Shown here piece after piece: positions 1 through 64,000 of a DNA stretch of 64,000 nucleotides. Under the pieces are notes generated by a model. The model did not search any database. It had not been told where the DNA came from and saw only the letters and a program-made list of their open reading frames with translations. A program made the position numbers and the translations under genes. The number at the start of each line of letters is the position of its first letter. Within the stretch, counting starts at the first letter, position 1. Origin of the DNA: Gammaproteobacteria bacterium (GTDB lineage: Bacteria; Pseudomonadota; Gammaproteobacteria; Steroidobacterales; Woeseiaceae); assembly GCA_029884165.1 (NCBI GenBank), contig JAOUIH010000011.1:1-64000 (forward strand), in the 5' to 3' direction.

Positions 1-2636
<2,636 letters not shown>

Positions 2637-2651
2637 GGCGCGAGGTCGCGG

Positions 2652-3380
2652 TCAAAACCTGCGGGAAATGCCGAGCCCGATGTAGAAGTCCGCTGACCGG
2701 TCGTTCAGTCCGGCGCCGGCAGATGCATCGACCGCAAGGTCGTCGCGGAGCGCATGGCTCACCCCGGCATTGATGTAATTCTCGGGACCGCCGCGATCGC
2801 CATATCGGCCGTAATACTCCACGTAGCCGCCGGTGCCGTGGCCAAATGGCATGCTGACGCCCAGTGCATTGCTGACAATACGATTGCCGTCGGATTCAGT
2901 CAGGAGGACGTTACCGAACCAGTCCACGACGACCGATGCGGACCAGAACACCCCGAGCAGCGGATCGATCTCCCCGTCATCCGAGTCGACGGGCAACGTC
3001 AGGCCGCCAAATAGCGCGATCGGCACGCGCGAGTCGCTTTCGTTGAGCTGCCACTTGGCGCCCAGTGAGGCGCCGTTGACCGCGGATGAACTCCCGCCGT
3101 TCGCATCGATTCGGGACAGCCCGGCCCATCCCAGGTGCAGTTCTAGTCGTTCAGCCACGCCGGCGCGGAACAGGGCCAGCGGAAGCGTGTGATCCGTGGC
3201 ATCACCGCCGCTGGCCCGCGTGAACTGGTAGCCCAGTTCGATCTGCATTACCGATCGAGCGAGCGCGACCGGAGACGCACTGAAGCTTGGTCGCTCGGTA
3301 CTGATCAACTCGTCGGCCTGCGAATGCGTAGCGAGTGCAAGCACGAGCGGCAGGTAACACGCAAGGAAGAAAACGCGCAT
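2652..3380 (-). CDS. Putative outer-membrane beta-barrel protein (MetA-pathway-like transporter family)
   Basis: A 242-residue protein with an N-terminal signal peptide (MRVFFLACYLPLVLALATHSQA) and a body of short amphipathic strands. It ends in a Phe (GLGISRRF), as outer-membrane barrels usually do. The pattern ERPSFSASPVAL followed by IELGYQF resembles the Phenol_MetA_deg/transporter family of porin-like proteins. The start at 3380 is preferred because it begins the signal peptide; an ATG at 3410 would add ten non-signal residues. It converges with uvrA. The substrate cannot be inferred, and the family assignment is by pattern only. Confidence 0.7.
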   Translation of the reverse strand: MRVFFLACYLPLVLALATHSQADELISTERPSFSASPVALARSVMQIELGYQFTRASGGDATDHTLPLALFRAGVAERLELHLGWAGLSRIDANGGSSSAVNGASLGAKWQLNESDSRVPIALFGGLTLPVDSDDGEIDPLLGVFWSASVVVDWFGNVLLTESDGNRIVSNALGVSMPFGHGTGGYVEYYGRYGDRGGPENYINAGVSHALRDDLAVDASAGAGLNDRSADFYIGLGISRRF

Positions 3381-3467
3381 GTTGTTGGTCGTCACTGCAC
3401 CGGCACGCAACAGGGTCCTTGCCCCGACAGGGGGTCCATGATCCAGGGCCGTTCCTGCCGGCCGCGC

Positions 3468-4094
3468 TTACTGGCGCTGCGCCCTGCGAATCACGGCCGG
3501 CGACTCGATCATCTGGCCCTCGAGATAGGCATTGTCCGCCGGCGCGTCAGACGGCAGCGCGTGAATCCGGTGCACGGCCTCCATGCCCGAGAGCACGCGG
3601 CCGAACGCGGCGAAGCCCTGCATGTCCGGGTTGCGCGACTCGCCGAAGTCGAGGCCGGGCTGGTCGCCTATGCAGATGAAGAACTCGGAAGCGGCCGTGC
3701 CGACGTCGCCTCGCCCCATCGAGATAACGCCGTCGGTATGCCGGATCCCGGTCTGCTCGGTGGTTTCGTGAGCGATCGGCTCGTACGGGGCCTCGGCGTC
3801 GCCGATGCCACCCTGGATCACCTCGATCTTCGGATTGCCGTTGTCGTTCTCGTAGGTGACGGTGCGGTAGAAAGTCGCGCCATCGTAATGCCCGCCATCG
3901 ACATAGCGCAGGAAGTTGCCGGCAGTCACCGGCGCCCTGTCCGGGTACACCTCGATGACGATGTCGCCGTACTCGGTCTCCATCAGCACGCGGACCGCGC
4001 CGACATCTGCATCTGCCGCGACCGCGCCCGTCAGCAGCGAGGCCGCAACGACGGGTAAAAACCATCCGGACCTTGAACCGGTCGACCTGTTCAT
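3468..4094 (-). CDS. Exported cyclophilin-type peptidyl-prolyl isomerase
   Basis: A 208-residue cyclophilin predicted to catalyse cis-trans isomerisation of X-Pro bonds outside the cytoplasm. Residues 1-28 form a signal peptide ending near AVAADA. The cyclophilin fold follows: GDIVIEVYPDRAPVTAGNF, then FYRTV, VIQGG, ISMGRGDVGTAASEFFI and GFAAFGRVLSGME. The FICIG and FGRV elements are the conserved active-site neighbourhood. Its ATG overlaps the stop of the upstream ATP-grasp gene by 4 bp (ATGA), so the two are translationally coupled. Confidence in the family is high; the client proteins are unknown. Confidence 0.93.
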   Translation of the reverse strand: MNRSTGSRSGWFLPVVAASLLTGAVAADADVGAVRVLMETEYGDIVIEVYPDRAPVTAGNFLRYVDGGHYDGATFYRTVTYENDNGNPKIEVIQGGIGDAEAPYEPIAHETTEQTGIRHTDGVISMGRGDVGTAASEFFICIGDQPGLDFGESRNPDMQGFAAFGRVLSGMEAVHRIHALPSDAPADNAYLEGQMIESPAVIRRAQRQ

Positions 4095-4984
4095 ACTGTT
4101 ACCCCCATCCTTTCCAGCACGTAGTCGTCGAGCGCGCGCGCGAATCGCTCGGGCGCCGCCGCGTTCATCCGAAGATACAGCGATGGCTCGATCAGTTCGA
4201 GTTCCATGACCCGGAAGATCCCGTCATCGTCGCGCACGAAATCGGCGCGCCCATAGACCGGCTCCGGCTGCACCAGGGCCATCACGGCATCCGCGGTCTG
4301 CAGCAGGCGCGGCTCCGGCGTCACGGCCGTTATGCTCGAGCCGTGCTCCTCCTGGACGCGGAAGTCGCCCGGCTTCGGCAGCTTGCGAATCGCGTGGCTG
4401 CACTCGCCGCCGATATAGAACAGCGAATATTCCCCGTCCGTCAGGATATTCCGGATGAACCGCTGCACGACGAACGCCCGGCGGGCGAAGCTTCGCCCGA
4501 CCATCGCCACCGTCGCCGGGTCTACTGGCCGATCCAGGACCCAGGTATTCGCCGCATTGGTGCTGACGAGCGGCTTGACTACGATCGTCGCGTTGTCGAA
4601 CGCATCGAAAAAGGCGTCGAGCATCGGCGCGTCGAAGCGCACCGGCCAGATGCTGGGCACGATATCGGCACCGCGCCGCTCCAGGTCCCGCAGGTAGGTC
4701 TTCGGGATATTCCAGCGGACCAGGTCCAGCGGGTTCAAAAGGATCGCCCGTGAGCGTTCAACGGCCTCCAGGACCGCCAGGAAGCCCTCGGGGTCATCCG
4801 GATAGTCCCACGGCGCCGCGAGGTAGACCGCGTCCCAGTCGTCCCAGCGTATCGCCGGGCTCCGCCACGACAGCCACTCGCATTGCCAGCCCAGCCTGGC
4901 CAACGGCGCGAACGCGAGGTCCGCGTCGATAGACCATCCGGACGTGTCGGCCATCCGGAGGAAGGCGCAGCGTCGAATGGGCAA
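4091..4984 (-). CDS. ATP-grasp domain protein
   Basis: A 297-residue cytoplasmic protein with the layout of small ATP-grasp ligases: an N-terminal pre-grasp part containing WDAVYLAAPWDYP, a central nucleotide-binding part (IVVKPLVSTNAANTW), then FVVQRFI and EYSLFYIGGE, and a C-terminal metal-binding segment RADFVRDDDG-FRVMELELIEPSLY. The last segment contains the acidic residues that normally hold Mg-ATP. Such enzymes ligate a carboxylate to an amine or thiol; the substrate here is unknown. It lies directly upstream of, and overlaps, the cyclophilin gene. The start at 4984 follows a purine-rich stretch. Confidence 0.85.
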   Translation of the reverse strand: MPIRRCAFLRMADTSGWSIDADLAFAPLARLGWQCEWLSWRSPAIRWDDWDAVYLAAPWDYPDDPEGFLAVLEAVERSRAILLNPLDLVRWNIPKTYLRDLERRGADIVPSIWPVRFDAPMLDAFFDAFDNATIVVKPLVSTNAANTWVLDRPVDPATVAMVGRSFARRAFVVQRFIRNILTDGEYSLFYIGGECSHAIRKLPKPGDFRVQEEHGSSITAVTPEPRLLQTADAVMALVQPEPVYGRADFVRDDDGIFRVMELELIEPSLYLRMNAAAPERFARALDDYVLERMGVTV

Positions 4985-5353
4985 GGCCGGTGCTCCCGGG
5001 TCATCGAAAGGGAGCGAGTCTATAGCATGGCCCGGCCTGCCGCGATGCTGGCGGAGCCCTGCTCAGCGAGGCGTTCCGTGGAGCAGGCGGCCGTATCGGA
5101 TCGCCATCGAGGACGTCCTGCGGCCCTCCCGGGCCGGGGCCAGGAATGGCGGCGACTTGCGGAAGGTGGGCTGCTTGCCGGTCGCGGGGACCGGGTTCGG
5201 GGCCTTGTGCGGGTGTCCGGGCTTGTGCATGGCTGGTCTCCTTGCCGTGTGGCGCCAGGCGCCGTCTGGTTCGGAAACAAGCATGCGCCGGTCGCCGGCG
5301 ACGATCCTGACCGCCGCCGGACCAGTCTGTGACCATTTTGCGACCCGGCGGCC
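4985..5353. other. Intergenic stretch with one small candidate gene
   Basis: About 370 bases separate the ATP-grasp gene from the YjdF-type gene. The minus strand near 5020-5030 contains a TATAGA that could serve as a -10 element for the ATP-grasp operon, but no convincing -35 accompanies it. The remainder holds only the small proline-rich reading frame listed at 5063-5230. No tRNA, repeat or strong terminator was seen. Confidence 0.5.
5063..5230 (-). CDS. Candidate small basic, proline-rich protein (55 aa)
   Basis: A 55-codon frame starting with MHKPGHPHKAPNPVPATGKQ. It is preceded by GGAGA about six bases before the ATG, a usable ribosome-binding site. The product is rich in Pro, Lys, Arg and His, with no membrane segment and no Cys. 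I do not recognise the family. It lies in an otherwise empty interval between two leftward genes. The evidence is limited to the Shine-Dalgarno site and the non-random composition, and it could be a chance frame in GC-rich DNA. Confidence 0.33.
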   Translation of the reverse strand: MHKPGHPHKAPNPVPATGKQPTFRKSPPFLAPAREGRRTSSMAIRYGRLLHGTPR

Positions 5354-5974
5354 TCAGCCCAGGTAGCCCCGCGCGCGCATTTGCCGGTCATGCCAGCGGC
5401 CGAGGAAGACGACGGCCAGGGTCGCGCCCAGCAGCGCCCAGAACATGTCCGACTGAGTATCCCAGACGTAGCCCTGCGTACCGAGGAACGACTCCGCGGC
5501 CTCCTCGGACAGCAGCGCGACCCACCACTCGATCAATTCGTAAAATGCGCTGAAGCCGATGCAGAAGCACACGATGAAGAAATCGCGCCAGCGCGCATCG
5601 TTGAAGACCTTCTTCCGAACGACGATCTCGCGCGTGATGATCGCGGGGATGAAACCCTGCACGAAATGCCCGAGCTTGTCGTAATTGTTGCGCTCCAAGC
5701 CGAACGCGTCGCGGGCCCAGTCGCCCAGCGGCACCTCGGCATAGGTGTAGTGACCGCCGACCATCAGGATGATGCAGTGCGCCAGGATCAGGACGTAGGC
5801 CAGTGTCGTCAGCGGGAACGACACGCGCGTATACCAGAGCACGCCCGCCCCGATCAGGGCCGGGAAAACCTCGAGGAACCAGGTCGGGTAATCGTGCGGC
5901 GCGATGCCGGACCAGGCGAGGACCGCCAGGTAGGTTCCGATCCAGGTGGCGGGCATCAGGCGCGAATTGCTCAT
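5354..5974 (-). CDS. YjdF/DUF2238 family inner-membrane protein
   Basis: A 206-residue polytopic membrane protein with about six hydrophobic segments. It shows the family hallmarks HYTYAEVPLGDW, NNYDKLGHFVQGF, the FYELIEWWVAL helix and the GYVWDTQSDMFWALLGA motif, which are typical of DUF2238/YjdF. The conserved Asp, His and Glu residues sit in or next to membrane helices, but no biochemical role is established for the family. The gene has its own gap on both sides and no obvious partner. Length is normal for the family. Confidence 0.9.
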   Translation of the reverse strand: MSNSRLMPATWIGTYLAVLAWSGIAPHDYPTWFLEVFPALIGAGVLWYTRVSFPLTTLAYVLILAHCIILMVGGHYTYAEVPLGDWARDAFGLERNNYDKLGHFVQGFIPAIITREIVVRKKVFNDARWRDFFIVCFCIGFSAFYELIEWWVALLSEEAAESFLGTQGYVWDTQSDMFWALLGATLAVVFLGRWHDRQMRARGYLG

Positions 5975-6070
5975 CGGATACTCCCGGTTGCGGCGGCCTC
6001 ACGCCGCCATTGTACGCCCACGGCGCCGGCTGATAAGGGCCGACCGGCCGGCCGCCGGGCGCGCCGATTC

Positions 6071-6277
6071 TCAGTAATGCGGGGGCCGTTCGTCGACCGG
6101 CGCACCGGGCGTGGCTCCTTCGGTCAGGCCGCGCAGGCGCTCCATGAGCGTCCTGCACAGGTCCTCGAGGTAACCGACCCGGGCCTGCTGGTTCGTCAGG
6201 ACCGCATTCAGCTCCTCGAGCAGGACTTCCTGGTGCGCCAGCTTCGATTCGATCGCAATCAGTCGCTCTTCGTCCAT
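6071..6277 (-). CDS. slyX: SlyX family protein
   Basis: A 68-residue protein of mostly coiled-coil character: IAIESKLAHQEVLLEELNAVLTNQQARVGYLEDLCRTLMERL, with heptad Leu/Ile spacing and a loose proline-rich tail ending PPHY, which is characteristic of SlyX. The function is unknown; in enterobacteria it lies next to slyD, which is not seen here. It is divergent from uup with a 122-bp gap that must contain both promoters. Confidence 0.9.
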   Translation of the reverse strand: MDEERLIAIESKLAHQEVLLEELNAVLTNQQARVGYLEDLCRTLMERLRGLTEGATPGAPVDERPPHY

Positions 6278-6399
6278 AGTGCCTCACCCGTGCTCCGACC
6301 CGACAGTACGGCGATCCCCGCAACCATGCAACGCCGTCGCGCGGCAAAGATCGGCTGCGTGTATCCTTTGCGCCCACGACAGGACACCCCTTTGCCCGC

Positions 6400-8319
6400 A
6401 TGACGCTGATCCGTTTCGAAGACGTATCCCTGAAGCTCGCCGACCAGGTGATCCTCGCGAATGCCAGCCTTGCGCTGGAGTCGCGGGAGCGTATTTGCCT
6501 GCTCGGCCGCAACGGTGCCGGCAAGTCCACGACGTTCCGGCTTATCAAGGGAGAGATCGAACCCGATACCGGCGACATCGTCCGGATGAACGGCCTCGTC
6601 GTCAGCGAGTTGGCCCAATCGCTGCCGGCCGCTATGGACCTCCCCGTCAGCGAAGTCGTCCGGGAGGGCCTTGCCGGTATCGAAGCCTTGCTGCACGGCT
6701 ACAACGAACTCGCCGCGCTGGATATCGATGCGAAGGGCCTGCAGGAGCTCGAAGCGCTGCATCGCCGTATCGACGCACACGGTGGCTGGAACCTGGACCA
6801 GCGGGTCGAGCAGACAATGACGGAACTCAGGCTCCCGGCGGAGAAGAAGATGAACGAGCTGTCCGGCGGCTGGCGGCGCCGCGTCGCGCTCGCCCGGGCA
6901 CTCGTGCAGAAGCCGGACCTGCTATTGCTCGACGAGCCGACGAATCATCTCGACATCGTCACGATTCGCTGGCTCGAGGACGTGATCTATTCCTATGCGG
7001 GCTGCGTCCTGTTCATTACGCACGACCGGGCCTTCCTGAAGCGGCTCGCGACCCGGATTGTCGAAATCGATCGCGGCAAGCTGGCGAGCTGGCCCGGCGA
7101 CTATGACAAGTATCGCGAGCGCAAGGACAAGCAGCTGGAGGACGAAGCGGCCGAAAACGAGCGTTTCGACAAGCGCCTGGAGGGAGAAGAGGCCTGGATA
7201 CGACAGGGAATCAAGGCCAGAAGGACGCGTAACGAGGGTCGCGTACGCGCGCTCCTCAAGCTGCGGGAGGAGCGCGAGCAGCGCGTTACGCCGGAAGCCG
7301 GCGCCAGGATACATATCGAGGAGGCGGACCAGTCGGGGCGCAAGGTCATCCGTGCGCGCAATGTCAGCTACCGCTTCGGCGACGAGCCGCTGATCGAAAA
7401 TTTCTCGATCAAGATCATGCGTGGCGACCGGATAGGCATCGTCGGCAACAACGGCGTCGGCAAGACGACCCTGCTCCGCTTGCTACTAGGCGAACTCGAG
7501 CCGCAGACCGGCACGATCAAGCTCGGCACGAATCTCGAGGTCGGCTATTTCGATCAGCTCCGGCAGGCGCTCGAGCCCGAGAAGTCGGTAGCCTGGAACG
7601 TCGGCGAGGGCAAGACGTACATCAGGCTGAACGGAAAGGATCGCCATGTCGTAGGCTATCTGAAAGGCTTTTTGTTCAGCCCGAAGCGATCGGCGACGCC
7701 GGTCAAGGCCCTGTCGGGCGGCGAACGCAACCGGGTCATTCTCGCCAAGCTGTTTACCCGGCCGGCGAACCTGCTCATCCTCGACGAGCCCACCAACGAC
7801 CTCGACATGGAGACGCTGGAGGTGCTGGAGGACAAGCTCGTGAATTACAGCGGGACCCTCATCGTCGTCAGCCATGACCGCGAGTTTCTCGACAACGTCG
7901 TCACGAGCCTGATCGTCTTCGAGGAAGGAGGACGGGTCCAGGAGTACGTCGGCGGCTACACCGACTGGCTACGCCGCGGCCACCGCCTGACCGATGTAGA
8001 GACGATGACGCTGCGGCCCGACAGGCAGCCCGCCCTGCAGCGCGACGACACAGCGACCGGCCCGCGCAAGCTGAGTTACCACGAACAGCGCGAACTCGAT
8101 TCGCTGCCGGCCACGATCGAATCGATCGAGTCGAAACTCGGCGGCCTCGAACAGCGAATCTCGGCGGCCGACTTTTACACCCAGTCGCACGACCTCATCC
8201 AGCCCGTGCTGGACCAGTTTGCCGCCCTGCAGAAGGATCTGGACAGCCGGCTCGAGCGCTGGACCGAACTGTCCGACCGGCAGCAGGCCTACGAGCAGTC
8301 CCGCAGCCGGCCGGGGTGA
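6400..8319 (+). CDS. uup: ABC-F family ATPase, Uup-like
   Basis: A 639-residue soluble ABC-F protein with two ATP-binding cassettes in one chain. Cassette 1 has Walker A GRNGAGKST, signature LSGGW and Walker B LLLDEPTNHLD; cassette 2 has GNNGVGKTT, LSGGERNR and LILDEPTNDLD. A charged linker of about residues 235-285 connects them. The last 90 residues (KLSYHEQRELDSLP onward) form the coiled-coil C-terminal domain that separates Uup from EttA. ABC-F proteins act on ribosomes and E. coli Uup also affects precise excision of transposons. No membrane segments are present, so it is not a transporter. Confidence 0.95.
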   Translation: MTLIRFEDVSLKLADQVILANASLALESRERICLLGRNGAGKSTTFRLIKGEIEPDTGDIVRMNGLVVSELAQSLPAAMDLPVSEVVREGLAGIEALLHGYNELAALDIDAKGLQELEALHRRIDAHGGWNLDQRVEQTMTELRLPAEKKMNELSGGWRRRVALARALVQKPDLLLLDEPTNHLDIVTIRWLEDVIYSYAGCVLFITHDRAFLKRLATRIVEIDRGKLASWPGDYDKYRERKDKQLEDEAAENERFDKRLEGEEAWIRQGIKARRTRNEGRVRALLKLREEREQRVTPEAGARIHIEEADQSGRKVIRARNVSYRFGDEPLIENFSIKIMRGDRIGIVGNNGVGKTTLLRLLLGELEPQTGTIKLGTNLEVGYFDQLRQALEPEKSVAWNVGEGKTYIRLNGKDRHVVGYLKGFLFSPKRSATPVKALSGGERNRVILAKLFTRPANLLILDEPTNDLDMETLEVLEDKLVNYSGTLIVVSHDREFLDNVVTSLIVFEEGGRVQEYVGGYTDWLRRGHRLTDVETMTLRPDRQPALQRDDTATGPRKLSYHEQRELDSLPATIESIESKLGGLEQRISAADFYTQSHDLIQPVLDQFAALQKDLDSRLERWTELSDRQQAYEQSRSRPG

Positions 8320-8345
8320 GCCCGGACCCGGGCTGAAGTCGCGAC

Positions 8346-8377
8346 GTCGAAAAAGGGGCCTGACGCCCTTTTTCGAC
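8346..8377. terminator. Bidirectional hairpin terminator with a possible insertion-element end
   Basis: Perfect 12-bp arms GTCGAAAAAGGG and CCCTTTTTCGAC enclose an eight-base loop. A-rich and T-rich stretches on the two sides of the stem suit termination in both directions, between the convergent uup and MAPEG genes. The right arm continues into CGACAGCCTGCTAG, whose CTAG contains the stop codon of the MAPEG gene. A closely similar string occurs at the trpS stop (see findings). Confidence 0.75.
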
Positions 8378-8383
8378 AGCCTG

Positions 8384-8770
8384 CTAGATCAACTCGATGA
8401 TCAGCGTCAGCTGGCAGCCGAAGCCGACGGCGAACGCGAGCGTCCGTACCCAGGGGATCCCGAACGCATAGGCGGCCGGGTGGACGACGCGCGCCCAGAA
8501 GTAGACCTGGCAGGCGAGCACCGTGTTAGCCGTGCTGACGCCGGCTGCATTCGCGACCAGCACCAGCGTCGCGAATACGACGAGGTTTTCGATCGCGTTG
8601 TAATGGGCCGCCTTTAGGCGCGCGGCCCAGGGCGCCAGCGGCTTCGGGTCCTGCGGATACCCGACCGCATCCAGCAGGCCGCGCACCATGATGGTGTTCA
8701 GGATATAGGGAATCCACAGAAATGCCGTAAGTGCCGTTACGGCAACCAGGCTCATCAGTTCGCTGCTCAT
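8384..8770 (-). CDS. MAPEG family membrane protein
   Basis: A 128-residue four-helix membrane protein. The order of segments (ELMSLVAVTALTAFLWIPY, then the AARLKAAHYNAIENLVVFA motif, then AGVSTANTVLACQVYFWARVVHPAAYAFG, then a last helix) is that of MAPEG proteins, which include glutathione- and eicosanoid-related transferases. The conserved NAIENL Asn-Glu and the RVVHPAAY segment are intact. The start at 8770 fits the first helix; an upstream ATG at 8857 would add 29 non-family residues. Bacterial substrates are generally unknown. Confidence 0.9.
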   Translation of the reverse strand: MSSELMSLVAVTALTAFLWIPYILNTIMVRGLLDAVGYPQDPKPLAPWAARLKAAHYNAIENLVVFATLVLVANAAGVSTANTVLACQVYFWARVVHPAAYAFGIPWVRTLAFAVGFGCQLTLIIELI

Positions 8771-8893
8771 CGTTGTCCCCTGTCGACCGGCCCTGTGCGG
8801 GCGTTGTTCTTGTTCGGCGCGGCCGGGCTCTCGCCTGGCGGGCCGCCCGGTAACCAAGCCTACTCCTATCGCCCCCCGGTCGAAACGCCCGGT

Positions 8894-9394
8894 TCAGGTG
8901 CCGACGGCGTCTGCGCGGCGCAGCATGTAAATCGCCTCACCGGCGAGCGGCGCGCCCTCGGGATAGTCGGCGGGCCTGAAGCCGAGCGACGAATAGCAGC
9001 GCAGTGCTGGATGGTTGTCCCGGTAAACAAACAGCGAAAATTCGTCGAGCGATAGTTCCGAGCGGGCGGCATCCATCAGCGTCGCGATGAACCGGCGGCC
9101 CAGCCCTCGTCCCCGCTGCGCAGGGCTGACGGCCAGGCGCGCGAGGTTCATGCGCCCGTAGCGCTCGTAGCACTGGCCGAAGGCAAGCAGCTCGCCTGCG
9201 TCCGAGCGCAGCGCGAAGCTGGCCATCCGGCCCCAGCGCAGGTCTTCGCGAAAGCTCGCGTCGTCGAACGGGTGGCGAAAGAACGGCCCGCCCCAGGCCC
9301 GGGTGCTGGCCGCGTCGGGAAACCATCGCATCAACTGCTCGACGTCGGATTCGGCCGCTCGCTCGAAGTGCGCTGACGCCTGCGCCGCCCCCAT
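8894..9394 (-). CDS. GNAT family N-acetyltransferase
   Basis: A 166-residue acetyl-CoA-dependent acyltransferase. Motif A is seen as LARLAVSPAQRGRGLGRRFIATLMDAA, where QRGRGLG is the pyrophosphate-binding loop; motif B follows as FSLFVYRDNHPALRCYSSLGF. The acceptor is not predictable. The start at 9394 lies seven bases after the nhaA stop, so it is probably co-transcribed with nhaA. Other GNAT genes in the window are at 16701, 17274, 18831 and 25004. Confidence 0.87.
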   Translation of the reverse strand: MGAAQASAHFERAAESDVEQLMRWFPDAASTRAWGGPFFRHPFDDASFREDLRWGRMASFALRSDAGELLAFGQCYERYGRMNLARLAVSPAQRGRGLGRRFIATLMDAARSELSLDEFSLFVYRDNHPALRCYSSLGFRPADYPEGAPLAGEAIYMLRRADAVGT

Positions 9395-9401
9395 CCGGGG
9401 T

Positions 9402-10583
<1,182 letters not shown>

Positions 10584-10600
10584 GGACCCCTCTCGCAGAC

Positions 10601-10641
10601 AAAAAAACCCGAAGCAAGGCACATTGTGCCTCACTTCGGGT
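10601..10641 (-). terminator. Intrinsic terminator between the cold-shock gene and nhaA
   Basis: On the minus strand a nested hairpin has outer arms ACCCGAAG/CTTCGGGT (10607-10614 with 10634-10641) and an inner stem AGGCAC/GTGCCT with an ATT loop. It is followed by seven T residues (10601-10607). It lies 58 bases after the cold-shock stop codon, so it should end that transcript before nhaA. Confidence 0.88.
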
Positions 10642-10698
10642 CTTCGTTCACTTCAGCAGCGCCACCCGCAATCCGCGAGCGGTCGCTTCAACGAGCCT

Positions 10699-10908
10699 TT
10701 ACAGCGGTGTTACGTTTTCCGCCTGCGGGCCCTTCTTGCCTTGCGTTACTACCATCGTCACTTTCTGGCCTTCGCGCAGGGACTTGCGACCAGCAGAATT
10801 GATCGCACTGTAATGCACGAATACATCGCTGCCGCCTTCACGTGCGATGAAACCAAAACCCTTCTCGTCATTGAACCACTTGACGGTACCTTCGACTTGA
10901 TCTGACAT
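10699..10908 (-). CDS. Cold-shock domain protein (CspA family)
   Basis: A 69-residue single cold-shock domain protein binding single-stranded nucleic acid. RNP1 is GFGFIAREG and RNP2 is DVFVHYSAI; the start [14 protein letters not shown] and the end [10 protein letters not shown] are canonical. The ATG at 10908 has AGAGAG upstream. It is flanked by its own terminator on the left and by a hairpin in the leader on the right, so it is probably monocistronic. Such proteins act as RNA chaperones; whether this one is cold-induced cannot be seen. Confidence 0.96.
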
Positions 10909-10929
10909 GCTTCTCTCTTCTCTCAATCA

Positions 10930-10944
10930 GCCAACGAAGTTGGC
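10930..10944 (-). promoter_or_regulatory. Short hairpin in the cold-shock gene leader
   Basis: Perfect inverted repeat GCCAAC-3 nt-GTTGGC located about 10 bases upstream of the Shine-Dalgarno region of the cold-shock gene. Leaders of csp mRNAs are commonly structured; this stem may modulate translation or stability. That role is inference from position only. Confidence 0.45.
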
Positions 10945-10996
10945 ACTGCAAAACCGGCCGATGTGTCCGGCGTAAAACCCGGTTCGCCCCGCCCAC

Positions 10997-11023
10997 AAAA
11001 AAAGTCAGCTTAATTCGCTGACC
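10997..11023 (-). terminator. Intrinsic terminator downstream of the VOC/TerB genes
   Basis: On the minus strand, arms GTCAGC and GCTGAC (11005-11010 and 11018-11023) are followed by a run of eight mostly T residues at 10997-11004. It would stop leftward transcription from the VOC gene (stop at 11186) before it reaches the cold-shock gene. The 160 bases between the VOC stop and this hairpin contain no gene that I can support. Confidence 0.72.
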
Positions 11024-11185
11024 GTGATCGGAGTGAATCGAGCGACTCTATGTTACGCGCCAGCCGCCGCGCCTTGCAAATATTGCGTTAAAACATGGCC
11101 TTCGGACCGGACCAGCCGTTGCCCTGCCGCCACAGCGGGAGGGCGCCGATACGGCATACGACCCGTCGTTGCGCGGAATGCGAAA

Positions 11186-11563
11186 CTAATTGAGCGCCGA
11201 GCGCGGGGCAGTCGGCCGGCGAGACAGGAAGCTGACCGACAGTCCACCCGGCGCTTCCAGGAAGTAGATGCGCTCGCCGTGCTGTTCGATCGGACCCGCA
11301 GGATCCAGCCCGTTCGAGCGTGCCCGGTCGGCCCACGCGTCGGCATCGTCCACGACGACCTGCAGCATCGCACCCGTCGGCATGCCCGGTGATTCGGGCC
11401 AGATCTCGACCCAGCTGTCCCCGGCCGGGAATATGCCTCCCGCAAACGGCTCGCCCGCCGCCTCCGGGACGTTCTGGGGCAGACCGAGTCCGTCGGCCAG
11501 GAACCGGCTGAGTCGGGCGGCCTCCGGGCTTACATAACAAAAGCGGATGCCGATGACCTTCAC
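11186..11563 (-). CDS. VOC (glyoxalase-fold) family protein
   Basis: A 125-residue protein of the vicinal-oxygen-chelate fold: an N-terminal beta-alpha-beta unit (VIGIRFCYVSPEAARLSRFLADGLGL) and a second unit ending GERIYFLEAPGGLSVSFL, typical of glyoxalase/bleomycin-resistance-like proteins. Candidate metal ligands include WVEIWPE and the late Glu of FLEAPGG. The substrate is unknown. Its ATG overlaps the stop of the upstream TerB gene (ATGA), so it is coupled to that gene. Confidence 0.82.
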   Translation of the reverse strand: MKVIGIRFCYVSPEAARLSRFLADGLGLPQNVPEAAGEPFAGGIFPAGDSWVEIWPESPGMPTGAMLQVVVDDADAWADRARSNGLDPAGPIEQHGERIYFLEAPGGLSVSFLSRRPTAPRSALN

Positions 11564-12054
11564 TCGACGGCACCGCTGCCGGGATCGTCATCGGCCGAGG
11601 TCTCGGCGAAGTATCGGTCGAACGCGCGATGCCGCGCTTCAGGCGTAATTCCGATCAGCTCGCAGGCCCTGTTCATCCGTTCGATCTCGTCGGCGTCGGC
11701 TTCGCCGTCGGCGGTGGTCACCTTCATCATCATTACGGCAATATCTTCCCGCTCGGCATCGCTGCGCATCGCGCCGAGCTGACGGATCAGGCTCTCCAGG
11801 TCCGGATTCGCGGCAAGGTCAGAGATCGCCCTCGTCAGCAGCGCCAGCGACTCGGCGCTGCGCAGCCCGAAGCGCTCGCTGACCAGCTCGAGCATGCTCT
11901 CCGTCTCCCTGTCCGTGATGGCGCCATCGCCCTTGGCGACGAAGACGAGCAAGGCAGCCACGAGATACTGAGCGTCGTAGACCTCCGTCTCGCCAGCCGT
12001 CTCGATGATCAGTGCGTCGCCTTCGATGCGTGATGTCTTGCTGTCGTCGGTCAT
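11560..12054 (-). CDS. TerB-like protein
   Basis: A 164-residue mostly helical protein with the TerB pattern: LVAALLVFVAKGDGAITDRETESML, then the second helical repeat IAVMMMKVTTADGEADADEIERMNRACELIGI. The acidic loops GDGAITDRE and ADGEADADE are the presumed metal-binding sites of this fold. TerB domains are linked to tellurite and other stress responses and to membrane-associated complexes; no ter partner genes lie nearby. It precedes and overlaps the VOC gene. A second TerB-type gene is at 18351-18827. Confidence 0.83.
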   Translation of the reverse strand: MTDDSKTSRIEGDALIIETAGETEVYDAQYLVAALLVFVAKGDGAITDRETESMLELVSERFGLRSAESLALLTRAISDLAANPDLESLIRQLGAMRSDAEREDIAVMMMKVTTADGEADADEIERMNRACELIGITPEARHRAFDRYFAETSADDDPGSGAVE

Positions 12055-12076
12055 GGCCGTGTTCCATTTATCGTGT

Positions 12077-13291
12077 TCAGTGCCGCCCTACCGCGCCGGC
12101 CCCTATCGCCGCCAGCGCCGGTGTACCAGCATACTCCATTGCCGTCCGCAGCTCGTTCGTCAGGATCTCGAGCGCCCGGTCCACGCCGGCCTGGCCGAAT
12201 GCACCCAGGCCCCAGATATAAGGCCTGCCTATACAGACCGCATCGGCGCCGAGCGCCAGCGCCTTCAGTATATCGGTACCGCGCCGGATGCCACTGTCCA
12301 TGAGCAACGTCACCCGCGCCTGTACCGCGCCGGCCACCTCCTCGAGGCTCTCGATCGCACCGCGCCCGCTGTCGTCTGCGCGCCCGCCATGGTTCGACAC
12401 GATGATGCCGTCGACGCCGTGCCGTATGCACAGTTCGGCATCTTCCGCGGTCACGATGCCCTTGACGAGCACCTTCAGGTCCGTCGCATTGCGCAGGCGA
12501 TCGACGAACTCCCAGGTCAGGCTTGCCTGCGCCAGGTCGTCGTCCGACATCGCGACGCCCGAATACATCGGCTTGGGCCGGCCCGCGATGGCCGGGTCCT
12601 CGTGGCAGACGGCGCAATCCCGCGTATCACGACGTATCCAGCGCTCCAGGGTGTTGCGATCGTTGCCGCTGGCAGGAAGGTCTACCGTCAGGACGACCGC
12701 CGGGCAGCCGGCCGCCTCGGCGCGGCGCAGGAGGTACTCGGCGACATCCCAACGATTGCCCGGGTAGAGCTGCTGCCAGACCGGCGCTGCGCGCGCCCTG
12801 GCCACGTCCTCGACCGCGACCGAGCTGACGTTGGAAAGTATCTGCAGGTGATTGCGCTCTTTTGCGGCGCGCGCCGTCGCGAGTTCGCCTTCGGCATGCC
12901 AGGCCTGCTGCGAACCGACCGGGCACAGCACGATCGGCGTCGGCCACTCCTGGCCGAATACGGTCGTCCGCAGGTCGATACCGGAGACATCCACGAGCCG
13001 ACGCGAGCGCAGGTAGTACCGGTCGAATGCGCTGCGATTCGCCCTGTATGTCCCGTCGCCATTGGTGCCCGTCATCAGGTAGCCCCAGTGCGCCGGCGGC
13101 TGCAGTCCTGCTGCCGTCGCCTCGAGGTCGAAGACGTCGATCGCCTCCGCCGCCGTCTTGACGGGCTCTCCCGCGTCGGCCGCCACGTCGGCCAGCGCCG
13201 CGCGCACGCCGGCGAGCGACCCGTACAGCGGGCTCGCGGCAAGAAACTGCAGGAAAGCGCGCCTTGCGTTGTCGGTGACCCTGTCATTCAT
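12077..13291 (-). CDS. FMN-dependent alpha-hydroxy-acid oxidase/dehydrogenase with Tat-like start and CxxCH motif
   Basis: A 404-residue member of the lactate/glycolate oxidase family, which oxidises 2-hydroxy acids with FMN. Catalytic elements are present: HWGYLMTGTNGDGTY near residue 68, TVDLP near 202, VLVKG with Lys277, and SNHGGR with His301 and Arg304, then LLMDSGIRRGTDILKALALGADAV for the FMN phosphate. Two features are odd. Residues 10-16 (RRAFLQF) sit ahead of a mildly hydrophobic stretch and resemble a twin-arginine signal. Residues 226-230 are CAVCH, a c-type heme motif, in the insert before RPKPMYSG. If both are real the enzyme would be periplasmic and could pass electrons to heme. 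Electron acceptor and substrate are unproven. Confidence 0.88.
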   Translation of the reverse strand: MNDRVTDNARRAFLQFLAASPLYGSLAGVRAALADVAADAGEPVKTAAEAIDVFDLEATAAGLQPPAHWGYLMTGTNGDGTYRANRSAFDRYYLRSRRLVDVSGIDLRTTVFGQEWPTPIVLCPVGSQQAWHAEGELATARAAKERNHLQILSNVSSVAVEDVARARAAPVWQQLYPGNRWDVAEYLLRRAEAAGCPAVVLTVDLPASGNDRNTLERWIRRDTRDCAVCHEDPAIAGRPKPMYSGVAMSDDDLAQASLTWEFVDRLRNATDLKVLVKGIVTAEDAELCIRHGVDGIIVSNHGGRADDSGRGAIESLEEVAGAVQARVTLLMDSGIRRGTDILKALALGADAVCIGRPYIWGLGAFGQAGVDRALEILTNELRTAMEYAGTPALAAIGAGAVGRH

Positions 13292-13306
13292 TCCCGTCCC
13301 CTTGCC

Positions 13307-13438
13307 TCAGTCCATGTCATGCCGGCGCCGCATGACGGCGACCGATTCCCCGATCAGTTTCGCCAGCACGTCCCGGACCACGTCGCCCGGCGACTCCGTG
13401 AGGCTGGCGCCGGTACGCGCGGTTTTCGTTTTCGGCAT
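13307..13438 (-). CDS. Small protein of 43 residues, unknown function
   Basis: A 43-codon frame, MPKTKTARTGASLTESPGDV continuing to VMRRRHDMD. GGAAAG lies nine bases upstream and overlaps the end of the preceding gene, which stops at 13444. The spacing suggests it belongs to the same leftward operon, between the unknown 152-residue gene and the alpha-hydroxy-acid oxidase. It is basic, with a central helix-prone segment (VVRDVLAKLIGESVAVM). I do not recognise a family. Confidence 0.5.
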   Translation of the reverse strand: MPKTKTARTGASLTESPGDVVRDVLAKLIGESVAVMRRRHDMD

Positions 13439-13443
13439 CGTCG

Positions 13444-13902
13444 TCAGCTTTCCGGCGCTTGCTCGAACGCCGGCAGCGGCAACAGGTCCGCCGGCACGAA
13501 ACGGCGTCGAGCCTCGGCCGAGTCCAGGAGTCGCGCCGAATAATGACGGAAGAGTATCGGCGCGTCGCGATCGAGCAGGTCGTCGACCCGCTCTGCGAAG
13601 GCCTGCCACGGCTCGCCGTCCCGCATCCGCGCATAAATCAGTCGCGTGAACGCGACGGTGACCGTGTCGTGATACCGGTGCGCTCGCCTCAGCACCTCGG
13701 TGTTGTACCGGAGTATCCCGCGGCGTACGCGGTCCAGGGCGGGCTTTGGAGCATCCAGCCGCAGGCAGACCCAGGCTACGCGGATGTGCGCCAGGTGCGT
13801 CCAGTCGCGCTCCGGCAACGCGCAGGCTTCGAAACGCCTGAGAAATTCGACGTCATCCGTCCCGACGGCGGCGCTCGCCTTCCTTGCGAAGGCGGCACTC
13901 AC
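13444..13902 (-). CDS. Conserved hypothetical protein (FEACALPERDWTHLAHIRVA type)
   Basis: A 152-residue cytoplasmic helical protein with the motif FEACALPERDWTHLAHIRVAW and later YNTEVLRRAHRYHDTVTVAFTRLI and DAPILFRHYSARLL. Several His, Glu and Asp residues are conserved-looking, reminiscent of a small all-alpha enzyme, but I know no function. A GTG start at 13902 lies two bases after the upp stop; an ATG at 13935 would overlap upp by 32 bases. I chose the GTG because upstream residues read as the shadow of upp. It follows upp in the same operon. Confidence 0.72.
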   Translation of the reverse strand: MSAAFARKASAAVGTDDVEFLRRFEACALPERDWTHLAHIRVAWVCLRLDAPKPALDRVRRGILRYNTEVLRRAHRYHDTVTVAFTRLIYARMRDGEPWQAFAERVDDLLDRDAPILFRHYSARLLDSAEARRRFVPADLLPLPAFEQAPES

Positions 13903-13903
13903 G

Positions 13904-14524
13904 TCAGGTCGTCCCGAACAGCCTGTCGCCGGCATCGCCCAGGCCCGGCACGATGTACTTGACGTCGTTCAGATGGCTGTCGATCGATGCCGTGTAGACC
14001 CTGACGTCCGGATGAGCCTTTTCGACGGCGGCCAGTCCCTCCGGGCAGGTTACGATGCAGACGACGACTATGTTGGTCGCGCCCGCTTTTTTCAACGCAT
14101 CGATGGCAGCTACCGTCGAACCGCCGGTTGCCACCATCGGATCGACGATGACGTTCAGCGCCGTGCTCGTCTGGTGCGGAACGCGCTCGTAGTAGGCGAC
14201 GGGTCTCGCGGTCTCCTCGTCGCGGTACATGCCGAGAAAACCGACCCTGGCCGTCGGCACGAGCCCCAGGATGCCTTCCAGCATGCCGATGCCTGCGCGG
14301 AGTATCGGCACCACGACGACGTCCTCGGCGATCCTGCGGCATTTCGCGAGCGCCAGCGGGGTCTGCACGTCGATTTCCTCGATGCGCACTTCCTTGAGCG
14401 CTTCGTAGGCGACGAACATCGTGATTTCGGTGGCCAGTTCGCGGAAGCGCTTGTGCCCCGTCTCCGAATCCCGGATCAGCGACAGCTTGTGTTGTACGCA
14501 GGGATGGCGGACTTCCTCGTGCAT
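13904..14524 (-). CDS. upp: Uracil phosphoribosyltransferase
   Basis: A 206-residue pyrimidine salvage enzyme making UMP from uracil and PRPP. The PRPP loop is seen as IVDPMVATGGSTVAAID, the flexible/active-site region as VVVPILRAGIGMLEGIL, and the uracil-binding C-terminus as YIVPGLGDAGDRLFGT. The start at 14524 gives MHEEVRHPCVQHKLSLIRD, the normal N-terminus; length is standard. The upstream 100 bases are AT-richer than their surroundings and probably hold the promoter. No uracil permease gene is adjacent. Confidence 0.97.
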   Translation of the reverse strand: MHEEVRHPCVQHKLSLIRDSETGHKRFRELATEITMFVAYEALKEVRIEEIDVQTPLALAKCRRIAEDVVVVPILRAGIGMLEGILGLVPTARVGFLGMYRDEETARPVAYYERVPHQTSTALNVIVDPMVATGGSTVAAIDALKKAGATNIVVVCIVTCPEGLAAVEKAHPDVRVYTASIDSHLNDVKYIVPGLGDAGDRLFGTT

Positions 14525-14625
14525 GGCCTGGTCTCTTTCGCGGAATGCGGGCTCCGGCCTGGTGGCCGGGATTATCGGGGTTTTATGCTTGTCGTTCTGC
14601 GGCAAATATAGCACGCCGCTTCGGC

Positions 14626-14979
14626 TCAGCTCTCCGACCAGATCGCGTACTCGTTGCCGTTCGGATCGCGGAAGTGAAAACGCCTGCCGCCCGGGAAACT
14701 GAATATGTCCCTGGTAATTTCGCCCCCGAGCTCTTCGACACGAATCTTCGCAGCCTCGAGGTCGTTCCTGTAGAACACGATCAGGACGCTGCCGTCGGCA
14801 CTGTCGCAAGCGGCATCCATGCGCCGGAACCCGCCCGCCATCCGGCCGTCCGAAAAGCTGCAGTAGTCCGGACCATAGTCTTCGAACGTCCAGCCGAACA
14901 ACGCCGAAAAAAACTTTCTTGCCAGCGCCGGGTCCCGGGCCGGTATCTCGATGTAGTCGATCTTGTTTTCGGCCTTCAC
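14626..14979 (-). CDS. VOC (glyoxalase-fold) family protein
   Basis: A 117-residue VOC-fold protein: IDYIEIPARDPALARKFFSALFGWTFEDYG at the start, GGFRRMD in the middle and FHFRDPNGNEYAIWSE at the end. The motif FGWxFEDYG and the terminal RDPNGNEYAIW are typical of the bleomycin-resistance/dioxygenase-like group. The Glu of NEYAIW is a likely metal ligand. The ligand is unknown. It is the second of four VOC genes in the window. Confidence 0.87.
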   Translation of the reverse strand: MKAENKIDYIEIPARDPALARKFFSALFGWTFEDYGPDYCSFSDGRMAGGFRRMDAACDSADGSVLIVFYRNDLEAAKIRVEELGGEITRDIFSFPGGRRFHFRDPNGNEYAIWSES

Positions 14980-15017
14980 TGGAAACTCCGCTCCTGTCGT
15001 TGCCGGCCCGTCGTCGT

Positions 15018-15482
15018 TCAGCTGACGATTTCGGTCACGATCTCGCTCCTGACCGAATTGGCGATAAAACAGATTTCATGCGCCCGGTGATGCATGTATT
15101 CGAGGTCCTTCTGCGTCGGCAGCTTGTCGCCGCTGTAGGTGGCAGCCGGACGCAGCACGACCCGCGTGATCGCCAGTTTGCCGGCCTCGTTCTTTTCCAT
15201 GTATCCGACGGCCTCGTCGACATAGGTATCGACACGGAATCCGCGCTTCGCGGCTATCGCGAGAAACGTCAGCAGGTGGCAGCTGGACACCGCGGCGACG
15301 AACGCCTCCTCCGGATCGACCGCCTCGGCGACGGAGTCCGGCAGCGGCACGATTTGCGGGGACGCCGATGCCGGCACCGTCACACCCCCGTCAAATGTCC
15401 AGCGGTGCCCCCTGCTGTACCTGTCGTCGGTGAAACTGTGTTCTCCGCGCTCCCAGCGCAACGTTGCCGTGTAGGTACCCAT
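15018..15482 (-). CDS. OsmC family protein
   Basis: A 154-residue OsmC/Ohr-type protein, a cysteine-based peroxidase family acting on organic hydroperoxides. The two expected cysteines are in VSSCHLLTFLAIAAKRG and HEICFIANSV. DPEEAFVAAVSSCH is the hallmark helix. Position and pattern suit a cytoplasmic antioxidant role. It starts three bases before the stop-side of the tRNA-binding-domain gene region, so both may be on one transcript. Confidence 0.93.
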   Translation of the reverse strand: MGTYTATLRWERGEHSFTDDRYSRGHRWTFDGGVTVPASASPQIVPLPDSVAEAVDPEEAFVAAVSSCHLLTFLAIAAKRGFRVDTYVDEAVGYMEKNEAGKLAITRVVLRPAATYSGDKLPTQKDLEYMHHRAHEICFIANSVRSEIVTEIVS

Positions 15483-15485
15483 TCG

Positions 15486-15824
15486 TCAGGCCAGCCTCGT
15501 GCCGTCTTCTGCCGGCTGGTCCGGGACCGCCAGGATCACGCTGCCGTCCTTCTGCACGAACCCGGTCACCAGGCACTCGGACATGAACGGGCCGATCTGC
15601 TTGGGCGGAAAATTGACGACCGCCGCAACCTGTTTGCCGAGCAGCGATTCCGGCGAGTAATGGCCGGTGATTTGTGCCGAGGACCGGCGCGTCCCCAGCT
15701 CCGGGCCGAAGTCTATCGTCAGCTTGATGGCCGGCTTCCTCGCTTCTGGAAAGGGTTCGGCGGCAACCACGGTTCCCACCCGCAGATCCACGCGCTCGAA
15801 TTCGCTCCAGGTCAGATCCCGCAT
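15486..15824 (-). CDS. tRNA-binding domain protein, CsaA-like
   Basis: A 112-residue OB-fold protein corresponding to the CsaA/EMAP-II tRNA-binding domain: [32 protein letters not shown], then [31 protein letters not shown] and the ending SECLVTGF. The FPEARKPA segment is characteristic of CsaA, which binds tRNA-like structures and has been described as a chaperone in Bacillus. The start at 15824 gives [17 protein letters not shown]. The OsmC gene follows after a three-base gap. Confidence 0.92.
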
Positions 15825-15880
15825 CCGGTGCTCCCGCCGCCAGGTACCGGCAAGCCTAGCAGAATTCGCCGCAGGCGCCG

Positions 15881-16312
15881 TTATTCGGTGGCGCCGCCCG
15901 CCAGCGCGAGCGGCAGGACGACGCGCAGCGGCGGGTAGCCCTCTGCCTCGGTCGCCGCCGGCTCGGAGACTTCCAGGGTGCCGATTTCCCGGACCGTCGG
16001 TCCGTAGCTCACGGTGAAGGCAAACGCCGCCGCGCCGTCGACCCCGCCGCCGGTCGTAAACCCGGAGGCCAGCGTGCGCCCGTCCCGGCCGCGCAATGTC
16101 CAGACCACGTTGGATTCGAAGGTCCGGGAACAACCGCTGACCTCGAAGTCGGCGGCAACCGAGTCGCCGGGCACCGGGGCCGTAACGATCACGAAAGCGC
16201 CGTCAGCGAACAGCGGATCGAGCACATCGCAGTTATTCGTGGCCGGCACCGGTTCGGAGCCGCAGGCGGCCAGAAGGACAATGCCGGCCAGCGGGACCAG
16301 GCTTCGCATCAT
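15881..16312 (-). CDS. Lipoprotein with Gmad2-like immunoglobulin domain
   Basis: A 143-residue lipoprotein: signal peptide with lipobox LLAAC (Cys17). The following domain has [34 protein letters not shown]-type spacing and [11 protein letters not shown] and [24 protein letters not shown], the pattern of Gmad2, a beta-sandwich first noted in spore germination proteins but common in Gram-negatives. The role is unknown, probably in the periplasm or at the outer membrane. Its ATG overlaps the stop of the DUF2784 gene by 4 bp. Confidence 0.8.
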
Positions 16313-16701
16313 GATACATGCTCCTTTTCAGTCAGGACCGGCCGGTGCCGACGATACAGGATCCAGCCGTACACCAGCAGGTTGACGCCAAGCACGACGC
16401 CCGCCAGGACGAACTGCAGGTCGCGCGTCAGCGCCGGCGGGTAGATCACCGGCACGATGTAATGTTCGACGAAACCGCCCGCGTAACCGCGCTGCCCCGC
16501 CAGGGCCCGGAAGTGGTTCTCGACGCTCGTCAGCGGGCACACGGCACCGGCCAGTTCGATGCCCACGCCCCAGGCCATGACCGGCAAATGCAGCCAGGCG
16601 GCGCGCGGCCAGCGCAGGGCCAGCAGGCCGCCGAAAATCACCGCCAGGACGAACGCCAGGTGCAGCAGCAGGACGGCATCGGCGGCCAGGCGGTACGGCA
16701 T
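16309..16701 (-). CDS. DUF2784 family membrane protein
   Basis: A 130-residue protein with four hydrophobic helices and the DUF2784 motifs: ADAVLLLHLAFVLAVIFGGLL, then CPLTSVENHFRALAGQRGYAGGFVEHYIVPVIYP. The CPLTxxEN segment and the GFVEHYIVPVIYP stretch are diagnostic. Function unknown. It sits between a GNAT gene (1-bp TGATG overlap upstream) and the Gmad2 lipoprotein (4-bp overlap downstream), so all three are translationally coupled. Confidence 0.92.
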   Translation of the reverse strand: MPYRLAADAVLLLHLAFVLAVIFGGLLALRWPRAAWLHLPVMAWGVGIELAGAVCPLTSVENHFRALAGQRGYAGGFVEHYIVPVIYPPALTRDLQFVLAGVVLGVNLLVYGWILYRRHRPVLTEKEHVS

Positions 16702-17225
16702 CAGCCCCGCTCCAGCGACAGCGCGTAGTACCGCAGGTCCTCGTCCTCCCCGGACATGCGATAGGCGCCTTCGTAGCGAAAGCCCAGCTTCTCGATCAAC
16801 GCGCGAGACCGCAGGTTTTCTTCATTGACGATGGCAGCTAGCAGCGGCAATCGCAGCGTGTCCCTGGCCCAGCCGATGACGCCGCACGAAGCCTCTGTCG
16901 CGTAACCCATCCGGCAGTAGCGCGCCAGGAACGCGAAACCGAGATCCGGGTGATCGAGGTTGTCGCGGCGAAACAGGCCGCACATGCCGGCCGGTTCCCC
17001 GTCCTCGCACCGCTCTGCGACCAGTACGCCATAGCCGTACTTGTCGTAATTCGCGAGCGGCCCCTGCTCGATGTACGCGATCGCATCGGCCAGCGTATTG
17101 ACGCCCTTGTCGCCGATGTACTGCTTGAATGACGGCTCGTTCAGAAGCGCCAGGACAAACGAGGCATCGCCCGGCACGAAACGCCGCAACTGCAGGCGCT
17201 CGGTCTTGAATACGGCATTGCTCAT
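16701..17225 (-). CDS. GNAT family N-acetyltransferase (RimJ/RimL-like)
   Basis: A 174-residue acetyltransferase starting FKTERLQLRRFVPGDASFVLALLNEPSF, the opening of RimJ/RimL-type enzymes. The CoA loop is YCRMGYATEASCGVIGWA, and the fold ends with NEENLRSRALIEKLGFRYEG. These enzymes often acetylate ribosomal-protein N-termini or small molecules; the target here is unknown. Its stop overlaps the DUF2784 start. Confidence 0.9.
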   Translation of the reverse strand: MSNAVFKTERLQLRRFVPGDASFVLALLNEPSFKQYIGDKGVNTLADAIAYIEQGPLANYDKYGYGVLVAERCEDGEPAGMCGLFRRDNLDHPDLGFAFLARYCRMGYATEASCGVIGWARDTLRLPLLAAIVNEENLRSRALIEKLGFRYEGAYRMSGEDEDLRYYALSLERG

Positions 17226-17273
17226 CTGGGGCCCACGAATTCCCGCACAGTATCCTCGTACGCGCGGGTCAGC

Positions 17274-17786
17274 TTACGGCCCATTGAACGCCGGATGATA
17301 TTCGACCTGGCCGCCGGTATCGCCGACACAGCCTCCGCGGAGCTCCCGCAGCATGAATGCCTCGTCGGGCACCTCCCAGCGACAGCGGAGCCCGAACCGC
17401 GAAGCCGGCACGAAACCGAAGCGCAGGTAATAGCCGGGATGCCCGAGCACAACGACCACGTCGATACCGGCGTCCCGGCAGGCGTCCAGACCGGCCTGGA
17501 CCAGGGCGCTGCCGATACCATGGCCTTGCCGGTCCGGACGCACGGCCATCGGTGCGAGCCCCGCCAGCACCAGGTCCTCGCGTCCTGCCAGGGTCGCCGG
17601 CGAGAACAGGATATGGCCGACAATCTTGCCGTTCTCGACGGCGACGAGCGAAAGCAGCGGCCGGGCCTCTCGGCGCAGCCGATCGACGAGATCCGCTTCC
17701 GTGTCGCCTGCGAATGCGGACACATTGAGCGCATGCAGCGCCGGCGCATCATCGGTCGTCTCCGCCCGTATTGCGATCGCGGCCAT
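17274..17786 (-). CDS. GNAT family N-acetyltransferase (YhbS-like)
   Basis: A 170-residue acetyltransferase. It contains IRAETTDDAPALHALNVSAF, VAVENGKIVGHILFSPATL, the CoA loop VRPDRQGHGIGSALVQAGLDACRDAG and VVVLGHPGYYLRFGFVPA, an arrangement found in YhbS-type GNATs. The acceptor is unknown. It follows the 65-residue membrane-protein gene by three bases, so the two are probably co-transcribed. A longer overlapping frame in another phase was dismissed because this frame carries the family motifs. Confidence 0.9.
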   Translation of the reverse strand: MAAIAIRAETTDDAPALHALNVSAFAGDTEADLVDRLRREARPLLSLVAVENGKIVGHILFSPATLAGREDLVLAGLAPMAVRPDRQGHGIGSALVQAGLDACRDAGIDVVVVLGHPGYYLRFGFVPASRFGLRCRWEVPDEAFMLRELRGGCVGDTGGQVEYHPAFNGP

Positions 17787-17789
17787 GAC

Positions 17790-17987
17790 TCAGCTGCCCG
17801 ACCGGTCGCCCGCACCGGCGGTGCCGTCTTCATCCGGGCCGTCTTCCCGACGGCGGCGCTCGATGCGCTCCTGCAGCAGCTTCAACTTGCGCTCGTGATA
17901 GCGGCGCTCGGATGGGACGACGACCCCGAACCAGACGACCAGGCCCACGCCGAGAGCGACGAGCGTGCCGATGAGTTGGACCGACAT
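17790..17987 (-). CDS. Small single-pass membrane protein (65 aa), unknown
   Basis: A 65-residue protein: one hydrophobic helix (LIGTLVALGVGLVVWFGVVV, about residues 5-24), then a highly charged coil-prone segment SERRYHERKLKLLQERIERR and an acidic, disordered tail. The topology is N-terminal anchor with a cytoplasmic coil if the positive-inside rule holds. No family recognised. The GNAT gene follows three bases after its stop. Confidence 0.62.
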   Translation of the reverse strand: MSVQLIGTLVALGVGLVVWFGVVVPSERRYHERKLKLLQERIERRRREDGPDEDGTAGAGDRSGS

Positions 17988-18016
17988 CTTCTATTGGATC
18001 CCTGCTTCCACGTGAC

Positions 18017-18244
18017 TCAGAACAGCGCGCGAACGACGAGCAGGAAGCCGAACGCGGCCAGCGGAATGCCGACCGGCGCCGCAATCACGCTCAACGTAAT
18101 TGCAACGCCGGCCGCCATCAGTGCCAGGCCGAGAACGGCACAAAGAATCCGCCCTGTCAGCTCGAGTATCGCCGTCAGGATCCGCCAGACGGCCACGAAC
18201 GGCCACAGCAGTATTGGCGTGCCACGATCAGTCGTCTGTGCCAT
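18017..18244 (-). CDS. Small two-helix membrane protein (75 aa), unknown
   Basis: A 75-residue hydrophobic protein with two helices: LLWPFVAVWRILTAILELTG followed by ILCAVLGLALMAAGVAITLS and APVGIPLAAFGFLLVVRALF. It has no charged residues within the second half. No family recognised, but the combination of Pro/Gly-rich turns and two or three hydrophobic segments suggests a stress-associated small membrane protein. It lies 29 bases upstream of the 65-residue membrane-protein gene, so it may be in the same transcript. Confidence 0.6.
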   Translation of the reverse strand: MAQTTDRGTPILLWPFVAVWRILTAILELTGRILCAVLGLALMAAGVAITLSVIAAPVGIPLAAFGFLLVVRALF

Positions 18245-18350
18245 GTACGGATCCTCGTTGCCGCTACTTATGTTGAGATCGCGAATACGACGCGCGGTTC
18301 ACATCGATCATCGCCCCGGTGCAGTGTCCGATGCCTTGCGGCGCCACGCA

Positions 18351-18827
18351 TCAGCCCCGCCCCTTCAGCGAGCGTCGCTGCTCGAAGTAAGTTTCGTAGG
18401 CGCGCGACACGATGCTGTCGGGCACCTTCAGCCGGCGAGCCGCCTCCGCGAGCAATTCGATTTCCTGGGCACGTTTGGAGCCGTCGACGGCGACCAGGTC
18501 GAGCAACATGACCAGCAGGTCCTGCTTGTCGGGCAGGCCGAAGCGCTCATTCAGCAGCGCGAACAGGTCGTCCCGGCGCTTGCCCGAATAGCGGTCCCGC
18601 CCCAGCGTGAGGATCTCGAGCGGCTCCGTACCGGACAGCCCGTAGCGCCGGCGCAGCAGTTCCACGGCAAGCACCATCTCCTCCGTGGATTCGCTGCCAT
18701 CGCCGCCGGCCACCCAGGCCAGCAATGCCGCCACGGCCAGCTGCTCATCCCGGTCCGCGGCGGTCCGCCGGCGGATCGCGATGCCGGTGCCTCGATATAT
18801 CAGGTCGCTGAGCGCCCGACGGACCAT
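18351..18827 (-). CDS. TerB-like protein
   Basis: A 158-residue helical protein: QLAVAALLAWVAGGDGSESTEEMVLAVELLRRRYGLSG and later LVMLLDLVAVDGSKRAQEIELLAEAARRLKVPDSIVSRAYETYF. The two acidic loops (GGDGSESTEE and VDGSKRAQE) parallel those of the TerB gene at 11560. The ending YETYFEQRR also matches the other copy's RYFAE. It lies three bases after the stop-side neighbour GNAT gene's coding start area; both read leftward. No tellurite-resistance operon is present. Confidence 0.82.
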   Translation of the reverse strand: MVRRALSDLIYRGTGIAIRRRTAADRDEQLAVAALLAWVAGGDGSESTEEMVLAVELLRRRYGLSGTEPLEILTLGRDRYSGKRRDDLFALLNERFGLPDKQDLLVMLLDLVAVDGSKRAQEIELLAEAARRLKVPDSIVSRAYETYFEQRRSLKGRG

Positions 18828-18830
18828 GCT

Positions 18831-19304
18831 TCAGCCTCCCTCGAGCGGCTTGGTATAGCGCATCAGCTCGCCATCGTAGCCCGACCGGTCGTAAAAGGCC
18901 CGGGCACGGCGGTTGCAGGCGAACACGTGCAGCGTCATCGACAGCGCACCCCGGGAGCGCGCGTCCTCCTCGCAGGCTGCGAGCAACGCGGCCGCAACGC
19001 CCTTGCCCTCCGCCTGCCTGGCGACCGCGATGGCTTCCAGGTGCGCGCTGGGCTCGTCGCTCAGGAGCTCCGGCCGCAGGCGGAACATCGCCATGCCGAC
19101 GACCGTGCCGCGCTCGTCGGCGGCGACGTGCACGTAGCAGCCGTCGGCGCGACCAGCCAGCCATTGCTGCAGCAGCTCGGCGTCGTGCGTCCAGAGATGC
19201 TCGGCCCGGCGTGTCGCCGGGATATCGAAGTCCGCCAGCCTGGGCATCAGCGCCAGCATTGCGTCGCCGTCGCCGGCTCGCGCGGGCCGGATCGTGACTT
19301 TCAT
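18831..19304 (-). CDS. GNAT family N-acetyltransferase
   Basis: A 157-residue acetyltransferase: VTIRPARAGDGDAMLALMPRL, VHVAADERGTVVGMAMFRL, the CoA loop VARQAEGKGVAAALLAACEEDARSRG and LHVFACNRRARAFYDRSGYDG. Family is clear, substrate unknown. Its ATG overlaps the stop of the isoprenylcysteine-methyltransferase-like gene by 4 bp, and the TerB gene starts four bases after its own stop, so three genes form a tight leftward unit. Confidence 0.9.
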   Translation of the reverse strand: MKVTIRPARAGDGDAMLALMPRLADFDIPATRRAEHLWTHDAELLQQWLAGRADGCYVHVAADERGTVVGMAMFRLRPELLSDEPSAHLEAIAVARQAEGKGVAAALLAACEEDARSRGALSMTLHVFACNRRARAFYDRSGYDGELMRYTKPLEGG

Positions 19305-19768
19305 GCCCGCAACCCCAGCCAGCGCGGCACCCTGCCCCTGTATTCGAGGTACTCGTCGCCGAAACGCTCGGCGAGCATCTCTTCCTCGTGCCGGATCACG
19401 CGCCGGTTCATGACCGGCACGAACAGGACCGGCATCAGGAACGGGCTCAGGCTGCCGGTGAGTACGGCGACGCCGACCAGGATGCCGGCCATGCCGACGT
19501 ACATCGGGTTCCGTGTACAGGCATACAGCCCTGTGCGCACCAGCGCCGACGAGTCGTGGAACGGTCTGATCGTCGTCCTGGCACGCATGAACGCGATGGC
19601 GGGCCCGGCAATGACCAGGATACCCACCGCGATCAGCGCGGCGCCGAACCAGTTCCACGGCGGCGGAATCAGCGTCGCAAGCGGAAACCTGTAATGCAGC
19701 CCGACCTGGCACAGGATAAAAACCAGCAGGATCACCGGCGGTATCGGACCCCTGGTTCTGTTCATCAT
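19301..19768 (-). CDS. Isoprenylcysteine carboxylmethyltransferase-like membrane protein
   Basis: A 155-residue integral membrane protein of the ICMT/PEMT family. It has hydrophobic helices followed by the family core: RTGLYACTRNPMYVGMAGILVG and later RRVIRHEEEMLAERFGDEYLEYRGRVPRWL. RNPMYVG and the HEE-FGxEY-Y--VPRW end are the SAM-binding hallmarks. The bacterial substrate is unknown, possibly a lipid. Two adjacent ATGs (19768 and 19765) are possible starts, right before the racemase stop. Confidence 0.88.
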   Translation of the reverse strand: MMNRTRGPIPPVILLVFILCQVGLHYRFPLATLIPPPWNWFGAALIAVGILVIAGPAIAFMRARTTIRPFHDSSALVRTGLYACTRNPMYVGMAGILVGVAVLTGSLSPFLMPVLFVPVMNRRVIRHEEEMLAERFGDEYLEYRGRVPRWLGLRA

Positions 19769-19769
19769 C

Positions 19770-20483
19770 TCAGCCTTCTCCCGCGCGACGGCCTTCCAGC
19801 GCGAGCGCGACGGCGCACTCGGCATGAATCGCCGTCGTATCGTAAAGTTTCACGGTCGTGTCTGCCTGTTTTACGAGGAGACCGATTTCCGTGCAGCCGA
19901 GGATCACCGCCTCGGCGCCGCGTTGCGCCAGCCGGTCGATAATGTCGAGATAGCCAGAGCGCGATGCCGACTCGACTCGCCCGAGGCACAGCTCGTCGTA
20001 AATCACCCGGTGTACGACGGCGCGGTCGGCGGCCTCCGGCACCAGGACATCGAGTCCGAAACGCTCCGCGAGCCGGCCCTTGTAAAACTCCTGTTCCATG
20101 GTGAATGCCGTTCCGAGAAGGCCGACCCGGCGCAAGCCGTCGGCGACGAGCGCCTCACCGGTCGCGTCGGCGATGTGGAGCAAGGGTATCGATACGGCCG
20201 CTTCGACCTGCGGCGCAACACGGTGCATCGTGTTCGTGCAGATCAGCAGGAACTCGGCGCCGGCACCCTGTACGCGCCGCGCGGCGTCGACCAGGATCGT
20301 CGCCGTACCGTCCCAGTCGCCGGCATGCTGGAGCTGCTCGATCGGCTGGAAATCGACGCTGTACAGCGCGATCTGCGCCGAGTGCAGGCCGCCCAGCTCC
20401 CGTTTCACGCCTTCGTTGATCGCGCGATAGTAGCCGGCCGTGCTTTCCCAGCTCATGCCCCCGATGAGGCCGATCGTTTTCAT
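19770..20483 (-). CDS. Aspartate/glutamate racemase family protein
   Basis: A 237-residue two-domain racemase: N-terminal IGLIGGMSWESTAGYYRAINEGVKRELGG, first catalytic Cys in LLICTNTMHRVAP, second in AVILGCTEIGLLVK. Together these match PLP-independent aspartate racemases (GGMSWEST is diagnostic). It would interconvert L- and D-Asp or a related amino acid. The methyltransferase-like gene follows immediately, with its start about two bases from this stop. Confidence 0.93.
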   Translation of the reverse strand: MKTIGLIGGMSWESTAGYYRAINEGVKRELGGLHSAQIALYSVDFQPIEQLQHAGDWDGTATILVDAARRVQGAGAEFLLICTNTMHRVAPQVEAAVSIPLLHIADATGEALVADGLRRVGLLGTAFTMEQEFYKGRLAERFGLDVLVPEAADRAVVHRVIYDELCLGRVESASRSGYLDIIDRLAQRGAEAVILGCTEIGLLVKQADTTVKLYDTTAIHAECAVALALEGRRAGEG

Positions 20484-20568
20484 GCGGAACCCGATGGCGC
20501 GGAAGTGGGGGTGGATTATCGTCCGCTTCGTCGGGCGGCGGCAACCACGGACCGTGCCGCCCGTGGTT

Positions 20569-20946
20569 TCAGTTGCGGCAGGGCCTTGGATCCTCGACGA
20601 CCAGGCCGTTGCCGAGATTGATGCTGACAGCGACGTCGCCCTGTCCGCTGCCGTTCAGGCAGAGCCAGAGGTAGCCGGCGCGGCTGGCGTCCGGCCGGAT
20701 ATTGTCGGCGCCAATGGCCTCGCCGCCATTCGCGACCCGGCCTTCGTAGATGAGTCCGTTGTCGACGCCCTTGCGGCGTATGCGCACCAGTCCCGGCGCG
20801 TCGTCCGACTCGCCCCGGGCGGCCTCGACGAAGAGCGTCTGGCGGCCGGCTTCCAGCGTCTCGACCAGGCGGTAGTCGGGGCCACCGGGGCCGCAGGCCG
20901 TCAGCACAAGGCCGGTGATCGTCAACAGGCAGGCGTGTCGCGTCAT
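20569..20946 (-). CDS. Putative lipoprotein, unknown
   Basis: A 125-residue protein with a signal peptide and lipobox (VLTAC, Cys18). The rest is polar: FVEAARGESDDAPGLVRIRRKGVDNGLIYEGRV-like content, with a Cys near the C-terminus (CRN). No family recognised. The start at 20946 gives MTRHACLLTITGLVLTACGP. It stands alone between the racemase and the following membrane-protein gene. Confidence 0.68.
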   Translation of the reverse strand: MTRHACLLTITGLVLTACGPGGPDYRLVETLEAGRQTLFVEAARGESDDAPGLVRIRRKGVDNGLIYEGRVANGGEAIGADNIRPDASRAGYLWLCLNGSGQGDVAVSINLGNGLVVEDPRPCRN

Positions 20947-21005
20947 GCGCGGATGATCCCACAAACGCAACCGGCCGGGGGGCGCCCCGGCCGTCAGGGC
21001 GCGAC

Positions 21006-21392
21006 TCATGCGGAGGAGCGGGGCGACCGGAACAGCGTAAGGCCGAACCATGCGCTGTAGATCACGTAGACGAGCAGCATGGCGAGAATTTCCGGCCGGC
21101 CCATCCAGCCGGCCGCCGAGCGGATCAGGGTCGCGCCGACGACGACGAAGTGCAGGAAATTGCCCATAGCGATCGGCCGGCTGTAGATGCCGCCGATCGC
21201 GTTGCCGCGCGCCATCCAGTTCAGGTAGGCAAAGCCGAGATACAGGGCGCCCGCGATCTCGGTAATCAGCACCACGGCGCCGTGAGGCGCGACGTCGAAA
21301 TGCCGCAGGAGTTCCTGCGGCGCGAACGTTGCCACCAGCCCCAGCGCGGCCATGAACGCTGCGCTGCTGCCCATCATCAACCGGGTCTGCAT
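21006..21392 (-). CDS. Four-helix membrane protein, unknown
   Basis: A 128-residue hydrophobic protein with segments AAFMAALGLVATFAP, VVLITEIAGALYLGFAYLNWM, MGNFLHFVVVGATLI and ILAMLLVYVIYSAWFGLTLF. The motif YLGFAYLNWMARGNAIGGIYSRPI may be diagnostic but I do not know the family name. The gene lies 11 bases downstream of cutA's stop. The start at 21392 begins MQTRLMMGSS. Confidence 0.72.
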   Translation of the reverse strand: MQTRLMMGSSAAFMAALGLVATFAPQELLRHFDVAPHGAVVLITEIAGALYLGFAYLNWMARGNAIGGIYSRPIAMGNFLHFVVVGATLIRSAAGWMGRPEILAMLLVYVIYSAWFGLTLFRSPRSSA

Positions 21393-21403
21393 CCCTCTCT
21401 CCC

Positions 21404-21724
21404 TTACGAATCGACCGAATCGAGTATCCAGTCGCGGTAGGCCTCGAAGGCGTACTCCATGGCGAACGCGTGGATTGCGGGCAACTCGTAGGGGTGCAGC
21501 TGCAGTATCGCCTCCTCGATTGCACCCCACGCGGATTCCGCAGTCTTGAACAGCACGCGGTATTCGTCCTCGTTTTGCAGCTTGCCCTTCCACGTGTAGA
21601 AACTTTCTATCCTCGAAACCTGCGCGCAGGCTGCGAGCCGGCGCTCGACGATCGCGCTGGCCAGCTCCCGCGCGTCGTCGGCGGTGCCGAGGGTCGTTAC
21701 AACGGCGATCGTTCGTTCGCTCAC
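21404..21724 (-). CDS. cutA: CutA divalent-cation tolerance protein
   Basis: A 106-residue trimeric CutA homologue: IAVVTTLGTADDARELASAIVERRLAACAQV, then SFYTWKGKLQNEDEYRVLFKT and HPYELPAI. The motif RLAACAQV and YELPAI are diagnostic. CutA1 was named for copper tolerance in E. coli but its mechanism is unclear. Translation starts at a GTG at 21724 with a strong GGAGGTG site upstream; there is no ATG in a suitable position. Confidence 0.95.
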   Translation of the reverse strand: MSERTIAVVTTLGTADDARELASAIVERRLAACAQVSRIESFYTWKGKLQNEDEYRVLFKTAESAWGAIEEAILQLHPYELPAIHAFAMEYAFEAYRDWILDSVDS

Positions 21725-21728
21725 GTCG

Positions 21729-22130
21729 TCACCTCCACCGGCCGGCCAACGCCAGCGCATGCCCGGCAACCAGTATGTCGAAGCCGACACACAGCGCCGG
21801 GTACCACCCGGGCGCATAGCCGGGATGGCTCACCGGGTGCAGCAGCAGGTCCCAGGCGACGTGCGCGAGCCAGCCGGCCGCCAGCAGCCAGGTGCCCCAG
21901 CGCACGCCGGCCACGGCAAGCGTTGCGAAGCCGACAGTGGCGGCGGTCTCCAGCAGGATCGCAGACGGCCCGCCGTTCAGCACCGCCAGGACCGCGTAGA
22001 CGAGCGCCGCGATGACGAGCCCCGCGGCAAGCGGGACGGGCGGTCGCCGGTGACGCTGCACGAGCCACAGGTACGGGACCGCCAGCACGGCGCCCAGCAG
22101 CACGGCCACGACGAACTCTCGCTCCAGCAT
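21729..22130 (-). CDS. Membrane protein, possibly DUF6010-like
   Basis: A 133-residue hydrophobic protein with four or five helices: FVVAVLLGAVLAVPYLWLV, AAGLVIAALVYAVLAVL, WLLAAGWLAHVAWDLLLHPVS and ALCVGFDILVAGHALALAG. The AHVAWDLLLHP motif recalls DUF6010 proteins. Function unknown. Its stop lies four bases before the GTG of cutA, whose Shine-Dalgarno it contains, so the two are likely co-translated. Confidence 0.68.
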   Translation of the reverse strand: MLEREFVVAVLLGAVLAVPYLWLVQRHRRPPVPLAAGLVIAALVYAVLAVLNGGPSAILLETAATVGFATLAVAGVRWGTWLLAAGWLAHVAWDLLLHPVSHPGYAPGWYPALCVGFDILVAGHALALAGRWR

Positions 22131-22151
22131 CGGAGGATCTCCTGCCTGGCA

Positions 22152-22505
22152 TCAGCCGCCCCAGCGGCTACGGAACACGAAGAATACCGCGCCCAGCATG
22201 CACAGCGCCGCCCACAGGTAGTCGAGCTTCAGCGGTTCGCGGAGATAGAACCATGCGAAGGGCACGAACACGGTGAGCGTGATGACTTCCTGCAGGATTT
22301 TCAGCTGGCCGATCGTCATGACCGAGTAGCCGATGCGATTCGCCGGCACCTGCAGCATGTATTCGAAGAATGCGACGCCCCAGCTCACCAGCGCCGCGAG
22401 TATCCACGGCTTGTGGTTGAGCGCCTTCAGGTGGGCGTACCAGGCGAAGGTCATGAACACGTTGCTCAGCGTGAGCAGGGCGACAGTCAGGAAAACGGGG
22501 CGCAT
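22152..22505 (-). CDS. DUF486/DMT-superfamily membrane protein
   Basis: A 117-residue membrane protein with four helices and the DUF486 core: LLTLSNVFMTFAWYAHLK, LVSWGVAFFEYMLQVPANRIGY, QLKILQEVITLTVFVPFAWFYLREPLKLDYLWAALCMLGAVFFVF. FMTFAWY and the FEYxLQVPANRIG segment are diagnostic. It resembles half of a drug/metabolite transporter, and may dimerise. Substrate unknown. Confidence 0.92.
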   Translation of the reverse strand: MRPVFLTVALLTLSNVFMTFAWYAHLKALNHKPWILAALVSWGVAFFEYMLQVPANRIGYSVMTIGQLKILQEVITLTVFVPFAWFYLREPLKLDYLWAALCMLGAVFFVFRSRWGG

Positions 22506-22564
22506 CTGTGTAACACCCGGGTGGGAACGGTGGACAACGCGGCCGGTCCGCGGCCTGCCGCCGG

Positions 22565-23266
22565 TCAGCGCAATTCTACACTGCCGCGCGGGCCCTCGAT
22601 CACCGCGACCAGGGCGGGCTCCGGCCCCGCGTCGACCGACATGTCGATGCCGACGGCAAGCAGCTGCTCCCGGACGCTGGCCGCCTGCGGGTGCTCGGCG
22701 CGCAGGGCGACGAGGCGGGCACCGCCCGGCGCCGACGCGGACGGATGCGGCGAGTCTCCCCAGTCGATGAAGAAGGGCACCAGCCCGTCGGCGATCACGG
22801 TCTCCGGCGCCGTGTACTGCCAGGACAGCAACACGCCGTCCGGGCGCATGCGCGCGCCATCGGCGACCGGCCCCAGCGCCACTCCCTGTTCCAGGGCCTG
22901 CCGGCGCAGCACCGCAAGCTCGCTGCCGCTGGCGGCCCAGGTCACGAGGCGCGGGCCGGCGAGCCCGTCGATGCCGAAAACGCGGGCTCCAGCCGGTTCC
23001 GGCTGTTCCGGGTCCGGCCCGATGATCTCGAGGTAGATGCCCGGCCCGAGCGCGACCAGCGCGTTGCGCGTCCCGCCGCCCGGATGCCGCCCGCCCTGTA
23101 TGGCCCGTACGCCGAGCAGCGCCTCTATCCGCGCGATGCCGAGCTCGAGGTCCGGAACCGCATAGACAAGGTGGTCGACTCTCGCAACCGCGCGGTCCTG
23201 GCCGGGCGCGGGACCGGCGTTCAAGACGAGCAGCGCTGCAGCCGCCGCGAGCAGGGATGGTCGCAT
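22565..23266 (-). CDS. Exported VOC/glyoxalase-like protein
   Basis: A 233-residue protein with a signal peptide (LLAAAAALLVLNAGPAPGQ) followed by a glyoxalase-type domain: ARVDHLVYAVPDLELGIARIEALLGVRAIQGGRHPGGGTRNALVALGPGIYLEIIGPDPEQ. The pattern resembles glyoxalase_3-type proteins. The C-terminal half contains WGDSPHPSASAPGGARLVALRAEHP and is less conserved. The start at 23266 begins the signal peptide. Export of a VOC protein is unusual; the role is unknown. Confidence 0.8.
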   Translation of the reverse strand: MRPSLLAAAAALLVLNAGPAPGQDRAVARVDHLVYAVPDLELGIARIEALLGVRAIQGGRHPGGGTRNALVALGPGIYLEIIGPDPEQPEPAGARVFGIDGLAGPRLVTWAASGSELAVLRRQALEQGVALGPVADGARMRPDGVLLSWQYTAPETVIADGLVPFFIDWGDSPHPSASAPGGARLVALRAEHPQAASVREQLLAVGIDMSVDAGPEPALVAVIEGPRGSVELR

Positions 23267-23300
23267 GTCGATCTCCGTTGCATGTGCAGGCGCTCGCCGC

Positions 23301-23771
23301 TTAGGGTGCGGGCCGGGCGACGAAGCGCCCGAGGTTCTCGCCGCCCAGGCGATGCGCGTAATTGAAGAATCCCTCGGCCCGGTCGGCATACAGGTCGCCG
23401 ACCAGCCGATGGCCCGCCGAGCAGGTCGTCGATGTCAGGTCCACCACCAGCCAGGGACCGACGATCCGGAACGCCGGGTTCTTGACGACGCCGATGCCGA
23501 GGTCGAGCCGGTCGTCAATGATAACGGCGCGGCGCCAGCCGGGCTCACCGCAGGATCGGCTGGGCCGGCTCGTCAGCCGCAAGGTAAGCCGGCCGAGCGG
23601 GCGCTCGTCCGGGTCCGTGATCTCGAATTCCCAGTCGGCCGCCCGGCGCCAGGACTCGGGAGTCGTCGCGGACGTATAGGGCGCCGGATCCGGCGGCGTC
23701 GCGCAGGCCGCGATCAATACGAGCTGGATCGCAAGTATGGAAGCGCCGGGAAGACGTCGTCGCGTTTGCAT
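23301..23771 (-). CDS. Putative lipoprotein, unknown
   Basis: A 156-residue protein with signal peptide and lipobox (IAACA, Cys23). The mature part has WEFEITDPDERPLGRLTLRLTSRPSRSCGEPGWRRAV-like content and FRIVGPWLVVDLTSTTCSAGHRLVG, containing two cysteines that could pair. No family recognised. It begins a short leftward stretch with the VOC gene downstream. Confidence 0.7.
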   Translation of the reverse strand: MQTRRRLPGASILAIQLVLIAACATPPDPAPYTSATTPESWRRAADWEFEITDPDERPLGRLTLRLTSRPSRSCGEPGWRRAVIIDDRLDLGIGVVKNPAFRIVGPWLVVDLTSTTCSAGHRLVGDLYADRAEGFFNYAHRLGGENLGRFVARPAP

Positions 23772-23790
23772 GTCTCGCCTTCGTGCCCGC

Positions 23791-24285
23791 CTACGGGCAG
23801 GCCCTGCCCTCGCAGTACAGCGCGACGAACAGCTCGGAACGGAGCTTCCAGCGGCCATCGGTCTTGCGCCACATCGCCATGTAGCGCCCGCCGGTTCGGA
23901 CGTCGCCGTCGTCGGTCTGCCAGGTGCCCGTCCAGCGGCCGGTCTCGGCGGCAAGCGGATAGTCCGCGCTCAGCTCTATCGCCTCGGTGTTCCGCACGTA
24001 CAGGAGCCCGTCCCGGCTGGCAAACATGCTCGTCCAGACGTCCCGCTCCTCCTCCTGTCCGCGCGCGAATACGCCCAGGCTGGTCGTCACCTGGTAGTCG
24101 GAATCCATCGCGCCGATGATGCCGTCGACGTCGTGCCGGGCAATGGCGGCGTTCGATTCGGCCCGGGCTGCCCGGATGAGCTGCTCGTCACCGGCGTCTG
24201 CAACGGTCAGCATGGCGGCGCACAGCAGACCCAGGCCGGCTCCGGCCGACGTGCATACGCGCCTGAAAAGCTGCGACTGTCTCAT
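23791..24285 (-). CDS. Exported NTF2-like (DUF4440-type) protein
   Basis: A 164-residue protein with an N-terminal hydrophobic signal (VCTSAGAGLGLLCAAMLTVADA) and an NTF2-like fold: LIRAARAESNAAIARHDVDGIIGAMDSDYQVTTS, TGTWQTDDGDVRTGGRYMAMWRKTDGRWKLRSELFVALYCEG. The WRKTDGRWKL motif is typical of SnoaL/DUF4440 proteins. No catalytic residues can be assigned. A similar fold occurs at 25541. The start at 24285 begins the signal peptide. Confidence 0.8.
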   Translation of the reverse strand: MRQSQLFRRVCTSAGAGLGLLCAAMLTVADAGDEQLIRAARAESNAAIARHDVDGIIGAMDSDYQVTTSLGVFARGQEEERDVWTSMFASRDGLLYVRNTEAIELSADYPLAAETGRWTGTWQTDDGDVRTGGRYMAMWRKTDGRWKLRSELFVALYCEGRACP

Positions 24286-24510
24286 GATCCCTGCTCCGTC
24301 CGGATTCCGGCGCCATGTTACGGCAGCCGTCATCGATCATGCACGCGCAAAGCGATCTCCCGGCCCCGGGGCGACGACGAGCGCGGGTAGCGGCCCGTAC
24401 GGCAGCCGCGCAAGCGAGACCGGCTTACGCCTCGACCGCCATGCATCGTACACTCGCTGGCTCCCGGTCGACGCAAGGCCGATCGATCAACGGCACCGGC
24501 CGCAGGACGG

Positions 24511-24999
24511 ATGATTTCCATGACCGCTCGCAACTACCTCGACCGCATCGAAGCCGCCTACCAGGGGGAGGTATACGGCGAGGCCATGTACCTGGCGATC
24601 GCAGCCGCCCGGCCCGACCCGGACCATGCCTGGAAGTGGCGCGTGCTGGCGCAACAGGAGATCGAAACGAAGGATGCAATGCGTGTCCTGGTCGCGGCCC
24701 ACGGCGGCGAGACGCGCGAACTGGACGCCTCAAGCGAAGCCGGGCTGGCCGCCGCCGGAGCTTATGCCCCGCTGCCGTGGCCCGAGCTGATGCGGCGCTT
24801 CTCCGACGCGCTCGACGACGATATCGCCGAGTACTCGGATCTCGAAAAGGACTGCCCGCCGGCCGATGCCGCGACCCTGAAACGCCTTACGCTGCACGAG
24901 CTTCTGACCAAGGAATTCTGCGAACTCGAGCTGGCCGGACGCGGCGACAAGTCGCTACGCGCGATCCTCGCATCGCTCGAGCACCCGCCGCCGCGCTGA
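24511..24999 (+). CDS. Ferritin-like (rubrerythrin-type) diiron protein
   Basis: A 162-residue helical protein with the pattern of ferritin-like diiron proteins: YLDRIEAAYQGEVYGEAMYLAIAAARPDP at the start, QQEIETKDAMRVLV in the middle and LTKEFCELELAGRG at the end. Glu in QGEVYGEAMY, EIETKDAM and ELL-KEFCELE could form the metal site. It is one of the few rightward genes in this stretch and is divergent from the NTF2-like gene at 23791. It converges with the GNAT gene at 25004, four bases apart. Start 24520 (MTARNYL) is an alternative. Confidence 0.7.
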   Translation: MISMTARNYLDRIEAAYQGEVYGEAMYLAIAAARPDPDHAWKWRVLAQQEIETKDAMRVLVAAHGGETRELDASSEAGLAAAGAYAPLPWPELMRRFSDALDDDIAEYSDLEKDCPPADAATLKRLTLHELLTKEFCELELAGRGDKSLRAILASLEHPPPR

Positions 25000-25003
25000 G
25001 CAA

Positions 25004-25480
25004 CTACGATTCGGCGGCGAGGCGCCACTCCCAGACCGTGCCGAGTTCGTCGTGCGCGACCGGGCCGATAAAATCGAAACCCAGCTTCTCGAGCACGCGC
25101 GTCGATGCGTTAGCTTCTGGCTCGGTCTGCGCGACGACGCTGATCGACGGCACGGCCGACCGGGCGAGCTCGACCAGTCGCCGGCCCATCTCGGTGGCAA
25201 TGCCCTGCCCCTCGAAATCGGGAAACGTGAAATATGCGATTTCAGTGACGCCGTTGTCGGCCGGGTCGACGAAGGTCGTCGTATTGAACGCGCAGGTACC
25301 GACGATGGCGTCGTCGATGACGGCCAGGTAGCCGATCCACGGCGGCTCGAATCCGGCCGCGGCGTAAAGGTTCGCGGTGTCCTGGCAGACGGCCGCCGCC
25401 ATCTCCGAGAGCACGAGCCCTGCGGCGCCGGGCCTGCCGTCGCTCTCGATGCGCACCAGTCGCAAGTTGTCCATAGCCAT
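25004..25480 (-). CDS. GNAT family N-acetyltransferase
   Basis: A 158-residue acetyltransferase: YLAVIDDAIVGTCAFNTTTFVDPADNGVTEIAYFTFPDFEGQGIATEMGRRLVELA, where FEGQGIATEM is the CoA loop, then SISVVAQTEPEANASTRVLEKLGFDFIG. Start at 25480 (MAMDNLRL) or 25474; a further ATG at 25519 is possible but adds residues without family match. The acceptor is unknown. It converges with the ferritin-like gene. Confidence 0.85.
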   Translation of the reverse strand: MAMDNLRLVRIESDGRPGAAGLVLSEMAAAVCQDTANLYAAAGFEPPWIGYLAVIDDAIVGTCAFNTTTFVDPADNGVTEIAYFTFPDFEGQGIATEMGRRLVELARSAVPSISVVAQTEPEANASTRVLEKLGFDFIGPVAHDELGTVWEWRLAAES

Positions 25481-25540
25481 ACCGTTCAATCGCAGGACTC
25501 CGCCCGCCGGTCCGTGCATGCTGCCGGCGCGCGCCTCGCG

Positions 25541-26032
25541 TCAGTTGTCCCTGTCGACCTGCCGCTGGTATTCCGCGTCGTCGTAGTGGCCGCGCGACTC
25601 CACGATCAGCCCGTCGGCGTCGAGCGTCCATTCCTCGTAGCCGTGGATGTCCACTGCGTTGCCGGTGCCGCCGGGACCGGTATTGGTGCCGGTCCAGTGC
25701 CATCGAAAGACGGCGGTATGGCCGTCCGTCGTCACCTCGTCCAGCCGGACCATCATGTCCGGAAACGCGGTCATGAATTCACCGGCCTTTCGCTCGATGG
25801 CATCGCGACCGACGGCCGGTGCGCCTTCATTGACGATCAGCACTCCATCGTCCGCATAGAACGCCGCCAGTGCCGCCGGGTCCTGGCTGCTCCAGGCCGC
25901 CGCGTAGGCGGTAGCGAACCCGGTCAGCCCGTCACCCTCGGCCGGCGACCGGTCCGGGTTGCAGCCGGCAAACGGTGCAAGCGACAGCGTTGCAAGGGTT
26001 GCCGCAGCCATTGCGCGTAACTGGTTGTTCAT
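25541..26032 (-). CDS. Exported NTF2/SnoaL-like (DUF4440-type) protein
   Basis: A 163-residue protein with a signal peptide containing a lipobox-like FAGC (Cys24), then an NTF2-like fold: FATAYAAAWSSQDPAALAAFYADDGVLIVNEGAPAVGRDAIERKAGEFMTAFPD and VFRWHWTGTNTGPGGTGNAVDIHGYEEWTL. The DPAALAAFYADDG motif is typical of SgcJ/DUF4440 proteins. Probably a lipoprotein. The ligand is unknown. Confidence 0.85.
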   Translation of the reverse strand: MNNQLRAMAAATLATLSLAPFAGCNPDRSPAEGDGLTGFATAYAAAWSSQDPAALAAFYADDGVLIVNEGAPAVGRDAIERKAGEFMTAFPDMMVRLDEVTTDGHTAVFRWHWTGTNTGPGGTGNAVDIHGYEEWTLDADGLIVESRGHYDDAEYQRQVDRDN

Positions 26033-26084
26033 CGATACCTCATCGCCTGGTCTATGGAGGATCCCTGTTGGCCTTGCTACTACG

Positions 26085-27125
26085 TCAGTGCTGCGCGGCC
26101 GCGTCGACGTCGTTGAGGAAACGAATCAGGCCGTTCACGTAGGTCTCCTGATCGTCGTACATCGCCAGGTGGCTGCCCTGCGGGCAATACAGGTACTGCG
26201 CGTTCGGAATCGTGTCCGCCATCCACTGCATGTGAGCCGGGTCCATCGTATCGAACTCGGCGCCGATCACGAGCGTCGGCACCCGTATGTCGACGATCTC
26301 GGCCGTGCGATCCCACTCCTCCAAGGCGCCTTTCGCCCCGAGCTCGCTCGGCCCCTGCATCGGGATGTAAATGTCGTTGTTGATCTTTGCAAACGCGCGG
26401 TTCACGGGATCCGGCCACTGGTCCACCGGCATGCGCAGCACGTGGTCGACGTAATGATGCTGGAACATCAGCTCGGCATAACGCGGATTGCCGTAGTCCT
26501 CGGCCGCCTCCAGTGCCTCGATCTCGGCGAGCACGGCCGGGTCCATCGTCGGCTTCAATACTTCATCGGCGTAGCGATTGTAGGCCGGGATGCTCGCCAT
26601 CATGTTCGAGATGATGAGTCCCTTGAGCTTGTCCTGGTGCGCAAGCGCGTATTCCATCGCAAGTATCCCGCCCCAGGAATGGCCGAGTACGAAAAAGTTA
26701 CCCGCGTCGAGACCCAGCGCGACGCGGACCTGCTCGACCTCGTCGACGAAGCGCGGGATGTTCCACAGCGACGGATCCTGCGGCTGCTCCGAGTAGGCCG
26801 AGCCGAGCTGGTCGTAGTAGTAGTACTCGATGCCGGCGCCGGGCAGGTAGGAATCGAAGGCCTCGAAATATTCGTGCGTGGCACCGGGCCCACCGTGCAG
26901 CAGCAGCAGCTTGATCGTCGGGTTGTTGCCGACACGCTTGGTCCAGACGCGGTAGGTCCCGGACGGCGTCTCGATCGGGATCAGCCGTACGCCGCCGCTC
27001 AGCACGTCGGCGCGGCCGCTGTTGTCGAAATACGAGATCGCCTCGGATGCGGTTTCGTCCCCCGCGTGCGGGGCACAGGCGGCCAGCAGCGCCGCTACGG
27101 CCGCGACCGTCAATATTCTATGCAT
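26085..27125 (-). CDS. Proline iminopeptidase-family alpha/beta hydrolase, lipoprotein
   Basis: A 346-residue alpha/beta hydrolase with lipobox LLAAC (Cys17). The hydrolase features are LLLLHGGPGATHEYFEAF (oxyanion HGGPG), YYYDQLGSAYS, nucleophile elbow GHSWGGILAMEYAL (Ser), VIGAEFDTMDP (Asp) and PQGSHLAMYDD (His). HGGPG with DQxGxG-like DQLGSAYS fits proline iminopeptidase-type enzymes (peptidase family S33). It is predicted to act outside the cytoplasm on short peptides, but the substrate is unproven. Confidence 0.93.
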   Translation of the reverse strand: MHRILTVAAVAALLAACAPHAGDETASEAISYFDNSGRADVLSGGVRLIPIETPSGTYRVWTKRVGNNPTIKLLLLHGGPGATHEYFEAFDSYLPGAGIEYYYYDQLGSAYSEQPQDPSLWNIPRFVDEVEQVRVALGLDAGNFFVLGHSWGGILAMEYALAHQDKLKGLIISNMMASIPAYNRYADEVLKPTMDPAVLAEIEALEAAEDYGNPRYAELMFQHHYVDHVLRMPVDQWPDPVNRAFAKINNDIYIPMQGPSELGAKGALEEWDRTAEIVDIRVPTLVIGAEFDTMDPAHMQWMADTIPNAQYLYCPQGSHLAMYDDQETYVNGLIRFLNDVDAAAQH

Positions 27126-27201
27126 GACATTCTCCTCGAAATTTCAATAGGCCTGTCCGATGCTGCGGCGCCCGGTCCGGGAGGCGTGCGAGCCCGACGC
27201 T

Positions 27202-27891
27202 TCAGGCGACCACGCCGAAAAGCCTGCCGACCGCGGCCGTTGCGGCCATGGCCAGCGCGCCCCAGAACATGACGCGCAGCATGCCCCGCAATATCCCGGC
27301 ACCGCCGGCTCGAGCCGCGACCCCGCCGAGCGTGCCGAGAAACACGAGCGACAGGCCCCCGACTGCCGGTATCACGCTGGCGGTCGGCACGATCCACGCC
27401 GTCAACAGGGGCAGGGCCGCGCCGACCGTGAACGTCAATGCCGAGGAGAACGCGGCCTGCACGGGCCGCGCCCGCGCGCTCTCGGTAATCCCGATCTCGT
27501 CGCGGGCATGGGCCGCCAGCGCGTCGTGCGCCATCAGTTCCTCGGCCACCTGCCGCGCCAATGCGCTCGACAGGCCCCTGTCCACGTAGATGCCAGCAAG
27601 CTCGCGCTTTTCGAATTCGACATTCTCCTCCAGCGACTTTCTTTCGAGTTCGAGGTCTGCCTGCTCGGTGTCGGACTGCGAACTGACGGAGACATATTCA
27701 CCGGCCGCCATCGACATCGCTCCGGCCACGAGGCCGGCGACGCCGGCCAGCAGGATGTCGCCCTGCCCCGTGCCGGCGGCAGCGACACCGATAATCAGGC
27801 TCGCCGTCGACACGATGCCGTCGTTGGCGCCGAGCACGGCGGCACGGAGCCAGCCGATGCGATGCGCGCGGTGAACTTCGTGGTGCGTCAT
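27202..27891 (-). CDS. VIT1/CCC1 family metal transporter
   Basis: A 229-residue membrane protein of the vacuolar iron transporter family: GWLRAAVLGANDGIVSTASLIIGVAAAGTG, AGLVAGAMSMAAGEYVSVSSQSDTEQADLELERKSLEEN, and a C-terminal bundle ending LGTLGGVAARAGGAGILRGMLRVMFWGALAMAATAAVGRLFG. The Asp of GANDGIV, AGEYVSVSSQ and the Glu-rich cytoplasmic segment between TM2 and TM3 are the metal-binding hallmarks. Substrate is probably Fe2+ or Mn2+. Start at 27891 (MTHHEVHRAHRIG). Confidence 0.95.
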   Translation of the reverse strand: MTHHEVHRAHRIGWLRAAVLGANDGIVSTASLIIGVAAAGTGQGDILLAGVAGLVAGAMSMAAGEYVSVSSQSDTEQADLELERKSLEENVEFEKRELAGIYVDRGLSSALARQVAEELMAHDALAAHARDEIGITESARARPVQAAFSSALTFTVGAALPLLTAWIVPTASVIPAVGGLSLVFLGTLGGVAARAGGAGILRGMLRVMFWGALAMAATAAVGRLFGVVA

Positions 27892-27935
27892 CGGGAAATT
27901 CCGGTCTCCGGTTGCAAGTGCCGTGCCCTGCGCCG

Positions 27936-28658
27936 CTACTCGTCGGGTTGCTCGGTCAGCATGCGCAGGATTTCTGCCTGCGTAGTTTCGATCTCGGCGA
28001 GCCCGTTGACAACAAAGGTGAGGTAAAACAGCCGCTCCGCGACCACGCCCTCGAGTTCGGGCGTAACCGTCAGGCGGATGTCGCCCGGTCCAAGCGTGCC
28101 CGCGCCGCCCATGAACCAGCCTACCAGGTTGTCGAACTCGAACACGCCGCCGAGTCGAACCTGCTTCGCCAGGTCCGGCACCAGGTGGTGCACGACGATT
28201 TCGCGCAGCAGGAGCTCGTCCTCCGCGGTATCGGCCAGCTGCTGGCGCCAGCGCGCCAGCGCATCGTGCAGCTCGTCGCTGGTGATGAGCCGTATCCGGC
28301 CCGATGACAGCGCCGCCTCGTAGGTCGAGTCCGTCGGGCTGTAGGTCGGCGCACCGACGGTGCCGGACAGTAGCCGCGCCGGTATGTCGATCACGCTGCC
28401 GACTTCTGCTTCGCGCATGCGCCGTAGCAGTTCGGCCGAGGATTCGTGCATGCGCCGATTGCCGGCGAGCCACCGCCCGACCTGGGCCTGGCTCGCCTCG
28501 AAGTCGGCGCGGAGCCCGTTGGCCAGCGCGCGTGCCTGCTCTGCATCGGAACGGCGTTCCCACCACGCGTCGATCGAGAACGCCAGCAGGATGCTGAAGA
28601 CGATCGCGGCGCCTTCGGCGAGTATTCGGGCCCACTGTATCTGATTGATTATTTTCAT
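27936..28658 (-). CDS. DUF6090-like membrane-anchored protein
   Basis: A 240-residue protein with one N-terminal transmembrane helix (LAEGAAIVFSILLAFSIDAWWERR, about residues 14-36), followed by a soluble helical domain containing YEAALSSGRIRLITSDELHDALARWRQQLAD. The helix start EGxxIVxSILLAFxIDAWW and the later sensor-like domain match DUF6090. Function unknown. It lies between the VIT1 gene (44 bases downstream) and the GDCCVxC gene; all read leftward. Confidence 0.78.
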   Translation of the reverse strand: MKIINQIQWARILAEGAAIVFSILLAFSIDAWWERRSDAEQARALANGLRADFEASQAQVGRWLAGNRRMHESSAELLRRMREAEVGSVIDIPARLLSGTVGAPTYSPTDSTYEAALSSGRIRLITSDELHDALARWRQQLADTAEDELLLREIVVHHLVPDLAKQVRLGGVFEFDNLVGWFMGGAGTLGPGDIRLTVTPELEGVVAERLFYLTFVVNGLAEIETTQAEILRMLTEQPDE

Positions 28659-28728
28659 ATTTCTAATTGCCGGCGGGCGCGCTGCAGGGCCGGTGCCAGG
28701 CTCGCCGCGGGGCATCGGCAAGCGCTTC

Positions 28729-28980
28729 TCAGCCGGCGCCGCAGCAGGCGTCGCCCGCCTGCACGGGCGGACACTTGACGCTGCCGTAGGAACAGAAGAC
28801 GCAGCAGTCGCCCGGCAAAGGCCTGAGCAGCGCGCGGCAATGCGCGCATTCGTAGAACCACTGGCAGGCATCGTCCGGCATCGACTCGTCGGACGACTGC
28901 CCGCACTCGGGACAGGTGATGCGACTCACTCGTTCTATCGCATGACCGTCAGCCACTGCCGGCGTCGCCGGTTCGTTCAT
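28729..28980 (-). CDS. GDCCVxC-domain protein (Cys form of a selenoprotein-containing family)
   Basis: An 83-residue Cys-rich protein: RITCPECGQSSDESM, a CAHC pair, LPGDCCVFCSYGSVKCPP and a C-terminal DACCGAG. The GDCCVxC box is the defining feature; some members of the family carry selenocysteine in place of a Cys, but this copy has Cys codons throughout and no in-frame TGA. The clustered thiols suggest metal or mercury handling or redox chemistry. No mer genes are seen nearby. It lies upstream of the DUF6090 gene. Confidence 0.87.
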   Translation of the reverse strand: MNEPATPAVADGHAIERVSRITCPECGQSSDESMPDDACQWFYECAHCRALLRPLPGDCCVFCSYGSVKCPPVQAGDACCGAG

Positions 28981-29064
28981 CGCACCGCGCCCCCGTCACC
29001 GCCTTGACCGCGACGAGTATCTTGCCTGCGCGTGCGGACCGCAAGCCGGCAGCGCGGCGACCGG

Positions 29065-29679
29065 TCAGTCGCCACCAGGATGCTCGAGCCAGCGGTAGTC
29101 CATCTGGCGCGCCGTGCGCCGCGCCAGGTCGCTGCCGAGCAGGCGCGCCACCAGGTGCAGGCTCATATCGATTCCGGCCGAAATGCCGGCCGAGGTCAGG
29201 ATAGCGCCTGCGTCGATCCAGCGCCGGTTTTCGCGCACGTCGACACCGGGAAAGGATTGCCGCAGGTCCGCCAGGTCCTCCCAGTGCGTCGTCGCCGCAA
29301 GGCCGTCCAGCAGCCCGGCCTTCGCCAGCAGGAACGCGCCAGTGCAGACGGACGCGGTAATCTCCGCGGACAGGCTGGCCGACTCGATCCACCGGATGAC
29401 GGCCGGGCGGTCCAGCTCGGCGACGTGCACGCCGCCCGGCACGATCAGCAGGTCGAGCCGCGGGCAGTCGTCGATCGTGAAATCCGGCTTTACGCGCAGA
29501 CCGGCGCGGGCGCTCACCGGGCCAGTGCGCGCAGCGATTAAGCGGACCTCGAACAGGGTTTCGGCCGCGGGATTCTGCCGCCCGTAGACGCGCGACGCCG
29601 TCGAGAACACCTCGAACGGACCGGCGAAATCGAGCACCTCGACCTCGTCGTACACGTAGATGCCGACGGTCCTCGTCAC
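29065..29679 (-). CDS. DJ-1/PfpI family protein (class I glutamine amidotransferase-like)
   Basis: A 204-residue DJ-1/PfpI domain protein: VGIYVYDEVEVLDFAGPFEVFSTASRVYG, LDLLIVPGGVH and the nucleophile elbow ASVCTGAFLLAKAGLLDGLAATTHW (Cys). The pattern EVLDFAGPFEVF plus CTGAFLLA-GLLDG-ATTHW matches isonitrile-hydratase-like and GlxA-type N-terminal domains, but the AraC-type DNA-binding domain is absent here. Translation starts at GTG overlapping the TGA of the DUF4386 gene (GTGA), so the genes are coupled. Confidence 0.9.
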   Translation of the reverse strand: MTRTVGIYVYDEVEVLDFAGPFEVFSTASRVYGRQNPAAETLFEVRLIAARTGPVSARAGLRVKPDFTIDDCPRLDLLIVPGGVHVAELDRPAVIRWIESASLSAEITASVCTGAFLLAKAGLLDGLAATTHWEDLADLRQSFPGVDVRENRRWIDAGAILTSAGISAGIDMSLHLVARLLGSDLARRTARQMDYRWLEHPGGD

Positions 29680-30377
29680 GACCGGCCGGTCCCGTCTAGC
29701 CGTTCCCGTGCGCCCATGATCAGCAGCCACAGCATGACGACGAGTTCGCCGAGCAGCGCGGGAAACAGCAGGCCCGAGACCCGGGCTTCGTGCTGCGGCC
29801 ACACCAGCCCCGTCATGCTCTCGATGAGGTACGCAATGCCGTTGATGATCAGCAGCCAGCCGAGCACACGCGGCAGGAAGCCGGAGCGAATCACGAGCAC
29901 GCCGAAGGGGAACAGCCACAGGCCCCAGAACACCTCGTTGACCAGCACCCCGTGGCCGTGCAGCCGCAGGAACAGCAGCGCCAGCGCGTCGAGCTGGCTC
30001 CGGTCGAACACGGCCAGGTGATCGCCCCCACGCACGAGCAGCAGCGCGGCAACATCGTTCAGTGCATTCACGAAGTAGATCGGGGTGACCATCAGCCCGC
30101 CGAGTATGACCACCAGGCTGGCGAGACCGCGGTCGACGTCGCGGAACAGCCGGTACAGGGCCAGCGTCACGAACAGCACGATGGTTCCGGCCAGCAGGTC
30201 GGTGACAATGCCGAAACGGAACAGCGCTTCGTGCGCGGCGATGTTCGCGGCCGTCGCGCCCGCATCGCCGCGCACGAACAGCTGCCCGGGGATGTACAAC
30301 AGCCTGACCGGCGCCGTGACGGCCAGGAGCACATAGAGAAACCCGGCGACGCGGGCGTTCCTGCTGAGCGTAGTCAT
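29676..30377 (-). CDS. DUF4386 family membrane protein
   Basis: A 233-residue membrane protein with about six helices and the DUF4386 pattern: NARVAGFLYVLLAVTAPVRLLYIPGQLFV, TVLFVTLALYRLF-like segment, NEVFWGLWLFPFGVLVIRSGFLPRVLGWLLIINGIAYLI. The last stretch (FWGLWLFPFGxLxxxSGFLPRxLGxLL) is diagnostic. Function unknown. The DJ-1/PfpI gene overlaps its 3' end. Confidence 0.93.
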   Translation of the reverse strand: MTTLSRNARVAGFLYVLLAVTAPVRLLYIPGQLFVRGDAGATAANIAAHEALFRFGIVTDLLAGTIVLFVTLALYRLFRDVDRGLASLVVILGGLMVTPIYFVNALNDVAALLLVRGGDHLAVFDRSQLDALALLFLRLHGHGVLVNEVFWGLWLFPFGVLVIRSGFLPRVLGWLLIINGIAYLIESMTGLVWPQHEARVSGLLFPALLGELVVMLWLLIMGARERLDGTGRS

Positions 30378-30454
30378 ATCATGTCTCCCCTGCCGTCATC
30401 CGGCCCCGGCAACGATCGCGTTCGGGCTCGTGGCAACGCGCATGGCTGCACTCG

Positions 30455-31075
30455 TCATGCGGCAGCCTGCCACCAGCCATAGGTGAATTTCTGCGTACCT
30501 CCGCCGGGCGTCCGGTGTTCCTCGACCGCTTCGGCCCGCAATCGATAGCATGGTCCGAGCAATGTACCGAGTTCCGCCGCGGAATAACGCCGCACGTCGA
30601 GCCCGCTGCACCGCATCGGGCCCTCCGGGCCGAAGGCCGCCAGCACCAGGTGCCCGCCGGCCTGCAGCCCCCTCTGCAGCACCCGCAGGTAGCGGTCGCG
30701 GTCAGCGGCATCGACCAGGAAATGGAACACCGCCCGGTCGTGCCACAGCGCATAGCGGCGCTTCGGCTGGAACAGCGTGACATCGGCCTCGATCCAGCGG
30801 ACGCCGCTTGCCCGTGGGCCCAGCCGGTCCCTTGCTGCCGCGAGCGCGCTGGCGGCGATATCGAGCACGCTCACATCGCGGTAGCCGCGGTCGAGCAGGT
30901 GGTCGACCAGCGTCGATGCGCCGCCGCCGACATCGAGAACAGGGTCATCCTGCAATATGCCGGCGGCCTCGATCAGCTGCAGCGACAAGGCCGGCACCGG
31001 CTGGTACCAGGACACCTCTTCCGGCGACTTTGTCGCATAGACGCGCTCCCAATGCGCTTTTCGGCCGGCGTTCAC
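30455..31075 (-). CDS. Class I SAM-dependent methyltransferase
   Basis: A 206-residue methyltransferase with a Rossmann-type SAM motif: PVLDVGGGASTLVDHLLDRGYRDVSVLDIAASALAAARDRLG, then WIEADVT and YALWHDRAVFHFLVDAADRDRYLRVLQRGLQAGGHLVLAAFGPEGP. The start ERVYATKSPEEVSWYQPVPALSLQLI is typical of a group of small methyltransferases acting on unknown substrates. Translation starts at a GTG overlapping the SRPBCC stop (GTGA), so it is coupled to that gene. Confidence 0.93.
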   Translation of the reverse strand: MNAGRKAHWERVYATKSPEEVSWYQPVPALSLQLIEAAGILQDDPVLDVGGGASTLVDHLLDRGYRDVSVLDIAASALAAARDRLGPRASGVRWIEADVTLFQPKRRYALWHDRAVFHFLVDAADRDRYLRVLQRGLQAGGHLVLAAFGPEGPMRCSGLDVRRYSAAELGTLLGPCYRLRAEAVEEHRTPGGGTQKFTYGWWQAAA

Positions 31076-31527
31076 GTCACGTGCTGATCCGGGCTGTGAT
31101 CCGCCACGATGTTGAGCTCTACGCCGTGTTCGAGCCAGGCCTTGCATGCCGCCAGCGCGAAGCTGAAGCCGCCCATCGAGTCGACTGCCCGCGCGACCTT
31201 CTGGTCGTCCGTGCCGTCGAAACCCGATGCGGTGATCACGACGAAGGTGGCGTCGTCGCCGCGCGGCGTGAACTGCCACTCGACCGGCGTCGGCCACTCG
31301 ATCCGGATCCCGCTGTTCGGCTCCAGCGCAGTGACCCTGACAGGAACCGAGAAACCATACATGTCCCAGTGCCAGGTGATCGTCTGCCCCTGGCGCAGCC
31401 GATCGCTGCCACGACTGAACCAGAATCGGCTCGTAACGGCCGGATCGACGAAAGCCTCGAACACTTCGGCCACCGGCCGGCGTATCAGCATCTGGGTCCG
31501 GGCGACGGGTTCGTTTTGGAGCGCCAT
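31072..31527 (-). CDS. SRPBCC (START/AHSA1-like) family protein
   Basis: A 151-residue ligand-binding fold protein: RTQMLIRRPVAEVFEAFVDPAVTSRFWFSRGSDRL, TWHWDMYGFSVPVRVTALEPNSGIRIEW and the ending GFSFALAACKAWLEHGVELNIV. The RRPVAEVFEAFVDPAVTSRFWF opening is the AHSA1/polyketide-cyclase-like signature. It may bind a hydrophobic ligand. Its stop overlaps the GTG of the methyltransferase gene. Confidence 0.9.
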   Translation of the reverse strand: MALQNEPVARTQMLIRRPVAEVFEAFVDPAVTSRFWFSRGSDRLRQGQTITWHWDMYGFSVPVRVTALEPNSGIRIEWPTPVEWQFTPRGDDATFVVITASGFDGTDDQKVARAVDSMGGFSFALAACKAWLEHGVELNIVADHSPDQHVT

Positions 31528-31609
31528 TTTCCGAGTCCTCGCAAGATGACTGGAGAGAGCTTTCCCGGCCGCCGAGACAGCGCGGCTGCCCGGGCAGCCC
31601 TCCCGCGCC

Positions 31610-31912
31610 CTATGGTTCGGGCGCGACGAATGCCTTGGCCAGCACCATGTTGCCGTTTGCGCTTGCGTCCAGGCGGATCTTTCGCACCGGCGCGTACTCG
31701 GGATCGTTGTACCACGCGAGCGCCGCTTCGTCGGATTCGAATTTCAGCACGACATAGACGCCGCGTTTCTCGCCCTCGAGCAATTGTGCGTCGGAGTCGG
31801 CGACGAGCACCTCGGCCCCGTGCTTCAGCAACAGGGGCAAAACGCCCGGCACGTAATCGCTGTATCGGTCGGGATCGACGATGTCATAGCTGACGATGAT
31901 GTATGCTGCCAT
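31610..31912 (-). CDS. DUF1330 family protein
   Basis: A 100-residue dimeric alpha/beta-barrel protein: YIIVSYDIVDPDRYSDYVPGVLPLLLKHGAEVLVADSDAQLLEGE, VVLKFESDEAALAWYNDPEYAPVRKIRLDASANGNMVLAKAF. The FxSxExAxxWYxxPEY and IR-SANGNMVLA motifs are diagnostic of DUF1330. No known function. It stands alone between the SRPBCC and GFA genes. Confidence 0.95.
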   Translation of the reverse strand: MAAYIIVSYDIVDPDRYSDYVPGVLPLLLKHGAEVLVADSDAQLLEGEKRGVYVVLKFESDEAALAWYNDPEYAPVRKIRLDASANGNMVLAKAFVAPEP

Positions 31913-31972
31913 CCGGCTTCCTCCTGTTGATCGAATTGTTGTTGTACTTTCAGCCGCCCGCGCGGCCGTGGC

Positions 31973-32371
31973 TCAATGCCCTGGCTCCCACTCCGGATAG
32001 GCCGGGATCTGCGGACCGTACTCCAGCCACGGCACTTCGTGGGACTGCCAGATCTGGCATTCGGGTTTTTGCCGCGGGTCCTCGTCAAGCGTAGCGACAC
32101 GCAGGATCAGTTCGTCGTCGCCTTCGATCTCGGCGACGAGATGCGAACCGCAGTTCGTGCAGAAATAGCGCCGCTTGCCCGGAGACGACTCGTAAGCGGC
32201 CAGCATGCGCTCGCCCCGGAGCCAGCGAAAGTGCGCCCGGAGTACGCCCGCCGACGAGTTGAAAGCCGCCGCATGCGCCTTCCTGCAGGTACGGCAGGAA
32301 CAGTGCTCGATCGGCGAATCCAGCCGGCTCGCCTCGTACTCGATCTTTCCGCAGAGACAGCTGCCTCTCAT
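31973..32371 (-). CDS. GFA family protein (glutathione-dependent formaldehyde-activating-like)
   Basis: A 132-residue zinc protein: GSCLCGKIEYEA (CxCG), HCSCRTCRKAHAAAFNSSAGV (CxxC) and FCTNCGSHL (CxxC), the three cysteine clusters of the GFA/Mss4-like fold. The family binds Zn and in some cases S-hydroxymethyl-glutathione; most members have unknown substrates. The start at 32371 (MRGSCLCGKI) is standard for the family; an upstream in-frame ATG would add 25 poorly conserved residues. Confidence 0.93.
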   Translation of the reverse strand: MRGSCLCGKIEYEASRLDSPIEHCSCRTCRKAHAAAFNSSAGVLRAHFRWLRGERMLAAYESSPGKRRYFCTNCGSHLVAEIEGDDELILRVATLDEDPRQKPECQIWQSHEVPWLEYGPQIPAYPEWEPGH

Positions 32372-32583
32372 GGTATGCGCTCCCGGGATCCGTAGCTCGT
32401 GGTCGTCGGGTTCGGGTACGACAGTATCCGGCCCGGCCATGGCCAATGCAATGCAGCAGAGAGCGTCGTCGTGATCGCAGCCAGCACCGGGGGACGACGG
32501 GGCTCTCGCGACGGCCGGTTTCGATTATGATCGGTCAAAGATTGAAAATAGTGTGGCCTGGTGATGAAAAGCAGGAGACTCGG

Positions 32584-33039
32584 GTGAATTGGGATCTATT
32601 CGATTTCGCCGTCTTCGGTGCACTCGTCGCAGGCGTTGGCGTCGCATACGCGCTGGCGGCACGGAGGACGGGCAACACCGCGTACCGATCCGGCGTGGGC
32701 GTTGCACTCGCAGCCGCGTTCATACTGGTCTGGATGAACGGTGCCGTCGGCATCATCGGCAACGAGGGCAACGATGCCAACGCGATGTTTGCCGGCGTGC
32801 TCGCCGTCGGCGTCGTCGGCGCCCTTATCGCCCGCTTTCGCGCGCAGGGTATGGCGCGAGCCCTGGTTGCGACCGCCCTCGCCCAGGCGCTGGTTGCCGT
32901 GATCGCGCTGGCCGCCGGCCAGGGATCTGCGGGTCCGGCCTGGCCCTGGGACATACTGGTCCTGACCGGATTTTTCGCCGCGCTGTGGCTCCTGTCGGCC
33001 TGTCTGTTCCGGCGGGCAGCCTGGCAGCCGCAGGCCTGA
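32584..33039 (+). CDS. Four-helix membrane protein, unknown
   Basis: A 151-residue hydrophobic protein with about five helices: FAVFGALVAGVGVAYALAAR, AAAFILVWMNGAVGIIG, AGVLAVGVVGALIARF, ALAQALVAVIALAAG and ILVLTGFFAALWLLSACLF. A GTG at 32584 has GGAGA five bases upstream and gives VNWDLFDFAVFGA, which I take as the start. The EGNDANAMFAGVLAV segment is an acidic loop. I do not recognise the family. It is one of few rightward genes here. Confidence 0.78.
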   Translation: MNWDLFDFAVFGALVAGVGVAYALAARRTGNTAYRSGVGVALAAAFILVWMNGAVGIIGNEGNDANAMFAGVLAVGVVGALIARFRAQGMARALVATALAQALVAVIALAAGQGSAGPAWPWDILVLTGFFAALWLLSACLFRRAAWQPQA

Positions 33040-33049
33040 ACCGAGCCGG

Positions 33050-33592
33050 TCACACGCCCGGCGGCAGCTTCCCCCGCATCATCTTCCGGCGATCGAGCCG
33101 GCGCCCGTCCGCCACGAAGCTGCCGTCGCCGACTGCATGCAGAGTGCGTTTCTCCTTTCGTGCATGCTCGAACCAGGCTGCGATGCCCTCGAGCATCACG
33201 ATGTCATGTTTCCTGACGATATCGGTCACCCGGCACTCGATGTTCGCCAGGCATTCCCTGATCAGGGGCGCCCTGACGTGTCGTCCCTGCACCGGCGTCA
33301 GCCCGAATTTCTCGAACTTGTCCGTGTCGGCCCCTGAACAGGTGCCGATGCCGACAACCGCGTCGATAAGGTCGACCGTCGGGACCGCGATAACGCATTC
33401 CCGGTTTCTCCGGAGCGCGGCATAGGAGTGGTTCCAGGGCCCGGTCGTGATGGCAAACAGCGGCGTAAAGCCCGCCACCATGGTCCACGAGATAGTCATG
33501 ATGTTGTGTTGTCCGCCGTCACTGGTCGTCACGAGGACGACAGGCCCCGGCTCTACCAGCGTGAAGGCTTTGCCGAGCTTGAGTCTTCTCAT
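33050..33592 (-). CDS. Flavin reductase family (FMN-binding split barrel) protein
   Basis: A 180-residue protein of the flavin reductase-like domain: PGPVVLVTTSDGGQHNIMTISWTMVAGFTPLFAITTGPWNHSYAALRRNRECVIAVPTVDLID, followed by VGIGTCSGADTDKFEKFGLTPVQGRHVRAPLIRECLANIECRV. The pattern fits FMN-binding reductases of the DIM6/NTAB type. The partner monooxygenase is not seen nearby. The start at 33592 (MRRLKLGKAFTLVEPGPV) is the natural N-terminus. Confidence 0.92.
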   Translation of the reverse strand: MRRLKLGKAFTLVEPGPVVLVTTSDGGQHNIMTISWTMVAGFTPLFAITTGPWNHSYAALRRNRECVIAVPTVDLIDAVVGIGTCSGADTDKFEKFGLTPVQGRHVRAPLIRECLANIECRVTDIVRKHDIVMLEGIAAWFEHARKEKRTLHAVGDGSFVADGRRLDRRKMMRGKLPPGV

Positions 33593-33735
33593 GGTCGTGC
33601 CAGCTCTCGTTGCTTTTCGTGTTGACCGAGCCGCGGTCAACGGGGACCGGGCTACGCCCGGGCTGTGTCTGCCGGCAGGCTTTGCGGGCGGCTCACCAGG
33701 CAATCCGCAACGCCGCAGTTGTGCGCGACGATCCG

Positions 33736-34044
33736 CTATTCAGCAATCGGGCCACGCTCCGGGTACAGGGGATAGAGCACTTCGTAAACTTCGCGACGAA
33801 CGTCCGTCGCTTCATAGGCGGACGGGATCGTCTTTGCCAGTTCGCTGTCACGGAACCTGACGAGCGCCGCCTGGCTTTCGAAGAAATATATCCCGCACAT
33901 GTCGCCGGTGGCCGGATCCCGCCCGTAGACCTTCTGGACCAGCCCGGGAACCTCGCGGAACCGCGGCCGGCGCTCGAGCAACCGGCGCTCGAGCTCTCTC
34001 ATTTCAAGGTCTGATTTCACGCGTACGAATAGAATCGAGCTCAT
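33736..34044 (-). CDS. Dimeric alpha/beta-barrel family protein, unknown
   Basis: A 102-residue small protein: ILFVRVKSDLEMRELERRLLERRPRFREVPGLVQKVYGRDPATGDMCGIYFFESQAALVRFRDSELAKTIPSAY. The VRVKSDL opening, PGLVQKVYGRDPATG and GIYFFESQAAL patterns suggest the ferredoxin-like dimeric barrel of YdhR/antibiotic-biosynthesis-monooxygenase-type proteins. No function can be assigned. The start at 34044 begins MSSILFVRVK. Confidence 0.8.
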   Translation of the reverse strand: MSSILFVRVKSDLEMRELERRLLERRPRFREVPGLVQKVYGRDPATGDMCGIYFFESQAALVRFRDSELAKTIPSAYEATDVRREVYEVLYPLYPERGPIAE

Positions 34045-34135
34045 GATTACGCTCCTCGGCTGCTTCGAAATCCCGGGCATGGAGGATATCCACTGGCAAC
34101 AGTGGCGGAAACACCGTAGTCATCGCCAGCGGGTC

Positions 34136-34678
34136 TCACCTGGCCCTGCAACCGCCGAAGGGAAAACCTTCACCTGTCCGGCACGACAGCGGCGCCGCAC
34201 AGTCCGAATCCTGGCGGCACATCGCGTCCTTCCCGCACACAGCCGATACCTGTACGTGCTGCGTCGGCTTCGCTGGTTCCGACACGTCGATCGAAACGAT
34301 GGCTTCGAATAGTGCCGATTCCGGATGTGCGAGCAGGAACTGGTCGTGCGCCAGATCCTTCAACTTGTATTGACGCCCGGCCTCGAAGGTCCATTCGAAG
34401 GCACATCTCGCGATTTCGTTGCTGTTGCGCAGGACGGCGAGCTGCAACCAGTGCTTGCCCGATGGCAGGCTGACGGAGTACGCCTGTGGCCAGTCGCCGT
34501 GCTCGCCATCGACCGAGACGATATGCAACTCCTCGTCATACAGGACGCGGTAGTGCCAGTAGCCGACCACTTCCGTGCGCTCGCTTTCGGGCACCGCGGG
34601 ATCGCCATGAGTTTCGTGGACGACGCAGCCAACAAGAATCAATTGCACGACCGCCGTGGCAAGAAAAATTGCGCGCAT
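34136..34678 (-). CDS. Lipoprotein with C-terminal Cys-rich module, unknown
   Basis: A 180-residue lipoprotein with lipobox LVGC (near residue 18). The central part is a beta-sandwich-like region (VVGYWHYRVLYDEELHIVSVDGEHGDWPQAYSVSLPSGKHWLQLAVL). The C-terminus has a Cys-rich module CGKDAMCRQDSDCAAPLSCRTGEG ending in GGC, with six cysteines spaced like disulphide-knot modules of secreted proteins. Start at 34678 or 34711; the later one starts the signal peptide. No family recognised. Confidence 0.68.
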   Translation of the reverse strand: MRAIFLATAVVQLILVGCVVHETHGDPAVPESERTEVVGYWHYRVLYDEELHIVSVDGEHGDWPQAYSVSLPSGKHWLQLAVLRNSNEIARCAFEWTFEAGRQYKLKDLAHDQFLLAHPESALFEAIVSIDVSEPAKPTQHVQVSAVCGKDAMCRQDSDCAAPLSCRTGEGFPFGGCRAR

Positions 34679-34774
34679 CGGCACGGTGCCTGAATGGTGC
34701 TCCGCCATCACTTGTGCCCGGCCGACACGCCGACCACGCTGGCGACGGCGCCTTTGCGATTCGCCTGGCGGGGA

Positions 34775-35454
34775 TCAGCCGCCATGCTTGCCACTCCCTG
34801 CTGACGAAACCTCTGCATGCGCGCCGCGCAGCGGCGGCCGCATTGCCAGGAGTATACCGAGCGCGGCGGCAACCCACAGGCCCAGGTCCTGCGGAACCGC
34901 CAGCAGAACCGCGGCCTGGGCCCCGATAAGTGACCACAGCACCGGGGCCAGGAATAACGACCGTGGGAACGGACTCCGCAGGAGTGCGAGTACGCCGATA
35001 GTAAAAATCGTCGTCTGGCAAAGCAGGCCGAATGTCGGCGAGCCGAAGTAGGTGTGGCCGGCAAGGAACGACAGTAGCGGATAGAACAGCAGTCCGTAAC
35101 ACAGCAAAAGCCCGGCGGCCCAGCCGCGCCAGCGCCAGGGCGCTCGAAACGAACGCGCCGGCGCATAACGTCCTGCCAGACAAAGACCCCGGATCCGAGT
35201 GCCGACAAACCCGCGAATGCGATTGCGAGCGTATTGATGCGAGAAAAGAACAGGAGGTGATATACGAGGGCCAGCCACGCCCAAAGCGCTCCAAGAATCG
35301 CCGAAACCCATACTCCCGATCGAGGACGCGGCCAAACGATCAATGCCACCGCAGTAACCGCGAGCAGGAGCAGCAGGATCTGCGCAGGCCATACGGCAGC
35401 GTTGTACTGTTCGAACACGCCGAAGAATTGGTCAACGGTGAAGGGCAGTTGCAT
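34775..35454 (-). pseudogene. DUF6064-like membrane protein, disrupted by a frameshift
   Basis: The first part reads MQLPFTVDQFFGVFEQYNAA and continues through the helices ILLLLLAVTAVALIVW, ILGALWAWLALVYHLLFF and LAIAFAGLSALGSGVFVWQD in one phase. The second part reads AAGLLLCYGLLFYPLLSFLAGHTYFGSPTFG, with TTIFTIGVLALLRSPFPRSLFLAPVLWSLIGAQA, in the -1 phase. Together they make the DUF6064 pattern (GHxYxxxPTFGLxCxTTIFTxGxL). The phases join at about 35130-35150, requiring the loss of one base (or gain of two). In its own phase the first half runs into an Arg/Pro/Ser-rich read-through to 34708. Either a real pseudogene or an assembly error. Confidence 0.78.
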
Positions 35455-35531
35455 GTGCGCTTTCGATCTTTAGATCCCGCTGTCCATCCCGACGCGCCAA
35501 TATCTGCTTGCCTTGTGCGGCGCTACCGGTC

Positions 35532-35912
35532 TCACCGCCGCTCCTCCATGAGACCTACGAGATTGCCATCCGGGTCGTGAACGAACGCAGTCCACAACTC
35601 ATGATCCGGCATTTTGGCAGTGAGCGCCGGGCCCCGCTGGTCACTGGCTCCGCGCGCGAGCAGCGCGGCATAGGTGGCGCCGATATCGGCGACGCTGAAA
35701 TAGAGGATCGAATTGGCACCCGGCGTGCCCGCACCCTGCGGTGTCGTCAGCATGATCCTTATCTCGCCGGCCGCGAGGAAAGCCAGGTCTTTCCCTGGGC
35801 TGGAGAGTAACTTGAGCCCGAGCACGTCCCGGTAGAAGGCAACGGCGGCGGCAACGTCGCTTACCGTAATGGCGATCTGCCTGATGTGAGAAATTTTCAG
35901 ATCGGATCGCAT
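35532..35912 (-). CDS. VOC (glyoxalase/bleomycin-resistance-like) protein
   Basis: A 126-residue VOC-fold protein: ISHIRQIAITVSDVAAAVAFYRDVLGLKLLSSPGKDLAFLAAGEIRIMLTTPQ, ANSILYFSVADIGATYAALLARGAS and the ending WTAFVHDPDGNLVGLMEE. The opening QIAITVSDVAxAVAFYRDVLGL and the closing DPDGNLVGLMEE are diagnostic; His of IRQIAIT is replaced, but Glu of LMEE is in the metal-ligand position. Substrate unknown. Confidence 0.93.
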   Translation of the reverse strand: MRSDLKISHIRQIAITVSDVAAAVAFYRDVLGLKLLSSPGKDLAFLAAGEIRIMLTTPQGAGTPGANSILYFSVADIGATYAALLARGASDQRGPALTAKMPDHELWTAFVHDPDGNLVGLMEERR

Positions 35913-36003
35913 AATCGACTCCCCTCTATCGCCCGACGTTCAGGATCCACGATCGCGCGCGGTGCCATCAGCCGCATGCCGGCGCCACCGACTTCGCTGC
36001 CTT

Positions 36004-36429
36004 CTATGAACCGCGCGAACGCGCCCGCGCCCTGATCGCCCCGGCCAGAAGCGCCACGAGGAACGCCGGAATGCCGGTCGCCACAGGCCAGATTACCAGT
36101 GCCGCGAGCAAGGCCGTGCCCACCCGGGAAGTCTCCCACAACGCCATGCTGACGGCGTAAACGGCCAGCAGGAAGGTCCCGCTGGCCACGCCCAAGGCAA
36201 CGAGCAAGGCGGCTGCCCGCGGGCGCCCGGGCAACCCGGCTAGTTCGATACGAATATGGCTGACGTAGACCGCGATGCCAACGAGAAAGATACCCACCCG
36301 GATCGAGGCCTGGCCGAGTTCGGACTGAAGCGGGTTGGAGATGAGCGCCGAGCTGACACCCAGCCCGAAATAGGCGAGCCCGAAGATCGCCACTCTCCGC
36401 CACCGTTTCTCAGGAACAGATGCAGTCAT
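36004..36429 (-). CDS. Four-helix membrane protein, unknown
   Basis: A 141-residue hydrophobic protein with four helices: VAIFGLAYFGLGVSSALIS, IRVGIFLVGIAVYVSHI, AALLVALGVASGTFLLAVYAVSMAL and ALLAALVIWPVATGIPAFLVALLAG. The C-terminus is Arg-rich (AIRARARSRGS). No recognised family. The gene lies between the VOC gene and rsgA, all reading leftward, with separate spacing. Confidence 0.74.
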   Translation of the reverse strand: MTASVPEKRWRRVAIFGLAYFGLGVSSALISNPLQSELGQASIRVGIFLVGIAVYVSHIRIELAGLPGRPRAAALLVALGVASGTFLLAVYAVSMALWETSRVGTALLAALVIWPVATGIPAFLVALLAGAIRARARSRGS

Positions 36430-36562
36430 TGTTGTAGCCCAGCGGGTTCACATTCTGCTGGCGCAGCTGGGCGCCTTCCCGGAGCGTCATCGCCCGTCGC
36501 CAGTCACGGCATGACGATACGCCGGTCGCCAGCTCATGGCCACCGGCGCGTTCGCCAGTCCG

Positions 36563-37624
36563 TTATCTTTTCTTCAGATGTTTTGTTGCAGACTTGATGA
36601 ACCTGCCGAAGTCCCGCTCCTTCCGTCTCTTTTCGGCATGGGACATCTGGTGAAACTCGGATTCCTTTCGCAGCTTTATGTAGCTATCGTAGTGCTCCTG
36701 GCCGATCTCGCCGGACTCGACGGCCTCCAGCACCGCGCAACCTGGTTCGCTGGTATGAGTACAGTCCCTGTAGCGGCATGCGGGACCCAGCGAATCAATG
36801 TCGGCAAAGCTGCCACTCAAGCCACCATCCGCGGCCAGGATACCGAACTCGCGCATGCCAGGATTGTCGATGACCAGGGCCCCACCTTCGAGTGCGACAA
36901 GCTCGCGGCGCACCGTCGTATGCCGTCCCTCGCCGGTGCCGCTTACGCTCTTTGTCTCGTACAACTCACTGCCAATCAGCTGGTTGATGAGCGTGGTCTT
37001 GCCGACGCCGGACGAACCAACGAAGCAATATGTCTTTCCGGGCAACAAGAAGCGCCTGAGGTCGTCAATGCCCTCCCTGGTGACATTGCTCAGCGTAATG
37101 ACCGGCGCCGTAATGCCCGCAGCGCGGATTTCGGCCAACTGGGACGCCAGGACTGACGGCTCGACCAGGTCCGTCTTGGTGAGCAGGCAACAGGGTTCGG
37201 CGCCACCATCCCGCGCCATGACCAGGTAACGTTCCAGCCTCCTGATGTTGAAGTCGAAGTGACAGGATTGCACGATGAACACGTAGTCGACGTTCGCCGC
37301 GATCATCTGGTACTCGACTGCCCGCCCGGCGGCCTTGCGCCGCAACATGGTTCTGCGCTGCAGCAGCGAGTGGATCAGCCCAAGATCGTCACCAGGATGT
37401 TTCTCGACGCACACCCAGTCCCCCACACAGGGCAATTCCTGGGCTAACCGGTGGCGGTAGAGATAATTGCCAGACAGCTTTGCCCGGAACGAACCGGTTT
37501 CGTCAATGAGCAGGAGTTGATCTCGATCGACTGCAGCGACCCGAGCGATGCGCTCGTTTGCCATGCAATCGGATCGTTGCTCGAACCAGTCGCTCCAGCC
37601 CAGTCTGTTCAGTTCAGTACGCAC
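36563..37624 (-). CDS. rsgA: Ribosome small-subunit-dependent GTPase RsgA
   Basis: A 353-residue circularly permuted GTPase that helps 30S maturation. After an N-terminal OB-fold (residues 25-105), the G motifs occur in permuted order: TKTD (G4), GSSGVGKTTLINQL (G1), GRHTTVRRELV (G2 region), DNPGMRE (G3). The zinc knuckle is CRYRDCTHTSEPGCAV near residue 280. Length and order match RsgA/YjeQ; this copy has a slightly diverged N-terminus and may be a second rsgA-type gene. Standalone leftward gene. Confidence 0.95.
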   Translation of the reverse strand: MRTELNRLGWSDWFEQRSDCMANERIARVAAVDRDQLLLIDETGSFRAKLSGNYLYRHRLAQELPCVGDWVCVEKHPGDDLGLIHSLLQRRTMLRRKAAGRAVEYQMIAANVDYVFIVQSCHFDFNIRRLERYLVMARDGGAEPCCLLTKTDLVEPSVLASQLAEIRAAGITAPVITLSNVTREGIDDLRRFLLPGKTYCFVGSSGVGKTTLINQLIGSELYETKSVSGTGEGRHTTVRRELVALEGGALVIDNPGMREFGILAADGGLSGSFADIDSLGPACRYRDCTHTSEPGCAVLEAVESGEIGQEHYDSYIKLRKESEFHQMSHAEKRRKERDFGRFIKSATKHLKKR

Positions 37625-37670
37625 TTCTTATGGATATCGTCCGCCGCAACGGTTCGGCTCTCAAAGCATC

Positions 37671-38303
37671 TCAGGGCGCAGGTTGCCCCGCGGCTCCGCC
37701 ATCGCTCGTATCGACGCGGTCACGAGCCGGCAGGGCATCGCGAAATTCAGTAAATGTCTTCCAGGCAGGGACAGGCGGCACATGGCCGTTCTGCGGCACA
37801 TACTCCGACAGTTCGACCATGCGCATCTTGTGAATGTAACGAGGGCATGCGGGAAAGATACTTTGCGCCGCTATGCGAACTATGAAGACCGAGCCGGGGT
37901 AATCATCGCGTAAAGGATCGTCCGCGCTGATCTGTGCTACCCCGTTAACCCGAAGCCGGTTCGGGCTCTCGAAGTCTATGAACAGTATGCCGACATGAGG
38001 GTTGACGCGGATATTGCCCCAGGATCGATACATCCCGTTACCGTCGTAATCAGGGAGCGCAAGTGCTGCACCGTCGACGACGCGCACGAAGCCCGGCAAC
38101 CCGCCCTTGTACGAGCAGTCCGGGCGACCCTGCGCATCGGCCGTCGCCACGAAGACCATCGAACAACGCTGAATAAACGCTCGGTCCTCGTCCGTGAATT
38201 CCGCGTGAACGATCGTCTTCGCCAGCCTGTCTGCGAGCGGCCGCGTTTCGCGCAGGTCCTGCAGCTCTCGCATACCATCGTGGTACATTGGATCGTTTGT
38301 CAT
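37671..38303 (-). CDS. Pyridoxamine 5'-phosphate oxidase-family protein
   Basis: A 210-residue FMN-binding split-barrel protein: DEDRAFIQRCSMVFVATADAQGRPDCSYKGGLPGFVRVVDGAALALPDYDGNGMYRSWGNIRVNPHVGILFIDFESPNRLRVNGVAQI. The GxPGFVRVxD and NIRxNPHVGxLFIDFExPxRLRVNG stretches are typical of PNPOx-like proteins of unknown specificity, possibly acting on heme or other flavin substrates. The start follows a reasonable leader; the upstream 260 bases hold no other gene. Confidence 0.9.
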   Translation of the reverse strand: MTNDPMYHDGMRELQDLRETRPLADRLAKTIVHAEFTDEDRAFIQRCSMVFVATADAQGRPDCSYKGGLPGFVRVVDGAALALPDYDGNGMYRSWGNIRVNPHVGILFIDFESPNRLRVNGVAQISADDPLRDDYPGSVFIVRIAAQSIFPACPRYIHKMRMVELSEYVPQNGHVPPVPAWKTFTEFRDALPARDRVDTSDGGAAGQPAP

Positions 38304-38565
38304 AGTTCCTCCTGCTGCGACGAGGCAGGGAGATCAGATGCCGGGGTTTGCCTGCAGGGAAAATGCTGTTTGCCTGCCTCGTTCGTCCTGGCAGAGCGCA
38401 CGACTCCTGTGGTCCGCCAGCTTCGACACCACGTCAGACGCCTGCAACAACGCATCGCCAGAATTCATCCAGGCCGCCGCGCCAGCCGAACTTGAGCCCG
38501 TACTATAAAGCCCATACCGATCGCAGCACCAGACCGGTTGCTAATCGCCAGGCGGCATGTTCCTG

Positions 38566-39159
38566 CTACGACAGCGACCATTCCAGGTCGCGGAGCTGGT
38601 AGCTGACCCAGGCAATCATCGACCCCAGGACGACGAGCGAGGCCACTGCCTGCGTACGTCGGCTCTCACTCATCCATCCTGCGACGGCGCACGCGAACCA
38701 CAGCGCCAGCATCCCGTAGTATGGCAGCGAGAACTGCGCAAGGTGGTTCTTCAGGTAGGAATCCAGCGCCTCGACGACGATCAGCGCGACGAATATGCCG
38801 AAGAACCAGCGCCGCAGGTCGATGAAGTGAGTATGCGGGTCCCAGTTGGCGGGCATGTCGACGGGAAACAGGATCACCGACAGCAGGAATAGCAGGATTC
38901 CATAGGTCAGGACGAACAGGAAGACGAGCAGGTTCCAGTTCTGCCACTCCTGCCAGCCGAACACAATCGTCCACCAGTAGACGACGTGGAACATGAAGAC
39001 AAACAGCGTCCAGACCAGGAATGCGAGGGACACCCGGACTTCGCGATGTCTCTGCAGCAACCGGCCGAGGCCGGTCAGCAGGTTGGCGATTCCGAGGCCG
39101 ACGACGACGGATATCAGGACGGACAGGAACTCGAATGAACTCACGACACGCTCCCACAC
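38566..39159 (-). CDS. Six-helix membrane protein, unknown
   Basis: A 197-residue hydrophobic protein with aromatic-rich helices: FEFLSVLISVVVGLGIANLLTGLGRLL, LAFLVWTLFVFMFHVVYWWTIVFGW, LLVFLFVLTYGILLFLLSVILFP, FFGIFVALIVVEALDSYL and later segments. The motifs VVGLGIANLLTGLGRLL and VYWWTIVFGWQEWQNW suggest a conserved family, but I cannot name it. Standalone leftward gene. Confidence 0.78.
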   Translation of the reverse strand: MWERVVSSFEFLSVLISVVVGLGIANLLTGLGRLLQRHREVRVSLAFLVWTLFVFMFHVVYWWTIVFGWQEWQNWNLLVFLFVLTYGILLFLLSVILFPVDMPANWDPHTHFIDLRRWFFGIFVALIVVEALDSYLKNHLAQFSLPYYGMLALWFACAVAGWMSESRRTQAVASLVVLGSMIAWVSYQLRDLEWSLS

Positions 39160-39222
39160 TGCGGGTTGGCGACCCCTGGCTGCCGCGGGAAGCAGCTTGC
39201 CTCACCGGGACCGTACGAGAAG

Positions 39223-39951
39223 CTAGTAGATCTCGAGTTCGACAAGGTCCACCGGCTCCGGGCCCTCGTTCCTGAGCGACAGTCTCTCGGGGTCTTCCAT
39301 CCACCTCAAATGCCCGGTCTCGAAGTCCCAGAGCCTCCGGGGCTTCCCGTCGATCTCTTCTGCGATGCGCCCGGCCGATATCGCGATCAGCACCGTGGTG
39401 CCAGCTCTCGCGTATTGCCCCGTCGACGCTCCGGGCGCCAGCCGAATGCGGTAGGCGCGTCCGCGCGAATTCTCTCGCACAAGATGGAAAGGCGGATCGG
39501 CCCGCCGGTCGAGAATGGTCTCCTGGCCCGGCGTCGCAGACATCAGCTCCACAGCCACACCGTGAAAGTCGGTCTGCCCGGATGCCAGTACGCGATGGGT
39601 GTAGGGCCCCGACGCGGTCGAGGCAAAGCCCACGTCGCCGGTCGCGACCGTGACAGTGGTCGCGATGCCGCCGCTCGGCTCCAGCGTGACGACGGCGTCG
39701 CCGAAGTTGACGGTAAAGTTGTCGGCGCGGTGCTCGTGCAGCAACGTACCCTTGCCCGGCCGCAGGAAAATCTCGTATACGCGCACCTTGCCGTTGTCTA
39801 ACCGGATCTTGTGATCGGGCTCCATCGTTATCGGCACCACGTCGTCCGGCGCCTGACCAAAGCCGGTTACGGAGACCAGGATAACGAGGCAACACGAAAC
39901 CGCAGGTAGCAAGGTCAAACGCCGGGCCTGGTTCTCGACCTCGTTGCGCAT
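39223..39951 (-). CDS. Exported cupin-like protein, unknown
   Basis: A 242-residue protein with a signal peptide (LTLLPAVSCCLVILVSVTGFGQA) and two cupin-like halves: VRVYEIFLRPGKGTLLHEHRADNFTVNFGDA (cupin motif with HEH) and YRIRLAPGASTGQYARAGTTVLIAISAGRI. The first half has His residues suited to a metal site; the second lacks them. Location is probably periplasmic. The start at 39951 (MRNEVENQARRL) precedes the signal peptide; an upstream ATG adds 15 residues. Confidence 0.72.
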   Translation of the reverse strand: MRNEVENQARRLTLLPAVSCCLVILVSVTGFGQAPDDVVPITMEPDHKIRLDNGKVRVYEIFLRPGKGTLLHEHRADNFTVNFGDAVVTLEPSGGIATTVTVATGDVGFASTASGPYTHRVLASGQTDFHGVAVELMSATPGQETILDRRADPPFHLVRENSRGRAYRIRLAPGASTGQYARAGTTVLIAISAGRIAEEIDGKPRRLWDFETGHLRWMEDPERLSLRNEGPEPVDLVELEIY

Positions 39952-40026
39952 GTGCTTGACTTCCCTCCAGCCGTCACGTTGGTCGATCGGGCACACATCT
40001 TTTTGCCGCGAAAGCGCGAACCTGCC

Positions 40027-40467
40027 TCAGACCTTTCCTGTTGCTGCCGGCGCTTCCCCAGCCAGTGCTCGCGCTGCATCCACAACCGCGGCCGGAAACG
40101 CACATGACTTCCTTGCGATAGTGTCCATGTGAACTGCCGTCAGCGTGGTTCGAGCTGCCACTTCACCCGATTCATCGTTTCGCATCTCGTGGACGAAAAC
40201 GATGCGCTTGGTGTGCACTTCCCGCACGGAACTGGTCACGGAGACCACTGCGCCCGAACGCAGTTCCCGTTCGTAGCTGATGTGCTGATCCACTGCCGCC
40301 ATACCGCGCTGATTGGCATGCATGTACGACGGCGTCAAACCGATCGCGTTGAACAACTGCCATGTGGCCTCGTCAAACTTGCCCACGTACCACATGACAT
40401 TCATGTGGCCAACCTGGTCGCAGTGCCACGGATAGACGGTACCTCTGTAGGTCAAAAGCGTTGTCAT
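40027..40467 (-). CDS. Acyl-CoA thioesterase (4HBT hotdog family)
   Basis: A 146-residue hotdog-fold thioesterase: YRGTVYPWHCDQVGHMNVMWYVGKFDEATWQLFNAIGL, with the catalytic Asp in HCDQVGHMNV, then YERELRSGAVVSVTSSVREVHTKRIVFVHEMRN. The DxxGHMNxxxY helix defines the 4HBT/YbgC-type family. It hydrolyses an acyl-CoA; chain preference is unknown. The start at 40467 gives MTTLLTYRGTV, family-length. Confidence 0.93.
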   Translation of the reverse strand: MTTLLTYRGTVYPWHCDQVGHMNVMWYVGKFDEATWQLFNAIGLTPSYMHANQRGMAAVDQHISYERELRSGAVVSVTSSVREVHTKRIVFVHEMRNDESGEVAARTTLTAVHMDTIARKSCAFPAAVVDAARALAGEAPAATGKV

Positions 40468-40575
40468 GCCTGGGATCGCGATCCGATGCCTCTCGTAATG
40501 GCCGGGGCGGCGAGCGCCACAAGAGAAACGAGCATACAGCAGGCCCTGCGCATCATCGGGCGTCGCCTCATTCGA

Positions 40576-40587
40576 TATTCCGGAATA
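40576..40587. promoter_or_regulatory. 12-bp palindrome upstream of the thioesterase gene
   Basis: Perfect palindrome TATTCCGGAATA lies in the 271-base gap between the thioesterase start and the next gene. On the minus strand a TATTAT just before it could be a -10 element. The palindrome could be an operator, but no regulator gene lies nearby and the site occurs once here. Confidence 0.35.
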
Positions 40588-40738
40588 ATACGCATCTGCG
40601 ACTAGCCCGAACAGCCTCATGTCGGCTCGCGCTGCGCGTAAGCGACTTGGAAACGGACAAACGACCTGCGATGTCCCTCGCATCCGGCACTCGGCGGCAG
40701 GAGGAATACAGGGCCTGCTGACGAACTACTCGCAGACC

Positions 40739-40933
40739 TCAGTTATCGGCACGAATCCTGGCGCGCTCCATCATCTTGTCGCGGAGCCGGCGCAACGCCT
40801 TGCGGCTGTCGTTTTCGAGGTCAGCGGGTATGGCGGCAAACGCCGCCAGCATGGCGATATCATTCGCCTCGGCGAGATTCGCGTTGATCAGACGCAATTC
40901 CTGCTCGATTCTTTCCAGTATGGGGTTCGACAA
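40739..40933 (-). CDS. Small helical protein (64 aa), unknown
   Basis: A 64-codon frame, starting at TTG, that reads LERIEQELRLINANLAEAND and then IPADLENDSRKALRRLRDKMMERAR. It has heptad-type Leu/Ile spacing consistent with a short coiled coil. The TTG start has only a weak upstream site. No family recognised. Confidence rests on its protein-like composition and clean stop rather than on a known match. Confidence 0.45.
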   Translation of the reverse strand: MSNPILERIEQELRLINANLAEANDIAMLAAFAAIPADLENDSRKALRRLRDKMMERARIRADN

Positions 40934-41238
40934 GGGAGTATCCGGTCGGTGCAGGGGCGATGACTATGGGCCTGTGCCGGCGCAATTACGGAGACGCAGT
41001 AATCACTTTGCCGCGAACGCGCGCCTTGATTGGCGACCAGGACCTCCGCGCGCTGCTGGGTCCGTGCGTCTCGACCTGGCAGCTTGTCGGACTCAGGGCA
41101 TCGTCGCGAGGCGCGTGGGAATCGAAGACAGATTTTCGTTCGTCCGAGGCGAATAGTGGTGACAAACTAGCGAGGACGAACGGAAATATCGACCGAGTCC
41201 CACCCGCCGCAGCAGGTGACCCTGAGTCCGACAGGCTG
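40934..41238. other. Non-coding stretch with an imperfect inverted-repeat element
   Basis: This 305-base gap between the 64-residue protein and trpS contains the MITE-like element at 41080-41238 (described separately). The left part, 40934-41079, holds no gene, hairpin terminator or repeat that I can support. Confidence 0.7.
41080..41238. mobile_element. MITE-like inverted-repeat element abutting the trpS stop
   Basis: A 159-bp element whose two halves are imperfect inverted copies. The outer 19 bp are CAGCTTGTCGGACTCAGGG on the left (41080-41098) and the same with one change, read on the minus strand, on the right (41220-41238). Inner arms TTTTCGTTCGTCC (41133-41145) and GGACGAACGGAAA (41174-41186) match 12 of 13. 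Between them similar blocks such as GTGGGAATCG/GTGGGACTCG also correspond. Right flank CTAG (41239-41242), left flank CTGG, a possible decayed 4-bp target duplication. No transposase frame lies inside. It resembles a MITE mobilised by an IS using CTAG-type targets; the IS family is an inference. Confidence 0.72.
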
Positions 41239-42249
41239 CTAGACCAGGCCCCGGATTCCGATCGCCTGGCGGATCTCTGCGAGGTAAGGCGTCGCGATCT
41301 CGCGCGCGCGCATTGCGCCCTTTTTCAGCTCGGCCTCGACCGCGGCCGGGTCGTCGATCAGCCGCTGGTACTCGTCGCGGGCCGGCTTGATCTGCTCGTT
41401 GATGTACTCGAACAGGAGCTGTTTCATCTCGCCCCAGGCGATACCCTCGGCGTAGCGCTTCGCGATCTCGCGCGTCTCCGCCGGCGTCGCGAAGGCCTTG
41501 TACATGTCGAATAGCGTGCTGTCGTCCGGGTCCTTCGGTTCACCGGGCTCGAGGCTGTTCGTCTTGATCTTCATGATGAGCTTGCGCAGCTGCTTCTCGC
41601 TCGAGAACAGCGGGATTGTGTTGTTGTAGCTCTTCGACATCTTGCGGCCGTCGAGCCCCTTCAGCACCGCGGTGTCCTCGCCGATTACGGCCTCCGGCAG
41701 CACGAAGACTTCGCCATAGTGGTGATTGAAACGCTGTGCGATATCGCGCGCCATCTCGACGTGCTGCTTCTGGTCCTGGCCGACCGGCACCTTGGTCGAC
41801 TTGAACATCAGGATGTCGGCCGCCATCAGGATCGGGTAGCTGTAGAGCGCCATCGTGACGCCCTTGTCCGGGTCGTTGCCGCCTTCCTCGACGTTTGCCT
41901 GCACGGCAGCCTTGTAGGAGTGCGCGCGATTCATCAGCCCCTTCGCCGTCATGCCATGCAAGATCCACGTCAGTTCGGGAATCTCGGGGATGTCCGATTG
42001 GCGATAGAAGTAGGCGCGCTTCGTGTCGAGACCCAGCGCCAGCCAGGCCGCGGCAATCTCCAGCGTCGAGCGGGCGATCTTGTCCGGGTCCTCGTTCTTC
42101 GCGAGCGAGTGGTAGTCGGCCAGGAAGTAGAAGTGCTCCGTCGCCGGGTCCTTGCTGGCCGCGATGCCGGGCCGGATCGCGCCGACGTAGTTGCCGATGT
42201 GCGGCGTGCCGGTCGTCGTGATGCCGGTCAGGTAGATGTCTTTTGCCAT
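41239..42249 (-). CDS. trpS: Tryptophanyl-tRNA synthetase
   Basis: A 336-residue class Ic aminoacyl-tRNA synthetase. The HIGH-like motif is TPHIGNYVGA (residues 15-24) and KMSKS is at 203-207. Further signature segments are FLADYHSLA, ILHGMTAKGLMNRAHSYKAAV and LYSYPILMAADILMF. Its TAG stop codon lies in a CTAG that forms the flank of the MITE-like element. It is the downstream gene of a two-gene unit with ggt, from which it is separated by only three bases. Confidence 0.97.
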   Translation of the reverse strand: MAKDIYLTGITTTGTPHIGNYVGAIRPGIAASKDPATEHFYFLADYHSLAKNEDPDKIARSTLEIAAAWLALGLDTKRAYFYRQSDIPEIPELTWILHGMTAKGLMNRAHSYKAAVQANVEEGGNDPDKGVTMALYSYPILMAADILMFKSTKVPVGQDQKQHVEMARDIAQRFNHHYGEVFVLPEAVIGEDTAVLKGLDGRKMSKSYNNTIPLFSSEKQLRKLIMKIKTNSLEPGEPKDPDDSTLFDMYKAFATPAETREIAKRYAEGIAWGEMKQLLFEYINEQIKPARDEYQRLIDDPAAVEAELKKGAMRAREIATPYLAEIRQAIGIRGLV

Positions 42250-42252
42250 GCG

Positions 42253-43953
42253 TCAGTAGCCGGCCGCGTGGCCGTCCTTGCGGGTTTCGGAGGCGCCGTA
42301 GTATACGCGCTGTGCGGCATCCCACAGTATGGCCTGGTAGCCGCCGTAGTCGGTGCGCCGGGTCGCGATCGTGTGGCCGCGCTGCGCGAGCGCCTCGCGC
42401 ACAGCGGCGCCGTAGCCGGACTCGAGGTAGACCGTGCCGCCGTCGGCCATCACCTCGTCGGTCGGCTGCGACGAGCCCGTGTGGCGTATTCGCGGCGCAT
42501 CCCCCGCCTCCTGCAGGTTCATGCCGAAGTCGATCAGGTTGACGAGGATCTCTGCGTGGCCCTGCGGCTGCATCGAGCCGCCCATGACGCCGAAGGACAG
42601 CCAGGGCTCGCCGTCCTTCATCACGAAGGCAGGGATGATCGTGTGGAACGGACGCTTGCCGGGCTCGTAGACGTTCGCGTGGCCCTCGCTCAGGCTGAAC
42701 AGCGAGCCGCGATTCTGCAGACCGAAGCCGAGGTCGCCCGGCGTCATGCCCGAGCCCATGCCGCCGTAGTTCGACTGGATCAACGAGATCATGTTGCCGT
42801 GGCGATCGGCAACGGTCATGTAGATCGTGTCGCCGTGCTCCAGCGCGGCGTCGCCGGCGGCATCGGTTCGCGCCGCGCGTTTCGGGTCGATCAGCTTGCG
42901 CCGCTCGGCGGCGTACTCCTTCGAGATCAGCCTCTCGACCGGCACCTCCGCAAACTCCATGTCGGCGTAATACTTTGCGCGATCGGCCCAGACGATCTTC
43001 TTGGCCTCGACGAAGGTGTGTACGTAATCGGCGCTGTCGTAGCCCATCGCCGCTAGGTCGTAGCCCTCGAGGATGTTGAGGAGCTGCAGCGCCGCGATGC
43101 CCTGCGTGTTCGGCGGCAGCTCGTAGACGTCGTAGCCGCGGTAACTGGTCGAGACCGGCGTCACCCACTCGGAGCGGTGCGCCGCCATGTCCTCGTAGCC
43201 AAGGAAGCCGCCCTGCCCGGCCATGTAGGCGCCGATCTTCTGCGCGATCTCACCCTTGTAGAACGCGTCGCGCCCGCCGGCGGCTATCTGGCGGAGTGTC
43301 GCCGCGAGCCGCGGATTCCGGAAGACCTCGCCCTTCTCCGGCGCGCGTCCGCCTGGCAGGAAGGTCTCGGCAAAGCCGGGGAATTCGCTGCGGGTCTCGG
43401 CGTTCAGCGCCCAGACGTGCGCGATGACTTCGGTCACCGGGAAGCCGGTCTCGGCGTAGGCAATGGCCGGCGCGAGCAGCTCGGCCATCGGTTTCGTGCC
43501 ATATCGGCCGTGCAGCTCGTACCAGCCATCGACCGCGCCGGGCACGCTGACCGCTAGCGGCCCGAGGTAGGGCACCCGGTCCAGCTCGCGCTGGCGGAAG
43601 TGCGCGAGCGTCAGCGAGCGCGGCGAACGCCCGGATGCATTGAGCCCGGTCAGCTCTTTTTCTTCTGCGTCCCAGACGATCGCGAACAGGTCGCCGCCGA
43701 TGCCGCAACCCGTCGGCTCCACCAGGCCCAGCACCGCATTAGCGGCGATCGCCGCGTCGATCGCGTTGCCGCCGGCCTTCAGTACGTCGAGCGCGACCTG
43801 GGTCGCGAGCGGCTGGCTGGTGGCCGCCATGCCGTTCGGCGCGATGACCTCGGAGCGCGACGCGAACGGCTGGCCGGTCAGCCGGTCGTAGCCGCGGGAG
43901 TCAGGCGACGACGCCATCGCCAGTGCCAGAAGCAGGGCTGCCGAACGGTTCAT
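42253..43953 (-). CDS. Gamma-glutamyltransferase family protein
   Basis: A 566-residue N-terminal-nucleophile hydrolase, exported (signal-like start NRSAALLLALAMASSPDS). The large-subunit start reads FASRSEVIAPNGMAATSQPLATQVALDVLKAGGNAIDAAIAANAVLGLVEPTGCGIGGDLF. The processing site is HGDTIYMTVADRHGNMISLIQS, where Thr376 is the likely catalytic nucleophile of the small subunit. GGMGSG and the Arg-rich RRTDYGGYQAILWD close the fold. The enzyme would cleave gamma-glutamyl bonds of glutathione or transfer the glutamyl group in the periplasm; the exact substrate is unproven. It is the first gene of the unit with trpS. Confidence 0.93.
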   Translation of the reverse strand: MNRSAALLLALAMASSPDSRGYDRLTGQPFASRSEVIAPNGMAATSQPLATQVALDVLKAGGNAIDAAIAANAVLGLVEPTGCGIGGDLFAIVWDAEEKELTGLNASGRSPRSLTLAHFRQRELDRVPYLGPLAVSVPGAVDGWYELHGRYGTKPMAELLAPAIAYAETGFPVTEVIAHVWALNAETRSEFPGFAETFLPGGRAPEKGEVFRNPRLAATLRQIAAGGRDAFYKGEIAQKIGAYMAGQGGFLGYEDMAAHRSEWVTPVSTSYRGYDVYELPPNTQGIAALQLLNILEGYDLAAMGYDSADYVHTFVEAKKIVWADRAKYYADMEFAEVPVERLISKEYAAERRKLIDPKRAARTDAAGDAALEHGDTIYMTVADRHGNMISLIQSNYGGMGSGMTPGDLGFGLQNRGSLFSLSEGHANVYEPGKRPFHTIIPAFVMKDGEPWLSFGVMGGSMQPQGHAEILVNLIDFGMNLQEAGDAPRIRHTGSSQPTDEVMADGGTVYLESGYGAAVREALAQRGHTIATRRTDYGGYQAILWDAAQRVYYGASETRKDGHAAGY

Positions 43954-44067
43954 GCATGTCTCCGGTCCGCCGTGGAAAAGGAAGGATGATGCCGAGAATC
44001 CCGGCCGATTGAAACCGGCCGGGCGCGGGGTCGCGGCCGGGCTCGGGCTACGGGTATGATGCCGGCC

Positions 44068-45411
44068 ATGAACACGAACGCCTGGACCGACCCGGCCCGC
44101 CTCGCGGCCCGCTACCCCGCGCATGTCGCGACCCTGCGGGCCCGCCACGACCGCGCGCTCGAAAAGGCCGGCGCGGGCCACGCGGTGATCTTCTCCGGCG
44201 CGCCGAAGCTGAAGTTCCTGGACGACAACTACTACGCGTTCCAGGCCAACCCGCACTTTGTTAGCTGGCTGCCGCTGACCGCTACGCCATATTGCTACCT
44301 GGTGTACACACCGGGCGAGACGCCGGTCCTGGTGTACTACCAGGAAAAGGACTACTGGCACCTGCCTCCCGCCTCACCGGCCGGCTACTGGACCGGCGAG
44401 TTCGACATCCGCGTCGTGCACCGGGTCGAGGACGTAGCGGCGCATTTACCCGAGGCTCAGGAGAAATGCATCCTGCTCGGCGAGATTGCCGACCCCGCGC
44501 ACGCTTTCGGCATCGAGCGTGTCAACCCGACCACCGTGCTCAACATGCTGCACTACGCGCGCTCGACCAAGACGGACTACGAGCTCGAGTGCATGCGCGC
44601 GGCCAGCCGCCGAGGCGTCACCGGGCACCGCGCGGCGGAGGCCGCGTTCCGCGAGGGCCGCTCCGAGTTCGATATCCACCTCGCCTACTGCCGAGCCGTC
44701 GGCCAGACGGAGCGGCAGCTGCCCTACGGCAATATCATCGCGTTGAATTCGCACGGGGCGGTGCTGCATTACCAGCACCAGTCGGCCGAGCGGCCGGCCG
44801 AGTACCGCTCCTTCCTGATCGACGCGGGCGCATCGGTCAATGGCTACGCATCGGACATCACGCGCACGCATGCGTTCGCAGACGACGAGTTCGCCGGGCT
44901 GGTCGCGCGTGTCGACCAGGTGCAGCAGGAGATCGTCGCGGACGTGCGTGCCGGCGCGGATTTCGCAGCGCTGCACGTCGGCACGCACCGCCGGATCGCG
45001 AAACTGCTCGCCGAGTTCGGCATCGTCCGCGGCTCGCCGGAGGCCCTGCTCGCGTACGGCGTGACCTCGGCGTTCTACCCGCACGGCCTCGGCCACCTGC
45101 TGGGCTTGCAGGTGCACGACGTGGCGGGGCTCGCGGCCGACGAGAACGGCACGATCATCGACCGGCCGTCCGGGCATCCCTACCTGCGGCTGACGCGCCG
45201 ACTGGTCGAGGGCATGGTGCTGACGATCGAGCCCGGCATCTACGTCATCGACATGCTGCTGGCCGAGCTGCGCGGCACGCCCGCCCACGCGATGGTCGAC
45301 TGGGAACGGCTGGAGTGGCTGCGTCCCTACGGCGGCATTCGCATCGAGGATAACGTGCGCGTGCTGGCCGACGGCTGCGAAAACCTGACGCGGGACGCGT
45401 TCGCGACATAG
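44068..45411 (+). CDS. pepQ: Xaa-Pro dipeptidase
   Basis: A 447-residue metallopeptidase of family M24, hydrolysing X-Pro dipeptides. Metal ligands are visible: Asp in FLIDAGASVNGYASDITRTHAF (two Asp), His in YPHGLGHLLGLQVHD, Glu in TIEPGIYVI and GIRIEDNVRV. The N-terminal domain up to about residue 165 is the creatinase-like part. It is divergent from ggt with a 114-bp gap. The start at 44068 (MNTNAWTDPARLAARYPAH) is taken rather than an ATG four codons earlier, which is at 44056. Confidence 0.95.
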   Translation: MNTNAWTDPARLAARYPAHVATLRARHDRALEKAGAGHAVIFSGAPKLKFLDDNYYAFQANPHFVSWLPLTATPYCYLVYTPGETPVLVYYQEKDYWHLPPASPAGYWTGEFDIRVVHRVEDVAAHLPEAQEKCILLGEIADPAHAFGIERVNPTTVLNMLHYARSTKTDYELECMRAASRRGVTGHRAAEAAFREGRSEFDIHLAYCRAVGQTERQLPYGNIIALNSHGAVLHYQHQSAERPAEYRSFLIDAGASVNGYASDITRTHAFADDEFAGLVARVDQVQQEIVADVRAGADFAALHVGTHRRIAKLLAEFGIVRGSPEALLAYGVTSAFYPHGLGHLLGLQVHDVAGLAADENGTIIDRPSGHPYLRLTRRLVEGMVLTIEPGIYVIDMLLAELRGTPAHAMVDWERLEWLRPYGGIRIEDNVRVLADGCENLTRDAFAT

Positions 45412-45528
45412 TTGGCCCGGTCGGGTCGCTTGCGGGGCGGGCTCCCAAGACAGCACCGCGGTTCCCGCAGGAGCTCGCCTTACGAGCGATCGATGCTGAT
45501 CGAAGCGCGCGTTCCCCGCGGCGATGGA

Positions 45529-46374
45529 TCAGCGGCCGCCCGCCTCCGCCTTCGCGCGCAGCTCCGCCTTGAGCCGCTTTTTCACGCGGGCGCCTTTCGC
45601 CTTCATCAAGGGCTGCAGCAGCCGGCTGATGGCGGGAAAGAGATAGCCCACGTAGGTAAGCAAGCCGCTCGCGGGCGGCATGGACCGCTCGCGCTTGTCG
45701 TTGATGCAGAGTTTGAAGATCTCGTCCGCCACTTGCGCCGCGGTGCTGATCGGCTGGGAGAACGTCAGGTCGGTGACCGAATCGATATTGCTCATGAGGA
45801 AGCCGGTGTCTATCGGTCCCGGCGAGACGGCCGCGAGCTTGATGCCACTGCCGTCGAGCTCGGCGCCCAGCGCGAACGTGAAGGCACGCAGGCCGAACTT
45901 GCTCGCGGAGTAGGTCGCCGCCCCGGGTACCGGTATGCGGCCCGAGAGCGATGCGACATTGATGATGGCCCCGCCGCCCGCCTCGCGGATGTACGGGATC
46001 GCCATGCGGCTCAGCAGGATCGGCGCCTTGAGATTCACGTCGAGCATGCGCCCGAGTTCCTCGACCGGCATGTTCTCCACCGCGCCCCGGCTGTGATAGC
46101 CGGCGTTGTTCACGAGGACGTGGACGGCGTGGAACTCGAACAGTGCCTTCTTGAACAGGTTCTGGCAGGCATCCGGGTCGGTGACATCCATCGGCACGAT
46201 CAGGACGCGGGCCTGGCCGCGCAGTTCTTCCGCCATGGCCTCCAGGTTCCTGCGGGTCCGCGCGACGAGCACCAGGTTCGCTCCTTCCGCGGCGAAGCGA
46301 CGCGCGGTCGCCGCACCGACGCCCTCGGATGCGCCGGTGATGATGACGGTCTTGTCTTCGAAATCGTGGTTCAT
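45529..46374 (-). CDS. Short-chain dehydrogenase/reductase
   Basis: A 281-residue SDR enzyme. The cofactor motif is TGASEGVG (13-20), the NNAG motif VLVNNAGYHS, catalytic Ser142 in ASLSG, and YSASK with Tyr155 and Lys159. The end after residue 240 (LFPAISRLLQPLMKAKGARVKKRLKAELRAKAEAGGR) is long and basic, a trait of membrane- or lipid-associated SDRs such as DltE/SadH-like proteins. The substrate is unknown. Cofactor type cannot be decided, though the Arg after the second strand favours NADP(H). It converges with pepQ. Confidence 0.9.
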   Translation of the reverse strand: MNHDFEDKTVIITGASEGVGAATARRFAAEGANLVLVARTRRNLEAMAEELRGQARVLIVPMDVTDPDACQNLFKKALFEFHAVHVLVNNAGYHSRGAVENMPVEELGRMLDVNLKAPILLSRMAIPYIREAGGGAIINVASLSGRIPVPGAATYSASKFGLRAFTFALGAELDGSGIKLAAVSPGPIDTGFLMSNIDSVTDLTFSQPISTAAQVADEIFKLCINDKRERSMPPASGLLTYVGYLFPAISRLLQPLMKAKGARVKKRLKAELRAKAEAGGR

Positions 46375-46505
46375 CGCTCCGGTCCCGCCGTGTTCTTGTT
46401 CTGCGTGTCGCCGCGGACGCGGCCCGCGCCATTGTACAGGCTGACCGCGGCAATCGCGGCGTGGTAACAGGACAGGAGTGCACTGCGCGGGCGAGCGCCC
46501 GCCGC

Positions 46506-46835
46506 TCAGAAGCCGATGTAGCCCCGGATCTTGCGCCAGAACGAGGACTCCCAGCCGTACACCTCGAGCTGGTCCGGCCCGAGCGTCGCGACGGGCAACT
46601 CCGTCGACTCGGGGATCTCTTCGTTGGCTGCATCCTCGGGCCGCAGTTCGAGCGCCTCGCGCGCCTTGCGCCCGCCGTCCGTCAGGCCGTCTACGGCGAG
46701 GCTCAGGTAGGGCAGGACCTCGTCGTCGACGATGGTGTCGAGGAACACGGCATCCGGATCGAACGCATCCTTGCCGAGCACGACGCACTCGGTGAACGTG
46801 GCGTCCTGGTTCATCGATCGGTCTTCCTTGGACAT
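46506..46835 (-). CDS. Small acidic protein, unknown
   Basis: A 109-residue soluble protein (or 102 if the ATG at 46814 is used): FTECVVLGKDAFDPDAVFLDTIVDDEVLPYLSLAVDGLTDGGRKAREALEL, ending VYGWESSFWRKIRGYIGF. Acidic throughout, with an aromatic-basic tail. No family recognised. It is preceded by an unusually long, base-paired upstream region (see 46836-47010) and lies downstream of no co-directional gene, so it is probably expressed alone. Confidence 0.6.
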   Translation of the reverse strand: MSKEDRSMNQDATFTECVVLGKDAFDPDAVFLDTIVDDEVLPYLSLAVDGLTDGGRKAREALELRPEDAANEEIPESTELPVATLGPDQLEVYGWESSFWRKIRGYIGF

Positions 46836-47010
46836 GCAGTCAATCTAGCGCTCGCGACCCGCCCATGCTGTGAGTGCCTTCACAAGATGGGCGATCGATA
46901 CTTTTGTCCTTCAAAACCATGAAGTTGTGCGCGCCCGGTCGGCACCGGCAGGGCTCCGTGGCGACCGGACTGCGAATGTGTCCCGCGAGGCAACCCTGCC
47001 GCCAAATTTA
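46836..47010 (-). promoter_or_regulatory. Structured leader region of the 46.5-kb acidic protein gene (candidate RNA element)
   Basis: Read on the minus strand, this stretch can fold into several stems: CGCCCAT/ATGGGCG with an inner TGTGA/TCACA (46860-46893); GGCAGGGTT/AGCCCTGCC with one G-U (46992-47000 with 46947-46955); and CCGGTCG/CGACCGG (46962-46968 with 46935-46941). The last two cannot form together except as a pseudoknot. A TTGACA-like and a CATAAAT-like sequence lie at its upstream end (around 47005-47015). Together they look like a leader with alternative folds. No known riboswitch class was recognised. Confidence 0.4.
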
Positions 47011-47107
47011 TGTCAAAGCCCGAGTGACTCCAAACCGGTGCCGGGGCCCGTGACTGCGGCGACTTGTAACAAATTGAAACCGAGCGCAAAGAACCGGGTT
47101 ACCCAGT

Positions 47108-47128
47108 AAAAAAACCGGCATCTGCCGG
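47108..47128 (-). terminator. Minus-facing intrinsic terminator between divergent genes
   Basis: On the minus strand CCGGCA-2 nt-TGCCGG is followed by seven T residues (47108-47114). It lies inside the gap between the leftward 46.5-kb gene and the rightward efflux operon, with no leftward gene upstream of it. It may end a short antisense or leader transcript. Confidence 0.6.
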
Positions 47129-47208
47129 GGTACACTTGCGTTCCTTGCGCGCGTCCCCGGGCCATGCTGCCGGCCGGAACCGCATCGGCACAGGACCGAA
47201 GAACGACA

Positions 47209-48300
47209 ATGAATACCGATACCGCCGGCCGCGTGCTGGCCCTGGTCTCCGCAGCCGCCATCCTGGCCGGCTGCCAGGCTGATGCCCCGGACGAGCGCGC
47301 CGGCCGCGGCCCGGGCGGCGGCGCCACGCGGGTCGTGACGGCGGTGCTGAAGGCTGAGCACCTGGTCGACGAGATCGAGGCCCTGGGCACGGCCCGGGCG
47401 AACGAGTCGATCGAGATCAAGCCGCGGCTCGCCAGTATCGTCACGCGGATCGCCTTCGGCGAGGGCGACGCCGTCCGTCGCGGCGACCTGCTGGTCGAGC
47501 TGGAGAACAGCGAGATCCGCGCCAACCTCGCCGTCGCCGAGGCCGCGCTGAGCGAGAGCCGCAGCAGCTACGAGCGCAGCCTGTCGCTGCGCCCCACCCA
47601 GGCGATCTCCGAGGCCAGCCTCGAACAGCTGCGCGCCGCGATGCAGGTGGACGAGGCGACGGTCGAGGCCGCGAAGGCGCGCCTGGCCAACACTTATATA
47701 AGGGCGCCGTTCGACGGCCGCGTCGGCCTGCGGCGCGTCAGCCCCGGCGGCTACGTCGATACCAGCACGGTGATCACGACGCTCGACGACACCGACCCGA
47801 TCAAGCTCGATTTCTCGATACCCGAGGCCTTCCTCGCCGTCGTCAGCGAGGGCATGGAGATCATCGCCCACAGCCTCGTCTACCCCGACCGGGACTTCCG
47901 CGGCATCGTCGACAGCATCGACACCCGGCTTGACCCGGTCTCGCGCTCGGTGATGGTGCGCGCCGTGATCTCGAACGCAGAGGCCGTATTGAAGCCGGGC
48001 ATGTTCATGACCGTGGACCTGCAGCAGGACCGCGGCGAAGTCGTCCTCGCCCCCGAGGAGGCCGTCGTGCCCGAAGCGGATCGGCAATACCTGTTCCTCG
48101 TCGAGAACGGCGTGGCCCGCAAGCGAGAGGTCGTGCTGGGCCGCCGGATGCCGGGATCGGTCGTGGTACTCGAGGGTGCCGGTCCGGGGGCGATCGTCGT
48201 TTCCGAAGGTACGCAGAAGTTACGGGACGGGATGCCCGTCGAGGTTGTCAACGAGATCACGCTACAGGACGGCGGGACCGGTTCCCCCTCCCGCCTCTAA
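47209..48300 (+). CDS. RND efflux membrane-fusion (adaptor) lipoprotein
   Basis: A 363-residue periplasmic adaptor with lipobox LAGC (Cys22), which links the RND pump to an outer-membrane channel. The lipoyl/beta-barrel layout is seen: RANESIEIKPRLASIVTRIAFGEGDAVRRGDLLVELENSEIRANL, a coiled hairpin of about residues 90-160, then TYIRAPFDGRVGLRRVSPGGYV and VFPxFR-like domain PGMFMTVDL. The start at 47209 (MNTDTAGRVLALVSAAA) fits the lipoprotein signal. Nine bases separate it from the pump gene; no outer-membrane-factor gene or regulator is adjacent. Confidence 0.95.
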   Translation: MNTDTAGRVLALVSAAAILAGCQADAPDERAGRGPGGGATRVVTAVLKAEHLVDEIEALGTARANESIEIKPRLASIVTRIAFGEGDAVRRGDLLVELENSEIRANLAVAEAALSESRSSYERSLSLRPTQAISEASLEQLRAAMQVDEATVEAAKARLANTYIRAPFDGRVGLRRVSPGGYVDTSTVITTLDDTDPIKLDFSIPEAFLAVVSEGMEIIAHSLVYPDRDFRGIVDSIDTRLDPVSRSVMVRAVISNAEAVLKPGMFMTVDLQQDRGEVVLAPEEAVVPEADRQYLFLVENGVARKREVVLGRRMPGSVVVLEGAGPGAIVVSEGTQKLRDGMPVEVVNEITLQDGGTGSPSRL

Positions 48301-48309
48301 GGTCGAGCC

Positions 48310-51300
48310 ATGCTGATTTCCGATCTGTCCGTCCGCCGGCCCGTGTTCGCCGCGGTGATTTCGCTGATCCTGGTCATCGTCGGCCTGATGGCGGCGACGA
48401 CCATGCCGATGCGTGAGTACCCGGACGTCCAGCAACCTATCGTCTCGATCGATACCCGCTACCGCGGCGCCGCCTCCGACATCGTCGAGCGCCGGGTCAC
48501 GCAGATCATCGAGGACCAGGTCGCCGGCATTTCCGGCATCGAGAAGATGTCCTCCGCCAGCTACGACGAACGCTCCTCCATTACGCTCGAGTTTTCCAGC
48601 GACCGCGACATCGACGGCGCGGCAAACGACGTGCGCGACCGGGTCTCCCGCATCCTGAACAACCTGCCCGACGAGGCGGATCCCCCGGAGGTTTCGAAGC
48701 GGGACAGCTCGGCCGCGACCACTATGTGGATCGACCTGTCGAGCGACCAGCGCTCGCTGATGGAGCTGTCCGATTACGCGCAGCGGTACATCGTCGACGC
48801 CCTGTCAATCGTCGAGGGCGTGGCTTTCGTGCGCGCCAGCGGCGAGCGCCGCAAGGCCATGCGGATCTGGGTCGACACCAAACGGCTGGCCGCCCGGGGA
48901 CTGACGGTCGGCGACATCGAGGACGCGCTGCGACGCGAGAACGTGCAGATCCCGTCCGGCCGGCTGGAGTCGAGCGCGCGCGAATTCACGCTGCGCACCG
49001 ACACCGGCATGACGACCGAGGAGGATTTCCGGCAGCTCGTGCTGGCGCGGGGCGCCGGCGATTACCTGGTGCGGCTCGGCGAAGTCGCAGACGTCGAGAT
49101 CGCCCCCGAGGACGACCGGAGCTTCTCGCGAACGAACGGGATCTCCGGCACGAGCCTCGGCATCATCCCGCAGGCGCAGGCCAATATCCTGCAGGTCAAC
49201 CGTGACGTCGCCCGGCGCATCGACGAGCTGCAGTCGACGCTCCCGCCGGACGTCTCGCTCTCGGTCAACGTCGACAACGCGATTTTCATCGCCGCTTCGC
49301 TGAAGGAAGTGGCCAAGGCCCTCGGGCTCGCGTTGCTGCTCGTATTCATCGTGATCTACTGCTTCATCGGGACGATCCGCGCGACGTTCATCCCGGCAAT
49401 AACGATCCCGATTTCGATCATCGCCTCGTTCGTCGTTATGGCGGCGCTGGGCTTCTCCATCAATACGCTGACGCTGCTCGGCTTCGTGCTAGCGATCGGG
49501 CTCGTGGTCGACGACGCGATCGTCGTCCTCGAGAACATCGTACGGCGCATCGAGAAGAAGGAGCCCGTGCTGCTCGCCGCGACGAACGGCAGCCGCGAGA
49601 TCGGTTTCGCCGTCATCGCGACGACGCTGGTCCTGGTCGCCGTGATCCTGCCGGTCTCGTTCATGCCTGGCAACGTCGGGCGCATCTTCGGCGAGTTCGG
49701 CATTTCGCTCGCGGCGGCGGTCTGCTTCTCGAGCCTCATCGCGCTGACGCTGGTGCCGATGCTGTCGTCCAAACTGTTTGCCACCGGGCTGCACAGGGGT
49801 CACGTAACTCATTGGATCGACAGCATATTCCGGGTCCTCGCGAGCGCCTACGAGCGGCTGGTGCGGCGCGTCATCGGCCACCCCTGGCTCGTCATCGGCG
49901 GCACGCTGCTGGTGTTCGGCGGCAGCCTGACGCTGCTGGGCAAGCTGCCGGTCGAGTACATGCCGCGGGAAGACCGCGCCTTCGTGATGGTGAACATCAC
50001 CGCGCCGGACGGCGCCAGCCTCGACTACACCCGCAAGTACGTCGAAGAGGTCGAGGCCATCATGGCCGCCGACGTAGAGAGCGGCGATGCCCTGCGCGTC
50101 ATGGCGCGGTCCGGCAGCTTCCGCGCCGGCGGCGACGTCAATACCGCAATGGTGTTCGCGCCGCTCGCCCCGTGGGACGAACGCGAGCGCGACGCCGAAG
50201 AGATCGTGCAGAGCTGGAACCGCCAGCTGCGCGACCTGCCAGGCGTTTCCGCCTTCGCGTTCGCGCCCGGAAGCTGGAGCATCGGCCAGAGCTCCCGTCC
50301 GCTGCAGATCGTGCTGGGCGGAACGGACTACGAGGAGCTGGCCCGCTGGCGCGACATCGTGATCGCCGAGGCGGAGAAGCTGCCGGGGCTGTCGAACCTG
50401 CAGTCGGATTACAACGAGCGCAAGCCAAAGATCGACGTCTCGATAGACCGCGACCGCGCAGCCGACCTCGGCGTGTCCCTCGGCAACGTGGGCCGCACGC
50501 TGGAGTCGATACTGGGCTCGCGGGTTGCCACAACCTTTATCGAACGTGGCGAGGAATACCGGGTCATCCTGCAGGGCGCCGACGAACGACGCCAGACGCC
50601 GAGCGACCTCGACACGATCTATGTCCGCTCCGACCGGTCCGGACAGTTGATACCGCTGTCCAACCTGGTAAAGCTTACCGAGGTGGCGGGCCCCGTCGAC
50701 CTGCGGCGCTTCGATCGCATGCGGGCTATCACGATCAGCGCGAGCCTGGGCGAGGGTTATTCGCTGGGCCAGGCCGTCGCGGACATGGAAGACATCATCC
50801 GCGAGCACCTGCCGGAAGCCGCGCGGATCAATTACGACGGCGAATCGCGCGACCTGAAGACCACCGGCAACGCGATCTACCTGACCTTCCTGCTCGCGCT
50901 CGTCATCGCCTACCTGGTGCTGGCCGCGCAATTCGAGAGCTTCAAGCACCCGCTGATCATCATGACGACGGTGCCTCTGGCGATCGCCGGCGGCCTGATC
51001 GGCCTGTACGTGTTCGGCGCGTCGATCAATGTGTTCAGCCAGATCGGCGCCGTGATGCTGATCGGCCTCGCGGCCAAGAACGGCATCCTGATCGTCGAAT
51101 TCGCCAACCAGCTGCGCGACCGCGGCGCCGAGTTCCGCGAGGCGGTGATCGAGTCCTCCGTGACGCGTCTGCGGCCGGTGCTGATGACCAGCCTGTGCAC
51201 GGCTTTCGGTGCGATGCCGCTGGTGATGGCCAGCGGCGCCGGCGCCATGTCCCGCCAGTCCATCGGCGCCGTCGTATTCTTCGGCGTGACCTTCTCCATG

Positions 51301-51441
51301 GTCCTGACGCTCGTCCTGGTGCCGACGGTCTATGCGCTGATCGCCCGGAAGTCCCATTCACCGGAATACATCGGCCAGATGATCGATCGTCTTACGGCGC
51401 GCGCCGCGGCAGAAGGCGGCACCGCTGCGACCTCGCCTTAG
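48310..51441 (+). CDS. RND family multidrug efflux pump (HAE1 type)
   Basis: A 1043-residue inner-membrane RND transporter, proton-driven and probably exporting hydrophobic drugs or other amphiphiles. The proton-relay aspartates lie in AIGLVVDDAIVVLENIVRR (TM4) and the matching Lys in IGLAAKNGILIVEFANQLRDRGAEFREAV (TM10). Paired repeats start with FLISDLSVRRPVFAAVI-like and the second periplasmic loop. It is immediately downstream of the adaptor gene. No tolC-like gene is next to it, so it must use a channel encoded elsewhere. Substrates cannot be deduced. Length is normal. Confidence 0.97.
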   Translation: MLISDLSVRRPVFAAVISLILVIVGLMAATTMPMREYPDVQQPIVSIDTRYRGAASDIVERRVTQIIEDQVAGISGIEKMSSASYDERSSITLEFSSDRDIDGAANDVRDRVSRILNNLPDEADPPEVSKRDSSAATTMWIDLSSDQRSLMELSDYAQRYIVDALSIVEGVAFVRASGERRKAMRIWVDTKRLAARGLTVGDIEDALRRENVQIPSGRLESSAREFTLRTDTGMTTEEDFRQLVLARGAGDYLVRLGEVADVEIAPEDDRSFSRTNGISGTSLGIIPQAQANILQVNRDVARRIDELQSTLPPDVSLSVNVDNAIFIAASLKEVAKALGLALLLVFIVIYCFIGTIRATFIPAITIPISIIASFVVMAALGFSINTLTLLGFVLAIGLVVDDAIVVLENIVRRIEKKEPVLLAATNGSREIGFAVIATTLVLVAVILPVSFMPGNVGRIFGEFGISLAAAVCFSSLIALTLVPMLSSKLFATGLHRGHVTHWIDSIFRVLASAYERLVRRVIGHPWLVIGGTLLVFGGSLTLLGKLPVEYMPREDRAFVMVNITAPDGASLDYTRKYVEEVEAIMAADVESGDALRVMARSGSFRAGGDVNTAMVFAPLAPWDERERDAEEIVQSWNRQLRDLPGVSAFAFAPGSWSIGQSSRPLQIVLGGTDYEELARWRDIVIAEAEKLPGLSNLQSDYNERKPKIDVSIDRDRAADLGVSLGNVGRTLESILGSRVATTFIERGEEYRVILQGADERRQTPSDLDTIYVRSDRSGQLIPLSNLVKLTEVAGPVDLRRFDRMRAITISASLGEGYSLGQAVADMEDIIREHLPEAARINYDGESRDLKTTGNAIYLTFLLALVIAYLVLAAQFESFKHPLIIMTTVPLAIAGGLIGLYVFGASINVFSQIGAVMLIGLAAKNGILIVEFANQLRDRGAEFREAVIESSVTRLRPVLMTSLCTAFGAMPLVMASGAGAMSRQSIGAVVFFGVTFSMVLTLVLVPTVYALIARKSHSPEYIGQMIDRLTARAAAEGGTAATSP

Positions 51442-51478
51442 GAAGCTGAGGCAGCGGGGCGGGCGCTTGTCGCATGCG

Positions 51479-51509
51479 AAAAAAAACCGGGCGATGCCCG
51501 GTTTTTTTT
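51479..51509. terminator. Bidirectional terminator between efflux and ribosomal operons
   Basis: Perfect 14-base arms AAAAAAAACCGGGC and GCCCGGTTTTTTTT around a GAT loop. Both strands give a GC stem followed by a T run, so it can terminate the rightward pump transcript and the leftward ribosomal transcript. Confidence 0.95.
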
Positions 51510-51527
51510 GTCTGTCGTACTGCCCGC

Positions 51528-51917
51528 CTACTCGGCTGCTGCCGTTTCGGCGACCTCGACTGGCCCGTCGACGAGTTGCACGAGCGCCATCGGCGCGGCG
51601 TCGCCCGGGCGTGGGCCCAGTTTCAGGATGCGCACGTAACCGCCGGGGCGCGGCTTGAAGCGCGGGCCCAGGTCCGTGAACAGCTTGCCGACCACTTCCT
51701 TGTCGCGCAGGCGATTGAAAGCCAGCCGGCGGTTTGCGACGCCATCTTCTTTCGCGAGCGTGATCAGCGGCTCGACTACCCGGCGCAGCTCCTTGGCTTT
51801 CGGCAGCGTGGTCTTGATCGTTTCATGACGCAGCAGCGACGCCGCCATGTTGCGATACATGGCCTTGCGGTGCGAGCTGTTGCGGCCGAGCTTACGGCCT
51901 GATTTTCTGTGACGCAT
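51528..51917 (-). CDS. rplQ: 50S ribosomal protein L17
   Basis: A 129-residue large-subunit protein. [20 protein letters not shown] is the invariant start, followed by [31 protein letters not shown]. It is the last gene of the leftward alpha part of the cluster and precedes the terminator at 51479. Length is typical for Gammaproteobacteria (127-130). Confidence 0.99.
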
Positions 51918-51976
51918 GATACTTGCCTTCTAAGCGTGAGCCGTACGCGACGGTCCTCGTTCGTTACTGGTTGCTA

Positions 51977-52975
51977 TCAGACCAGGTCGTGCTCCGGGCG
52001 CAAGCTCGGCGGCGGCCAGTTCTCGAGCCGCATGCCGAGGCCGAGACCGTGGCCTTCGAGCACTTCCTTGATCTCGGTAAGCGACTTCTTGCCGAGGTTC
52101 GGCGTCCGAAGCAGCTCGACCTCGGTGCGCTGCACCAGGTCACCGATGTACATGATGTTCTCTGCCTTCAGGCAGTTCGCCGAACGGACGGTGAGCTCCA
52201 GCTCGTCGACCGGGCGCAGCAGGATCGGATCGACCTGGTTGTCGGAAACGGCGCCGGCGCCCTCTTCCTGGCCCTGCAGGTCGACGAACACCGACAGCTG
52301 GTCCTTCAGGATGCTGCCGGCCCGGCGGATTGCCTCTTCCGGGTCGATCGTGCCGTTCGTCTCGATATCGAGGATCAGCTTGTCCAGGTCGGTGCGCTGT
52401 TCTACGCGAGCCGCCTCGACGTCGTAGGTCACGCGGTGGACCGGGCTGAACGACGCGTCGAGCTGCAGCCGGCCGATCGGGCCCGCCTGCTCCTCGAAGG
52501 CCGGACGCTGCGTTGCCGGACGGTAGCCGCGGCCGCGCTCGACCTTCAGGTTCATGTTCAGCTGGCCGTCCTTCGTCAGGTTCGCGATGACGAGCTCGGG
52601 GTTCATGACCTCGACGTCATGGTCGAGCTGGATGTCGCCGGCCGTGACGGCGCCGGGGCCCTTCTTCGAGAGCCGCAGCTCGGCGGTGTCCCGCGTGTGC
52701 ATGCGTACGGCGACTCGCTTCAGGTTCAGCAGGATCTCGACCACGTCCTCCTGGACGCCTTCGATGCTGGTGTACTCGTGCAGCACGCCCTCGATCTCGG
52801 CTTCGACGATCGCGGCACCCGGCATGGAAGACAGAAGGATACGACGCAGCGCATTGCCCAGCGTATGGCCATAGCCGCGTTCGAACGGCTCGATGGTCAC
52901 CTTGGCATGCAGATCGTTGACCGGCGTCACCTTGACGGAGCGCGGCTTCAGAAATTCACTCACAGACTCGTGCAT
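51977..52975 (-). CDS. rpoA: DNA-directed RNA polymerase subunit alpha
   Basis: A 332-residue RNA polymerase alpha subunit. N-terminal assembly domain: [44 protein letters not shown]-terminal domain: [49 protein letters not shown], which contacts UP elements and activators. It lies between rpsD and rplQ in the standard alpha-operon order. Start at 52975 ([16 protein letters not shown]). Confidence 0.99.
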
Positions 52976-52993
52976 GGGTCTAAACCCTCCTGA

Positions 52994-53614
52994 CTATTTC
53001 GAGTACAGCTCGACGACGAGGTTTTCGTTGATATCCGGGAGGATGTCCTCACGATCCGGCAACGACTTCAGTACGCCCGTCATCTTCTTCGCGTCGACCT
53101 CGACCCAGTCCGGCAAGCCGACCTGGCCCGCAATCTCGACCGCGTGCTGAATGCGAAGCTGCTTCCGCGCCTTTTCGCGAATACCGACAGAGTCGCCGGC
53201 GCTCACCTGGGCGGATGGAATGTTCACTATCTTGCCGTTTACCTCGACGCCCTTGTGGCTGACGAGCTGGCGGGCCTCCGCGCGCGTCGCGGCGAAGCCC
53301 ATGCGATAGACGACGTTATCCAGGCGGCCCTCGAGCAGGCGGAGCAGGTTTTCACCCGTCGAGCCCTTCGTCTGGGATGCCTTCTTGTAGTAGTTACGGA
53401 ACTGGCGCTCGAGCACCCCGTACATGCGGCGGAGCTTCTGCTTCTCGCGTAGCTGCAACCCGTAGTCGGACAGGCGCGGGCGACGCTGGGCAGCACCGCC
53501 CGGCGGAACTTCGAGCTTGCACTTCGACTCGAGCGGACGTACGCCGCTCTTCAAAAACAGATCCGTGCCTTCGCGACGGGTCAGTTTGCACTTTGGTCCA
53601 AGATATCTTGCCAT
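52994..53614 (-). CDS. rpsD: 30S ribosomal protein S4
   Basis: A 206-residue primary 16S rRNA-binding protein. [20 protein letters not shown] is the standard start; the S4 domain ([31 protein letters not shown]) binds RNA. In many Gammaproteobacteria S4 autoregulates this operon; no separate leader can be judged here. It is followed by rpoA 18 bases on. Confidence 0.99.
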
Positions 53615-53624
53615 TACTGAGCCT

Positions 53625-54005
53625 CTATACTCGGCGTTTCTTCGGCGGACGGCAGCCGTTGTGCGGGATTGGCGTTACGTCCTCGATGTTCTGTATTCGC
53701 ATCCCGATTGCGTTGAGGGCGCGCACGGCCGACTCGCGGCCCGGTCCCGGCCCGCAGACGCGAACGTCAAGATTCTTCACGCCCACTTCTTGAGCCGCGC
53801 GGCCGGCCTTCTCCGAGGCAACCTGCGCCGCGAACGGCGTCGATTTCCTCGATCCACGGAAACCACAGCCACCGGCCGTCGCCCAGGAAATCGTGTTTCC
53901 CTGGCGGTCGGTGATCGTAATGATCGTGTTGTTGAAGGACGCCTGGATATGCGCGACCGCATCCACGACGTGTTTCTTGACCTTCTTGCGTTTTGCTTCA
54001 GCCAT
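53625..54005 (-). CDS. rpsK: 30S ribosomal protein S11
   Basis: A 126-residue platform protein of the small subunit. [30 protein letters not shown] and the closing [18 protein letters not shown] are the signatures. Ten bases separate it from rpsD. Confidence 0.99.
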
Positions 54006-54078
54006 ATTCTGAATCTTCTGCCTGTTTCCGCCCTGCGACCGGAGCCGCCTGGCCGGATTAACGGTTTAGGTTGCCTGG

Positions 54079-54435
54079 TTAGCGCTTGATCGGCCGACGC
54101 GGTCCCTTGCGGGTGCGCGCGTTGGTGCGGGTCCGCTGGCCGCGCATCGGCAGGCCACGGCGATGCCGAATGCCGCGATAGCAGCCGAGGTCCATGAGGC
54201 GTTTGATGTTCATCGACACTTCGCGACGCAGGTCGCCCTCGACGACGAACTTCGCGACCGCAGTACGGATCTTGGCGACTTCGGGTTCGGCAAGATCCTT
54301 GACCTTCGTTTGCGGAGCGACGCCTGCCGCTTCGCAGATCTGCTGCGCGCGCGTGCGACCGATACCGTAGATCGACGTCAAGCCGATCACGATGTGCTTG
54401 TTCAACGGGATGTTGATGCCTGCTATTCGAGCCAC
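54079..54435 (-). CDS. rpsM: 30S ribosomal protein S13
   Basis: A 118-residue head protein of the small subunit. [35 protein letters not shown] is the invariant start; the end is the basic [18 protein letters not shown]. Its ATG follows the rpmJ stop by 18 bases, the usual order (rpmJ, rpsM, rpsK, rpsD, rpoA, rplQ). Confidence 0.99.
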
Positions 54436-54453
54436 TGCATTCTACCTTTGGAA

Positions 54454-54567
54454 TTAACCCTGACGCTGCTTATGGCGCGCGTCGGTGCAAATCACGCGCA
54501 CGACACCATTGCGGCGAATGACTTTGCAGTTCCTACACATTTTTCTGACTGATGCTCTGACTTTCAT
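54454..54567 (-). CDS. rpmJ: 50S ribosomal protein L36
   Basis: A 37-residue zinc-type L36: [20 protein letters not shown] continuing [17 protein letters not shown]. The four ligands are Cys11, Cys14, Cys27 and His32, so this is the Zn-binding (C+) form. It lies between secY and rpsM as in Gammaproteobacteria. Confidence 0.99.
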
Positions 54568-54595
54568 GAGCCCTCTCCAATAATCGCGACGCTGC

Positions 54596-55957
54596 TCAGC
54601 GAAGCTGTCCGCTGCGCCCGTAATTGCGCAGGTTGGCCTTCTGCATCATGCCCTCGTACTGGTGGCTCATCGCATGGGCCTGCATCTGCGCCATGAAGTC
54701 GATGGTGACCACTACCAGGATCAGCAGCGACGTACCGCCGAAATTGAACGGTACGCTCGGGTAAAACATCCGGAAAACTTCCGGCAGAAGGCAGACACCG
54801 GCAATGTACAGGGCGCCCCAGAACGTCAGGCGAGTCAGTACCTTGTCGATGTATTCCGCCGTGTGTGCGCCCGGCCGGATGCCCGGCAGGAATGCGCCCG
54901 CGCGCCGCAGGTTGTCGGCCGTCTCCTTCGAGTTGAAGACCAGCGCGGTATAAAAGAAACAGAAGAAGATGATCAGCGCGGCGTACAGGATCACGTAGAT
55001 TGGCTGACCCGGGCCGAGGTTCGCGCCGACCGTCTGCAAGGCCCGCTGGACCGCGTTCGGCTCGGCCGCCTGGCCGAAGAACTGAGCGATCGTGGCCGGG
55101 AACAGCAGGATGCTGGACGCGAAGATCGGCGGGATGACGCCCGACATGTTGATCTTGAACGGCAGGTGCGTGCTCTGAGCGGCATACATGCGCCGGCCCT
55201 GCTGCCGCCTCGCGTAATTGACCGCGATCCGGCGCTGCGCGCCTTCCATGTAGACCACGAACGCCGTCACGGCTACGCCGCCCAGCAGCAGCAGGATCGC
55301 CGTCGCGGAATGCATTTCGCCGTTCCGCACCAGCTCCGCCGTGCCCGCGACCGCCGCCGGCAGGCCCGCGACGATGCCGGCCAGGATGATCATCGAGATA
55401 CCGTTGCCGACGCCCCGCTCGGTGATCTGCTCGCCCAGCCACATCAGGAATATCGTGCCCGTTACCAGCGTGATGCACGCGGTAATCAGGAAGGCCGGAC
55501 CCGGGTTGACGACGACGCCCGGCTGGCTCTGCAGCCAGGATGCGGCGGCAACGGACTGGAAGGCCGACAGCGCGACCGTGCCGTAGCGCGTGAACTGCGT
55601 AATCTTGCGCCGGCCGGACTCACCCTCCTTCCGGAGCGCCTGCAGCGACGGAACGATCATGCTCGCCATCTGCATGATGATCGACGCGGAGATGTACGGC
55701 ATGATGCCGAGCGCGAAGATACCGAAGCGGCCGAGCGCGCCGCCCGAGAACAGGTTGAACAGCGCCAGCATGTTGCCGGCCTGCTGGTCGAAAAAGTCCG
55801 CCAGCGCGGCCGGATCCACGCCCGGAACCGGGATGAACGTGCCAACGCGGAATACGACAAGCGCGCCGATCAGGAAGCCGATTCGCTTCCTGAGCTCGGA
55901 CAGCTTGCTCGCCGCTTTCGCAACGTCTGCCGGACTGTTTCCAGGCTTCTTCGCCAT
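54596..55957 (-). CDS. secY: Preprotein translocase subunit SecY
   Basis: A 453-residue inner-membrane channel subunit of the Sec translocon, with ten transmembrane helices. The plug/TM2 region reads [31 protein letters not shown]; a cytoplasmic loop [15 protein letters not shown]; and the C-terminal part [17 protein letters not shown]-like sequence and [31 protein letters not shown]. It is the last gene of the spc part, upstream of rpmJ. Confidence 0.99.
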
Positions 55958-55987
55958 GCTGATTCCCGGGATTACCCTTGTCTACCG

Positions 55988-56422
55988 TTACTCTTCGATG
56001 CTGCCGCCAGCGGCCTCGATCGCCGCCCGCGCGCCCTTGGTCACCGCCAGGCCCTTCAGCTTGACGGCCTTGTCGAGCTTGCCCGACAGGATGACCTTTA
56101 CCTTCGTCGCCTTTGCCGGCACCAGGTGCGCCTTCTTCAGCACCTCGATGTCAATGACGTCGGCCGCGGGCACCGCCAGCTCGTGCAGGCGCAGCTCCGC
56201 CGTGTGAACCGCCATGTGCGACACGAAACCGACCTTCGGCAGGCGCCGCTGGATAGGCATCTGGCCGCCTTCGAAACCGACCTTGTGGAAGCCACCCGCA
56301 CGCGCGTGCTGGCCCTTGACGCCGCGACCGCATGTCTTGCCCTGGCCGGCCGAATGGCCGCGGCCCTTGCGCTTGCCGCTCTGCTTAGCGCCCTTGCCGG
56401 GCGTCAGTGAATTCAGTCGCAT
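55988..56422 (-). CDS. rplO: 50S ribosomal protein L15
   Basis: A 144-residue large-subunit protein: [20 protein letters not shown] at the start, then [25 protein letters not shown]. The start at 56422 is the family start; an ATG five codons earlier belongs to the gap after rpmD. It precedes secY. Confidence 0.98.
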
Positions 56423-56423
56423 C

Positions 56424-56612
56424 TCAAACTTCCTCAACGGTGACGAGGTAAGACACCTTGTTGATCATGCCGCGATTCTCCGGCGTATCCGCGACAACCA
56501 CGCTGTGGTTGATTCTGCGAAGGCCGAGGCCCGCAACACAGGCGCGGTGGCTCTTGAGTCGCCCAAAACGGCTCTTCACCAGCGTTACTTTCAGGTTTTT
56601 CTGCGTCGCCAT
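56424..56612 (-). CDS. rpmD: 50S ribosomal protein L30
   Basis: A 62-residue protein: [71 protein letters not shown] is the diagnostic segment. The rplO ATG follows one base after its stop. Confidence 0.99.
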
Positions 56613-56641
56613 CGTTCCAATCTCTTCGCTAGTCCTGCCAA

Positions 56642-57148
56642 TCAGGCCAGGATGTCATCGACCTTCTTGCCTCGCTTGGCCGCGATACGCTGCGGCGAGT
56701 GGATGCCCTCCAGGGCGTCCATCGTGGCCCGAACCACGTTGATCGGGTTACGGGAACCGTAGCTCTTGGCCAGGACGTTCTTGACGCCCGCGCATTCGAA
56801 TACCGCGCGCATCGCACCGCCCGCGATGATCCCGGTACCTTCGGATGCCGGCTGCATGTAGACACGGGTCGCGCCATGATGCCCGTTCTTCGCGTACTGC
56901 AGCGTGTCGCGCGTCAGCGTTACCTTGATCATGTTCTTGCGGGCCGCCTGCATGGCCTTCTGGATCGCGATCGGTACTTCACGCGCCTTGCCGTAGCCGA
57001 AGCCGACCCGGCCGTTGCCATCGCCGACGACGGTCAGCGCGGTAAACCCGAACTGACGGCCGCCCTTGACGACCTTGGCGACGCGGTTGACTGCGACCAG
57101 CTTTTCGAGAAGGTCGTCGTTACCGGATGAATGCTCGATTCTTGCCAT
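56642..57148 (-). CDS. rpsE: 30S ribosomal protein S5
   Basis: A 168-residue small-subunit protein involved in decoding accuracy. N-terminal [44 protein letters not shown] and C-terminal [43 protein letters not shown] are diagnostic. Confidence 0.99.
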
Positions 57149-57193
57149 AACCTGATCCTGGTTGCCCGCTGCCGGGCTACCTTCCTTTGTCCG

Positions 57194-57553
57194 TTAAAAC
57201 TTCAATCCCGCCTCGCGCGCGGCGTCGGCCAGTGCCTTGACGCGCCCGTGGTAGCGGAAACCCGACCGGTCGAACGCGACCGTATCGATACCTGCGGCTT
57301 TCGCCTTTTCGGCAATTCGCGCGCCGACAATCGCCGCTGCTGCGACGTTGCCGGTACTCTTCATGCCCTTCTTGACGTCTTTTTCCAGCGTCGACGCGGA
57401 GACCAGCACCTTGCCACCCTCCGGCGCGATGATCTGCGCATAGATGTGACGAGGCGTCCGGTGCACCGTCAGCCGGTTCGCAGCCAGTTCCTGTATCTTG
57501 GCGCGCGTCTTCCGGGCGCGGCGCAAGCGATTCTGTTTCTTGTCGAGTTTCAT
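57194..57553 (-). CDS. rplR: 50S ribosomal protein L18
   Basis: A 119-residue 5S rRNA-binding protein. [34 protein letters not shown] is the start; the end is [25 protein letters not shown]. Standard length. Confidence 0.99.
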
Positions 57554-57588
57554 GACTCTCGTTCCAATTCTCGGTGCCTGATGCCCGC

Positions 57589-58122
57589 TTACTTCTTCTT
57601 CGCTTCCTTGAGCATGACGCGCTCATCGGAGTAGCGAACGCCCTTGCCCTTGTAAGGCTCCGGGGGACGGAAGCGGCGAATCTCTGCGGCAACCTGTCCG
57701 ACCCGCTGCTTGTCGCAACCGCGGATGAAAATTTCCGTCTGGCTCGGCGTTTCCACCGAAATGCCCTGCGGGACGCTGTACGCGACCGGGTGCGAGAAGC
57801 CCAGCGTCAGGTTCAGCTTGTTGCCCTGCGCCTGGGCGCGATAACCGACGCCGACCAGCTCCAGCTTCTTCTCGAAGCCCTTCGTGACGCCCTCCACCAT
57901 GTTCGCGATCAGTGCTCGCGTCGTGCCCGACATCGCGTCGGAGAAACGCGAACCCGAACGCGCCTTGACGGAGAGCTCGTTCTCTTCCTTGGCCACGATG
58001 ACCTCGGAATTGAGCTCCATCGACAGCGTGCCCTTGCCGCCCTTGATAGTGAGGGTCGAGCCGCTGACGTTTGCTTCAACGCCTTTAGGCAGTTCAACCG
58101 GATTTTTTGCAACTCTGGACAT
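57589..58122 (-). CDS. rplF: 50S ribosomal protein L6
   Basis: A 177-residue protein near the factor-binding site. [52 protein letters not shown] and [14 protein letters not shown] are the signatures. Standard length. Confidence 0.99.
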
Positions 58123-58154
58123 AGTCGTGTCTCTTTCGGTTCGCGTTCAGCTCG

Positions 58155-58550
58155 TCAGGCTACGACGCACAGAACTTCGCCGCCGATACCCTTCTGCCGC
58201 GCTTCTCGATCGCTCATGACGCCTGCCGAGGTCGACACGATGGCGATTCCCAGCCCGCCCAGCACACGCGGCAGGTCCTCCGAACCGCGATAGATCCGCA
58301 GGCCCGGCTTGCTGACGCGGCGCACATTCTCGATAACGGGCTTGCCTTCGAAATACTTCAGCTCGACGGACAAGGTCGCCTTGGCGCCATCCTGCTCTGT
58401 CGAGAATCCGGCGATGTAGCCCTCGTCCTTCAGCACCTTCGCAATAGCGACCTTGGCCTGGGATGACGGCATCGTGACGTTCGCCTTGCGCGCCACCTGG
58501 CCATTACGAATCCGCGTCAGCATGTCGGCGATCGGGTCAGTCATACTCAT
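58155..58550 (-). CDS. rpsH: 30S ribosomal protein S8
   Basis: A 131-residue central 16S rRNA-binding protein: [46 protein letters not shown] and [18 protein letters not shown]. In E. coli S8 also represses the spc genes at the rplE start; a matching site cannot be proven here. Confidence 0.99.
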
Positions 58551-58563
58551 GTTCAGTCTCCGC

Positions 58564-58869
58564 TTACCAGCTCGCCTTGGTGAGGCCCGGGATCTCGCCC
58601 TTCATGGCCGATTCCCGCAGCTTGTTCCGGCCGAGACCGAACTTGCGGTACACGCCATGCGGCCGCCCGGTGATCGCACAACGCCTGCGCTGGCGCGTCG
58701 GGCTCGAATCCCGCGGCAGGGCGTCGAGCCGGGCCTGGGCCACGCTGCGCTCCTCCTCGCTGGAATTCTGGTTCCGGACGATCGCCTTGAGTTCGGCGCG
58801 CTTGGCCGCGTACTTCTTTGCCAGCTTCAGGCGCTTTTCCTCACGCATCAGCATCGATTTCTTAGCCAT
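58564..58869 (-). CDS. rpsN: 30S ribosomal protein S14
   Basis: A 101-residue protein of the zinc-free (C-) form: [30 protein letters not shown], and the end [40 protein letters not shown]. Long form typical of Gammaproteobacteria. Confidence 0.99.
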
Positions 58870-58880
58870 AATTCGTTTCT

Positions 58881-59420
58881 CTATTTCTTGAAGGGAAAGT
58901 TGAACGCTTCGAGGAGCGCCCGACCTTCTTCGGGAGTGCGGGCCGTCGTCGTAATGGTGATGTCCATGCCACGGATCGCATCGATCTCGTCATAACTGAT
59001 TTCCGGGAAGATGATCTGCTCGGAAACACCCATGCTGTAATTGCCGCTCTTGTCGAAGGAGCGTGGATTAAGACCGCGGAAGTCGCGAATGCGCGGAATC
59101 GCGATGTTCACCAGCCGGTCCAGGAATTCGTACATACGTTCCTTGCGCAGCGTCACCTTGCAGCCGATGGGCATGCCGTCACGAATCTTGAAACTCGCAA
59201 CCGACTTGCGCGCAGCCGTGCGAAGCGGACGCTGGCCGGAAATCGCCTCCATGTCCTTGGCGGCGTTATCCAGCACCTTCTTGTCCGCTACGGCACCGCC
59301 CACGCCCATGTTCAACGTGATCTTGGTGATCCGTGGTACCTGCATCGGGTTCTTCAGACCCAGCTTCTGCATCAGCTTGGGGTGAAGCTCCTTGCGGTAG
59401 ATTTCATGCAATCTGGCCAT
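58881..59420 (-). CDS. rplE: 50S ribosomal protein L5
   Basis: A 179-residue 5S rRNA-binding protein: [41 protein letters not shown] and [33 protein letters not shown]. The gap to rplX upstream is 73 bases, the longest in this part of the cluster, and contains a GTCGTC/GACGGC stem on the minus strand that may have a regulatory role. Confidence 0.98.
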
Positions 59421-59493
59421 ATCTAAACCTGTTCAACTTGTAGCGGCCGTCACGACGACCCCCTGCGGCAGCTCGCCGCGTCTTTCAACTTTC

Positions 59494-59811
59494 TCAGATG
59501 TCTACGGTTTCACCGCTCGAGCGGAACACGCGGACCTTCTTGCCCTTGTCCGTGACCTTGAAACCCACGCGATCGCCCTTCTTGGCCTTCGGGTTCCACA
59601 GCATCACGTTGGATACGTTGACCGGCATTGCACGGTCGATGATGCCGCCCGGCTGGCCTGCGCCCGGATTGCCCTTCTGGTGCTTCTTGACGATATTGAT
59701 GCCTTCCACCAGCACACGCTCGTCCGGAAATACCTGCAGAACGGTGCCCCGCCGGCCCTTGTCCTTGCCGGTAAGCACTACGACCTCATCGCCTTTTCTG
59801 ATCTTGTTCAT
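59494..59811 (-). CDS. rplX: 50S ribosomal protein L24
   Basis: A 105-residue assembly-initiating protein: MNKIRKGDEVVVLTGKDKGRRGTVLQVFPDERVLVEGINIVKKHQKGN and VMLWNPKAKKGDRVGFKVTDKGKKVRVFRSSGE. Slightly longer C-terminal part is normal for this group. Confidence 0.99.
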   Translation of the reverse strand: MNKIRKGDEVVVLTGKDKGRRGTVLQVFPDERVLVEGINIVKKHQKGNPGAGQPGGIIDRAMPVNVSNVMLWNPKAKKGDRVGFKVTDKGKKVRVFRSSGETVDI

Positions 59812-59835
59812 CTTTACCTGAGCTCCGACTGCGAC

Positions 59836-60204
59836 CTAGAGCACTTCGGGCGCCAGCGAAATAATCTTCGTGAACTGGCTCGTCCGGAGTTCGCGCGTCA
59901 CGGGTCCGAAAATTCGGGTGCCGATCGGCTCCAGCTTGTTGTTCAGCAGGACGGCGGCATTGCCGTCGAAACGGATCAGCGATCCGTCCTTGCGACGCAC
60001 ACCCTTCCGGGTCCGGACCACAACCGCGTTGTAGACCTCGCCTTTCTTGACCTTGCCACGCGGGATAGCGTCCTTGACGCTGACCTTGATGACATCGCCG
60101 ACACTGGCGTAACGGCGCTTCGAGCCGCCGAGCACCTTGATGCACTGAATGCGCCTGGCGCCCGAGTTGTCGGCCACGTCGAGAACCGTCTGCATCTGAA
60201 TCAT
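59836..60204 (-). CDS. rplN: 50S ribosomal protein L14
   Basis: A 122-residue protein: [37 protein letters not shown] and the end [26 protein letters not shown]. The start of the spc part. Standard length. Confidence 0.99.
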
Positions 60205-60244
60205 GGTTCTATTCCATCAATCCAATTTCAATTCACGCCGGCGG

Positions 60245-60544
60245 TCAGGCCGAATCAACGACGGACTGCTCGCCCGCGCGCTCGACGATCTCGACGACCT
60301 GCCAGGACTTTCTCTTCGACAGCGGCCGGCACTCACGGATGGCAACCTTGTCGCCTTCCTTGCACTCGTTGTTGGCGTCGTGTGCCATCACCTTGCCGGT
60401 GCGGCGCACGAACTTGCCCACGCTGCCGTGACGGATCAGCCGCTCGATGACGACCGTTACGGTCTTGTCCATCTTGTTGCTGACGACGCGCCCGGTCACC
60501 GTGCGCTGTATCTTCTTCTCAGCTATCTGTTCTTCTGCACTCAT
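60245..60544 (-). CDS. rpsQ: 30S ribosomal protein S17
   Basis: A 99-residue OB-fold protein: [77 protein letters not shown]. About 15 residues longer than E. coli at the ends. Its ATG overlaps the rpmC stop (ATGA). Confidence 0.98.
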
Positions 60545-60744
60545 TTGCCTGCTTCCTGTCGCGCAAGTTCGCTCAGTACGGTCTTGACGCGTGCAATATC
60601 CTTCCGGACACGGCCATGCTCATGGTTCTTCGGCAACTGGCCGGTCATCTGCTGCAGGCGCAGGTTGAACTGCTCGCGGCGCAGCGCGACCAGCTCCTGC
60701 TCCAGGTCCTGCTTCGACTTCGAACGCAATTCGCTGGCATTCAT
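60541..60744 (-). CDS. rpmC: 50S ribosomal protein L29
   Basis: A 67-residue protein: [37 protein letters not shown]. The start at 60744 overlaps the rplP stop by one base (TGATG); a GTG one codon earlier is possible but not needed. Coupled to rpsQ downstream. Confidence 0.98.
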
Positions 60745-61157
60745 CACATCACCTGTCGCGAAACAAATTCGGTGGCAAACGGCAGCTTGGCGGCAGCCAG
60801 GCGAAACGCCTCGCGGGCCACTGACTCCGGCACACCTTCCATCTCGTAAAGGACCTTGCCCGGCTGGATCAGGCAGACCCAGTACTCGACGTTGCCCTTA
60901 CCCTTACCCTGCCGGACCTCGAGCGGCTTTTTCGTGATCGGCTTGTCCGGGAATACCCGGATCCAGATCTGGCCGCCGCGCTTCACGTAGCGCGTCATCG
61001 CACGACGAGCCGCTTCGATCTGGCGCGCCGTCAGGCGGCCGCGCTCCGTCGCCTTGAGCCCGTACTCACCGAAGGAAACCGAGCTGCCACGCTGCGCCAG
61101 GCCGCGATTGCGCCCTTTGAACTGCTTCCGAAACTTTGTTCTCTTTGGCTGTAACAT
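60744..61157 (-). CDS. rplP: 50S ribosomal protein L16
   Basis: A 137-residue protein: [54 protein letters not shown] and [26 protein letters not shown]. The cluster arm that positions tRNA in the A/P sites. Standard length. Confidence 0.99.
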
Positions 61158-61169
61158 TTCGTCTTTCCT

Positions 61170-61856
61170 TTAGCGCGCGCCGGCGGCTGCCTCCTGGGCC
61201 TCGGCCGCTGCCTCGCCCTTGTCGAAGACCTCGCCCTTGAAAATCCAGACCTTGACGCCTATCACGCCGTAGGTCGTCTTCGCCTCGGCGAAGCCGTAGT
61301 CGATGTCGGCGCGGAACGTATGCAACGGCACCCGTCCTTCGCGGTACCACTCGGTCCGGGCGATTTCGGCGCCGTTCAGGCGGCCGCCCACCTTGACCTT
61401 GATGCCCTCGGCACCCAGCCGCATCGTGTTCGTGACCGCACGCTTCATCGCGCGGCGGAACATCACGCGGCGCTCGAGCTGCTGGGCAATGCCCTCGGCC
61501 ACGAGTTGCGCGTCGAGCTCCGGCTTGCGCACCTCGGTGATATTGATGCGGACATCGCCGATGTTCATCTTGAGCTTCTTTGCGATATCCGCGCGGAGCT
61601 TTTCGATATCCTCACCCTTCTTGCCGATCACGATACCCGGCCGGGCCGTCATGATCGTGATATGTGCCTTCTTTGCCGGCCGCTCGATGTTGACCTGGCT
61701 GACCGATGCGTCTTTCAGCTTTTCCTTGATGAACTGGCGCAGCTCGTAGTCGAGGCGCACATACTCGGGGAACGTCTGAGAGTCGGCATACCACCGGGAC
61801 GACCAGTCCTTGACGATGCCGAGGCGAATACCTGTCGGATGTACTTTCTGTCCCAT
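61170..61856 (-). CDS. rpsC: 30S ribosomal protein S3
   Basis: A 228-residue mRNA-entry protein with KH domain ([20 protein letters not shown]). [25 protein letters not shown] is the start, and the end is Ala/Glu-rich ([11 protein letters not shown]). Length normal. Confidence 0.99.
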
Positions 61857-61866
61857 AACGTTCTCT

Positions 61867-62199
61867 TTACTTGTCGCCTACACAGATCGTGATGTGGCTG
61901 CTTCGTTTCAGAATGCGAGCGCCGCGCCCCTTGGCGCGCGCGCGGTAGCGACCGAGCATCGGGGCGTCGTTTACCTCGATGCGAGACACCTTCAGTTCGT
62001 CGATATCTGCACCGTGGTTGTGCTCCGCGTTGGCAATGGCCGACTCGAGCACCTTCTTGACGATGCGCGCGCTCTTCTTGGGCGCGAACGCCAGAACCTT
62101 GAGCGCGTCATCGACGCTCTTGCCGCGAATGGCATCAACCATGAGGCGGCATTTCTGCGGTGAGATTCGCGCGTAGCGCAATGTTGCTGAAACCTGCAT
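61867..62199 (-). CDS. rplV: 50S ribosomal protein L22
   Basis: A 110-residue exit-tunnel protein: [59 protein letters not shown] and the hairpin region [29 protein letters not shown]. Confidence 0.99.
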
Positions 62200-62215
62200 T
62201 TCGCTTCCTCAACCC

Positions 62216-62485
62216 TTAAGTCTTACGGTCACCCGAGTGACCCTTGAAGGTCCTGGTAATCGCAAACTCGCCGAGCTTGTGTCCAACCATGTTTTCCGTG
62301 ATCAGGACCGGCACGTGCTGGCGGCCGTTGTGAATGGCAATTGTCAGCCCGACCATGTCAGGGAGAACCATCGAGCGGCGCGACCAGGTCTTGATCGGGC
62401 GCCGATCATTCTTCTTCGCTGCCTCTGCAACCTTCTTTGCAAGGTGCATGTCGACAAACGGTCCTTTTCTAACTGAACGTGGCAC
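62216..62485 (-). CDS. rpsS: 30S ribosomal protein S19
   Basis: An 89-residue head protein: [83 protein letters not shown]. Confidence 0.99.
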
Positions 62486-62548
62486 TACCAGTTCCTCTCT
62501 CGTCTCGGCGACGCTGCGAACCGTCTGTTCGCAACCCCGCCCTGTTGA

Positions 62549-63376
62549 TTACTTCCGCTTGCGACCGCGGACGATCATGTTGTCCGTGCGCTTGTTCGCG
62601 CGGGTCTTGTAGCCCTTCGTCGGCGTGCCCCACGGGCTGACCGGATGACGGCCGCCCGAGGTCTTGCCTTCGCCACCGCCGTGCGGGTGGTCGACCGGAT
62701 TCATCGCCACGCCGCGAACGGTCGGGCGAATACCGCGCCAGCGCTGCGCGCCGGCCTTGCCGATCTTGCGCAGGTTATGCTCGCCATGGCCGACCTCGCC
62801 GATGGTCGCGCGGCAGTCGACATGGATCTTGCGCATCTCGCCTGAACGCAGCCGCAGCGTCGCGTAGCTGCCTTCCCGTGCCGCGAGCTGCGCCGAACTG
62901 CCGGCGGACCGGGCCAGCTGGCCGCCCTTGCCCGGCTTCATCTCGACGTTGTGAATGACGCTACCAACCGGGATGTGCTTGATCGGCAGCGTGTTGCCGA
63001 TCTTTATGGGCACGTCCGTACCGCTCAGGACGGGGGAGCCCGCCTCGATGCCGCTCGGCGCCAGGATATAGCGGCGCTCGCCATCAGCGTACTTGACCAG
63101 CGCGATATGCGCGCTGCGGTTCGGGTCGTACTCCAGCCGTTCGACAACGCCCGGGATACCGTCCTTGTCGCGCTTGAAATCGACGACCCGGTACAGCTTC
63201 TTGTGACCGCCGCCCTGGTGACGGACCGTGATGCGACCGAGGTTGTTGCGACCGCCGTTCTTCGCCTTGCTCGTAACCAGCGCACTGTGCGGCCGGCCCT
63301 TGTGCAGGCCCGGCGTCTTGACGTGGACCTGGAAGCGGCGACCTGCGGAAGTCGGTTTTGATTTCTTTAATGGCAT
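62549..63376 (-). CDS. rplB: 50S ribosomal protein L2
   Basis: A 275-residue protein close to the peptidyl-transferase centre: [53 protein letters not shown] and [29 protein letters not shown]. The HPHGGGEG segment is diagnostic. Standard length. Confidence 0.99.
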
Positions 63377-63400
63377 GATCTGCTACCGTTTTCTGTGCCG

Positions 63401-63709
63401 TTACTCGGTGCCCAGGAAGTCGATCCGGCTTTCCGGAGCCAGCCGCACGTAGGCCTTCTTCCAGTCCGACCGGCGCCCGCGGGTCAGCCCGAAGCGCTTG
63501 CTCTTGCCCTTCGTGTTGACGACGGTGACATCGTCCACCTTGACCTCGAACAGCATCTCGACTGCCTGGCGAATCTCCGCCTTGGTGGCGTCGCGGCGAA
63601 CCTTGAAAACGACCTGGTTGTTTTCCTCGGCGACGATGGTGCTCTTTTCCGACAGGTGCGGACCGTAGATCACCGACATCAGCCGTTCCTGGCGTGCCGC
63701 AATACTCAT
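63401..63709 (-). CDS. rplW: 50S ribosomal protein L23
   Basis: A 102-residue protein at the exit site for SRP and trigger factor: MSVIYGPHLSEKSTIVAEENNQVVFKVRRDATKAEIRQAVEMLFEVKVDDVTVVNTKGK. The full-length start at 63709 aligns with the E. coli NQERLLKVL-type N-terminus. It overlaps rplD by 4 bp (ATGA). Confidence 0.98.
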   Translation of the reverse strand: MSIAARQERLMSVIYGPHLSEKSTIVAEENNQVVFKVRRDATKAEIRQAVEMLFEVKVDDVTVVNTKGKSKRFGLTRGRRSDWKKAYVRLAPESRIDFLGTE

Positions 63710-64000
63710 GACAGGCGCTCCTCGATCATCTTCAGGGCGGGCAACGTGACCAGTACCTTCTCGAAGCGCATCAGCACGACCGGGTCGATCGAGCCGGCGT
63801 CGCAGATACCGACGTGCGGCAGGTTGCGCGCCGACAGGAACAGCTTCTCGTCGAACGCTTCGTTGACGATCAATACGTTGTCCAGGCCGAACTTCTTGAG
63901 TTGACCCACGAGTTCCCGCGTCTTCGGCGCCTTGACTTCCAGCGACTCGGTAACAACCAGGCGATCCTGGCGCACGAGCTCCGAAATCACCGAGCGCATC
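63706..64000 (-). CDS. rplD: 50S ribosomal protein L4 (5' end outside window)
   Basis: C-terminal 97 residues of L4: VISELVRQDRLVVTESLEVKAPKTRELVGQLKKFGLDNVLIVNEAFDEKLFLSARNLPHVGICDAGSIDPVVLMRFEKVLVTLPALKMIEE. L4 also regulates the S10 operon in E. coli via its leader, which lies outside this window. The frame continues past the window edge. Confidence 0.97.
   Translation of the reverse strand, partial: MRSVISELVRQDRLVVTESLEVKAPKTRELVGQLKKFGLDNVLIVNEAFDEKLFLSARNLPHVGICDAGSIDPVVLMRFEKVLVTLPALKMIEERLS

Follow-up and report, generated by a model that had tools for sequence, protein, structure and literature searches.

The 64,000-nucleotide stretch of DNA analysed here (the window), from a gammaproteobacterium of the family Woeseiaceae, encodes an FMN-dependent 2-hydroxy-acid dehydrogenase or oxidase (P0001) with a CxxCH motif inside its active-site lid (Table 1). 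A first-pass annotation of the window had reported a 404-residue open reading frame at 12077–13291; the frame is real and runs on the minus strand, which the annotation left unstated. A TerB-family gene follows closely, and the two genes probably share one transcript. Among 64 neighbouring ORFs on the same strand, a set picked greedily and to that extent a guess, Pfam models assigned TerB to 10, DUF1801 to 6 and SpoU to 3, with the rest scattered; tried as a guide to the substrate, these adjacent families gave no clue.

Table 1. Features of the enzyme locus in window coordinates
Feature	Position	Strand	Basis
FMN-dependent 2-hydroxy-acid dehydrogenase with CxxCH, 404 aa	12077..13291	-	PF01070, AlphaFold2, fold match
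Predicted Tat signal region, residues 1–34	13190..13291	-	RRxFLxFLAASPL conserved; TatC in own genome
Twin arginines Arg10-Arg11	13259..13264	-	RR pattern in 60/64 CxxCH homologues
His68, proposed second axial heme ligand	13088..13090	-	63/63 with CxxCH, 2/76 without
Tyr71, catalytic	13079..13081	-	Aligns with Tyr40 of the lactate oxidase from Aerococcus viridans
Loop 4 (beta4-alpha4), residues 205–259, active-site lid holding the motif	12515..12679	-	Lactate oxidase alignment
CAVCH, residues 226–230, proposed heme c attachment site	12602..12616	-	CxxCH here in 64/142 homologues
Lys277, active-site Lys	12461..12463	-	62/64 CxxCH proteins
SNHGGR, residues 299–304, including catalytic His301 and Arg304	12380..12397	-	63/64 each
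TerB-family gene, 22 bases downstream of the enzyme gene	11560..12054	-	PF05099, E 9e-20; kept in close relatives

P0001 matches the FMN_dh model PF01070 with 371.3 bits against a cut-off of 24.9 and retains the whole catalytic set (Tyr71, Tyr176, Asp204, Lys277, His301 and Arg304), bearing out its first-pass assignment as an alpha-hydroxy-acid oxidase homologue. Its AlphaFold2 model (pLDDT 89.7) has the glycolate oxidase fold by structure comparison (Z 47), and the nearest solved structures are ordinary glycolate, hydroxyacid and lactate oxidases, with none from the CxxCH clade seen among them. Against the NCBIfam equivalogs for L-lactate oxidase and LldD, the protein stays far under the cut-offs of TIGR02708 (200.7 of 645.5 bits), NF008398 (201.5 of 550) and NF033901 (217 of 376). 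We read it as a variant FMN 2-hydroxy-acid dehydrogenase outside the named equivalogs that would carry a heme. Tyr71 is kept in 63/63 of the CxxCH group, and the two exceptions at Lys277 are probably frameshifted copies (L034 and L039). Each of these two CxxCH copies, both from metagenome bins, is spread over two reading frames, as in broken genes or assembly errors. The same genome encodes an ordinary FMN_dh paralogue (L050, contig C282), 29% identical and lacking CxxCH; the best match in a plasmid collection is from Methylobacterium bullatum (48.8%), at a place where the record annotates no gene.

The substrate would be a 2-hydroxy acid, perhaps one larger than lactate, because Gly126 replaces the Ala95 of lactate oxidase with which it aligns; Gly occupies this position in 53/64 of the CxxCH group. 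According to a title cited in PMC7039449, the substitution A95G turns lactate oxidase into a long-chain hydroxy-acid oxidase.

The CAVCH that the first-pass annotation had read at residues 226–230 is present in P0001 (bases 12616–12602 on the minus strand). In 20,000 shufflings of P0001, at least one CxxCH arose in 19, a figure that is weak by itself because a genome encodes thousands of proteins. A lone CxxCH is weak evidence too, since two others occur among the 348 open frames of at least 100 codons in the window, and it is conservation that decides. One of these two, a CDICH at window position 2073 (plus strand) in an 877-codon open frame, looks by eye like a UvrA-type zinc motif.

Several comparisons indicate that the CxxCH of the window enzyme is not a chance motif. 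First, 149 related genomes were searched with the whole protein, the motif not being used as a seed; this yielded 29 new loci (L052–L080), and 26 of them have the CxxCH, the exceptions being L075, L079 and L080. Second, 64 of 142 distinct homologues carry CxxCH at the same position of the loop, with 29 different xx pairs, in a set pooled from this relatives search, a class search, a phylum search and a genome-contig search that was partly seeded with DCAVCHED and so biases upward the counts that include its loci. The alignment kept 142 of 153 matches, after removal of rows that were identical or shorter than 280 aa; three loci outside it (L001, L006 and L025) are presumably identical to rows kept under other names. 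Third, pairwise identity among clade members has a median of 49% and a minimum of 33%. Variation of the Cys and His residues among homologues had been named in the first-pass annotation as the mark of coincidence; we find CxxCH conserved and the xx residues free. Seven xx pairs are shared between the clade and the cytochromes c of the same genome, a comparison that is no real test.

The motif travels with a second feature. The N-terminus of P0001, MNDRVTDNARRAFLQFLAASPL, contains N-A-R-R-A-F-L-Q followed by a mildly hydrophobic stretch in the hydropathy profile, a twin-arginine-like start just as first described; by eye, and as a guess, the signal would be cleaved after ALA. The first-pass annotation had proposed asking whether homologues keep the Arg-Arg start along with CxxCH; both are present in 60 of the 64 CxxCH proteins. 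In three of the remaining four (L017, L039 and L082) the true N-terminus is missing from the data, and in L003 the arginines are absent at the start codon chosen for analysis. An RR-like start also occurs in 13/78 homologues without CxxCH. The Tat profiles TIGR01409 and PF10518 match 8/38 and 5/38 clade members, all weakly, and neither matches P0001 at E 1. TatC is encoded in the same genome, and we infer that the window protein is periplasmic and Tat-exported.

A third feature emerged from the alignment columns. In the CxxCH group 64 columns are conserved to at least 95%, and seven of these are rare (at most 25%) elsewhere: Ala50, His68, Arg98, Cys226, Cys229, His230 and Phe365. Only His68 and the CxxCH residues are strictly invariant among the seven. 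Counting rows in which the column is filled, and with L075 placed in neither group, His68 is present in 63/63 CxxCH proteins and in 2/76 others (L133 and L143), so that, unlike the CxxCH group, 74/76 CxxCH-less PF01070 relatives lack it. A smaller set of 74 homologues had given 57/57 against 0/17; L133 and L143 were added by the larger set. The nearest relatives without CxxCH are also without His68, and in L075, the lone group member lacking the motif, the sequence reads SxxCH, His68 is replaced by Arg and Tyr71 by Ala. In the P0001 model His68 lies in a predicted helix (residues 66–73), three residues before Tyr71, which would put the two side chains roughly on one face. This pattern of conservation makes His68 a candidate distal ligand, probably in a bis-His heme with His230 proximal. 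Arg98 and Phe365 might pair with the heme or pack on it, which is a guess.

On a tree of 140 rows, built from an alignment stripped of loop 4, of residue 68 and of the N-terminal columns, one group of 63 rows comprises 62 CxxCH proteins and the degenerate copy L075. The CxxCH label changes twice on this tree, against a mean of 46 after shuffling; support for the branch is moderate (SH-aLRT 92, from a quick search). Because all carriers form one clade, the co-conservation described above amounts to a single gain plus a single joint loss and not to many events. Record titles place the group in six phyla (Pseudomonadota, Acidobacteriota, Gemmatimonadota, Myxococcota, Verrucomicrobiota and Spirochaetota), although single phylum labels may be wrong because most records are metagenome bins. 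Its sister group of seven proteins (L031, L033, L079, L080, L083, L084 and L085) shows Tat-like starts but lacks both CxxCH and His68. Export thus seems, from these sequences, to have been gained first and the motif second, and the seven may be exported relatives that use another acceptor. Tandem FMN_dh pairs with RR starts and without CxxCH occur in Acidobacteriota (L036:5878-8153, L041:5884-8144 and L035:3346-5027).

The first-pass annotation had placed the motif in an insert before RPKPMYSG. The motif is indeed there, and the insert corresponds to loop 4, which forms the lid of the active site; this identity, like His68 and the single clade, lay beyond what the annotation could see. In the lactate oxidase of Aerococcus viridans, this loop forms a cover that closes on the active site and is frequently disordered, and Tyr40 binds the substrate carboxylate (PMC4908395). 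Because loop 4 is mobile and often disordered, the CxxCH should be reachable after folding, and the equivalence of Tyr71 together with the position of loop 4 would set both proposed ligands near the mouth of the active site. The motif loop has a pLDDT of about 57–71 and no helix in the P0001 model; in the AlphaFold2 model of L025, the homologue from Methylobacterium brachythecii, the motif, there at residues 253–257, forms a short helical turn (pLDDT about 70).

Taken together, we think it likely that P0001 is an FMN L-2-hydroxy-acid dehydrogenase that is exported by Tat, bears one heme c on its lid, with His230 and His68 as the likely bis-His pair, and hands electrons to a cytochrome c. The enzyme would fold with FMN in the cytoplasm before export, and the periplasmic cytochrome c maturation system would then fix a single heme c to the flexible lid, loop 4, through Cys226 and Cys229. 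His230 would coordinate the iron proximally, and His68, which sits on the N-terminal helix one turn from Tyr71, would be the likely distal ligand; with this pair the heme would span the gap from lid to barrel next to the active site. The substrate would give FMN two electrons, which the heme would take singly and pass on to a cytochrome c.

A heme c at CxxCH with a distal ligand other than His68 (Met242 of the KPM motif, a residue of another subunit, or none, leaving a high-spin heme) is unlikely, though it deserves the most serious hearing of the alternatives; His68 would then serve substrate binding or lid closing. Met242 lies in the same loop as the motif and is found in 51/64 CxxCH proteins and in 1/65 others. 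As a universal ligand, however, it was rejected, for it varies in 13/64 (Asn in 10, Thr or Gln in 3), whereas His68 is invariant.

CxxCH is also found in zinc proteins. A structural site for zinc or a similar metal, in which Cys226, Cys229, His230 and His68 pin the lid to the barrel with no heme, has four conserved ligands on offer, yet we regard it as improbable. The RR start that accompanies the motif would fit a periplasmic location, the residues between the cysteines change freely (29 pairs), and an exposed periplasmic CxxCH is recognised by a CcsBA-type synthase with little other sequence (PMC8112865). A redox-switchable disulfide between the two cysteines, tuned by His230 and locking the lid, would suit the CxxC form of thiol-disulfide motifs and a probably periplasmic location; it leaves the invariance of His230 and His68 unexplained, and we give it very little weight. 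That the motif is a coincidence in an ordinary cytoplasmic oxidase is barely credible, despite the two other CxxCH in open frames of the window, given its conservation through a clade with the divergence reported above.

A short peptide is enough for bacterial CcsBA, which adds heme to CXXCH peptides of 9 to 20 residues and more; it requires both thiols and the His, whereas a flanking helix is dispensable (PMC8112865). The genome of the window encodes CcmH and so uses System I, to which we would extend the CcsBA peptide result by analogy; it also encodes PF01578 proteins and has 26 Cytochrome_CBB3 matches above the cut-off. Co-occurrence with the Ccm machinery was discarded as a test for lack of power, PF01578 being present in 33/33 carrier genomes and 99/100 control genomes. 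No cytochrome c domain model scores on P0001, and Cytochrome_CBB3 matches 2/38 clade members weakly (best E 0.021). At one locus only (L002:43-4933), genes for a PQQ dehydrogenase and a cytochrome c stand directly upstream of the CxxCH FMN_dh gene, which is followed by an alpha/beta hydrolase gene, an arrangement that fits a periplasmic electron chain.

Among known enzymes, the preferred reading of a lid-borne heme c brings P0001 close to flavocytochrome b2, the yeast L-lactate dehydrogenase (EC 1.1.2.3), which has the same FMN barrel. In that enzyme Tyr143 lies at the heme interface. Its heme, however, is bound non-covalently in an N-terminal cytochrome b5 domain, whereas P0001 has its CxxCH inside loop 4; only about 48 residues stand ahead of the barrel, and a Pfam search of P0001 at E 1 returned no cytochrome b5 domain (PF00173). 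In flavocytochrome b2 the heme passes the electrons of FMN on to cytochrome c (PMC8491902, PMC8348568). We propose that the window enzyme works in the same way but, lacking the cytochrome b5 domain, is not a flavocytochrome b2. With glycolate oxidase, lactate oxidase, LldD and mandelate dehydrogenase (PF01070) it shares the fold and all catalytic residues.

Magnetochrome proteins (MamP, MamE, MamT and MamX) likewise carry heme c on a very short stretch, with the sixth ligand supplied by a PH motif whose His lies 5–9 residues before CxxCH (PMC3971196). No PH occurs in the residues preceding CAVCH of P0001; His68 lies 158 residues before the first Cys, in a different helix, and the protein concerned is a flavoenzyme. 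Engineered dehydrogenase–heme c biosensor complexes pursue the same goal of direct transfer from flavin to heme c (PMC9915066, PMC8348568), but they do so with man-made added domains; the window enzyme would be a natural one-domain version. We lean, by a narrow margin over even chances, towards a more specific picture: a domainless natural flavocytochrome c, convergent with flavocytochrome b2 and present in six phyla, whose lid-tethered heme would be added after Tat export of the folded flavoprotein and take His68, from the other side of the active site, as a ligand, coupling lid closing, substrate binding and electron exit.

A literature search that covered few subscription papers found no description of a CxxCH-bearing or periplasmic FMN dehydrogenase, and a survey of the enzyme class (PMC8491902) contains none of the terms CXXCH, periplasm and signal peptide. 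The joint conservation of export signal, heme motif and His68 across many distant bacteria suggests a type of enzyme, so far undescribed, in which electrons from hydroxy acids pass to a heme of its own. If this is true, a cytochrome function would have arisen from a handful of loop substitutions with no domain fusion, and a folded Tat cargo receiving heme c would pose a testable question about cytochrome maturation. The family would also offer a natural template for lactate-type biosensors, for which engineers now fuse heme c domains (PMC9915066, PMC8348568). For the bacteria themselves, it would mean that 2-hydroxy acids can enter respiration from the periplasm, in many species whose relatives of this enzyme are annotated only as alpha-hydroxy-acid oxidases.
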